This document shows, in pieces, positions 1 to 33,987 of a stretch of DNA of 33,987 nucleotides (its first letter is position 1; each line of letters starts with the position of its first letter). The position numbers and the translations under genes were made by a program. Location of the stretch: the NCBI GenBank assembly GCA_030065755.1, contig JASJDA010000098.1, positions 1 to 33,987 of the forward strand, written 5' to 3'. A model generated the notes under the pieces. The model searched no databases, was not told where the DNA came from, and was given only the letters and a program-made list of their open reading frames with translations. The stretch comes from Prochloraceae cyanobacterium. Its GTDB lineage: Bacteria > Cyanobacteriota > Cyanobacteriia > Cyanobacteriales > JASJDA01.

Positions 1-929
1 TGTTTGTAGTAGCTGGAGATCTTACTCGCACCGAATACCAGGCAATAAGCCAACTGCGATCGATGCACAAGCCCTTAATTTTAGTGTTTAACAAAATCGA
101 CCTCTATCCAGAAACAGACCGAAAGGAGATTTACCGACAACTACAAGAACTAGGCAGCACCAGCAGCATTATAGATGTATTATCTCCTGACGAAATAGTA
201 ATGGTAGCAGCCCAACCCCAACCCGTATCAGTACGGGTGGAATGGCCAGATGGTAGAGTAACCAACGAATGGGAAAATCCCCCACCTCAAATAGACGAAC
301 TCAAGCAAAAAATTGGCAAAATTTTGTCTAGTGAGGGCAGATCTATTCTCGCTCTTTCTTCCTTATTTCAAGCCAGAGATGCAGAAGCCAATATTGCTAA
401 AAAAACCATTGAACTGCGTCAAGATTTAGCCGAAGAAATTATCTGGCAATACTCTAAATATAAGGCTCTAGCAGTTGCTGTCAATCCTATTGCGATTCTC
501 GATATTGTTGGCGGGGCGATCGCAGATTTACTTTTAATTCGCTCTTTGGCTAGATTATACGGGTTGCCGATAACTAACTACCAAGCAACTAAACTGTGGC
601 GCAAGATTTTATTGAGTTCTGGGGGATTGCTTTTAGGTGAAATTGGCAGTACTTTCCTTTTAGGATTGGGTAAAAGTGGTGCAGCTATTGGGGGTGTTTT
701 TGAGAGTCCAGCCGCCCTTACTACTTATGCTAGTACTGCCGCAATTCAAGGAGCGATCGCTGGTTATGGTGCTTATGCTGTGGGTAAAGTTGCCCAAAAA
801 TATTTAGAGATGGGATGCACTTGGGGAAGTTTTGGCCCTAGTACCGTTATTCAAGATATTCTCAACGAAGTAGAACCTAATACGATTATTTATCGGCTGC
901 GACAAGAATTAGGACAACAACTAATTTAG
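1..929 (+). CDS. GTP-binding protein with DUF697 domain, C-terminal part (5' end outside window)
   Basis: The reading frame is open from the first base, so the true start lies upstream. The visible part enters the G domain just before the G4 motif NKID (residues after FVVAGDLTRTEY), which gives guanine specificity. It then runs into a hydrophobic, glycine- and alanine-rich C-terminal half (about residues 140-260 of the visible part, with NPIAILDIVGGAIADLLLI), typical of the DUF697 membrane-associated region. The family is an Era/YcjF-like group of membrane GTPases common in cyanobacteria; the substrate or partner is unknown. Walker A and the G3 motif are not visible because they lie outside the window. 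It is followed by a 179-base gap and then egtD, so cotranscription is unlikely. The family assignment is firm, the function is not. Confidence 0.8.
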   Translation, partial: FVVAGDLTRTEYQAISQLRSMHKPLILVFNKIDLYPETDRKEIYRQLQELGSTSSIIDVLSPDEIVMVAAQPQPVSVRVEWPDGRVTNEWENPPPQIDELKQKIGKILSSEGRSILALSSLFQARDAEANIAKKTIELRQDLAEEIIWQYSKYKALAVAVNPIAILDIVGGAIADLLLIRSLARLYGLPITNYQATKLWRKILLSSGGLLLGEIGSTFLLGLGKSGAAIGGVFESPAALTTYASTAAIQGAIAGYGAYAVGKVAQKYLEMGCTWGSFGPSTVIQDILNEVEPNTIIYRLRQELGQQLI

Positions 930-1051
930 TCGATCGTTTTGAGAGCAGAAACTTGAAGGGTTTAATTTTGTCTCAGATTGCTGTATGTTGCACTAGAGGC
1001 ACAATTTTGCGATTACTGACTAAAATTGGCGCGATCTGCCTATGCAAAGTA

Positions 1052-1074
1052 CTCGTATTTTATTTTGGTACGAG
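1052..1074. promoter_or_regulatory. short inverted repeat upstream of egtD
   Basis: CTCGTA (1052-1057) and TACGAG (1069-1074) form a 6-bp dyad around an AT-rich 11-base spacer, 35 bases before the egtD start. It could be an operator or chance; no matching -35/-10 pair was convincing. The rest of 930-1108 shows no other feature apart from the egtD ribosome-binding site. Confidence 0.2.
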
Positions 1075-1108
1075 ATAGCAGTCAGAAACAGCTTTTTGGA
1101 GGCTTTTA

Positions 1109-2131
1109 ATGTCTACAATTTCTTCGGCAACAAGTAGCAATCTCGACTTGGACTCAAAACGCCTGCAAGTCAAGCATCTACTCGATCCCAAAGATAGCAA
1201 TACTCCTGACGGTACAGATGTGATTCAAGGGTTAACTAAAACCCCTAAATCTATACCTCCTCGCTACTTCTACGACGATCGAGGTTCTTTATTCTTCGAG
1301 CAAATCTGCGAGTTACCAGAATATTACCCTACTCGCACAGAGGCAGCAATCTTAGAACAGTATGCTAGGGAAATAGCAAATTCAACTGGTGCTTGCGAAT
1401 TGGTAGAACTCGGTAGCGGTAGTTCTACTAAAACTCGTTTGCTGCTTTCTGCTTATGAAAGTTTGGGATACCCTCTAAGCTACGTACCGATCGACGTTAG
1501 CGCGGGAATTCTACAAGAGAGTGCGAAACGCTTACTGCTCGATTATACTTCTTTGCAGGTTTGCGGTTTAGTAGCTACTTACGAAAGAGCATTGGAACAA
1601 CTAGCACCCTCTACTTTAGGTAAACGCACGATCTTTTTTCTAGGAAGTACTTTGGGTAATCTTACTCAACTTGAATGCGATCGCTTTTTTGCTCGCGTTA
1701 AAGCAGCACTAGCACCTGGCGATTATTTCTTGTTGGGAATTGACCTGCAAAAGCCTATAAATATTCTCGAACCTGCTTATAACGATTCTCAGGGAGTGAC
1801 AGCAGCTTTTAATTTAAATATGTTGCAACACTTAAATTGGCGTTTTCAAGGAAATTTCGATCTCAGTTTGTTTGAACATCGAGCATTTTACAATCAGTCT
1901 GAAGCTCAAATTGAAATGCACTTGGTCTCCAAGCGATCGCACAGTGTTAGTTTAGATAGACTCGACTTGACGGTAAATTTTGAGGAAGGAGAAACTATTC
2001 TCACGGAAATTTCCCGCAAATTTGACTTACAACAGATGGAAAAATATCTTCAAACCCAAGGATTAAAACCCGTTCGTATTTGGACGGATCCTAAACAGTG
2101 GTTTGGTTTAGTGCTTTCTCAAATGCATTAA
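1109..2131 (+). CDS. egtD: L-histidine N-alpha-methyltransferase (ergothioneine pathway)
   Basis: EgtD trimethylates histidine to hercynine with S-adenosylmethionine, the first step to the antioxidant ergothioneine. The EgtD family signature is clear: RYFYDDRGSLFFEQICELPEY near residues 52-72, the glycine-rich SAM loop VELGSGSSTKTRLLL near 98-112, the acidic VPIDVS motif near 126, and FFLGSTLGNLT near 176. The 340-residue length fits the family. The start is backed by a strong Shine-Dalgarno, GGAGG at 1098-1102, six bases before the ATG. A hairpin at 2141-2165 closes the unit. The usual partner, the sulfoxide synthase EgtB (DinB plus FGE-sulfatase domains), is not adjacent. The convergent neighbour has only the FGE-type domain and a Tat signal, so I do not take it as EgtB. 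Cytoplasmic enzyme. Confidence 0.9.
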   Translation: MSTISSATSSNLDLDSKRLQVKHLLDPKDSNTPDGTDVIQGLTKTPKSIPPRYFYDDRGSLFFEQICELPEYYPTRTEAAILEQYAREIANSTGACELVELGSGSSTKTRLLLSAYESLGYPLSYVPIDVSAGILQESAKRLLLDYTSLQVCGLVATYERALEQLAPSTLGKRTIFFLGSTLGNLTQLECDRFFARVKAALAPGDYFLLGIDLQKPINILEPAYNDSQGVTAAFNLNMLQHLNWRFQGNFDLSLFEHRAFYNQSEAQIEMHLVSKRSHSVSLDRLDLTVNFEEGETILTEISRKFDLQQMEKYLQTQGLKPVRIWTDPKQWFGLVLSQMH

Positions 2132-2140
2132 TATCTTCTT

Positions 2141-2165
2141 ACACCAACTCAGTACGAGTTGGTGT
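2141..2165. terminator. hairpin between convergent egtD and FGE-domain gene
   Basis: A perfect 10-bp stem, ACACCAACTC (2141-2150) and GAGTTGGTGT (2156-2165), has a 5-base loop. It lies 9 bases after the egtD stop and 27 bases before the stop of the opposing gene. The bases after it on the plus strand are AT-rich (TAAATTTCTTT) rather than a clean T-run. It is probably a bidirectional terminator. Confidence 0.7.
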
Positions 2166-2192
2166 TAAATTTCTTTAAGGATCGGGGTTATT

Positions 2193-3263
2193 TCAAGTTT
2201 CCAAGCTCTCGCACACTACTCGAAAACCGTAGATTTCCACTCGATCTTCTCGTTCGTCGCGAGTGCGATAAGCGCTGCGACATCTTACAGGAGTGCTTTG
2301 CCAAGAACCTCCCCGTAACACAGAGCGAGTGTCATCTAGACCTCTATCTGTTTCTGGCGTCCGCGCTTTACCATTTTTAGGCGCTCCATTATAGTCGCGG
2401 TACCACATATCAGCGCACCATTCCCAGACATTTCCGTGCATGTCGTACAAGCCAAAGGCATTAGGAGGAAAACTACCTACTGGGGTAGTTGTTTCTCGAT
2501 ATTCTCCTTCTGGTTCTCGATCGTAAACTCGATCGCCTCTGTAATTGGCTAATTCACTGGTAATTGTCTCGCCAAAATAAAAGGGAGTTATGGTTCCAGC
2601 GCGACAAGCATATTCCCATTCTGCTTCGCTAGGAAGTCTATATTTACTTCTGGTGCGCTCGGATAATCGACGGCAAAATTCAACAGCATCTCCCCAAGCA
2701 ATTTGTTCTACTGGAAGATTATCCCCTTGAAAACGAGATGGATTTAAATTGAGATCTCGTATAACTGTTGGTAGACTGGCAACTGCTCTCCATTGCGCCT
2801 GAGTTACTGGATACCTGCTGATAAAGAAAGGGGGTACTTCTACTCGATGTTGGGGACGTTCGCGATCGATACTTCCTTCTTCTCCTACAGGAGCACCCAT
2901 TCTATAAGTACCTCCAGGAATAGCTACCATTTCTAAATTGACATCGTAGCCCAATTCTTCGGTAAAATAATCACTCTCGAATCGCTGTTTTTCTATTATT
3001 TTGCCGCTTCTATCTACAATAACTGTCTCAAATTCTTCAAATCTTTCTAAAGTAACTCCCCGTGGTGGGATGGGTAGTTCGGACTCTAATGTCTGTTTTG
3101 TCCGTTGCTTGTCAAATTCGTTTATCGCTCGATCTTGTCGTGCAACAGCTAATTTTTGCCCCAAAAAAGCCAAACCCAATCCACTACCAGCGCTTAAAGC
3201 TAGCTTGAGTAATTTTCTGCGAGCAAATATTGCTTTTTTTTTCTTATAGTTTAGATAATTCAT
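2193..3263 (-). CDS. Exported FGE-sulfatase (SUMF1) domain protein with Tat-type signal
   Basis: A 356-residue protein. Residues 1-43 look like a twin-arginine signal: basic start, RRKLLK at 15-20, then a hydrophobic, glycine-rich stretch to about 36 and VARQ. From about residue 115 it is an FGE-sulfatase domain (VAIPGGTYRMGAP, PVTQAQWRAV, RLPSEAEWEYACRAGT, FGLYDMHGNVWEWC, LRGGSWQSTPVRCRSAYR, YGFRVV). In true formylglycine-generating enzymes the RGGS region holds two copper-binding cysteines; only the second is present here and the first position is serine. Sulfatase activation is therefore doubtful, and a binding or structural role is likely. A GAGG at 3269-3272, five bases before the ATG, supports the start. 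Its upstream flank is transposon-derived. The C-terminal domain is close to that of the Hsp70 fusion at 31233-33560. Confidence 0.85.
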   Translation of the reverse strand: MNYLNYKKKKAIFARRKLLKLALSAGSGLGLAFLGQKLAVARQDRAINEFDKQRTKQTLESELPIPPRGVTLERFEEFETVIVDRSGKIIEKQRFESDYFTEELGYDVNLEMVAIPGGTYRMGAPVGEEGSIDRERPQHRVEVPPFFISRYPVTQAQWRAVASLPTVIRDLNLNPSRFQGDNLPVEQIAWGDAVEFCRRLSERTRSKYRLPSEAEWEYACRAGTITPFYFGETITSELANYRGDRVYDREPEGEYRETTTPVGSFPPNAFGLYDMHGNVWEWCADMWYRDYNGAPKNGKARTPETDRGLDDTRSVLRGGSWQSTPVRCRSAYRTRDEREDRVEIYGFRVVCESLET

Positions 3264-3455
3264 GTAAACCTCACGGGAGTTTGGAAACCGCCATTTTCAA
3301 ATGGCGTGAAGTACAAAAAGTTCATTTTTATTAGGGAAGTCTTCATAAACCGATAACCTATCCCTCTAGCCGACAACTTAAAGATAAAGACTTCCCTAAT
3401 AAAAATAAAAACATTTCTCGGAAAAACGACACGAGCGGTTTTAACCGCAGTGAAA
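3264..3455 (-). mobile_element. Right-hand flank of IscB element (3' of iscB, 5' of FGE gene)
   Basis: This stretch follows the iscB stop and ends at the FGE start codon. It holds several foldable pieces: GCGGTT-TT-AACCGC (3435-3448), the long 20-bp inverted repeat at 3324-3406, and GCCATTT/AAATGGC near 3290-3306. Such hairpins are expected at the right end of IS200/IS605-type elements. I cannot fix the exact boundary; it may reach to within a few bases of the FGE gene's Shine-Dalgarno. Confidence 0.5.
3324..3406. repeat. Perfect 20-bp inverted repeat with 43-base spacer
   Basis: Bases 3324-3343 and 3387-3406 are perfect reverse complements (20 bp, core AGGGAAGTCTT), separated by 43 bases. 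The arms are A+T-rich outside and G+C-richer inside. It could be a right-end transposon structure, a small MITE nested in the element, or a strong terminator for iscB. A 72-codon open frame that runs across it has no other support. Confidence 0.8.
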
Positions 3456-4757
3456 TTAAAATCCATAAACATAACCATCTTTTCGGTGGATAGAAATGCA
3501 GTACTTATAGCTAATTCCTTGTACTGTTTCTTTTAGAGTTTTGATATTAAAAGAACCACTGCTTCTAACAGCAACCTTACCCAAATAAGAACCAACTTTT
3601 TTTCCTTTACTAACAACAGCTTTAACAATATCTCCAGTTTGAAAACCTTTAACTTGTTTAATATAAGCTGATTTTCTTACCGGCTTTCCTGTCTTGTTTA
3701 GTCTGGGAAAACCATGTTTATTGACATGAATAACTTGTCGTTGACCATGTCCAGCGCATTTAATTAGTAATGGTCGAGCGGTCAGTATCTCTAAATTAGG
3801 AGTATTGCCAACACAAGCAGCATCCAAATAATGACTTTTTTCTAGTTGTTGTTGAGTACGATTAAACTTAGTTTGTCCTCCCGTACCAGTTGTTACAGGC
3901 AAGCCAGTTTCTTTGAGTGAGTTAAACAGTTTCCACCGAGTAGAATTAACTGCTGTTGCATCTTTAAGAGGTGCTTTAGCTTGAGATAATATTCGATGAA
4001 GCAAAGATGGTTTTTCAGCTAAAAAATCTTTGATATCTCGATTAGATTTAGCTTGATTACAGGGGACACAGGCCAGAGTTAAGTTAGATATTCGATTGCT
4101 TCCACCTTTGGATTTTGGTACTATATGCTCTACTTCTAAAGGAGTATTAGAAACATTACAATAAACACAAGTACGATTCCATTTTTCTAAGAGATATTCT
4201 CTTACCTCGTATTGATAAAGGGTTCCCTGTTGATACTCTTTTCCTGATATTTCTGGTTGTTGTAATTTGTGGCAATCAAATTTGACTAATTCTGTTGCTA
4301 TTGAACTAATCGGACAGAATTTAATTAATCTGTTAACCCAAGTCATTGTGGTTAAAACTCGATGTTCTAAGCTGGGGGCTAACCATGCTTTTTCTCTAGT
4401 TCTATTCAGAAATCTAGGCTGTCTATATCTAGTTTTTCTATTTCTACGTCCACGTCGTATAGCTCGACGAGATTCTAGATCGTCTTTTATCTGTTGTCCT
4501 CGATGTGTTAGTTCTGCTGCCCAAACTAGCTTATTTTCTTGAACTATTGCCATACCAGTAACTTGAGAGCCTGGGTCTAATTTAAGTTGGCATTGTTTTA
4601 CCTCTTGTTTCTTGACTACCTTTTTAAGAATAATGGTGAATGGATATTGTCTAAATACCGCAGCTTTATCAGCTTTTAATAGCTTTTTAGCTATTGTTGG
4701 GGAGCATGGCTCTAATGGGAGTTTTTTGGTATCTAGTACAAATACTTTATTAGACAT
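3456..4757 (-). CDS. iscB: IscB RNA-guided HNH/RuvC endonuclease
   Basis: IscB proteins are transposon-encoded ancestors of Cas9 that cut DNA guided by an omega-RNA. The 433-residue order matches: an N-terminal PLMP-type domain (1-50, KKLPLEPCSP), RuvC-I LDPGSQVTGMAIV with D61, an arginine-rich bridge helix (about 97-121), RuvC-II ATELVKFD with E156, an HNH insert (about 195-242) with CVYC, EH211 and paired CxxC (CVPC 230-233), RuvC-III KSHYLDAACVG with H309 and D312, then a basic C-terminal region. All catalytic positions I can check are present, so the nuclease looks intact. No tnpA transposase is nearby, so the element is an orphan mobilised in trans or immobile. A noncoding, structured stretch lies directly upstream, where iscB loci encode their guide RNA. 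Confidence 0.92.
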   Translation of the reverse strand: MSNKVFVLDTKKLPLEPCSPTIAKKLLKADKAAVFRQYPFTIILKKVVKKQEVKQCQLKLDPGSQVTGMAIVQENKLVWAAELTHRGQQIKDDLESRRAIRRGRRNRKTRYRQPRFLNRTREKAWLAPSLEHRVLTTMTWVNRLIKFCPISSIATELVKFDCHKLQQPEISGKEYQQGTLYQYEVREYLLEKWNRTCVYCNVSNTPLEVEHIVPKSKGGSNRISNLTLACVPCNQAKSNRDIKDFLAEKPSLLHRILSQAKAPLKDATAVNSTRWKLFNSLKETGLPVTTGTGGQTKFNRTQQQLEKSHYLDAACVGNTPNLEILTARPLLIKCAGHGQRQVIHVNKHGFPRLNKTGKPVRKSAYIKQVKGFQTGDIVKAVVSKGKKVGSYLGKVAVRSSGSFNIKTLKETVQGISYKYCISIHRKDGYVYGF

Positions 4758-5004
4758 TTTTGCGTCTAAGTCTCCAAAAATTGGATAATGTTTGCCTCGC
4801 TAAAGTTATTGGTCGGTACTATCTGTAAAAGCACTTTCTTACCCCTCGTAGGAATGTTTAACTTTTTAGTTCTAGAGCTTGGAACTGGCACGCATTCCAA
4901 GGTAGGTCTTTAACTCTTGCCAATAACATAGTCAGTTAAGACTTAAGCTGGTCAGCTAACTAAAGTTTCGAGGCACGAAGCCCCGCTACTTCAGTGCGGG
5001 GTGC
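4758..5004 (-). ncRNA. Candidate omega-RNA / left end of the IscB element
   Basis: About 250 bases between the iscB start and the apparent left end carry no ORF but fold well. Read on the minus strand, it begins with a hairpin CCCGC/GCGGG (4982-4986 with 4996-5000), enclosed by GCAC/GTGC (4973-4976 with 5001-5004). A section with GGAATGCGTGCCAGTTCC (about 4882-4899) follows; it resembles, from memory, the conserved core of known omega-RNAs. In IscB systems the guide is the 5' end of the RNA, so here it would come from bases just above about 5005. No covariance model was run, so limits are approximate. Confidence 0.6.
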
Positions 5005-5053
5005 TGACAAAATAACTACTACTTCTACCCAGTATTTATTACTATTTTGTCAG
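5004..5053. repeat. 11-bp perfect inverted repeat at the edge of the IscB element
   Basis: CTGACAAAATA (5004-5014) and TATTTTGTCAG (5043-5053) are exact reverse complements around a 28-base spacer. The left arm starts at the foot of the element's left-end hairpin, so the dyad may be the target site, part of a previous element, or a terminator serving lipA transcription. Bases 5054-5191 show no gene. Confidence 0.6.
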
Positions 5054-5191
5054 TCTGTAAGATGTATAAATCAAATCAAAAAATTACTAACAAAATAGGA
5101 TAAAACCCCTGCCGATCGTCCTAAGGCTTTTTTTATTTTACCTGAGCGAGTGCCGCAGACTTAGATGCGAATCGCCGTTTAAAAAAGATGT

Positions 5192-5222
5192 AGGGAGATG
5201 GGGAGATGGGGAGACAGACGGG
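5192..5222. repeat. Octamer GGGGAGAT tandem repeat
   Basis: About three imperfect copies of GGGGAGAT, followed by GACAGACGGGG. The unit is of the purine-rich short tandem repeat type often seen between cyanobacterial genes. It lies downstream of lipA, next to the heptad array. Confidence 0.65.
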
Positions 5223-5230
5223 GAAAATAA

Positions 5231-5279
5231 CAAATAGCAAACAGCAAACAGCAAATAGCCAACAGCCAACAGCCAACAC
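5231..5279. repeat. Heptad tandem repeat array, 7 copies
   Basis: Seven contiguous 7-bp units read CAAATAG, CAAACAG, CAAACAG, CAAATAG, CCAACAG, CCAACAG, CCAACAC. The array ends three bases before the lipA stop codon. This is a cyanobacterial STRR-like heptamer array. The same unit occurs three more times immediately before the cysteine desulfurase start at 25834-25854. Confidence 0.9.
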
Positions 5280-5282
5280 CCA

Positions 5283-6152
5283 TTAACGAGGATATAATTG
5301 CATTAATTTTCGCACTTGTTCGGCGTGGTAGGAACTGCGAGTCAGGGGAGAAGAAACTACTTGTAGAAAACCGATCGACTCGCCAAATTCTCTCCAAGCG
5401 TCAAACTGTTGAGGAGTAACGAATTCTTTGACACCTAAATGTTGTTGAGAAGGCTGTAGATATTGTCCGATCGTCAGGATATCGCAATCAACAGCGCGTA
5501 AATTTTCCATTACTTCTCGCACTTCTGCGTCTGTTTCTCCTAACCCTACCATGATGCCAGACTTAGTATAAATCCAGGGGGCTAATTGGCGAGTGCATTG
5601 TAATAGTTCGAGGGATCTTTGGTAGTTTCCTTGAGGACGTACTCGTCGATACAAGCGAGGAATTGTTTCTGTATTGTGGTTGAGTACTTCTGGTTTGGCT
5701 GTGAGAATCGACTCTAGCGCTTCCCAGTTAGCGCACAAATCGGGAATCAGGACTTCTATAGTTGTGTTGGGAGAAATTGAGCGAACTTCTTCTATACAGC
5801 GTACAAATTGGGAAGCACCTCCGTCGGGTAGATCGTCTCTATTGACAGAAGTAATAACTACGTGATTGAGTTTTAAGCGTTTTACTGCTTCTGCTAAACG
5901 GAAAGGTTCGGTGCGATCGAGAGGTAGAGGTTTTTTTTCAAAATCTATATCGCAATAGGGACAAGCGCGGGTGCAAGCAGGACCCATAATTAAAAAGGTA
6001 GCTGTTCGAGCTTGGAAGCATTCGCCGATATTGGGACAAGATGCTTCTTCACAAACTGTATTAAGACTCAAATCTCGCAAAATTTCTTTAACATTACCGA
6101 CCCGCTGCCATTGAGGTGCTTTTACTCGCAGCCAATTAGGTTTAACTGTCAC
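5283..6152 (-). CDS. lipA: Lipoyl synthase, radical SAM
   Basis: LipA inserts two sulfurs into octanoyl groups on lipoyl domains of 2-oxoacid dehydrogenases and the glycine cleavage H protein. The auxiliary cluster motif [12 protein letters not shown] (C34, C39, C45) and the radical-SAM motif CTRACPYC (C60, C64, C67) are both complete. The C-terminal RSSYHAE, whose serine ligates the auxiliary cluster, is present. Its 289 residues are normal for the family. GTPase-like or lipB neighbours are absent. Its 3' side runs directly into the heptad array. The start ATG at 6150-6152 is followed by [13 protein letters not shown], the usual N-terminus. Many cyanobacteria carry two lipA copies; I cannot say which one this is. 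Confidence 0.95.
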
Positions 6153-6252
6153 GCCCTACTTGCTCCCGACTTTAATTATGCTTTAGTTGTCTGTTTTCTT
6201 AATAGTATCAATTCGATCGCTATGATAGTATATACGGGTTATATGTAATCTT

Positions 6253-6326
6253 CGGGATGTAGCGCAGTTTGGTAGCGTACTTCGTTCGGGACGAAGGGGC
6301 CGCTGGTTCGAATCCAGTCATCCCGA
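6253..6326 (+). tRNA. tRNA-Pro (anticodon CGG)
   Basis: A complete 74-base cloverleaf: acceptor CGGGATG/CATCCCG, D-arm GCGC...GCGT, anticodon stem CTTCG/CGAAG with loop TTCGGGA (anticodon CGG), T-arm GCTGG-TTCGAAT-CCAGT with one G-U pair, and discriminator A. CCA is not encoded. The gene is followed by 171 bases without a gene, then by a two-gene cassette of accessory type. I found no repeat of the tRNA 3' end downstream, so integration at this tRNA is not shown. Confidence 0.97.
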
Positions 6327-6497
6327 CTTGTTGTACTGTACAGTGCCAAATTATTTGTCATCGGGAACAGATTAGTGTCATTGAGACTAAATAACCCAAG
6401 AAGTACTTTCTCGCATAACTGAATTTTTAAGTTTTGTCATCCCAAAATAACAAAAGAGGGATTAATTTTGATTTTAAAAGCGTTGAGGTAAGACAAG

Positions 6498-6932
6498 ATG
6501 ACAAATGAAGAGGACGAAAAAAGAATCAAACATATGGAATTTGTTCAAGCTGTAATCGCGCGAATGGCTAGCAACTCTTTCCAAATTAAGGGTTGGAGCG
6601 TAACTATTGTTACTGCACTTTTCGCTTTAACAGGAGTCACTACCAAGCCTATCTTCATTCTTATTGCACTGCTTCCTGCTTTGTCATTCTGGGGTCTAGA
6701 CGCATATTATCTCAGGCAAGAGCGTCTCTTTAGAAAATTATATAAAAATTTGCAGCTTTCGTTTGAAAATAAAGTTGATATAAACAAAACAGTAAAGCCA
6801 TTCTCGCTCTCGACCAAAGATTATCAGAGTGAGGTTATCTGGTTTAAAGTTTTGCGATCGCCGACTATATTAGTCTTTCATGGGGTAATCATTGGAGCTA
6901 TTCTCTTTTTTTTCTTAATTTATACAGCTTAA
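6498..6932 (+). CDS. Small membrane protein, paired with deoxyribosyltransferase-like gene
   Basis: A 144-residue protein of unknown function. It starts with a charged cytosolic-looking helix (1-25, DEKRIKHMEFVQAVIARMASNS). Two close hydrophobic segments follow (about 35-50 and 53-69), then a polar stretch with YYLRQERLFRKLY, and a third hydrophobic segment at the C-terminus (about 122-143). The plan, amphipathic helix plus paired membrane helices plus RQE-rich linker, resembles the small SLATT-like membrane proteins proposed as effectors in nucleotide-signal conflict systems. That likeness is my inference from layout. The next gene begins only 13 bases later, so the two form an operon. The start is the first ATG after AGGTAAGACAAG. 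Confidence 0.75.
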   Translation: MTNEEDEKRIKHMEFVQAVIARMASNSFQIKGWSVTIVTALFALTGVTTKPIFILIALLPALSFWGLDAYYLRQERLFRKLYKNLQLSFENKVDINKTVKPFSLSTKDYQSEVIWFKVLRSPTILVFHGVIIGAILFFFLIYTA

Positions 6933-6945
6933 TTTTGAGATATTC

Positions 6946-7392
6946 ATGAAGTATGTCGAAGCCCCCAACAAATTTTTGGGTAATGAAAAAAGCTTATTTT
7001 TAGCAGGGGGAATCACTGGATGTCCTGATTGGCAGCAAGACGTAGTTAAAGCTCTAAAAGATGAGTCTATAACTATACTAAATCCAAGACGAAAAAATTT
7101 TCCTATAGATGAATCGACTGCTTCTTTTGAGCAAATTGAATGGGAATATCTTCATCTACGAAAGGCTTCTGCTATTTTATTTTGGTTTCCCCATGAAAGT
7201 CTCTGTCCAATAGTCTTATATGAGTTAGGAGCGTGGTCAATGACTGATAAGCCTATTTTTATTGGAGTTGATCCTGAATATCAGCGGAAACTTGATGTTG
7301 AAATACAAACAAGTCTTGTCAGACCTGAAGTTTCAATTTGCTATTCAATTCAATATTTAGTAGAGCAAGTCTTACACTGGCTTCATTTATAA
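6946..7392 (+). CDS. Nucleoside 2-deoxyribosyltransferase-like protein
   Basis: A 148-residue protein. The N-terminal FLAGGITGCPDWQ (about 18-30) is the ligand-binding loop of the nucleoside 2-deoxyribosyltransferase superfamily (Nuc_deoxyri_tr2 type). NPRRKNFPID (about 47-56), FEQIEWEYLHLRKASAILFWFP (central, with catalytic-type glutamates) and LYELGAWSMTDKPIFIG (about 88-104) complete the fold. Enzymes of this fold transfer or hydrolyse the glycosidic bond of nucleosides or nucleotides. Next to a membrane protein, the fold is typical of predicted nucleotide-based immunity cassettes rather than of salvage. It is probably translationally coupled to the upstream gene (13-base gap) and converges with a TPR gene fragment 21 bases downstream. 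The substrate is unknown. Confidence 0.8.
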   Translation: MKYVEAPNKFLGNEKSLFLAGGITGCPDWQQDVVKALKDESITILNPRRKNFPIDESTASFEQIEWEYLHLRKASAILFWFPHESLCPIVLYELGAWSMTDKPIFIGVDPEYQRKLDVEIQTSLVRPEVSICYSIQYLVEQVLHWLHL

Positions 7393-7413
7393 GGTTGAAG
7401 TAAATCTGATTCG

Positions 7414-7794
7414 TTAGTTATTTCTTCCAGCCTTTAGCAGTTCCTGCATTGATTGAGCTTTAGGACGATCGGGAAATACAACTAAAAAGTGAACTAGATC
7501 TCTAATAGCTTCACGGATGCGTTCTGAGGAAGCACCAGTAAATAGCGCCTCTCGATAAAGTCTCTCTGCTCGTTCTTCTTCTCCAGAAGCTAAGTGGTAG
7601 AGGGCTAGATTGAAAGTATTGCGCCAGTTTTTTGGGTCTTTCTCGTAGCTTTTTTGAGCAAGCTCGATAGCGTTAACAATGCTAGCCCGTGCTTTATCTG
7701 TCTGGTTGAGAGCAAGATATGCCAAAGTTCGATCATATAGATACCAGTCGTTATCAGACTCGATTTTAATGGCGCGGTTAAATTCTTGACTTCC
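7414..7794 (-). pseudogene. TPR protein, 5' part lost at TnpB element
   Basis: The minus-strand frame reads a TPR-like sequence: EFNRAIKIESDNDWYLYDR, LAYLALNQTDKARASIVNAI, then NWRNTFNLALYHLASGEEERAERLYREAL, ending at a stop at 7414. Helical pairs with the A/Y/A/L pattern are plain. The frame stays TPR-like up to about 7783-7789 and then passes into the right end of a TnpB element. An in-frame TTG at 7725 could start a 103-residue remnant, but the repeat clearly continues upstream of it. No matching N-terminal half is visible beyond the element's other end near 9212. The gene was therefore truncated by insertion plus deletion, or the missing part has decayed. Confidence 0.75.
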
Positions 7795-7892
7795 TCTCCG
7801 CCCTAGAAGTGCGGAGATTCCCCTAAAACAATGTTAATTGAATTACTATAGGGGTGGTTGACGGTTTATCGCAAACAGCCTCATTCGAGGTC
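7786..7892 (-). ncRNA. Candidate TnpB guide (re)RNA at the right end
   Basis: TnpB systems make their guide RNA from the 3' end of tnpB and the transposon right end, with the guide taken from the flanking DNA. Here the stretch after the tnpB stop folds into the terminal hairpin and ends at GTCAA (minus strand). The guide would then be read from the TPR fragment just below 7786. Inferred from position and structure only. Confidence 0.4.
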
Positions 7893-9026
7893 TTAATATT
7901 CACTCCCTCGTCCGTTTTGAGCCTCTGAGAGTCCCCCAGCGGCTTTGATATTTTTAGCGGCGTTTATATCTCTATCGTGCTGCTCTCCACAATGCAGACA
8001 AGTCCAAGCTCTAACATTAAGCTCTTTTTTGCCGCCATGTTTTCCACAAGCAGAACACTTTTGAGATGTAGCTTCCCATCTATCAATTACAACAAAATCC
8101 CTACCGTATTTTTCGCATTTAGCATCTAGTATTGACCTGAAACTATACCATCCAGCATCACTAATAGCTCGCGATAATTTACGGTTTTTTACCATTCCAG
8201 AAACATTTAAGTTTTCTACTGCTAACGCTTGGTTTTCGCGTACTAATCTAGTAGTTAACTTATGAAGAAAATCATTTCGGGAATCTTTTACTTTAGCGTG
8301 AAGTTTTGCTAGTCTTAGTTTACGTCTTTTTCTGCGATTAGAATCCTTTTTAGCTTTAGATAATCTTCTGTTGGCTTTTTTAATTCGGCGCAGCATGTTT
8401 TTATGCAGTCTTGGATTCCCAATTTTCTCGCCATCACTTAAAATAGCAAAATGATTCAAGCCTAAATCTATGCCTACTGATTTATCAGTTTTAGCCATAG
8501 GTTCAGGATTAATCTCAACAACAAAAGAAGCAAAGTACCTACCAGCAGTGTCTTTAATAATAGTTACGCTAGTTGGATAGCATGGTAGAGGTCTACTTAC
8601 TACCATAGGTATATGACCTATCTTGGCTATTTTGACAGAATTAGAATGAAGAGTAAATCCTCTTTGAGTAAATCTAATTGCTTGCCGAGATTGCTTTTTT
8701 TTAAACTTAGGACTACCTACTTGCTTCCCTTTTCGTTCACCTTTTTTGCTCTTGAAAAAATTATTCCAAGCTAGCTGCAGATCTCTAAAAGATTGCTGTA
8801 GATGAACTACTGAAACTTCTGACAACCAAGCTCGCTCTTCAGTTTTCTTTGCCTTAGTTATTACTTGTTTGTCAACACCTTGAGGTCGGGGATTACCTTC
8901 ACTGCTAGCTTTTTTGTAAATAGCTAGTGCATCGTTCCAAACCACTCTAGCGCAACCAAAAGCTTTCGCCAGTGGCACTATTTGATGAGGTTTAGGATAA
9001 ATACGATACTTAAATCTAGCTTTCAC
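7893..9026 (-). CDS. tnpB: TnpB RNA-guided endonuclease (OrfB)
   Basis: A 377-residue TnpB, the Cas12 ancestor. The N-terminal half (KARFKYRIYPKPHQ, RVVWNDAL) matches the wedge/helical region. The RuvC motifs are complete: VGIDLGLNHF with D187, LAVENLNVSGM with E271, and DRDINAAKNI with D353. A zinc finger is formed by CSACG (C324, C327) and CLHCG (C343, C346). The C-terminus, GLSEAQNGRGSEY, is a usual tail. It appears intact. Together with its own ends it forms an element that cut a TPR gene. Family knowledge says TnpB cuts the empty donor site and favours retention of the element; it does not catalyse transposition. Confidence 0.93.
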   Translation of the reverse strand: MKARFKYRIYPKPHQIVPLAKAFGCARVVWNDALAIYKKASSEGNPRPQGVDKQVITKAKKTEERAWLSEVSVVHLQQSFRDLQLAWNNFFKSKKGERKGKQVGSPKFKKKQSRQAIRFTQRGFTLHSNSVKIAKIGHIPMVVSRPLPCYPTSVTIIKDTAGRYFASFVVEINPEPMAKTDKSVGIDLGLNHFAILSDGEKIGNPRLHKNMLRRIKKANRRLSKAKKDSNRRKRRKLRLAKLHAKVKDSRNDFLHKLTTRLVRENQALAVENLNVSGMVKNRKLSRAISDAGWYSFRSILDAKCEKYGRDFVVIDRWEATSQKCSACGKHGGKKELNVRAWTCLHCGEQHDRDINAAKNIKAAGGLSEAQNGRGSEY

Positions 9027-9203
9027 GAATTTACGCGCGATAACTTAGTTATAATTATAAGTTAATTTCCTTCTAATTACAACGACTTAAGATTATTTTT
9101 TAGTTGAACAATTCATAATGTTTGATATTAATAAACTTGAAAAATATTGACAAATCGATTAATATTAAATCCTCAAGCTAGAAATGCCGTCCTAGAAGGA
9201 CGG

Positions 9204-9458
9204 GGCTTCAGACCCATTTTTTTGGTGAAAAAGAAATATTCAAAAATCAAGGCAAATTTATTTATTAGCGAAAATTAATAAATTACAATGAAATCAAAAT
9301 TAGCCCCCCAGCGACAAAAATTGCTGTAATTTCAGAATCAGGAGATACGGGGGTTCGATGTGGGGATGGTTTTCAAAATTATAGGATTACTGATATATTA
9401 AGTTAAATAAACTTATCTAAATAAAAATTAATTCAAGTTAGTACTAATTTTATTAATA
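9204..9458. other. AT-rich intergenic region before MscS gene
   Basis: After the TnpB left end the sequence is very A+T-rich to the MscS start, broken by a G-rich piece at 9304-9372 (GCCCCCC, ACGGGGG, TGTGGGG). No coding frame, no known RNA and no clear promoter pair were recognised. The MscS promoter must lie here or in the element end. Confidence 0.5.
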
Positions 9459-11567
9459 ATGCTAAGTTTAAAATCAAATAGATTGAGGGGATTAACCCGC
9501 TCGATTTTAATCGCCCTGCTAACGTTCACTTTAACCCTAACTTGGATGCCGGTGTCAGTGGCTCAAATGTCCTTCTGGTCAACGGCAAGCAACAACACAG
9601 TCACCGAAACTCCCAGGTGGGATCTCAACAAAGCCTATCCTTGTCTCAGCTACTGGTGTAGTCATGTTTACTTTTACCAATTCTCTTCAACCAATCCACT
9701 GTCGCCGGACTTAAACCTAGCTTTATTACCATCTGAAGAGCAATCTGAGTTACAAGTTGCCCAAGCTGTGGAGCAGCGCGCCAAATTAGTTCAAACAATT
9801 GTAAAAGATATTTTCTTGGATATTATCAGTTGGAAAACTCTTGCTGAAGTTGACTTTGTGGAGAATTGGGAATTCTGGTTGGAGACACAGGTTAAATCAC
9901 CCCATCCCTGGACCCCGAGAATTGAAGTAGGCATTGAAAAAGGTAATACAGTTGTCTATTTACCCGCCCAACCTGAATTAGGTCTGGCACAAAAGACGAT
10001 TGTTACCGTAACTGAGATCGATGCTAAGGCCAATGAGAAAACGAAGGAGGAATTAGCTCAATCTTGGCAAACTGAAATTCGCCTGTCTTTGAGTTCAGCA
10101 CTTTGGGGACATGAGCTAGATGTGCAACGACCTTGGTGGCGTTGGGGATTAAGTGCGGCGATCGCGGCAGTAGTACTGGTGACGATCTCGATAATTAACG
10201 GAATTCGTTGGCTACTTAGTCGATGGCTCAGAAAACTCAAGCAGCAAATTGAGCAACTGACTGACTCTCTCACGATAGAGCCAGAAGCTATCTCAGCCGA
10301 GATGATGGATGCTATCATTACTCCTGAGACCATCAGACCCAAGGGAACTCATACTTCTTCCCGATCGGAGACCGTGGCCTCCGATCGGAATGATTTTCCA
10401 TCGATGCCAGTGGAACTCAAATCAGACGGGTCTCTACAAACAACCCCATCTACACAAAAAAGCCTCTTTAATCTGATTGGGTTGATAAGAGCTAAACCAA
10501 TAAAGGCATTTTCTGCTCGGTGGCACTCCTACGAAAGTATTCTGGCCCGCGTTGTTTTACAGCGGCAAACGTTGATTAAACAGCAAAGAAATTTCATCCA
10601 ATTATTCCGGATAATTCTCATACTGATCCAAATACTGATCTTTTTGTTCACTCTGGGAATTATTTTTTCTATCTTTCCTCAAACTCGCTTCCTAGTTAAT
10701 TTGTTTTTCGACAAAACACTTCTTGTAGCTGGGATTTGCATAGGGCTCGCCATGCTCGATAATATTGTTTCCATCGCCATCGACTATGCCCTCAATCGTT
10801 GGGCAAAACAAGCACAAGAGGCAAATCCTAGCTCAAATCGCTATACTTTACGGGTCAATACCTATTCTCTTATCCTCAAAAAAGCTAGCACCTTAGTCTG
10901 TGTGGCACTGGGAATCTACTTGACGGTGTGGATTGTCGGAATTAATCCCGCCGTACTTGCTGGTGCGGGGGCTGTGGCGTTAGTCTTGGCATTTCTTTCT
11001 CAAAACCTGTTCCAAGATATGCTAAATGGGTTATTAATTTTGTCAACTGACCGCTATGCGATCGGCGATGTAATCGAAGTTAATGGAATGGCGGGAATGG
11101 TCGAAGACATGAATCTTTATGCAACCTCCTTGCGGAATCTCGACGGGCAACTCATTGTTATCCCCAATGGGAAAATTTCGATCGTTACCAATTCGAGCAA
11201 AGACTGGTCCCGAGTTAATTGCGGCATAAAGGTAGCTTGGGATGCCGATCTCAAGAAGACTCTAGAAATTATTCAGCAAGTGATGGAGAAAATGGAAAAT
11301 GACCCTCAATTACAGAACAAAATTCTCGAACCAGGTGAAATTTTAGGCATCGACGAGGTATCTCACGATGGGATCCTGATTCGAGTCCTGATTAAGACTC
11401 AGCCTTTGCAACAGTGGGCGATTGCTCGGGAGTTTCGCTTTCAACTCAAACAGGCATTTGATAGTGCTGGAATTACCCTCGGCGTTCCACAGAGAGAGAT
11501 TTGGCATCGTCACGAAAATGGAAACATGTTGAGTAGAGAATCAGAACGTGGAAGTAACAAACTTTAA
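9459..11567 (+). CDS. MscS-family mechanosensitive channel with signal peptide and long periplasmic/loop region
   Basis: A 702-residue MscS-superfamily protein. Residues about 14-36 form a signal peptide (ILIALLTFTLTL...VSVAQ). About 200 polar residues follow, then a membrane helix (about 228-246), a basic, low-complexity cytosolic linker (about 255-345), and further helices (about 382-405, 417-436 and 467-490). The pore-lining TM3 is VLAGAGAVALVLAFLSQNLF, with the beta-domain start FQDMLNGLLILSTDRYAIGDVI and the IPNGKI motif after it. The C-terminal domain runs to 702. It opens on membrane tension and releases solutes on osmotic downshock. The linker contains a perfect DNA palindrome (10361-10388). 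No strong Shine-Dalgarno precedes the ATG. It probably leads a unit with the next two genes, given a 60-base gap. Confidence 0.85.
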   Translation: MLSLKSNRLRGLTRSILIALLTFTLTLTWMPVSVAQMSFWSTASNNTVTETPRWDLNKAYPCLSYWCSHVYFYQFSSTNPLSPDLNLALLPSEEQSELQVAQAVEQRAKLVQTIVKDIFLDIISWKTLAEVDFVENWEFWLETQVKSPHPWTPRIEVGIEKGNTVVYLPAQPELGLAQKTIVTVTEIDAKANEKTKEELAQSWQTEIRLSLSSALWGHELDVQRPWWRWGLSAAIAAVVLVTISIINGIRWLLSRWLRKLKQQIEQLTDSLTIEPEAISAEMMDAIITPETIRPKGTHTSSRSETVASDRNDFPSMPVELKSDGSLQTTPSTQKSLFNLIGLIRAKPIKAFSARWHSYESILARVVLQRQTLIKQQRNFIQLFRIILILIQILIFLFTLGIIFSIFPQTRFLVNLFFDKTLLVAGICIGLAMLDNIVSIAIDYALNRWAKQAQEANPSSNRYTLRVNTYSLILKKASTLVCVALGIYLTVWIVGINPAVLAGAGAVALVLAFLSQNLFQDMLNGLLILSTDRYAIGDVIEVNGMAGMVEDMNLYATSLRNLDGQLIVIPNGKISIVTNSSKDWSRVNCGIKVAWDADLKKTLEIIQQVMEKMENDPQLQNKILEPGEILGIDEVSHDGILIRVLIKTQPLQQWAIAREFRFQLKQAFDSAGITLGVPQREIWHRHENGNMLSRESERGSNKL
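10361..10388. repeat. 10-bp inverted repeat inside MscS coding region
   Basis: CCGATCGGAG (10361-10370) and CTCCGATCGG (10379-10388) pair exactly around 8 bases. It encodes part of the low-complexity linker (SRSETVASDRN). It may be an in-frame palindromic insertion tolerated in a loop, or a HIP1-type variant (CGATCG core). Confidence 0.6.
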
Positions 11568-11627
11568 CATTACTGGTGAACTATCAACCTTCTATTACAA
11601 AGATTTAGGATATTAATTTATTGAAAA

Positions 11628-12821
11628 ATGATTGTCAAAATAGGGGGATTAATCGAGCAATTTTTAGCTTGGTTTTCTACTGAACGTGCAAAGATTAAAG
11701 CTCAAGCTGCTGATATAGAAGCCAAACTAACCAAACAAAATCTCAGTCCGCTTCCTGCAAAAACCACAGCGCATCTGTTGAGTAAAATTGACGAGCTACC
11801 CTCTCATCCTGCTCATATAAAGGCGGTACAATCTAAGCTACAAGAAGCCTTAACTCAATGGAAATCGGATCCCGATGCACCTAACAGCTTAGTAGTCCTC
11901 ACGAGTCCAATTGAAGATATAGAAGCGATTTTGAAGGAAACAATAGAAGCTCAAAAGGAAAAAATACCAGAGGTAAAATCTTTACCTAATGAAGCTCGAT
12001 CGCTCCGCTGCTCGGCTCCGAAGACTACACTCAAGGGAAAATTAGAATTGTCTCGACCTTCACAATTTCAAGTTTTAGTAGTTATTCCCGATCTGAGCTG
12101 GTGCTTTTTACGCTGCGCTGAGGGTTTGGAGGGAATTGAATACTTGCAAGAGAAAATACTTGACGATCGAGAGCGATTTTGGTTAATTGGCTGCAACAAT
12201 TGGACTTGGAAATATCTAAATCGTGTTTGTAATTTAAGCGCCTATCTCGAACAAACCTTGCCTTTACCAACTCTAAGGGATATCGAGCTTAAAGAATGGC
12301 TGCTTGAGGTCTCCGAAACAATTGATTTTGATTTTGCTGACAATCGAGACGATCGAAACGATAAATCGGAGATCGAGGTCGATAACGAGGAGAATTGGAC
12401 GTCGAAATCGGAACAACGTTATTACAGCCATCTGGCGAATATTTCTTTAGGTATGAGCAGTGTAGCTGCTAAATTGTGGGTGAAATCGCTGTGCGTTTTA
12501 GAATCAGATGAGGAATCTACTAATTCCGATACCGCTTCAAAATCCTTTATTCTTCAAAAAGCCGTTCTACCTGAGTTACCTACTTTAACAAAAGACGATC
12601 GCTACTTATTGTATTCTACGAGCCTGCACGGAAATATGAGTTTATCAGAGCTAGCGTTGAGTCTGGGGGAGCCAGAAAGCACTGTACGAGCGCAAGTTCA
12701 ATTTTTGTGGCGCTCGGGGGTTATTGAGTGCAAACAAGGAACGATATCCCTCAATCCAATTTACTATCCCAGAGTGAGAACAAATTTAGATAACAATCAA
12801 TTTTTAGTCGGAGGACTTTAA
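11628..12821 (+). CDS. Hypothetical protein with C-terminal winged-helix-like region, between two MscS genes
   Basis: A 397-residue protein not recognised as a named family. Residues 1-115 are helical and charged, with coiled-coil character (AKIKAQAADIEAKL, EAILKETIEAQKEKI). The middle (about 140-235) is mixed alpha/beta (FQVLVVIPDLSWCFLRC, RFWLIGCNNWTWKYL, PLPTLRDIELKEWLLEV); it recalls the sensor and lid part of AAA-type ATPases, but no Walker A or B is seen. After an acidic stretch, residues about 325-375 look like a winged helix (RYLLYSTSLHGNMSLSELALSL, VRAQVQFLWRSGVIEC). Position between two channel genes, with the downstream start directly abutting its stop, suggests a role coupled to membrane tension or osmotic state. 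No signal peptide or TM is seen. Confidence 0.7.
   Translation: MIVKIGGLIEQFLAWFSTERAKIKAQAADIEAKLTKQNLSPLPAKTTAHLLSKIDELPSHPAHIKAVQSKLQEALTQWKSDPDAPNSLVVLTSPIEDIEAILKETIEAQKEKIPEVKSLPNEARSLRCSAPKTTLKGKLELSRPSQFQVLVVIPDLSWCFLRCAEGLEGIEYLQEKILDDRERFWLIGCNNWTWKYLNRVCNLSAYLEQTLPLPTLRDIELKEWLLEVSETIDFDFADNRDDRNDKSEIEVDNEENWTSKSEQRYYSHLANISLGMSSVAAKLWVKSLCVLESDEESTNSDTASKSFILQKAVLPELPTLTKDDRYLLYSTSLHGNMSLSELALSLGEPESTVRAQVQFLWRSGVIECKQGTISLNPIYYPRVRTNLDNNQFLVGGL
12811..12815 (+). promoter_or_regulatory. Ribosome-binding site deciding a TTG start
   Basis: GAGGA at 12811-12815, preceded by G at 12810 (GGAGGA), lies six bases before TTG at 12822-12824. It sits inside the last codons of the upstream gene, whose stop ends at 12821. 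This is the reason for choosing the TTG start of the following MscS gene, and it implies translational coupling. Confidence 0.7.
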
Positions 12822-13676
12822 TTGTTTTTCTCTAGTTTTTTCTTCGTACTACTGGCTCAAACTGACAAGAATAATGTCGATCGAGCTTCGGAAATAATCT
12901 CTGAAATTACTACTTTTAAGATTATTCAAGGAATTGTTATCGTAGCGATCGCCTATGGGGGAATATGGACGACGGCAAAACTGATTGACTGGCTCTCAGA
13001 AAAGGTTCCCTTGCGGTTGCGCTTGCCAATTAAACAATCTATACCTTTTTTGCGAGCTTTTATCTTGGGTTTTGCTGGGGTGTTCTTAATTAATTTGTTT
13101 TTGAATTTATCTCCTAATAATGTTTTGGCACTAACGGGTACAGTAGCAGTAGCCTTAGGTTTTGCTTTCAAAGATTATGCTAGTTCGGTAATTGCTGGGA
13201 TAATTGGTTTATTTGAAGTTCCCTATCAAGTAGGCGATCGGGTCAAAATTGGCGAACACTACGGTGAAATTATTACCTATGGTTTGAGAGGGATTCTTTT
13301 AAGAACGCCTAATGACGATATTGTAACTATTCCTCACAATAAACTCTGGACAGATGCTATTGCCAATACTAATAAAGGCAACGTGGAAGCTCAAACAGTT
13401 GTTGACTTCTACTTAGCTCATGAAGTAAATGTCGATCGAGTGATACAGATTTTATATCGAGTTGCTTACACCAGTAAATATACCCAACTAAAGTTTCCTG
13501 TTGTGGTAGTTATGGAAGAAAAACCCTGGGGGACTCACTTTAAGCTCAAATGTTATCCCATCGATGCTAGGGATGAATTTATTTACAAAACAGATTTAAT
13601 TAAGCGAGCTAAACAAACCTTTGCTAAATATAGTCTTACTTATCCAGCACTGCCAACTCGACAGTTAGATTCATAG
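12822..13676 (+). CDS. Small MscS-family mechanosensitive ion channel
   Basis: A 284-residue protein close to the minimal MscS size. An N-terminal hydrophobic segment (1-12, FFSSFFFVLLAQ) may be a short signal or membrane anchor. TM helices are at about 29-50 and 70-94, and the pore helix is VLALTGTVAVALGFAFKDYA followed by SSVIAGIIGLFEVPYQVGDRVKIG. The beta-domain has GEIITYGLRGILLRTPNDDIVTIPHNKL, the classic MscS signature with the xPN/PHNK loop. Start is TTG with a good Shine-Dalgarno, zero bases after the previous stop. It converges with the DUF389 gene at a 6-base gap. It should form a homoheptameric inner-membrane channel. Confidence 0.88.
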   Translation: MFFSSFFFVLLAQTDKNNVDRASEIISEITTFKIIQGIVIVAIAYGGIWTTAKLIDWLSEKVPLRLRLPIKQSIPFLRAFILGFAGVFLINLFLNLSPNNVLALTGTVAVALGFAFKDYASSVIAGIIGLFEVPYQVGDRVKIGEHYGEIITYGLRGILLRTPNDDIVTIPHNKLWTDAIANTNKGNVEAQTVVDFYLAHEVNVDRVIQILYRVAYTSKYTQLKFPVVVVMEEKPWGTHFKLKCYPIDARDEFIYKTDLIKRAKQTFAKYSLTYPALPTRQLDS

Positions 13677-13682
13677 TATTTT

Positions 13683-14723
13683 TTATTGTTTTGCAGGAGT
13701 GGAGGATTTAACTTTTATTGATGGCGTAACCTCAAAAACTACTTTTAAAGGTTTTCTCAGTCGCTTTGAGAGTTGTTCTTCTACTCGTGCTACTTCTTCT
13801 GGGGTAACTGGATCTATAGCTCTAACTCTTAGTAAAACTGAAGGAGAGTTATTTTGTAAATTAACTTCTGAATGGATAACTTTAATATCGCGTCTTTCCA
13901 TATAATTATTAATAACTTCTGAGATTGAAAGATCTACTTTTGCCTTATCGATTAACTGCCAAAAACTAATAACTAAAGGTATTGCTAGTAAGACAATTAA
14001 AATTCCAGATACTCCCCAAGAAAGGTTCCTGGTAAGCTCATTACTTCCTGCATATCCGCCGAGAACGTAGACTATTAAACAAGCAAGATTGATGCCTATT
14101 AAGTTAGTTAGGTAAAGTAATATAGCTCCCTGAGATAATTGCCATTCTCCTTGGGATAGTGTTAGACCGACGACGCACAATGGTGGCATTAAAGCGACAG
14201 AAATTGCCGTACCTGGAATAGCATCTTCGATCGCCGGACGAATCTTAGCATAACCACTGATACTCCCTGCTACTACTGCAATCAATAAGTCAATTAAAGT
14301 AGGTTGAGTTCTTGACGTAACTTCACTAGCAAAACTAAAAAAACCAATAGTTATACCAACTAAATAGGAACAAATAACTGCTATTAAACTACCTATCATT
14401 ACAGAAATAAAACTATTGCGTAAAAGCTGCCAGTCTCCTTCTAAAGTAGCAAAAGAAAATCCCCGCAAAGGTAACATTAAAGGAGCAATAATCATTGCTC
14501 CAATAATTACTGCAGTACTGTTAATGACTAATCCAAAAGTAGCAATTAAACAAGAGCTGAAAATTAAAACTAAGTAGTTTTGAGTAAGCTGAGAGTCTTT
14601 AATTAAAGATTCCCTAAGCTGAATAATGGGAATTGCTCCAAAACCAAAGCTTTTAAAAAGTTTCCAGTGAACAATAGCAATTGACCCGATAAAGTTTTTA
14701 AAAAAATTCCAACTTTGACGCAT
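13683..14723 (-). CDS. DUF389 membrane protein
   Basis: A 346-residue polytopic membrane protein. The DUF389 hallmarks are present: VINSTAVIIGAMIIAPLMLP (about 67-86), LRNSFISVMIGSLIAVICSYLVG, and AIEDAIPGTAISVALMPPLCVVGLTL (about 164-189). Six or so hydrophobic segments span about 45-255, and a soluble C-terminal domain of about 90 residues follows (NNYMERRDIKVIHSEVNLQN...). The molecular function of DUF389 is not established. It has its own promoter region upstream (14724 onward) and is convergent to the MscS gene. The first ATG is used; MRQSWNFFKNFIG is basic and amphipathic. Confidence 0.85.
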   Translation of the reverse strand: MRQSWNFFKNFIGSIAIVHWKLFKSFGFGAIPIIQLRESLIKDSQLTQNYLVLIFSSCLIATFGLVINSTAVIIGAMIIAPLMLPLRGFSFATLEGDWQLLRNSFISVMIGSLIAVICSYLVGITIGFFSFASEVTSRTQPTLIDLLIAVVAGSISGYAKIRPAIEDAIPGTAISVALMPPLCVVGLTLSQGEWQLSQGAILLYLTNLIGINLACLIVYVLGGYAGSNELTRNLSWGVSGILIVLLAIPLVISFWQLIDKAKVDLSISEVINNYMERRDIKVIHSEVNLQNNSPSVLLRVRAIDPVTPEEVARVEEQLSKRLRKPLKVVFEVTPSIKVKSSTPAKQ

Positions 14724-15191
14724 TTTTAATGATATAGCAACTGTATTATATCTTAGGACATTATTGGCGATCGAAGGGAACAGGGAATAGATCGAAGTGT
14801 CTTAACTTTTGCTTGGAGTGCTATACTATTAGAAATGATACGATCGCGAAAACATTACCATCACCTAAATTGTTATCTAAATCAATATAAAGCAATGACG
14901 GTTTAATAATTATGTTCCCATTTCGATCGATATGGCACTATTTTTTCCTAGGCTGGCAAAATAGCCTGGAGCAGTTTTCTTATTACTTAAAACCCGAAGA
15001 GCCGGAATTAATTTCATAAATCTCACGATTCTCTATTCCTTGGAAAATGTTAAATTTAGAGTTTTTTGGGAGGCTCCGAGAGCTCAAATCGACGACGACG
15101 CCAAGCTCGTCTCAAAGACTCTGGGCTGATGCGTTTGGCTCTGAGGTAAATTTATTAGGTGGTTTACAGATGGATAAACCCGCTTTTGAAA
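14724..15191. other. Intergenic region with possible gene remnant
   Basis: About 470 bases between divergent genes hold both promoters. On the minus strand, 15056-15145 reads an arginine-rich peptide, LRAKRISPESLRRAW..., with SEPPKK before a stop. It is preceded by two stops, so it looks like the last 30 codons of a lost gene; I cannot name the family. A short dyad, AGGCT/AGCCT, sits near 14950-14971. No RNA gene was recognised. Confidence 0.4.
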
Positions 15192-16151
15192 ATGCTTTCT
15201 ATCATAAAAAATAGAGCTGAGTATGTAGCTAGTAATGCTCGTCATGTTTCTATTGCAGAAGACAAAATAGATAAATATATACAAGAGATTGACTTTACTC
15301 TTGTAAAAGAGCGGTCTTACGATATCCAAAATCACTATAAGGATTCGCCTGACGATACTGCTGCATATATAATTGTTCTCGATACAATCAATTTTGGTTC
15401 TGGCTATTTTCACGCTCTCAAAAGAGATCCTAATCTATCGTCAGGCTATTTTCACATTTCACGTTCTTTGAAAGAATATTTTGAAAAAAATGGAATTTTA
15501 AATGCCGATCGATTGCAAACAATAGAACCAATAGAGTGCGCGCAACTATTTAATCAAGACATTTCTAATCCCGCGATCGCAGAATTAATGGAACTTTTTG
15601 CACTATCTTGGAATGAGCTTGGCACCTATGTATGTGAGAATTTTTCAGGTTCATTTATTCGCACGATCGCGTCAGCAGACCAATCGGCCGATCGCTTTGT
15701 AGAAATGCTATCGCAATTAAATTCTTTTCGCGATGAAAGTAATTATAAAGGAGTCACTGTTCCTTTTTATAAAAGAGCGCAGATCGCCGTCTCAGATCTG
15801 GCTTTATCTTTAGAAGGGAAGGGTCTTGGATTTTTTAAAGATATCGATAGACTTACTGTTTTTGCAGACAATCGCATTCCGCAAGTTCTTAATTTAGATG
15901 GCATTTTACATTATTCCGATCGTCTGAAGTCAAAGATAAATAATGGAGAAGAAATTCCTAAAGGATCGGAAGAAGAAGTAGAAATTAGAGCCTGTTGTAT
16001 TCATGCTTGCGAGTTAATTTTACGAAAGTTAAATGTATTGGGGATGAATGTAAATGCAGCTATGCTAGATAATTATTTGTGGAATAAAGGCCAAAATCAT
16101 TTTTATAAATCTTTTCCCACTCACCAGACAAGACAAACAACTTATTACTAA
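15192..16151 (+). CDS. Queuosine salvage protein (Qng1/DUF2419-like)
   Basis: This family hydrolyses queuosine 5'-monophosphate to free the queuine base for tRNA modification. Signature pieces: the N-terminal YVASNARHVSI, NFGSGYFHAL near residue 75, FADNRIPQVLNLDGIL with the acidic and aromatic pocket near residue 230, EIRACCIHACELI, and a C-terminal DNYLWNKGQ, a hallmark of the family. I chose ATG at 15192 (MLSIIKNRAEY) rather than GTG at 15159 because the family starts close to the NxRHV motif and the 11 extra residues look unrelated. Neither start has a clear Shine-Dalgarno. Cyanobacteria often lack this gene, so a salvage role next to ordinary queuosine synthesis is interesting. Length is 319 residues with this start. 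Confidence 0.82.
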   Translation: MLSIIKNRAEYVASNARHVSIAEDKIDKYIQEIDFTLVKERSYDIQNHYKDSPDDTAAYIIVLDTINFGSGYFHALKRDPNLSSGYFHISRSLKEYFEKNGILNADRLQTIEPIECAQLFNQDISNPAIAELMELFALSWNELGTYVCENFSGSFIRTIASADQSADRFVEMLSQLNSFRDESNYKGVTVPFYKRAQIAVSDLALSLEGKGLGFFKDIDRLTVFADNRIPQVLNLDGILHYSDRLKSKINNGEEIPKGSEEEVEIRACCIHACELILRKLNVLGMNVNAAMLDNYLWNKGQNHFYKSFPTHQTRQTTYY

Positions 16152-16194
16152 CTACAATTAAAATGTTGTCAATAAATAACTCAGAATTATAATT

Positions 16195-16785
16195 ATGAAT
16201 TGGTTAGCTCATTTGTTTTTATCCGAACCAACAATTGAAGATCGATTTGGTAATCTTCTTGCAGATTTAGTAAAAGGAACAAACAGACAAAAGTTGAGTC
16301 CTCGTTTTAATAAAGGAATAAAATGCCATTTACTTATCGATTCTTTTACCGATCGCCATTTAATTGTCAAACGTAGTAAAAACAGGATAGATACCGACTA
16401 TAAAAGATATTCTGGAGTATTAGTAGATATTATTTACGATCGCATACTTGCCAGAAATTGGCAAAGATATTCTCAAGTATCTTTGTCAGAATTCACGGAA
16501 GAAATTTACACTTCATTTAAAGATAATTTAGATGATATTCCCATGCCAACACGTAAAAATATCGAGCGAATGATTGATGAAAAATTGCTAGATTCTTATT
16601 ACTATATGTCGGGAGTAGAGAAAGCATTAATCAGAATCAAACAAAGATTGTCGAGCAAACATAGCAATCTTTTTATTGTTAGTAATGCGATGAAACAACT
16701 GGAAAATAATTATGAAGGTCTTGAAGAAGATTTTAATATTTTTTTCCCAGAGATAATCGATTATTTAAAAACACAAAAATATTGA
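16195..16785 (+). CDS. Acyl carrier protein phosphodiesterase-like (AcpH family)
   Basis: A 196-residue protein starting MNWLAHLFLSEP, with GNLLADLVKG (about 20-29) and GIKCHLLIDSFTDRH (about 41-55). This is the N-terminal signature of AcpH/YajB, an HD-superfamily-related phosphodiesterase that removes 4'-phosphopantetheine from acyl carrier protein. The remaining helices, with VDIIYDRILARNW, fit the family. Its 43-base distance from the Q-salvage gene on the same strand suggests cotranscription. It converges with the photolyase gene at 13 bases. The canonical second histidine appears as CH (KCHLLID), so catalytic completeness is plausible but not proven. Cytoplasmic. Confidence 0.8.
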   Translation: MNWLAHLFLSEPTIEDRFGNLLADLVKGTNRQKLSPRFNKGIKCHLLIDSFTDRHLIVKRSKNRIDTDYKRYSGVLVDIIYDRILARNWQRYSQVSLSEFTEEIYTSFKDNLDDIPMPTRKNIERMIDEKLLDSYYYMSGVEKALIRIKQRLSSKHSNLFIVSNAMKQLENNYEGLEEDFNIFFPEIIDYLKTQKY

Positions 16786-16798
16786 CTGTACTTAAAAG

Positions 16799-18229
16799 TT
16801 AATTTTTTATTGTTTTATAAAGTTGTTTAAATTTATTTTGCTGTACTTTATGATCGACTATGGCTTGAGGATAGCCGCAGCTATGTCTTTCTAGATCGGG
16901 TATTTTTCCTGTTACTAAATATTCAGTATCTACCGAACTTAATTCTGGCAACCATTGACGAATATATTCTGCTTCTGGATCGTATTTTTGCGTTTGGGAA
17001 GCGGGGTTGAAAATGCGCAAAGGTTTGGGATCCATTCCACTAGAAGCACTCCATTGCCAACCGCCATTATTAGCACAAAGATCGCCATCAACTAACTTTT
17101 GCATGAAATATTTTTCTCCCCACCTCCAGTCAATAATTAAGTCTTTGGTCAAAAAACTAGCGACGATCATCCGACAGCGGTTGTGCATCCATCCAGTTTC
17201 GTTTAATTGTCTCATTGCTGCATCGACGATCGGATATCCTGTTTGACCTTCACACCACGCTTGAAAATACTCTTGGTTATTGTCCCAAGGAAAGTCTTTA
17301 AACTCTTTTCGATATGGCCCCTCTGCTAATTCTAGAAAGAAATACATACAATGTTGGTAGAATTCTCGCCAGGCTAATTCTTTTTGCCAAGTTGTTACAC
17401 TATCGCGGGTTTCGTCGCTAAGACAGCGATCGTATGCTGCAGATGCTGCTTCCCAAACTGTGCGAATGCCGATCGCGCCAAATTTGAGTGCGGCACTCAA
17501 TTTTGATGTCCCCTCAATAGCTGGTAAGTCTCGTTGCGGTTGATATTCCCTAATAGCAGCGTCGCAAAATTTTTCTAGTTTCTCCCTTGCTGCTGCTTCT
17601 CCTGGTGCCAATATTAAAGGATTATCCCATACATAACCTAAATCTCTTGCTGTTGGTAACTCTATTACTCCCGCGCCACTTGCTGCGCTTAATTCTTCTT
17701 CTGTCAAACCCTTGACATTTTGCAGATTTTGTGAAGGAGATTTTTTGGGTTGCTCAATCCAGTTTTTCCAAAAAGGGGTATATACTTTGTAGGGTTCCTC
17801 AGAGGTTTTGGTGATAATTGCTCCTGGTTGGTGCAATAATTGATCCCAGTAGTTAACTGTTGCTACACTTTTTTGTTTGAGTGCTTCGGTGACAGCGCGA
17901 TCGCGCTGTCTGGAATAAGGTTCCACATCCAAATTCCAGAAAACAGCTTTAGCTTTCAGTGCGGCTGCTAAGTTAGGTATGGCTTGGGTTGGGTCTCCTT
18001 GAAGAATTAATAGCTGACTACCAACTTCTCGATAGCGCTGTTGTAAGTCTCGCAAACAACCTACCATGTAGGTAACTCTTCCAGGTGCTATGTCGTCGCG
18101 ATCGAGGATATTGCGATCGAGACAAAATACTCCCACTACTTTCGAGCTTTGTTGACGTGCTGCTGCGAGTCCTATATTATCTGAAATACGTAAATCGCGA
18201 CGGTGCCAGAAAATAATTCGATCGGACAT
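16799..18229 (-). CDS. phrA: Deoxyribodipyrimidine photolyase
   Basis: A class I cyclobutane pyrimidine dimer photolyase of 476 residues; it repairs UV dimers with blue light. The N-terminal alpha/beta domain starts IIFWHRRDLRISDN and binds the antenna pigment. The C-terminal FAD domain has TWQKELAWREFYQHCMYFF, GYPIVDAAMRQLNETGWMHNR (split over about 330-350) and NNGGWQWSASSGMDPKPLRI, followed by FNPASQTQKYDPEAEYIRQW. These are photolyase, not cryptochrome-only, features. It is probably the last gene of a minus-strand unit after folK and the NUDIX gene, with a 37-base gap. Many cyanobacterial enzymes use 8-HDF as antenna; the antenna here is not decided from the sequence. Confidence 0.93.
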   Translation of the reverse strand: MSDRIIFWHRRDLRISDNIGLAAARQQSSKVVGVFCLDRNILDRDDIAPGRVTYMVGCLRDLQQRYREVGSQLLILQGDPTQAIPNLAAALKAKAVFWNLDVEPYSRQRDRAVTEALKQKSVATVNYWDQLLHQPGAIITKTSEEPYKVYTPFWKNWIEQPKKSPSQNLQNVKGLTEEELSAASGAGVIELPTARDLGYVWDNPLILAPGEAAAREKLEKFCDAAIREYQPQRDLPAIEGTSKLSAALKFGAIGIRTVWEAASAAYDRCLSDETRDSVTTWQKELAWREFYQHCMYFFLELAEGPYRKEFKDFPWDNNQEYFQAWCEGQTGYPIVDAAMRQLNETGWMHNRCRMIVASFLTKDLIIDWRWGEKYFMQKLVDGDLCANNGGWQWSASSGMDPKPLRIFNPASQTQKYDPEAEYIRQWLPELSSVDTEYLVTGKIPDLERHSCGYPQAIVDHKVQQNKFKQLYKTIKN

Positions 18230-18266
18230 TTTATTAACGCTTCGTTACCTGCAAGTTAAAAAAAGC

Positions 18267-18815
18267 TTAATTTAAAAATTTACGAGCCAAAAAGAAACTA
18301 GAAATAGACTTGGCGTCAATATGTTCTCCATTCAAAATAGCTTCTTCTAATTCACTAACACTCATTAAAATAACTTCAATATCTTCATCTATATCCTGTG
18401 CGGGAGGTATTGGTAATTTTTCTAAATCGGAAGCTAAAAAAGTATAGATATATTCGTCAGAATAACCAGGAGCGAGAACAAATTTACCGAGAAATTTCCA
18501 GCTATTAGCGCGGTAGCCTGTTTCTTCTTCGATTTCTCGTTTAATTGTCTGTGCTGGATCTTCATTTGTTTCTACGGTACCAGCAGGAAATTCTACCAAG
18601 CTCGTTCCCACTGGAAAACGATACTGTCGAACTAATACTAATTTCCCTTCTGGGGTAACGGGGACAGCCAAAGCACCACCAGGATGACGAATTGACTCCC
18701 AATCTGCTTCAAAACCATTAGCTAAACGGAGGTTAGCAACCTCAAAATTAAATTTACGACCTTGATAAAAAAGACGTTGTTTGAGGACTTTAGGGTGTTG
18801 TGGATCTCGTGTCAT
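18267..18815 (-). CDS. NUDIX hydrolase, ADP-ribose pyrophosphatase type
   Basis: A 182-residue NUDIX enzyme. The full NUDIX box is present at about residues 79-101: GTVETNEDPAQ, then REIEEETGY, giving the Mg-binding REUxEExGU helix. LVRQYRFPVGTSLVEFPAG upstream and VLAPGYSDEYIYTF downstream are characteristic of the ADP-ribose pyrophosphatase (NudF-like) subgroup, where the proline after the box (APGYSDE) helps select ADP-ribose. It lies 8 bases after folK and before the photolyase gene, so it is part of one transcription unit. Likely role: clearing ADP-ribose or related nucleotide sugars. Substrate is inferred. Confidence 0.88.
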   Translation of the reverse strand: MTRDPQHPKVLKQRLFYQGRKFNFEVANLRLANGFEADWESIRHPGGALAVPVTPEGKLVLVRQYRFPVGTSLVEFPAGTVETNEDPAQTIKREIEEETGYRANSWKFLGKFVLAPGYSDEYIYTFLASDLEKLPIPPAQDIDEDIEVILMSVSELEEAILNGEHIDAKSISSFFLARKFLN

Positions 18816-18823
18816 AAAAAAAA

Positions 18824-19300
18824 TTATAAGCGGTGGACTCCGGAGGTATCTACTTGCTGAAGTAATTTAGCGATCGTCACTCCTGAAACTGGTTCGATCC
18901 AATCAGGGGCTATTTCTGCTAATGGTACCAAAACAAATGCTCTTTCTCGCAAACGAGGATGAGGGATTTGTAAATTATTGCTATTAAATATTAAATCTTC
19001 AAACAATAGTAAGTCTAAATCTAAAGTTCTGGGTCCCCAGCGCTGGGTGCGAGTGCGACTAAATTGTTGCTCTATTTTTAGTAAAGTTTCTAATAATTGC
19101 AGAGGAGTTAATTCTACTTCCAATACAGCACAAGCATTGATATAATCAGGTTGAGGTGGGCCAATAGGTACGGTTTTATACCAACTAGATAAAGATAGTA
19201 ACTTAATGCCAGAAGTTTGAGCTAGGATTTGGCGAGAATCGTTTAAAATCTTAACACTATCGCCGAGATTACTGCCAAAACCAATTGCAGATTTTGCCAT
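18824..19300 (-). CDS. folK: 2-amino-4-hydroxy-6-hydroxymethyldihydropteridine pyrophosphokinase
   Basis: HPPK transfers pyrophosphate from ATP to the pterin in folate synthesis. Seen are the N-terminal GFGSNLGDS, the substrate-binding YKTVPIGPPQPDYINAC, and the signature QRWGPRTLDLDLLLFEDL, where the paired aspartates bind magnesium, plus IPHPRLRERAFVLVPLAEI. At 158 residues it is a single-domain HPPK. First gene of the folK-NUDIX-photolyase unit on the minus strand; divergent from the kinase gene, with 135 bases between them. Confidence 0.94.
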   Translation of the reverse strand: MAKSAIGFGSNLGDSVKILNDSRQILAQTSGIKLLSLSSWYKTVPIGPPQPDYINACAVLEVELTPLQLLETLLKIEQQFSRTRTQRWGPRTLDLDLLLFEDLIFNSNNLQIPHPRLRERAFVLVPLAEIAPDWIEPVSGVTIAKLLQQVDTSGVHRL

Positions 19301-19435
19301 TATATTGTTTGAAATTAACTACAGTATGGGTAAAGAATAATGATTAGGCACAGAGTATTTTAGATAGGGAGATAACACTAATTAATAAAGAAATAGCAGC
19401 AAAAATTTAGTAGATTTTATTGAAATTATAATCTT

Positions 19436-21982
19436 ATGAGTCTCTGCATCAACTCCGAATGTACCCAACCAGAAAACCCTGACGATCGATTATTTTGCCA
19501 AGGCTGCGGGTCAGAATTACTGATAGGAGGAAAATATAGAGTGATTCGCCTCCTAAGCAGCAAAGGGGGTTTTGCACAAACTTATGAAGTCCTAGACGAA
19601 GGTAAGCTTAAAGTACTCAAAGCTTTAACTCACAACCATCCCCAAGCCATAGAACTGTTTTTGCGAGAAGCAGAGGTCTTATTAGAATTAGAACATTCAG
19701 GGATTCCCAAAGGAGAGGGACACTTTACCTATTCTGCCAAAAATAGTCAAACTCCAATTCACTGTATGGTGATGGAAAAAATCGAAGGCATGGATCTAGA
19801 AGAATATCAGGAACAGCGCCAGAATCGTCCCGTCAACCAAAAAACCGTTTTGAAATGGCTCAGACAAATAACAGAAATCCTCGATCTAGTACACAGCTAC
19901 AACTTTTTTCATCGGGATATCAAACCCTCTAATATCATACTCCAACCCGACGGAAATTTAACCTTGATTGATTTTGGTGCAGTGCGCCAGATAACAAATA
20001 CCATAATCGCAAGAGAAAGAAGTACGGGAGTATATACTCCAGGATATGCTCCCCCAGAACAAGAAAAAGGCTACGCAATTCCCCAGTCAGATTTTTACGC
20101 TTTAGGGCGGACAATGGTTTACTTGCTTACGGGCAGATCGCCTACAGATATTACCATTTACGACCAATATAACAACGAACTTAAATGGAAAGAATACGCC
20201 ATTAACTTGATGCCAGAATTAGGCGATTTGATTGGCGAACTAATAGCGGAAAAAGCTAGAGATCGCCCTCGTAATACAAAGGTGATTCTGGAAAGAATTA
20301 AAACAATAGAAGCAAAGTTGTCCCAAACCAAGATCGAGAAAACTGCTACTTTCAATAATAGAGAGCGTCAAAATGTTGCGACAACTCGCGCAAGTTCTGT
20401 TTTTCAGAATAACGGAAGAGATAAAACACAAGTCGCACTTCTGAATTCAGAACATAATTCAGAAAATAAAATCGAGACCTGGTACGTACAAAATCCTTTT
20501 GTAGATGGGACAAAAGAGAATTGCGGACAAAAACCCTCAAAACAAATTTATATAGGAATCAATCAAAAAACGATCGCAGCAGGGTTAACAGCCTTAATAT
20601 TAATATCTATTGGGGCTGCGATCGGTCACAAAATATTAGAGACATTTCCTACAAGCATAAGTGCTGAGAACAACCAAGAAAAATCTCAAACTCTTCAACC
20701 CACAGAACAGATAATACCATTCAGCCAAGAGTGGTGGAGTAGAGGCGATCGCGTCCTATTTAGAGGACAAATAAATTGGTTTCGCGATCGAGGGGTAGAA
20801 GCATTCAAAATCGGAAAATATGCAGAAGCACTTACCCTATTTGAAAAAGGAGTAAAAAGCGATCCTAGGGATCCAGAAGTACAGATATACCTCAACAATG
20901 CTAAAGCGCGTCTAGCGGGTTCCCCTCTAGTTATAGCCACAGTAATACCAGTAGATAACAACCAAACCTCCGCTGCAGAAATGCTGCGAGGAGTAGCAGA
21001 CGCTCAAACTCAGTTTAACGATGCAGGGGGAATAAATGGGCGCTTAGTAGAAGTAATTGTGGCCAATGACGGCAATCAACCCCAAAAATCCGCCAGTATT
21101 GCCCAAAAAATAGCCGGAGATAAGACAATATTAGGAGTAATTGGGCATAACTCGAGCAGTGCAACAAAAGCTGGATTGCTTGAATACGAAAAAGCAAACC
21201 TGGCAATTATATCGCCAACAAGCACTAGTGATTCTATATCAGGAAAAGTATTCTTTAGAACGAGTCCTTCCGATGCAGCCAGTGGGAAACAACTAGCTAT
21301 TTTTGCTGTAAATAGTTTGAAAATAAAAAAAGTAGCCGTATTTTACAATCCCAATAGCACTTACAGCACTAGCCTCTATCAAGCCTTTGAAAGTAGTTTA
21401 CAGCGCTTAGGCGGTCAAATAGAAACAGCAATAGACCTGAGTAACCAAGACCTCGAACCAGAAAGAGAAATCAAAGGGTTGAGAGGTCATACAGACGCGA
21501 TCGCCCTATTCCCAAATACACATACCACTTCCGTAGCGATCGGTATAGCAAGAGCCAATGACGACCTCCCAGGTGAAAAGTTTCAACTATTAAGTGGAGA
21601 TAGCCTATATAATGCCAGTACTATAACATCAGGGGGGCGTGCAGTAGAAGGTTTAACCATTGCAGTTCCCTGGTTTTCTGGCAAGCAACTCTACGCCCAA
21701 AAAGCTTCCCGACGATGGTTAGGAGCAATTAATTGGCGCACTGCTACCAGTTTTGACGCTACAGTAGCCTTGCTGGAAGCCCTTTCCCCAAATCCTACTC
21801 GCCAAACCGTTCTACAAAAGCTATATTCTACCAGGATTCGAGCCAATAGAACATCTGGAACGGCGCTCAAATTTGACCATCGAGGAGAAAGAGAAGGAGA
21901 TCCCGTTATCGTGCGAGTAGCTAAGGACGCACCCCATCCCATTCAAGGAGTCGAACTAGGCTTTAAACTAATTCAGCAGTGA
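19436..21982 (+). CDS. Transmembrane Ser/Thr kinase fused to a periplasmic ligand-binding domain
   Basis: An 848-residue receptor-type kinase. Order: a zinc ribbon (C4, C9, C21, C24); a kinase domain (about 34-295) with degenerate glycine loop SSKGGFAQTY, K62, catalytic HRDIKPSN (D161) and DFG (D179), and APPEQEKG; a linker (296-375); one TM helix (about 378-397); a TPR-like stretch (about 455-490); and a type I periplasmic-binding fold of the branched-chain amino-acid type (about 495-848, GVADAQTQFNDAGGINGR, IGHNSSSATKAG, FRTSPSD). The kinase is thus inside and the ligand-binding half outside, a one-protein receptor. The stop codon TGA belongs to the terminal motif of a TnpB element, so the last residues may differ from the ancestral gene. 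A paralogue lies at 23490-25814. Confidence 0.92.
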   Translation: MSLCINSECTQPENPDDRLFCQGCGSELLIGGKYRVIRLLSSKGGFAQTYEVLDEGKLKVLKALTHNHPQAIELFLREAEVLLELEHSGIPKGEGHFTYSAKNSQTPIHCMVMEKIEGMDLEEYQEQRQNRPVNQKTVLKWLRQITEILDLVHSYNFFHRDIKPSNIILQPDGNLTLIDFGAVRQITNTIIARERSTGVYTPGYAPPEQEKGYAIPQSDFYALGRTMVYLLTGRSPTDITIYDQYNNELKWKEYAINLMPELGDLIGELIAEKARDRPRNTKVILERIKTIEAKLSQTKIEKTATFNNRERQNVATTRASSVFQNNGRDKTQVALLNSEHNSENKIETWYVQNPFVDGTKENCGQKPSKQIYIGINQKTIAAGLTALILISIGAAIGHKILETFPTSISAENNQEKSQTLQPTEQIIPFSQEWWSRGDRVLFRGQINWFRDRGVEAFKIGKYAEALTLFEKGVKSDPRDPEVQIYLNNAKARLAGSPLVIATVIPVDNNQTSAAEMLRGVADAQTQFNDAGGINGRLVEVIVANDGNQPQKSASIAQKIAGDKTILGVIGHNSSSATKAGLLEYEKANLAIISPTSTSDSISGKVFFRTSPSDAASGKQLAIFAVNSLKIKKVAVFYNPNSTYSTSLYQAFESSLQRLGGQIETAIDLSNQDLEPEREIKGLRGHTDAIALFPNTHTTSVAIGIARANDDLPGEKFQLLSGDSLYNASTITSGGRAVEGLTIAVPWFSGKQLYAQKASRRWLGAINWRTATSFDATVALLEALSPNPTRQTVLQKLYSTRIRANRTSGTALKFDHRGEREGDPVIVRVAKDAPHPIQGVELGFKLIQQ

Positions 21983-21989
21983 CATACTC

Positions 21990-23324
21990 CTACACTGATA
22001 CTGGCGTATACAGTGTAGGCTTCTCAGCAACTCCAGGCAACCCTTCGGATACTCGCTGAGCTTTAAGAACCGAATGCCCTACGGCTCTATTTTTTATATT
22101 TATCGCTGCGTTCAAGTCTCGATCGGCTTCAAAGCCACAATGGTGACATGAATGCTGCCTATCCGATAACGCTTGCTTGGTGCGCGTTCCAGCTCGAAGT
22201 GAATTCGAGCTGGGTCGCATCCGCTTTTTGACGATTTTTCCACAGCAAGAACACTCTTGAGTAGTACCGTGAGGTTTAACTGCTACCGTTAACAAACCAG
22301 CTTCTTGCTCCGTCCTTACGCCGAGGACACCTCGGCGCGGGCGGTGCGCTTTTTCAGCTTTGTTTGCGAGGATAGAGAGAAATTGACCCCAGCCAGCGTC
22401 ATTGATAGATTTTGCGAGTTTTGTTTTAGTCAAACCAATAATATTTAACTTTTCGTGAGCTATGACATCATTTTTGCTTAGTAGGTTCGTAGCAGTTTTA
22501 TAGTGAAAATCGGCTCTTGTATTTGCTACTTTTTGATGTCGTCTAGCCAGTTTTTTAATAGCTTTTTTTCTGTTGTTACTTCCTTTTTTTTTCCTCGATA
22601 CTGCTTTCTGTTTTACTCTTAACTGTTTTTGAGCTTGACGGTAGTATTGAGGTATCTTTACCTCTTCTCCTTGGCTGTCTATTAAAAATGCCTTTAACCC
22701 CATGTCTATCCCGATAGTATTATCAGGACTAGGAATTATTCTGATATCGGGAGAAGGTACTGATTTATCCTCAAGAGAAAGAATAATGTAGTAGCCGTCA
22801 GCTTTTCGGATTACTGTAGCAGTTTTAATTTTAAAACCATCGGGAATAGAGCGATGTTGAATAAATTTTACTTCCCCTAGTTTGGGCAACTTTATTTTTT
22901 TGCCATTAATACAGTCTTGCTTTATTTGAGGATAGGTAAAGGAGTGATATCGACCTATTCCCTTAAATCTTGGCTTACCCGAACGCTTTCCGCTACTGTC
23001 CCCTTTTAGCCATCTATCAAAAGTTAATTTAACTCTTTTGATAACATCCTGAAGTACCTGTGAGTGGATACTCTTGTATTCAAGGAACAACTCTTTAGTA
23101 TTGATTAAATCTTTTTTTTGACTGTAATAGTTGGGGTTATCTTTGAGTTGTGGCAAATGACAAATTAGAGGACAAAAATTAATGCTGTTTCTATTTTGTT
23201 CGTACCAGTTGAATCGCTCACCTAATCTATAATTGTATTGACAACGCAACAAATTAAGCCAATTTTCAATGACTTCTATTTGTTGTTTATTAGGTCGCAA
23301 TTTGTACTGGTAAGCTACTCTCAC
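21990..23324 (-). CDS. tnpB: TnpB RNA-guided endonuclease with two in-frame insertions
   Basis: A 444-residue TnpB, with an N-terminal MRVAYQYKLRPNKQQ. RuvC residues are complete: TIGIDMGLKAFL (D207), IAHEKLNIIGL (E291) and DRDLNAAINI (D403). Zinc ligands are CSCCG (C358, C361) and CHHCG (C393, C396). It is longer than the usual 370-410 residues because of two stretches that read as foreign: residues 327-342 just before GLLTVAVKPHGTTQE, and residues 369-385 inside the zinc knuckle between its two CxxC pairs. Both contain a perfect DNA palindrome. The knuckle insert may alter function, but the frame is open throughout. It is unlike the TnpB at 7893-9026 in the N-terminal half, so the two are distinct lineages. 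Confidence 0.9.
   Translation of the reverse strand: MRVAYQYKLRPNKQQIEVIENWLNLLRCQYNYRLGERFNWYEQNRNSINFCPLICHLPQLKDNPNYYSQKKDLINTKELFLEYKSIHSQVLQDVIKRVKLTFDRWLKGDSSGKRSGKPRFKGIGRYHSFTYPQIKQDCINGKKIKLPKLGEVKFIQHRSIPDGFKIKTATVIRKADGYYIILSLEDKSVPSPDIRIIPSPDNTIGIDMGLKAFLIDSQGEEVKIPQYYRQAQKQLRVKQKAVSRKKKGSNNRKKAIKKLARRHQKVANTRADFHYKTATNLLSKNDVIAHEKLNIIGLTKTKLAKSINDAGWGQFLSILANKAEKAHRPRRGVLGVRTEQEAGLLTVAVKPHGTTQECSCCGKIVKKRMRPSSNSLRAGTRTKQALSDRQHSCHHCGFEADRDLNAAINIKNRAVGHSVLKAQRVSEGLPGVAEKPTLYTPVSV
22170..22220. repeat. Palindromic in-frame insertion in tnpB (copy 2)
   Basis: CCAGCTCGAA (22189-22198) and TTCGAGCTGG (22204-22213) form a perfect 10-bp stem with a 5-base loop. The surrounding 51 bases add 17 residues to TnpB between the two zinc CxxC pairs. 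Flanks GCTTGCTT and CGCTTTTT resemble those of the other copy. Confidence 0.65.
22299..22346. repeat. Palindromic in-frame insertion in tnpB (copy 1)
   Basis: CGCCGAGG (22319-22326) and CCTCGGCG (22330-22337) form a perfect 8-bp stem with a 3-base loop, much richer in G+C than the rest of the gene. The 48 bases add 16 residues that interrupt the usual AEKAGLLTVAV motif of TnpB. Confidence 0.65.
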
Positions 23325-23489
23325 AATTGGTAAAAAAAATGTATTAATATCTATATTTTACCAAAAAGATCTATTGTTACCCACACTAAATCTATCGTTT
23401 CACTCAGATTACAGTGTGGGGCTTCTCGCGAGTTAAGCTAAAAAATAGTAAAATGTTTGTAAAAAAATAAAAAATAAGCCTCCCTATCC

Positions 23490-25814
23490 ATGACTCTGTG
23501 TATCAACCCCAATTGCCCTCAACCAGAAAACGCAGACAATCAGCTATTCTGTCAAGCTTGTGGGTCAGAATTGTTGATTTTCGGGCAATATCGGGTTGTT
23601 CGCTTACTGAGTAAAAAAGGCGGTTGCGCTAAAACTTATGAAGTTACGGACAAGCAGACAATTAAAGTTCTCAAAGTTTTAATTAGAGACAATTCTAAGC
23701 TCGTAGAACTATTTCAGCAAGAAGCACAAATTCTGTGCGAGTTAGATATTCCAGGAATTCCGAAAGGAGATAGTTATTTTAGCTATTTTCCTAAAAATAG
23801 CCACATTCCCATTCATTGCTTGGTGATGGAAAAAATCGAAGGAATGGATTTAGAAGTATATCAAGAAAAGCTCTCTTCCCGTCCGATCGCGCCATACCTA
23901 GCTCTAGAATGGCTCCATCAACTAATAGAAATTCTGCACGTAATACACGGTCATCAATTCTTTCATCGGGATATTAAACTCTCAAACATCATATTACAAC
24001 CCAACGGACAGCTAGTATTAATAGATTTTGGTGCCGTCCGTCAAGTAACTGAAACCATTATCACAGGAAAACCCAGTACAAAGCTTTACACTCCAGGATA
24101 TACGCCACCAGAACAAGAAAAAGGTTACGCTCTACCTCAATCGGATTTTTATGCTTTAGGACGCACTTTGGTTTATTTGCTGACAGGGAAATCCCCCACA
24201 GAGCCTGAAATTTACGACAAATACGAACACAAACTAAATTGGCGATCGTACGCTCCCGATATCGACGAGGGATTAGCAGATTTAATCGATCGCATGATAG
24301 CAGAACAAGTTAAAGATAGACCCGCTAATACAGACGAAATTCTCGAAAAATTAAGACAAATACGCTCGCAACATAAAACAGTTGGGCGCTTTCAACAATA
24401 CGTTGAAGAAAATTTATCGCCAACCCTGCTAGAAGACGATCGGGATGTAACAACCACTGTTAGCGATGTTTCTCCTCCTAAGAGGTTGAATAGACGAAGA
24501 GTTATTCTACTAGGGGGTTTGGGTACGTTGGGATTAGTTACACTCCTAGCACTAGAATATTGGAAATTAGATAAAAGAGTACCGACTAAAATCGTATCAG
24601 CCTTTGGTTCCAAAGGCTATCGAACTATTACCGAGGCGATCGCCAAAGCTAAACCAGGTACTCGCATCCTCGTCCTTCCTGGAAGATACAAAGAAAGTAT
24701 TGTTATTGACAAACAATTAGAAATTGTCGGCAATGGTCTCCCAGAGGAGATTATTATTGAAAGTAAGGACTCCCCTTGCATTCGCATGGAGACAAATAAA
24801 GCATTAGTTAAAGGATTGACTCTCCGAGGTAAAGCAGGTTCAAACAGTAATAAATACTTTACAGTAGACATTCCCCAAGGAGAATTGAACTTACAAGATT
24901 GCGATATTACTTCCGAGTCCCTTTCTGGTATAGGTATTTACGGCACAAATACTAATCCTTTAATACAAAACTGCAAAATTCACCACAGCGCTGAAAATGG
25001 CATACACGTCACCGATCGCGCTGGAGGAACAATAGAAGATTGCCAGATTTTTAACAACAGCTTAGCAGGTTTAAGTGTTAAAGAAAAAGGTAATCCCGTA
25101 GTCAGACGCTGCCAAATTTACAGTCACAAACAAGCTAGCGGCATTGATATCGATCGAAATGGTCGAGGAACAATAGAAGATTGTCAGATCTCCGATGTGG
25201 CATATTCAGCAATTACAATTGCCAACTCCAGTCAACCTATTATTCGTCGCTGTCAAATACATAATTCGCGGCAAAATGGGATTTTTGTTTATCAAAATGG
25301 TCAAGGAATAATAGAAGATTGCCAGATCTTCGATAATATTTATTCGGGAATAGAAATTAGAGAAAGATCGGATTCTATTATTCGCAACTGCCAAATATAT
25401 GAAGCAGGGCAAAATGGAGTTTTCGTTCATACAAATGGCAAAGGAAAAATAGAAAATTGCGAGATATTTGAAAACAACCATTCAGGAGTAGAAATTAGAG
25501 ACCGTGGCAACCCTATTATTCGTCGCAGTCAAATACGAAATGGAAAAGCAAATGGGGTTTTTGTCCATAAAAATGGGCAAGGAATATTAGAAGATTGTAA
25601 GATTTTTAACAACAACGAATCAGGAATAGCAATTAGTAAAAATGGCGATCCTTTACTGAGAAAATGCAGTATAGAGCGTAATTTAAAATACGGCGCAAAT
25701 ATATATAATAATGGTGCCGGCAGATTTGAAGATTGCGACTTCATAGAGAATGTTTTTGGCCCTTGGAATATTGACAATACTTCTGAAGTGCAGAGAATTA
25801 ATAATAAAACTTAA
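23490..25814 (+). CDS. Transmembrane Ser/Thr kinase fused to an extracytoplasmic parallel beta-helix
   Basis: A 774-residue paralogue of the kinase at 19436-21982. The zinc ribbon (C4, C9, C21, C24) and kinase (K62, HRDIKLSN with D161, DFG with D179) align with it residue for residue, without gaps, to about residue 290. A basic stop-transfer region and a TM helix follow (about 333-355). From about 365 it becomes a NosD/pectate-lyase-like right-handed beta-helix: YRTITEAIAKAKPGTRILVLPG opens it, then about a dozen 22-24-residue coils (GTIEDCQIFNNSLAGLSV, PIIRRCQIHNSRQNGIFV) alternate in two types to the C-terminus. The helix probably lies outside the cytoplasmic membrane and senses or binds carbohydrate; the ligand is unknown. 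No stop-codon oddity. Its promoter lies within or next to the TnpB left end. Confidence 0.9.
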   Translation: MTLCINPNCPQPENADNQLFCQACGSELLIFGQYRVVRLLSKKGGCAKTYEVTDKQTIKVLKVLIRDNSKLVELFQQEAQILCELDIPGIPKGDSYFSYFPKNSHIPIHCLVMEKIEGMDLEVYQEKLSSRPIAPYLALEWLHQLIEILHVIHGHQFFHRDIKLSNIILQPNGQLVLIDFGAVRQVTETIITGKPSTKLYTPGYTPPEQEKGYALPQSDFYALGRTLVYLLTGKSPTEPEIYDKYEHKLNWRSYAPDIDEGLADLIDRMIAEQVKDRPANTDEILEKLRQIRSQHKTVGRFQQYVEENLSPTLLEDDRDVTTTVSDVSPPKRLNRRRVILLGGLGTLGLVTLLALEYWKLDKRVPTKIVSAFGSKGYRTITEAIAKAKPGTRILVLPGRYKESIVIDKQLEIVGNGLPEEIIIESKDSPCIRMETNKALVKGLTLRGKAGSNSNKYFTVDIPQGELNLQDCDITSESLSGIGIYGTNTNPLIQNCKIHHSAENGIHVTDRAGGTIEDCQIFNNSLAGLSVKEKGNPVVRRCQIYSHKQASGIDIDRNGRGTIEDCQISDVAYSAITIANSSQPIIRRCQIHNSRQNGIFVYQNGQGIIEDCQIFDNIYSGIEIRERSDSIIRNCQIYEAGQNGVFVHTNGKGKIENCEIFENNHSGVEIRDRGNPIIRRSQIRNGKANGVFVHKNGQGILEDCKIFNNNESGIAISKNGDPLLRKCSIERNLKYGANIYNNGAGRFEDCDFIENVFGPWNIDNTSEVQRINNKT

Positions 25815-25833
25815 ATTTATCAATCTATATATC

Positions 25834-25854
25834 CAAACAGCCAACAGCAAACTA
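25834..25854. repeat. Three heptad repeats before the cysteine desulfurase start
   Basis: CAAACAG, CCAACAG, CAAACTA directly precede the ATG at 25855. They are the same unit as the array at 5231-5279. They occupy the place of the Shine-Dalgarno, which is not otherwise seen. Confidence 0.65.
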
Positions 25855-27045
25855 ATGCAACGTCCTATCTATCTAGACTGCCACGCCACCACTCCCACAG
25901 ATAAAAGAGTGGTAGAAGCAATGATACCTTACTTCAGCGATCGCTTTGGCAATCCCAGCAGCCTCAGCCACGTCTACGGTTGGGAAGCAGAAGCAGCAGT
26001 AAAACAAGCAAGAAACACTATAGCAGAGGCAATAGGTGCGAGCGGCGAGGAAATCGTTTTTACCAGTGGTGCTACAGAAGCCAATAATTTGGCAATTAAA
26101 GGAGTAGCAGAAGCCTCGTACGATCGAGGAAGACACCTCATTACCTTACAAACCGAACACAGAGCAGTATTAGATCCCTGTAAATATTTACAAAACTTGG
26201 GATTTGAAGTAACATTTTTGCCAGTGAAACGGGACGGGTTAATCGATTTAGAGCAACTAGAGCGAGCAATTCGTCCCGATACAATTTTAGTATCCGTAAT
26301 GGCAGCAAATAACGAAATAGGAGTACTGCAGCCAATAGCAAAAATAGGAGGAATATGTCATCAACATAAAGTTTTGTTTCACACCGATGCCGCTCAAGCG
26401 ATCGGCAAAATTCCCCTGGACGTAGAAAAAATGAAAGTCGATTTAATGTCCTTGACAGCTCACAAAGTATACGGGCCAAAAGGAATTGGGGCTCTTTACG
26501 TCCGCCGTCGCAACCCTAGAGTTCGCCTAGCTGCTCAATTACACGGAGGAGGACAGGAGAGAGGAATGCGATCTGGCACTCTTTATACCCCTCAAATTGT
26601 AGGCTTTGCCAAAGCAGTAGAATTAGCACTAGGAGAACTAGAATCAGAATCAAAACGCCAAACAGAGTTACGCGATCGCCTGTGGTCGAAATTGAGTCAA
26701 TTAGAAGGAATTCATCTAAACGGTCATCCCGTCCAGCGCTTGCCTGGGAATCTAAATATTAGCGTTGAGAGAGTAGATGGGGCAGCATTGTTGCTAGGCT
26801 TACAAGCAACAGTAGCAGTATCGTCAGGTTCTGCTTGTTCCTCTAGTTCAACAGCTCCTTCCCACGTCCTGACAGCTTTAGGACACCCAGAAAAACTAGC
26901 ATATGCTTCGATAAGATTTGGGATAGGCAGATTTAATACCCAAGAGGAAATAGATAAAGCAGCAACTGAGGCGATTTCTATCATTTCTTCTCTGCGCAAA
27001 TCCAAGGAATTGCAAAAGACACGAAGCGATCGCGAAGAGCGATAA
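25855..27045 (+). CDS. Cysteine desulfurase (IscS/NifS family)
   Basis: A PLP enzyme that takes sulfur from cysteine as a persulfide for Fe-S clusters and other thio-cofactors. The start chosen, MQRPIYLDCHATTPTDK, gives 396 residues and the usual N-terminus; the longer frame from 25750 overlaps the kinase gene and has unrelated residues. Seen: FTSGATEANNLAIKG (about 69-83), ETEH-like QTEHRAVLD with H102, HTDAAQA (D178), SLTAHKVYGPKG with PLP lysine K204, and SSGSACSSSS with catalytic C328. It is of the IscS-like class with an extended mobile loop. It follows the beta-helix kinase by 40 bases but shares no obvious function with it. LipA and other Fe-S enzymes of the cell would depend on such an enzyme. 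Confidence 0.92.
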   Translation: MQRPIYLDCHATTPTDKRVVEAMIPYFSDRFGNPSSLSHVYGWEAEAAVKQARNTIAEAIGASGEEIVFTSGATEANNLAIKGVAEASYDRGRHLITLQTEHRAVLDPCKYLQNLGFEVTFLPVKRDGLIDLEQLERAIRPDTILVSVMAANNEIGVLQPIAKIGGICHQHKVLFHTDAAQAIGKIPLDVEKMKVDLMSLTAHKVYGPKGIGALYVRRRNPRVRLAAQLHGGGQERGMRSGTLYTPQIVGFAKAVELALGELESESKRQTELRDRLWSKLSQLEGIHLNGHPVQRLPGNLNISVERVDGAALLLGLQATVAVSSGSACSSSSTAPSHVLTALGHPEKLAYASIRFGIGRFNTQEEIDKAATEAISIISSLRKSKELQKTRSDREER

Positions 27046-27509
27046 ACCCGACAGACAACAAATTTCTTGTCAGAAATGTTATCTTCAGGTTATATTTAAG
27101 CTAAGATATGGCAAAGGCACAGCCAAAATATAATATTCGCAGTTTTTACAAATAGCGCTATCTAAGAGAGTAAAATAGCGGTGAACGCTCTCGTCATTTC
27201 CCAAAAGGCTTCTCACTATGAAAAAATAACATCAGATGAGACAGTCGCCTATTTTAATTAGTAAAGACTGCAAATAAAGGCCAGACATAAATACTGTCAG
27301 CGCCGCCGAGAAAATAGCTTGCCCAAAGACGCAGAGGTTTTTAGAAATATTGCCAGATAATAAGAAATTGGAGTACGATCGACAATTTATAAAGAAGTTT
27401 AAATACGATCGCTATCTCTACGTCAAGTTAAATTCAAGAATTTACACAGATTGAACTCAAAGCAGCGTCTTAGTGTAAAAGATCTGCTAAAGAATTTTGA
27501 GGAAATTGA
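27046..27509 (+). promoter_or_regulatory. Long leader region before rne
   Basis: About 460 bases without a coding frame lie between the desulfurase and rne. The gap is long enough for the extended 5' leader that in studied bacteria lets RNase E act on its own mRNA. A+T-rich, single-stranded-looking stretches (27330-27420) alternate with short stems (GAGAG/CTCTC near 27166-27200). I see no defined riboswitch or promoter pair. Confidence 0.4.
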
Positions 27510-29522
27510 ATGCCAAAGCAAATTATAATCGCTGAGCAGCATCATATTGCTGCAGTTTTCTGGGAAGATCAAATACAAGAACTTGTCGTCGCCACCGGCA
27601 ATCAACAGGTTAGCGATATCTATTTAGGAGTAGTAGAAAATGTAATACCTGGTATAGATGCCGCTTTTGTCAATATAGGAGATGCCGAGCGTAATGGCTT
27701 TATTCACGTTACCGATCTAGGGCCACTGCGTTTGAGAAAATCAGCAGGAGCAATCACAGAATTACTAACACCGCAACAAAAAGTGTTAGTGCAGGTAATG
27801 AAAGAGCCAACGGGGAACAAAGGTCCTCGATTGACTGGCAATATTACTTTACCAGGGCGTTATCTTGTGTTGATGCCTTACGGATCTGGAGTTAAATTAT
27901 CCAGACGCATCAAAGACGACAACGAACGCTCTCGTTTGAGAGCATTAGCAATTTTAATCAAACCTGCGGGTATGGGATTGTTGGTGCGCACTGAAGCGGA
28001 AAGCAAAGACGAAGAGACCATTATGGAAGACTTAGAGTCTTTGCAAAAACAGTGGGAATTAATTCAGCAGCAAGCTAATTCCACCAGACCACCACAACTA
28101 CTCAATCGCGACGACGATTTTATTCAGCGGGTACTTAGGGATATGTACACTGCGGATGTCAATCGCATTGTCGTTGATTCCAACTCAGGTTTAAAACGAG
28201 TTAAACAGCACTTAATTAACTGGAGTGGGGGTCGTCCCCCATCAGGAGTATTAATCGACCATCATCGCGAAAGACAGCCGATTTTGGAATACTTCCGCGT
28301 TAATGCTGCCATTAGAGAAGCACTCAAGCCACGAGTAGACTTGCCTTCTGGGGGCTATATCATCATCGAACCAACAGAAGCACTAACAGTAATTGACGTT
28401 AACTCCGGTTCTTTTACCCGATCGGCAACTGCAAGAGAAACAGTTTTGTGGACTAATAGTGAAGCAGCCACGGAAATTGCTCGCCAGTTGCGCCTGCGCA
28501 ATATTGGAGGGGTGATTATTGTTGACTTTATCGACATGGACTCGCGGCGCGACCAGCTCAAACTTTTAGAACACTTTAATAAAACTCTAAAAGCAGATAA
28601 AGCTAGACCTCAAATTGCTCAGCTATCGGAACTCGGCTTAGTAGAATTAACCCGCAAGCGCCAGGGAAAAAATATCTACGAACTATTTGGCAAACCTTGT
28701 CATACTTGTGGCGGTCTCGGACACTTAGTCAATCTGCCTGGAGAATCCCAAGAACAACCCCTCGAAATACCTGCTTATACTCCCCCACCAGCAGTAATAT
28801 TAAAAACGCCAGAGCAACAGGCTGAAGAATTAGAAACATTTTTCGAGTCTCCCGTGGAGTTGCCTACAAAAGAAGACGCCTCACCCGTCGAACTACTCAA
28901 TCATCCTAGTTACCAAGAACAAGGAGCGATCGCAAATAACAACCGCCGCCGCCGTCGCCGTCAACAAGGAACGAAGGAAGAACCATTAGTAATAGACAGC
29001 TCTCGCCCTATTGTTGCCGAACCAGAGAAAGAAACTGAGACAGTCCCTGTAGAAGAGAAAAAACAAAAAACTCCCTCTAACCGCATTTCCCGCAGGGATG
29101 AAGAAAATGTAGAACGAGTTTCTGTAGAAATGAGTCCTTTAAAACAGGAAATTTATGCTTTGATGGGAGTTTCTCCTCTGATCGACTTAGATGGAGAGTT
29201 TAAAGATCCTAAGTCAGTTATTATTTCAATCAAAAATCCAGGAGAAACAGATTCGATCGAAGAAGAAATCAATCCTCAACCAGAGATTGAAAGGGAAATG
29301 GAAACTATTAGCGACACTGAAACTGAAACTGTTAGTGAAACTGAAACTGAAACTGTTAGCAACACCGAAACTGAAACGGAAACGGAAACTATTAGCGACA
29401 CTGAAACCATTTTTGAAGAGGAAGCAGAGGACAATAATGGGGATTCCGATAACCCGCGTCCTATAATTCGTCGTCGCCGTCGTCGATCGTCTGCTAAAGA
29501 AGTTGAGGCTTCCCAAACTTAA
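27510..29522 (+). CDS. rne: Ribonuclease E/G
   Basis: A 670-residue cyanobacterial RNase E, the main single-strand endonuclease of RNA decay. The S1 domain (about 35-125) has YLGVVENVIPGIDAAFVNIG and GFIHVTDL. The DNase I-like catalytic domain has LTVIDVNSGSF and IIVDFIDMD, supplying the two magnesium aspartates. CHTCGG (about 395-400) is the zinc-link. The noncatalytic C-terminus, from about 420, is acidic and low in complexity. It carries an arginine run (NNRRRRRRQ), a T/E repeat (about 600-635) and the end motif RPIIRRRRRRSSAKEVE; an arginine-rich terminal motif is a known cyanobacterial polynucleotide-phosphorylase contact. No membrane amphipathic helix like that of E. coli is obvious. 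rnhB follows by 15 bases, the standard cyanobacterial operon. Confidence 0.95.
   Translation: MPKQIIIAEQHHIAAVFWEDQIQELVVATGNQQVSDIYLGVVENVIPGIDAAFVNIGDAERNGFIHVTDLGPLRLRKSAGAITELLTPQQKVLVQVMKEPTGNKGPRLTGNITLPGRYLVLMPYGSGVKLSRRIKDDNERSRLRALAILIKPAGMGLLVRTEAESKDEETIMEDLESLQKQWELIQQQANSTRPPQLLNRDDDFIQRVLRDMYTADVNRIVVDSNSGLKRVKQHLINWSGGRPPSGVLIDHHRERQPILEYFRVNAAIREALKPRVDLPSGGYIIIEPTEALTVIDVNSGSFTRSATARETVLWTNSEAATEIARQLRLRNIGGVIIVDFIDMDSRRDQLKLLEHFNKTLKADKARPQIAQLSELGLVELTRKRQGKNIYELFGKPCHTCGGLGHLVNLPGESQEQPLEIPAYTPPPAVILKTPEQQAEELETFFESPVELPTKEDASPVELLNHPSYQEQGAIANNNRRRRRRQQGTKEEPLVIDSSRPIVAEPEKETETVPVEEKKQKTPSNRISRRDEENVERVSVEMSPLKQEIYALMGVSPLIDLDGEFKDPKSVIISIKNPGETDSIEEEINPQPEIEREMETISDTETETVSETETETVSNTETETETETISDTETIFEEEAEDNNGDSDNPRPIIRRRRRRSSAKEVEASQT
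29302..29408 (+). repeat. ACTGAA/ACGGAA repeat coding Thr-Glu run in RNase E
   Basis: About a dozen 6-bp units (ACTGAA, ACCGAA, ACGGAA), broken by GTTAGC/ATTAGC spacers, encode TETETVSETETE-type sequence. It is a likely replication-slippage region inside the disordered tail, so length should differ between strains. Confidence 0.8.
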
Positions 29523-29537
29523 ATTTGTTCGGAGTTA

Positions 29538-30119
29538 ATGGCAAAAGAAACATTAGTTGCTGGTGTTGATGAGGTTGGTAGGGGCTGTTTATTTGGCCCA
29601 GTGGTAGCAGCAGCAGTGGTCTTACCCCAGTCTCAGCTTCCTAAATTAGTTGAAATAGGGGTAAAAGATAGCAAACAATTGGGAGCAAAAAAACGCTCCC
29701 AACTGCTTGAGGAGATTCAAAAGATTGTCACTTCTAGTGCTGTGGGCTATGGGACTGTCTCCGAAATCGATCGGATAAACATATTACAAGCGTCTTTACT
29801 AGCAATGAAAAGAGCTGTGCTCAAGCTCAAAGTACAGCCTGAAATTTGCTCGATCGATGGATACCAGATTATTCCTCAATTGTCAATCCCCCAAAAAAAT
29901 ATCATTGGAGGCGATCGCACCTCTCCTGTTATTGCTGCTGCTAGTATTGTCGCTAAAGTTTGGCGAGATGACTTAATTGTTCGCTTATCAGAGAAATATC
30001 CTCATTACGATTTAGCATCTAATAAGGGTTATGGAACCAAAAAACACCGACTAGCACTTGCTAAATATGGCCCCTCCCCTCAGCACCGAATGTCTTTTCG
30101 TCCTTGTCAAGTTGTTTAA
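29538..30119 (+). CDS. rnhB: Ribonuclease HII
   Basis: Cleaves the RNA strand of RNA/DNA hybrids and single ribonucleotides in DNA. VAGVDEVGRGCLFGPV supplies D11 and E12, ICSIDGYQ supplies D107, and ASIVAKVWRDDL carries the fourth acidic residue. GYGTKKHRLALAKYGPSPQHRMSF is the usual C-terminal motif (split here at about 165-190). Length is 193 residues, as expected. It is cotranscribed with rne (15-base gap). Its stop is 10 bases from that of a convergent hydrolase gene. Confidence 0.95.
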   Translation: MAKETLVAGVDEVGRGCLFGPVVAAAVVLPQSQLPKLVEIGVKDSKQLGAKKRSQLLEEIQKIVTSSAVGYGTVSEIDRINILQASLLAMKRAVLKLKVQPEICSIDGYQIIPQLSIPQKNIIGGDRTSPVIAAASIVAKVWRDDLIVRLSEKYPHYDLASNKGYGTKKHRLALAKYGPSPQHRMSFRPCQVV

Positions 30120-30129
30120 TTTTATAATT

Positions 30130-30882
30130 TTAGGCAACAGTAGAAGTATCAACAGATATAGAACCAGTTAAATTATTGACATCAAACAAGTTAAATTGAC
30201 TTCCAGCAGGGCCTGCTGTAGGCTGAGTAAAGGAATAACCTCGTAATAGTTCACTATATAATTGGTGAGCGTAGCTGTGATTTCCTGCAAAATTCCATTG
30301 CCCTGGTTGCAAGGCATCATCCCAATTAACGTAGAAGTCTAAGTGTCCTAGGCGACCGTCATAGCCTAGAGTTTCGCTAGTATGAAAAGCAATTACTTTC
30401 TTGGCATCTGACGGATCTAAACGTTGAGATGGAGGCTTACCCGAACTAAACCAACCAGGTTCATAACTGGGTCCTGCTGCATCTAAAGCAATAACAGCCT
30501 CGATCTTCTTCCCTGTAAGATAGTCATAGCGATCGGCTGCTATACCGCTAACGTGCGCTCCTAGACTGTGACCGATAAACTGGGTTGTATCGGGATTAGC
30601 TCCTAAACCTATTAAATAATCGGCTATTTGATTGCCTACACTCACTGTGTCACTTACAGCTTTCCAGTAGTTTATATTATTAGCTCCACCAGACCAATCA
30701 ACAGAGAAAACATTAGCGTTGACATTATCGTTAGGATTGTTAGGATCTCGTTCGAGTAAATCATTTGCCATGCCAAGGACCCAACTCTCTTGAGAACTGC
30801 TTTGAAAACCGTGAGTAATTACATAAGTGGGTCGATTGGGATTAAAAGGTCCATTTAAATTGTTAAAACTAACTTGCACCAT
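30130..30882 (-). CDS. Lipase-like alpha/beta hydrolase (pancreatic-lipase type)
   Basis: A 250-residue protein with the start taken as ATG at 30882 (MVQVSFNN); an upstream TTG adds three residues. The fold shows THGFQSSSQESWV (oxyanion loop, about 20-32), VFSVDWSGGAN, the nucleophile elbow FIGHSLGAHVSG, VIALDAAGPSYEPGW with the acid residue, and NHSYAHQLY with a histidine. HLDFYVNWDDALQPG resembles the lid-proximal region of the pancreatic lipase family. The triad Ser-Asp-His is therefore complete. No N-terminal signal; the C-terminal tail (NLFDVNNLTGSISVDTSTVA) is of the kind seen on type I-secreted cyanobacterial proteins, but no glycine-rich RTX repeat is present. Likely an esterase or phospholipase A1-like enzyme, substrate unknown. 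Confidence 0.85.
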   Translation of the reverse strand: MVQVSFNNLNGPFNPNRPTYVITHGFQSSSQESWVLGMANDLLERDPNNPNDNVNANVFSVDWSGGANNINYWKAVSDTVSVGNQIADYLIGLGANPDTTQFIGHSLGAHVSGIAADRYDYLTGKKIEAVIALDAAGPSYEPGWFSSGKPPSQRLDPSDAKKVIAFHTSETLGYDGRLGHLDFYVNWDDALQPGQWNFAGNHSYAHQLYSELLRGYSFTQPTAGPAGSQFNLFDVNNLTGSISVDTSTVA

Positions 30883-31232
30883 TTTTATCAAAATTCTATT
30901 GTTTACTTTTGTTTTTTATATTATTGAATTCTTTTTTGAGTTTGTAAGTAAGAAAAAGTATGGAAAAGTATGGAAAAAAAAGTACAAATAAGTTGTTAAG
31001 CTGTATATCAGTATATAGAATTAATTAAAATTCCTTAGAGTAATTTCAAAAGTCTTTATTTAGTAGTTGATTGTGTTAGATATAGCTTGGCAAAAGGGAC
31101 TTCTAGAGAAGTCAAATAATTGGTAGAAAGTCTAAAGCTTTGTTGTTTTACAAAACATAAATAAAGATAACGCAAATATCTTTTAAAAATAGTGATATCG
31201 ATCGTTTACTATTTTGGTTTTATCTGTAAGAG
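30883..31232. other. Intergenic region upstream of lipase gene, with 10-bp direct repeat
   Basis: About 350 A+T-rich bases. GTATGGAAAA occurs twice in tandem (30958-30967 and 30968-30977). No terminator hairpin with a T-run was confirmed for the Hsp70-fusion gene and no RNA gene was seen; the lipase promoter should be here. Confidence 0.5.
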
Positions 31233-33560
31233 TCACTTTTCTACAGATAAATTATTTGTGACAGTGCAAACTATGCGAAAACCGCAGCGATCGAGGTTAC
31301 ATTCAGGAGAAAAAAGCAATCTCGAAGCAGAGCGACAGTTATCGGGACTGTTATTCCAGGAACCGCCTCGCAATAAGGGGAGATGGGGGAAATCCTTATC
31401 GTTGGCGAGCCAAATACTGCCATCGCTGGGGGCTGAATTATAGTTATCGTGCCAGCTATCGGAACACCATTCCCATACATTACCGTGCATGTCGTACAAA
31501 CCGAAAGCATTGGGAGGAAAACTACCCACTTTGGTAGTTTGACCTCTGGCTTCTCCTTCTGCTTCGGCAGCATAAGTATAATTACCGTCGTAATTAGCTA
31601 AATTGCTATTTATTGTTTTTCCAAAATGAAAGGGGGTTTTAGTTCCCGCGCGACAAGCATATTCCCATTCAGCTTCGCTAGGGAGTCGATATTCCAACCC
31701 TGTTTTTTTTGAAAGTCGAGCGCAAAACTCGTTGGCATCTTCCCAGGTGATGGAGTCTATGGGGCGATCGTCTCCTTTAAATTTAGCTAGATTGATGGGA
31801 ATGTCCCGCGATATTTTGGGTAAAGCAGCGATTACTTGCCAAATCTTTTGAGTAATGACAAATTTGCTCATAAAAAAAGGTTTGACTGTAACTTCGTGTT
31901 CGGGTCTCTCCCAGTTGTATCCTTCAGTTACGGGAGACCCCATGGTAAATGTGCCTCCAGGAATCGCTACCATCTCAATAACAGCGCCATTACCCAAATT
32001 TTCGCTAAAAAAGTTGTTATTAAGCCGATCGCGTTTAATTTCCACTCCTTCAACGTTAACGGTTATTAGTTCAAATTCAAAGTTCTCGATCGTCCGATCT
32101 GGGAAGTCTGGAAGTGCTTTTATTATTTTTTCCAATTCAGATTCAGCTGCATCTACGTCCAGAATCAACCCAGCACGATAAAAATCTCCCATCGCACCAA
32201 TATAATCTTCTAGAGACATTTTCGTCACGGCTCGACTTAAAAATGCCAATTGCCAATCGGGAGAAAGGGAGAGCGCTCGATCGAAGTTTTCAACTGCTTG
32301 TTCTAGATTTGCTTTAGTTTTTCCTAATGTATAAAGTATTAAACCGCGACTGTAATATGCTCTAGTTAATTCAGGATTAATTTTTAAAGCCATATCTAAA
32401 CAACTAATTGCACTTTCTTGCTCTCGGGCAGCAAAACGAGCAATTCCTTGGGATAAATAAGACTCAGCTTTTTTCTTAGCATCGAGTGAGGAGCCGTATA
32501 AAGCCATTCCCTGACAAACTGCTAATTCTGGTTCGGAATCTAGCAATATTGGTAGCTGCAATTGTTTGGCTATAATTTCTCGAACCCATGGTATTTGGCA
32601 ACTTCCTCCTACCAACAAAACTCCCTTTATTTTTTGAGAACTGTTGAGAGTATCTTGGATTAATTTTTGACAGCTAGAAATAGTTTTTCTGATATATGGT
32701 TCTATAATCTGATTAAATTTGGAGCGACTTAAATGGTAAAAGTCAGAAAAAGAACCTGGGATTAATTCTTCTATTTCTGTCCTTTCTTTGAGTTGTTTTT
32801 TTATTTCTTCACACCAATCAATTAAAATTAAACGAGCGCGGGAGGCTTGGATGTCTTTATTTTGGAAGTCGAGTAATTCTGCTAATACTTCCCTAGAAGA
32901 TTGTTGTAAGTCTTGATATATTAAGCGATCGAATTCTATTCCAGCACAATTTTCCAATTCGATCGACTGACCTAAGATTTTATATCCTCCCTCTTGTTTC
33001 TCAATTAAATTAGCTTTAAAAGAGCTGCCACCGAGGTCGTATACTAATAATATTTCGCTTGGTTCGAGTTGGTTGCGACTTTCCCAGTATATTGCTGCTG
33101 CTACGGATTCTTCTTTTAATGCTACTTCTGTAAAACCCGCATCAAGAGCTGCTTTTTCGATTAATTTTCTTTCCGTATCTCCACAGGTTGCAGGTACTGC
33201 GATCGCCGCTGAAGAAATCGAATCGTCATTATTGATTTTAGTCAGGAAATTGTCGGCTTCTTCTTTGAGTTTTGTGAATAAATAAGTAATTAATTCTTCA
33301 GTGAGGTATTTTTTATCCCCTAACTGATAAGACCCATTTTGCTTCAACTTCTGTTTGAACCGACGACAGTAGCGATTGGGGTCTTTTTTTCCCTCTCGAT
33401 CGGCTTGGAGTGCGACAAAAATTGTTTCTTTTTCTCCTGCATAGACGCTGGAGGGAAACAAATAACTATTTTTTTTAGAGTCTGCGATCGATTCGAGGTT
33501 GTTATTTACGACCAGTGCAGCACTGGAATTACAAGTACCAAAATCTATACCTAACCACAT
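31233..33560 (-). CDS. Hsp70-type ATPase / TPR / FGE-sulfatase-domain fusion protein
   Basis: A 775-residue fusion. Residues 1-360 are an Hsp70/DnaK-like nucleotide-binding domain: IDFGTCNSS (phosphate 1), VYDLGGSSFKA (phosphate 2, about 173-183) and GVLLVGGSCQIPWVRE (adenosine motif, about 313-328). There is no substrate-binding beta-sandwich. Residues about 363-475 form three TPR-like repeats (AYYSRGLILYTLGKTK, AVENFDRALSLSPDW). From about 525 an FGE-sulfatase domain runs to the end (VAIPGGTFTMGSPV, PSEAEWEYACRAGT, LYDMHGNVWEWC, RGGSWNNSPDNCRSASR). It lacks the first cysteine of the active-site pair. I chose ATG at 33560 because MWLGIDFGT is the Hsp70 start; the 36 codons before it lie in transposon-derived sequence. 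No signal peptide. Cytosolic; partner unknown. Confidence 0.9.
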   Translation of the reverse strand: MWLGIDFGTCNSSAALVVNNNLESIADSKKNSYLFPSSVYAGEKETIFVALQADREGKKDPNRYCRRFKQKLKQNGSYQLGDKKYLTEELITYLFTKLKEEADNFLTKINNDDSISSAAIAVPATCGDTERKLIEKAALDAGFTEVALKEESVAAAIYWESRNQLEPSEILLVYDLGGSSFKANLIEKQEGGYKILGQSIELENCAGIEFDRLIYQDLQQSSREVLAELLDFQNKDIQASRARLILIDWCEEIKKQLKERTEIEELIPGSFSDFYHLSRSKFNQIIEPYIRKTISSCQKLIQDTLNSSQKIKGVLLVGGSCQIPWVREIIAKQLQLPILLDSEPELAVCQGMALYGSSLDAKKKAESYLSQGIARFAAREQESAISCLDMALKINPELTRAYYSRGLILYTLGKTKANLEQAVENFDRALSLSPDWQLAFLSRAVTKMSLEDYIGAMGDFYRAGLILDVDAAESELEKIIKALPDFPDRTIENFEFELITVNVEGVEIKRDRLNNNFFSENLGNGAVIEMVAIPGGTFTMGSPVTEGYNWERPEHEVTVKPFFMSKFVITQKIWQVIAALPKISRDIPINLAKFKGDDRPIDSITWEDANEFCARLSKKTGLEYRLPSEAEWEYACRAGTKTPFHFGKTINSNLANYDGNYTYAAEAEGEARGQTTKVGSFPPNAFGLYDMHGNVWEWCSDSWHDNYNSAPSDGSIWLANDKDFPHLPLLRGGSWNNSPDNCRSASRLLFSPECNLDRCGFRIVCTVTNNLSVEK

Positions 33561-33622
33561 ATAGCAGACAAAGTGAGGAATGCAAGGGTACAGGGGGACA
33601 TAGGTTGCAGACAGTTCAGCTA

Positions 33623-33790
33623 TTGACGCTCCCCGTCCTAGAAGTACGGGGATTCTTGGGCTGAACACTACCCGTTCGAGTCGCCTCTACTGTTGGTTTT
33701 ACACGTTCATAGCTAAGCTTTTTAGCTTACTCCTCAAGCGTAGATTCCCGTGCGCCCCACGGTATTTTTGTAGTTCGACCTTTAAATTAG
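33623..33790 (-). pseudogene. Decayed tnpB 3' end with transposon right end
   Basis: The minus strand reads NYKNTVGRTGIYA, then a stop where the family has C (GIYACG). After a frame change it reads KLSYERVKPTVEATRTGS followed by VQPKNPRTSRTGS, the usual TnpB tail. The terminal hairpin CCCCGT/ACGGGG (33631-33636 with 33646-33651) and TTGAC (33623-33627) match the right end at 7786. Only the last 50-60 codons remain. Upstream (33791-33987) I see no further TnpB sequence and no other gene. Confidence 0.7.
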
Positions 33791-33987
33791 AAAAAGTTTA
33801 CTACTTACTCAGCTTCCTATAAGATTTTACCTTTCCACGGATTCGCTGAGACTTCTGGATTGAACCCCATATCTTAAGTTGTCGATGTGCATGATATCGA
33901 TTAGATATCTAGGTTTTTATACAGGTTGATTACCTTTCCTGTTATATTTTAGAAGTATAAAACATTAACCATTATTATTAAAGTGTT

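What the first reader, a model, noticed from the sequence alone, without database searches (positions are those of the whole stretch)
3264..5053. Apparently intact orphan IscB with recognisable omega-RNA region
All RuvC and HNH residues checked are present (D61, E156, H211, H309, D312), and a roughly 250-base structured noncoding stretch lies directly 5' of the gene. No tnpA is near. The guide would be read from bases just above about 5005, giving a testable target.
Basis: partly seen in the sequence, partly recalled or inferred. Interest (0 to 1): 0.62.

Follow-up and report, generated by a model that had tools for sequence, protein, structure and literature searches.

The report
RNA-guided nuclease element at start codon
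A cyanobacterium carries an apparently intact mobile element with an RNA-guided DNA-cutting enzyme related to Cas9, inserted exactly in front of a gene's start codon; the element is of a known kind, but its family's habit of docking at start codons with a possible ribosome-binding site of its own is worth testing.

Summary
The minus strand holds an intact 433-aa IscB (3456-4757) preceded by a full HEARO/omega-RNA (5008-4785; 140.8 bits, gathering score 83), with no TnpA gene on this contig. It is not solitary: the genome has 7 full-length IscBs and 21 HEARO matches, 7 of them before a full-length IscB. The seven IscBs show purifying selection and keep the five catalytic residues named.

The element runs from 5008 to 3264. 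Predicted guide: 5024-5009. Predicted target-adjacent motif: ATGA (3263-3260), which is also the start codon of the next gene. Eight empty sites between two genomes of one related genus confirm this layout for the family; no empty allele of this very site was found.

Unexpected: of 61 elements with a readable right end (15 genomes), 36 abut the start codon of an ORF of at least 80 aa (ATGA 30/38 against 8% by chance), among them genes for cytochrome f, TatA and GpsA. Their last bases often hold a Shine-Dalgarno-like GAG(G).

Verdict: new member of a known kind (IscB/OMEGA), with a testable start-codon-docking habit. Transcription, cleavage and translation could not be tested.

The parts
3264..5008 (-). 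whole element, 1745 bases, left end GTCAGC at 5008, right end GAGGTTTAC at 3264
   Evidence: HEARO start; right end shared with the insertion on C449 and followed by ATGA in both, then divergent; layout confirmed for the family at eight empty sites
4785..5008 (-). HEARO RNA = omega-RNA scaffold
   Evidence: RF02033, 140.8 bits, whole model; 43 of 45 consensus pairs standard
5009..5024 (-). predicted 16-nt guide, host flank directly 5' of the RNA scaffold
   Evidence: position directly 5' of the scaffold; the corresponding flank continues into RTGA or its remnant at empty sites of sister elements; guide length of 16 recalled from IscB work
3456..4757 (-). IscB, 433 aa, RuvC and HNH
3435..3448 (-). 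short hairpin GCGGTTAAAACCGC behind the IscB stop codon
   Evidence: sequence
3321..3409 (-). nested palindromic insert (MITE-like), 26-nt arms, 92% complementary
   Evidence: same insert at the same place in the copies on C51 and C135
3289..3306 (-). hairpin CGCCATTTGAAAATGGCG near the right end
   Evidence: sequence
3269..3272 (-). GAGG, Shine-Dalgarno-like, five bases before the ATG
   Evidence: sequence; such motifs between 14 and 4 bases before the border in 31 of 36 start-codon elements
3260..3263 (-). ATGA: predicted target-adjacent motif and start codon of the downstream gene
   Evidence: RTGA in empty alleles
2193..3263 (-). downstream host gene, 356 aa, FGE-sulfatase domain

Best explanation
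This is an intact IscB/HEARO (OMEGA) mobile element without its own TnpA. Shown: IscB and omega-RNA scaffold are intact, the copy belongs to a multi-copy family, and it sits between host DNA in the place of the guide (5009 upward) and an ATGA that is the next gene's start codon. Inferred: a transcript that starts in host DNA runs through the flank and yields an omega-RNA with a flank-derived 5' guide; IscB with this RNA cuts the empty allele (guide followed by RTGA) and not the occupied one, where GTCA follows the guide, so that a lost element is restored from an occupied copy; excision and insertion are done by a Y1 TnpA supplied from elsewhere in the genome; the element's end gives the downstream gene a substitute Shine-Dalgarno sequence.
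For: guided_IscB 472.8 bits; full HEARO 140.8 bits; IscB and IsrB complexes are the ten best Foldseek matches of the model; dN/dS 0.12-0.24 in the 17 of 21 pairs that could be computed and catalytic residues in 7 of 7 copies; eight empty sites aligned through the junction, with GTGA in both alleles in six; same nested insert in three copies at different sites; the window guide with RTGA has no second site in the own genome within three mismatches.
Against: No transcript, cleavage or transposition was tested. No empty allele of this very site was found. No TnpA match in any of 101 HEARO regions with ten own-genome TnpA queries, so the mobiliser is unknown. No promoter-like site on the minus strand upstream of the RNA. 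The structure model is of moderate confidence (mean pLDDT 72.1) and its TM-scores to IscB are about 0.5. At two own-genome sites (C296, C97) the aligned allele of a diverged relative has no RTGA.
Confidence: 0.85

Rival explanations
1. The start-codon position is only what selection left: RTGA happens to open many genes, insertions inside genes are lost, and the GAG(G) at the element's end serves recognition by the transposase, with no role in translation.
For: 25 of 61 elements are not at such a start, and 14 of these 25 carry the same kind of GAG motif; GTGA insertions are at gene starts in only 6 of 22.
Against: The motif is commoner in start-codon elements (31 of 36; p 0.016, with related elements counted apart); at tatA the alleles of two relatives have a Shine-Dalgarno-like sequence that the insertion moved away from the ATG.
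Confidence: 0.45
2. A domesticated IscB that regulates the downstream gene through its 5' guide, without cutting.
For: It sits in front of a gene, in sense orientation, without TnpA.
Against: RuvC and HNH residues are kept in 7 of 7 copies; the family is multi-copy with unrelated downstream genes; the three copies with the same nested insert point to movement.
Confidence: 0.05
3. A decaying remnant of an element, transcribed or not, with no present function.
For: No TnpA nearby; truncated and ORF-less sister copies exist.
Against: Open frame, dN/dS 0.12-0.24, catalytic residues and RNA fold kept.
Confidence: 0.08
4. HEARO here acts as a cis-regulatory leader RNA of the downstream gene.
For: Structured RNA in front of start codons, in sense orientation.
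Against: Downstream genes are unrelated to each other, and sites are empty in sister genomes.
Confidence: 0.04

Closest known systems
IscB / OMEGA systems with solved structures (OgeuIscB 7xht, 7utn, 8csz; HfmIscB 9k2z; TbaIscB 9k30)
   Same: RuvC and HNH with the same catalytic residues, HEARO-type omega-RNA directly 5' of the gene, fold match
   Different: Shorter (433 aa against 496 aa for OgeuIscB) and distant in sequence; predicted motif ATGA at a host start codon
HEARO RNA, Rfam RF02033
   Same: Whole-model match; exists with and without an IscB ORF
   Different: No difference found in the RNA itself; the insertion motif ATGA/GTGA is, as I recall, in the 2009 description, which I could not read
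iscB genes on cyanobacterial plasmids (Gloeothece, Halotia, Nostoc, Chroococcidiopsis)
   Same: Annotated as RNA-guided endonuclease IscB in most of the 12 rows listed, 56-61% identity over nearly the whole protein
   Different: Located on plasmids; the window lies on a contig of unknown replicon
IS200/IS605 elements with TnpA and TnpB
   Same: No target duplication, hairpins near the right end
   Different: No TnpA; guide at the 5' rather than the 3' end of the RNA (TnpB layout recalled)

Membership tests
IscB (OMEGA nuclease) | RRXRR/RuvC-I with bridge region, RuvC-II, HNH, RuvC-III in about 400-550 aa | tested here: met
   guided_IscB 472.8 bits against 175, Pfam RRXRR and HNH, residues, fold
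IscB (OMEGA nuclease) | omega-RNA directly 5' of the gene | tested here: met
   RF02033 5008-4785, 27 bases before the ATG at 4757
IscB (OMEGA nuclease) | guide taken from the flank 5' of the element, motif 3' of the target | tested here: inconclusive
   Layout supported by eight empty sites of sister elements; not seen at this site and not tested by activity
IscB (OMEGA nuclease) | RNA-guided double-strand cleavage | not testable with these tools
   needs expression and an assay
HEARO RNA (RF02033) | match at or above the gathering score of 83 | tested here: met
   140.8 bits
complete IS200/IS605-type element | TnpA (Y1) gene in the element | tested here: not met
   no Y1 match on this contig, none in 101 HEARO regions with ten TnpA queries
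IsrB | IscB-like protein without HNH | tested here: not met
   HNH present, 47.8 bits against 21.4
Cas9 | scores above the Cas9 model cut-offs | tested here: not met
   Cas9d 48.8 bits against 375, Csn1 19.2 against 100

The most novel reading that the evidence does not exclude
Cyanobacterial IscB/HEARO elements are start-codon-docking elements. They insert between a host gene's 5' untranslated region and its ATG(A), so that the host promoter transcribes the omega-RNA with the displaced 5' UTR (at some sites with the old Shine-Dalgarno) as guide, while the element's right end supplies a new Shine-Dalgarno and keeps even core genes translated; the ORF-less copies act as trans guides for the few IscBs and make loss of the element at core genes costly.
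Probability: 0.35. Interest if true: 0.68.

Novelty: new member of a known kind. Interest (0 to 1): 0.46.

Why it matters
The IscB itself is one more natural, short, apparently intact member with a readable guide, motif and border, useful for activity tests. The family-wide pattern matters more: if an RNA-guided element routinely places itself between the promoter and the start codon of photosynthesis and housekeeping genes and restores their translation, that would explain how it obtains the external promoter that a 5' guide requires, why a genome tolerates a score or more of copies, and how a guide taken from a host 5' UTR could lock it in place. Each step can be tested with reporters and a plasmid interference assay.

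Tried and rejected
Empty allele of the window site: not found. Joined flanks matched relatives only in the domain of paralogues of the downstream gene, and tblastn found no lipA near the 80 homologues of that gene that one search kept. The promoter scan gave no minus-strand site upstream of the RNA. The one genome-contig scan, with the downstream gene, brought paralogues and did not name the organism. IscB-bearing and ORF-less elements do not differ significantly in start-codon frequency (13/27 against 23/34, p 0.19).

First counts (37 of 61) were corrected (36 of 61) after three borders were moved (L250, L257, L258). Dropped before that count: 40 of 101 elements without a readable right end (contig ends, truncations, no motif found), among them truncated own-genome copies. 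One own insertion (L290, C279) counts as 'not gene start' because its upstream flank is cut by a contig end. The border picker looked for [AGT]TGA behind a right-end motif and 11 borders were set by hand, so motif frequencies in that set are partly circular; the independent support is. The chance rates come from loci brought, mostly but not only cyanobacterial, and the window. For the RNA pair count, 11 own-genome rows (truncated, weak or with nested inserts), RNAs outside 150-300 nt and identical RNAs were left out.

Own-genome empty sites, against relatives at roughly 66-86% identity: at C94 (tatA), C223 (pdxH), C66 and C449 a relative's aligned allele has no element and has ATGA at the junction, with gaps near it; at C296 and C97 it has no RTGA; at C289 the two flanks aligned to different places or poorly.

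Literature: three papers looked up by DOI (the 2009 HEARO paper, the 2021 OMEGA paper and a third on IscB transposons, DOIs recalled) were not held; what I say of them is recalled. Start-codon docking of IscB/HEARO did not show in the listings, which cover open-licence papers only and of which I saw listings; I saw passages of PMC9755519, PMC8400943 and PMC13180657.

Full report
What is there. The minus strand of the window holds an ORF of 433 codons at 3456-4757 that matches the NCBIfam model for RNA-guided endonuclease IscB with 472.8 bits against a cut-off of 175, while two Cas9 models stay far below theirs. Pfam finds RRXRR and HNH. A sequence search of solved structures lists IscB chains first. 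An AlphaFold model from 22 sequences (mean pLDDT 72.1, pTM 0.63) has IscB and IsrB complexes as its ten best Foldseek matches, with query TM-scores of 0.45-0.55. Directly 5' lies HEARO RNA RF02033, 5008-4785, whole model, 140.8 bits.

Not alone. The genome (8.46 Mb, 455 contigs) has seven full-length IscBs, the window's own and six at 86, 85, 80, 74, 61 and 60% identity, plus a 54-residue N-terminal match on C183, and 21 HEARO matches, 14 above the gathering score. Seven of the 21 precede a full-length IscB; some of the others end at contig ends. Pairwise dN/dS among the seven is 0.12-0.24 in the 17 of 21 pairs that could be computed. Of the 60 genomes (own genome included), 31 have a HEARO match and 25 one above the cut-off. 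I fetched 80 of the places listed there, chosen by hand; 40 of the 80 show no IscB match in the fetched stretch (up to 2.6 kb downstream, several cut by contig ends). RNAs without an IscB keep the fold about as well as those with one: of 45 consensus pairs derived from 47 IscB-linked RNAs, 95.5% of cells are standard in those and 94.4% in 43 ORF-less RNAs, against 29-43% when the partners are slid; the window copy keeps 43 of 45 (one joint alignment, so some leaning towards the structure is possible).

Borders. The window element shares its right end CTCCCGTGAGGTTTAC with the insertion on C449; both are followed by ATGA and then diverge. It therefore runs from 5008 to 3264. Two genomes of one genus in the same order allowed a direct test: of nine insertions queried, eight have an allele without the element in the other genome, and the flanks joined at these borders align to it through the junction without a target duplication; the ninth was not resolved. 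GTGA stands in both alleles in six of the eight; L223 has GTAA occupied and GTGA empty with a gap behind it, L220 has GTGA occupied and GTTC empty. The 16 bases before the junction, the predicted guide, agree 16/16 at three sites and 13-15/16 at five. In the own genome, four sites (tatA on C94, pdxH on C223, C66, C449) have element-free alleles with ATGA at the junction in diverged relatives, two (C296, C97) have aligned alleles without RTGA, and C289 was not resolved. So the guide is the host flank 5' of GTCA, the motif is RTGA, and an occupied site carries GTCA in its place. The window guide (5024-5009) with RTGA has no other site in the own genome: the two places within three mismatches are its own left junction, which reads GTCA, and one that reads AGGA, against four for the reversed control pattern. 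No empty allele of this very site was found.

Start codons. The ATGA after the window element opens a 356-aa FGE-sulfatase domain protein. This is a pattern. Of 101 elements, 61 from 15 genomes (own included) had a readable right end. Of these, 36 abut an ATG or GTG that opens an ORF of at least 80 aa with an in-frame stop in the rebuilt upstream flank: ATGA 30 of 38, GTGA 6 of 22, and one GTAA that is none. The same test on ATGA and GTGA tetramers of other loci (mostly cyanobacterial) and the window gives 403 of 5013 (8.0%) and 210 of 3494 (6.0%), and 55 of 623 and 31 of 544 in the DNA downstream of the elements. Elements are related to each other, so the nominal p of 1e-25 is too small. Nine of ten tested 70-residue N-termini match known families starting at profile positions 1-12: cytochrome f, Psb27, methionyl aminopeptidase, allophycocyanin alpha, GpsA, TatA, PdxH, UDP-sulfoquinovose synthase and PurT (only TatA exceeds its cut-off, as the pieces are short; the tenth matched nothing). 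Between 14 and 4 bases before the border, GGAG, GAGG, AGGA, AAGG or GAG occurs in 31 of 36 start-codon elements, in 14 of 25 others, and in 18% of random 11-mers of the elements. At tatA the flank moved away from the ATG holds AGGA, and the alleles of two relatives have AGGA or GGGAG shortly before the ATG.

Mobility. The window copy and those on C51 and C135 share one nested palindromic insert at the same place, so this element line most likely moved after acquiring it. Ten TnpA proteins of the genome found no match in any of the 101 HEARO regions; 16 Y1 matches lie on other contigs. Mobilisation in trans is inferred. Published work agrees that only few such genes sit next to TnpA (passage of PMC9755519), and a passage of PMC8400943 names HEARO RNAs among regulated non-coding RNAs of Limnospira indica that its authors set aside.

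How it most likely works. Shown: parts, layout, copies, selection. Inferred: transcription starts in host DNA, since the guide lies outside the element; the host gene's own promoter is the natural candidate when the element sits in its 5' untranslated region, though no promoter-like site was found here. IscB with the RNA cuts alleles without the element. The carried GAGG restores translation. The plainest alternative for the last point is that RTGA opens many genes, insertions inside genes are lost, and the end motif serves the transposase; the data do not exclude it.

Membership and novelty. The locus meets the tested defining features of IscB and of HEARO, fails that of a complete IS200/IS605 element (no TnpA), and is neither IsrB nor Cas9. 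It is a new member of a known kind. Close annotated relatives exist on cyanobacterial plasmids (56-61% identity in the 12 rows listed) and one on a Microcoleus phage (58%). The insertion motif ATGA/GTGA is, as I recall, already in the 2009 description of HEARO, which I could not read, and ORF-less omega-RNAs are, as I recall, in the 2021 OMEGA paper (not held). Start-codon docking with a carried ribosome-binding site was not found in the searches made, which cover open-licence papers only.

Noticed in passing
window 3321-3409; also HEARO loci on C51, C135, C66, C449, C346: A palindromic MITE-like insert (ATTTTTATTAGGGAAGTC...) lies inside several HEARO elements, in some copies within the RNA scaffold itself (C66, C449).
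   Followed up: partly
window 5035-5105: An imperfect 20-nt inverted repeat (80%) lies just upstream of the predicted guide; TATTTTGTCAG recurs at the left border itself. Origin unknown.
   Followed up: no
L291 (C289), L292 (C415), L293 (C363): HEARO 5' fragments that stop inside the RNA end directly at ATGA or GTGA, as if a surrogate right end had been used; on C289 the ATGA opens a 333-aa ORF, the other two open only 23 and 13 codons.
   Followed up: partly
L009 (C440) 1447-2637; similar matches on C409 (L010), C84 (L012), C334 (L013): ORFs of about 390-410 aa with an RRXRR domain in the parts scanned (L009, L010, L012); the 396-aa L009 protein shows no obvious HNH by eye, so it may be an IsrB. 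The whole ORFs were not scanned.
   Followed up: partly
L200 and L220 (G038): Two IscB elements carry a tandem duplication of their right end including the GTGA.
   Followed up: no
L220 and its element-free allele L307: The empty allele has GTTC where the occupied one has GTGA, with 15 of 16 guide bases kept: possibly a motif-escape mutation.
   Followed up: no
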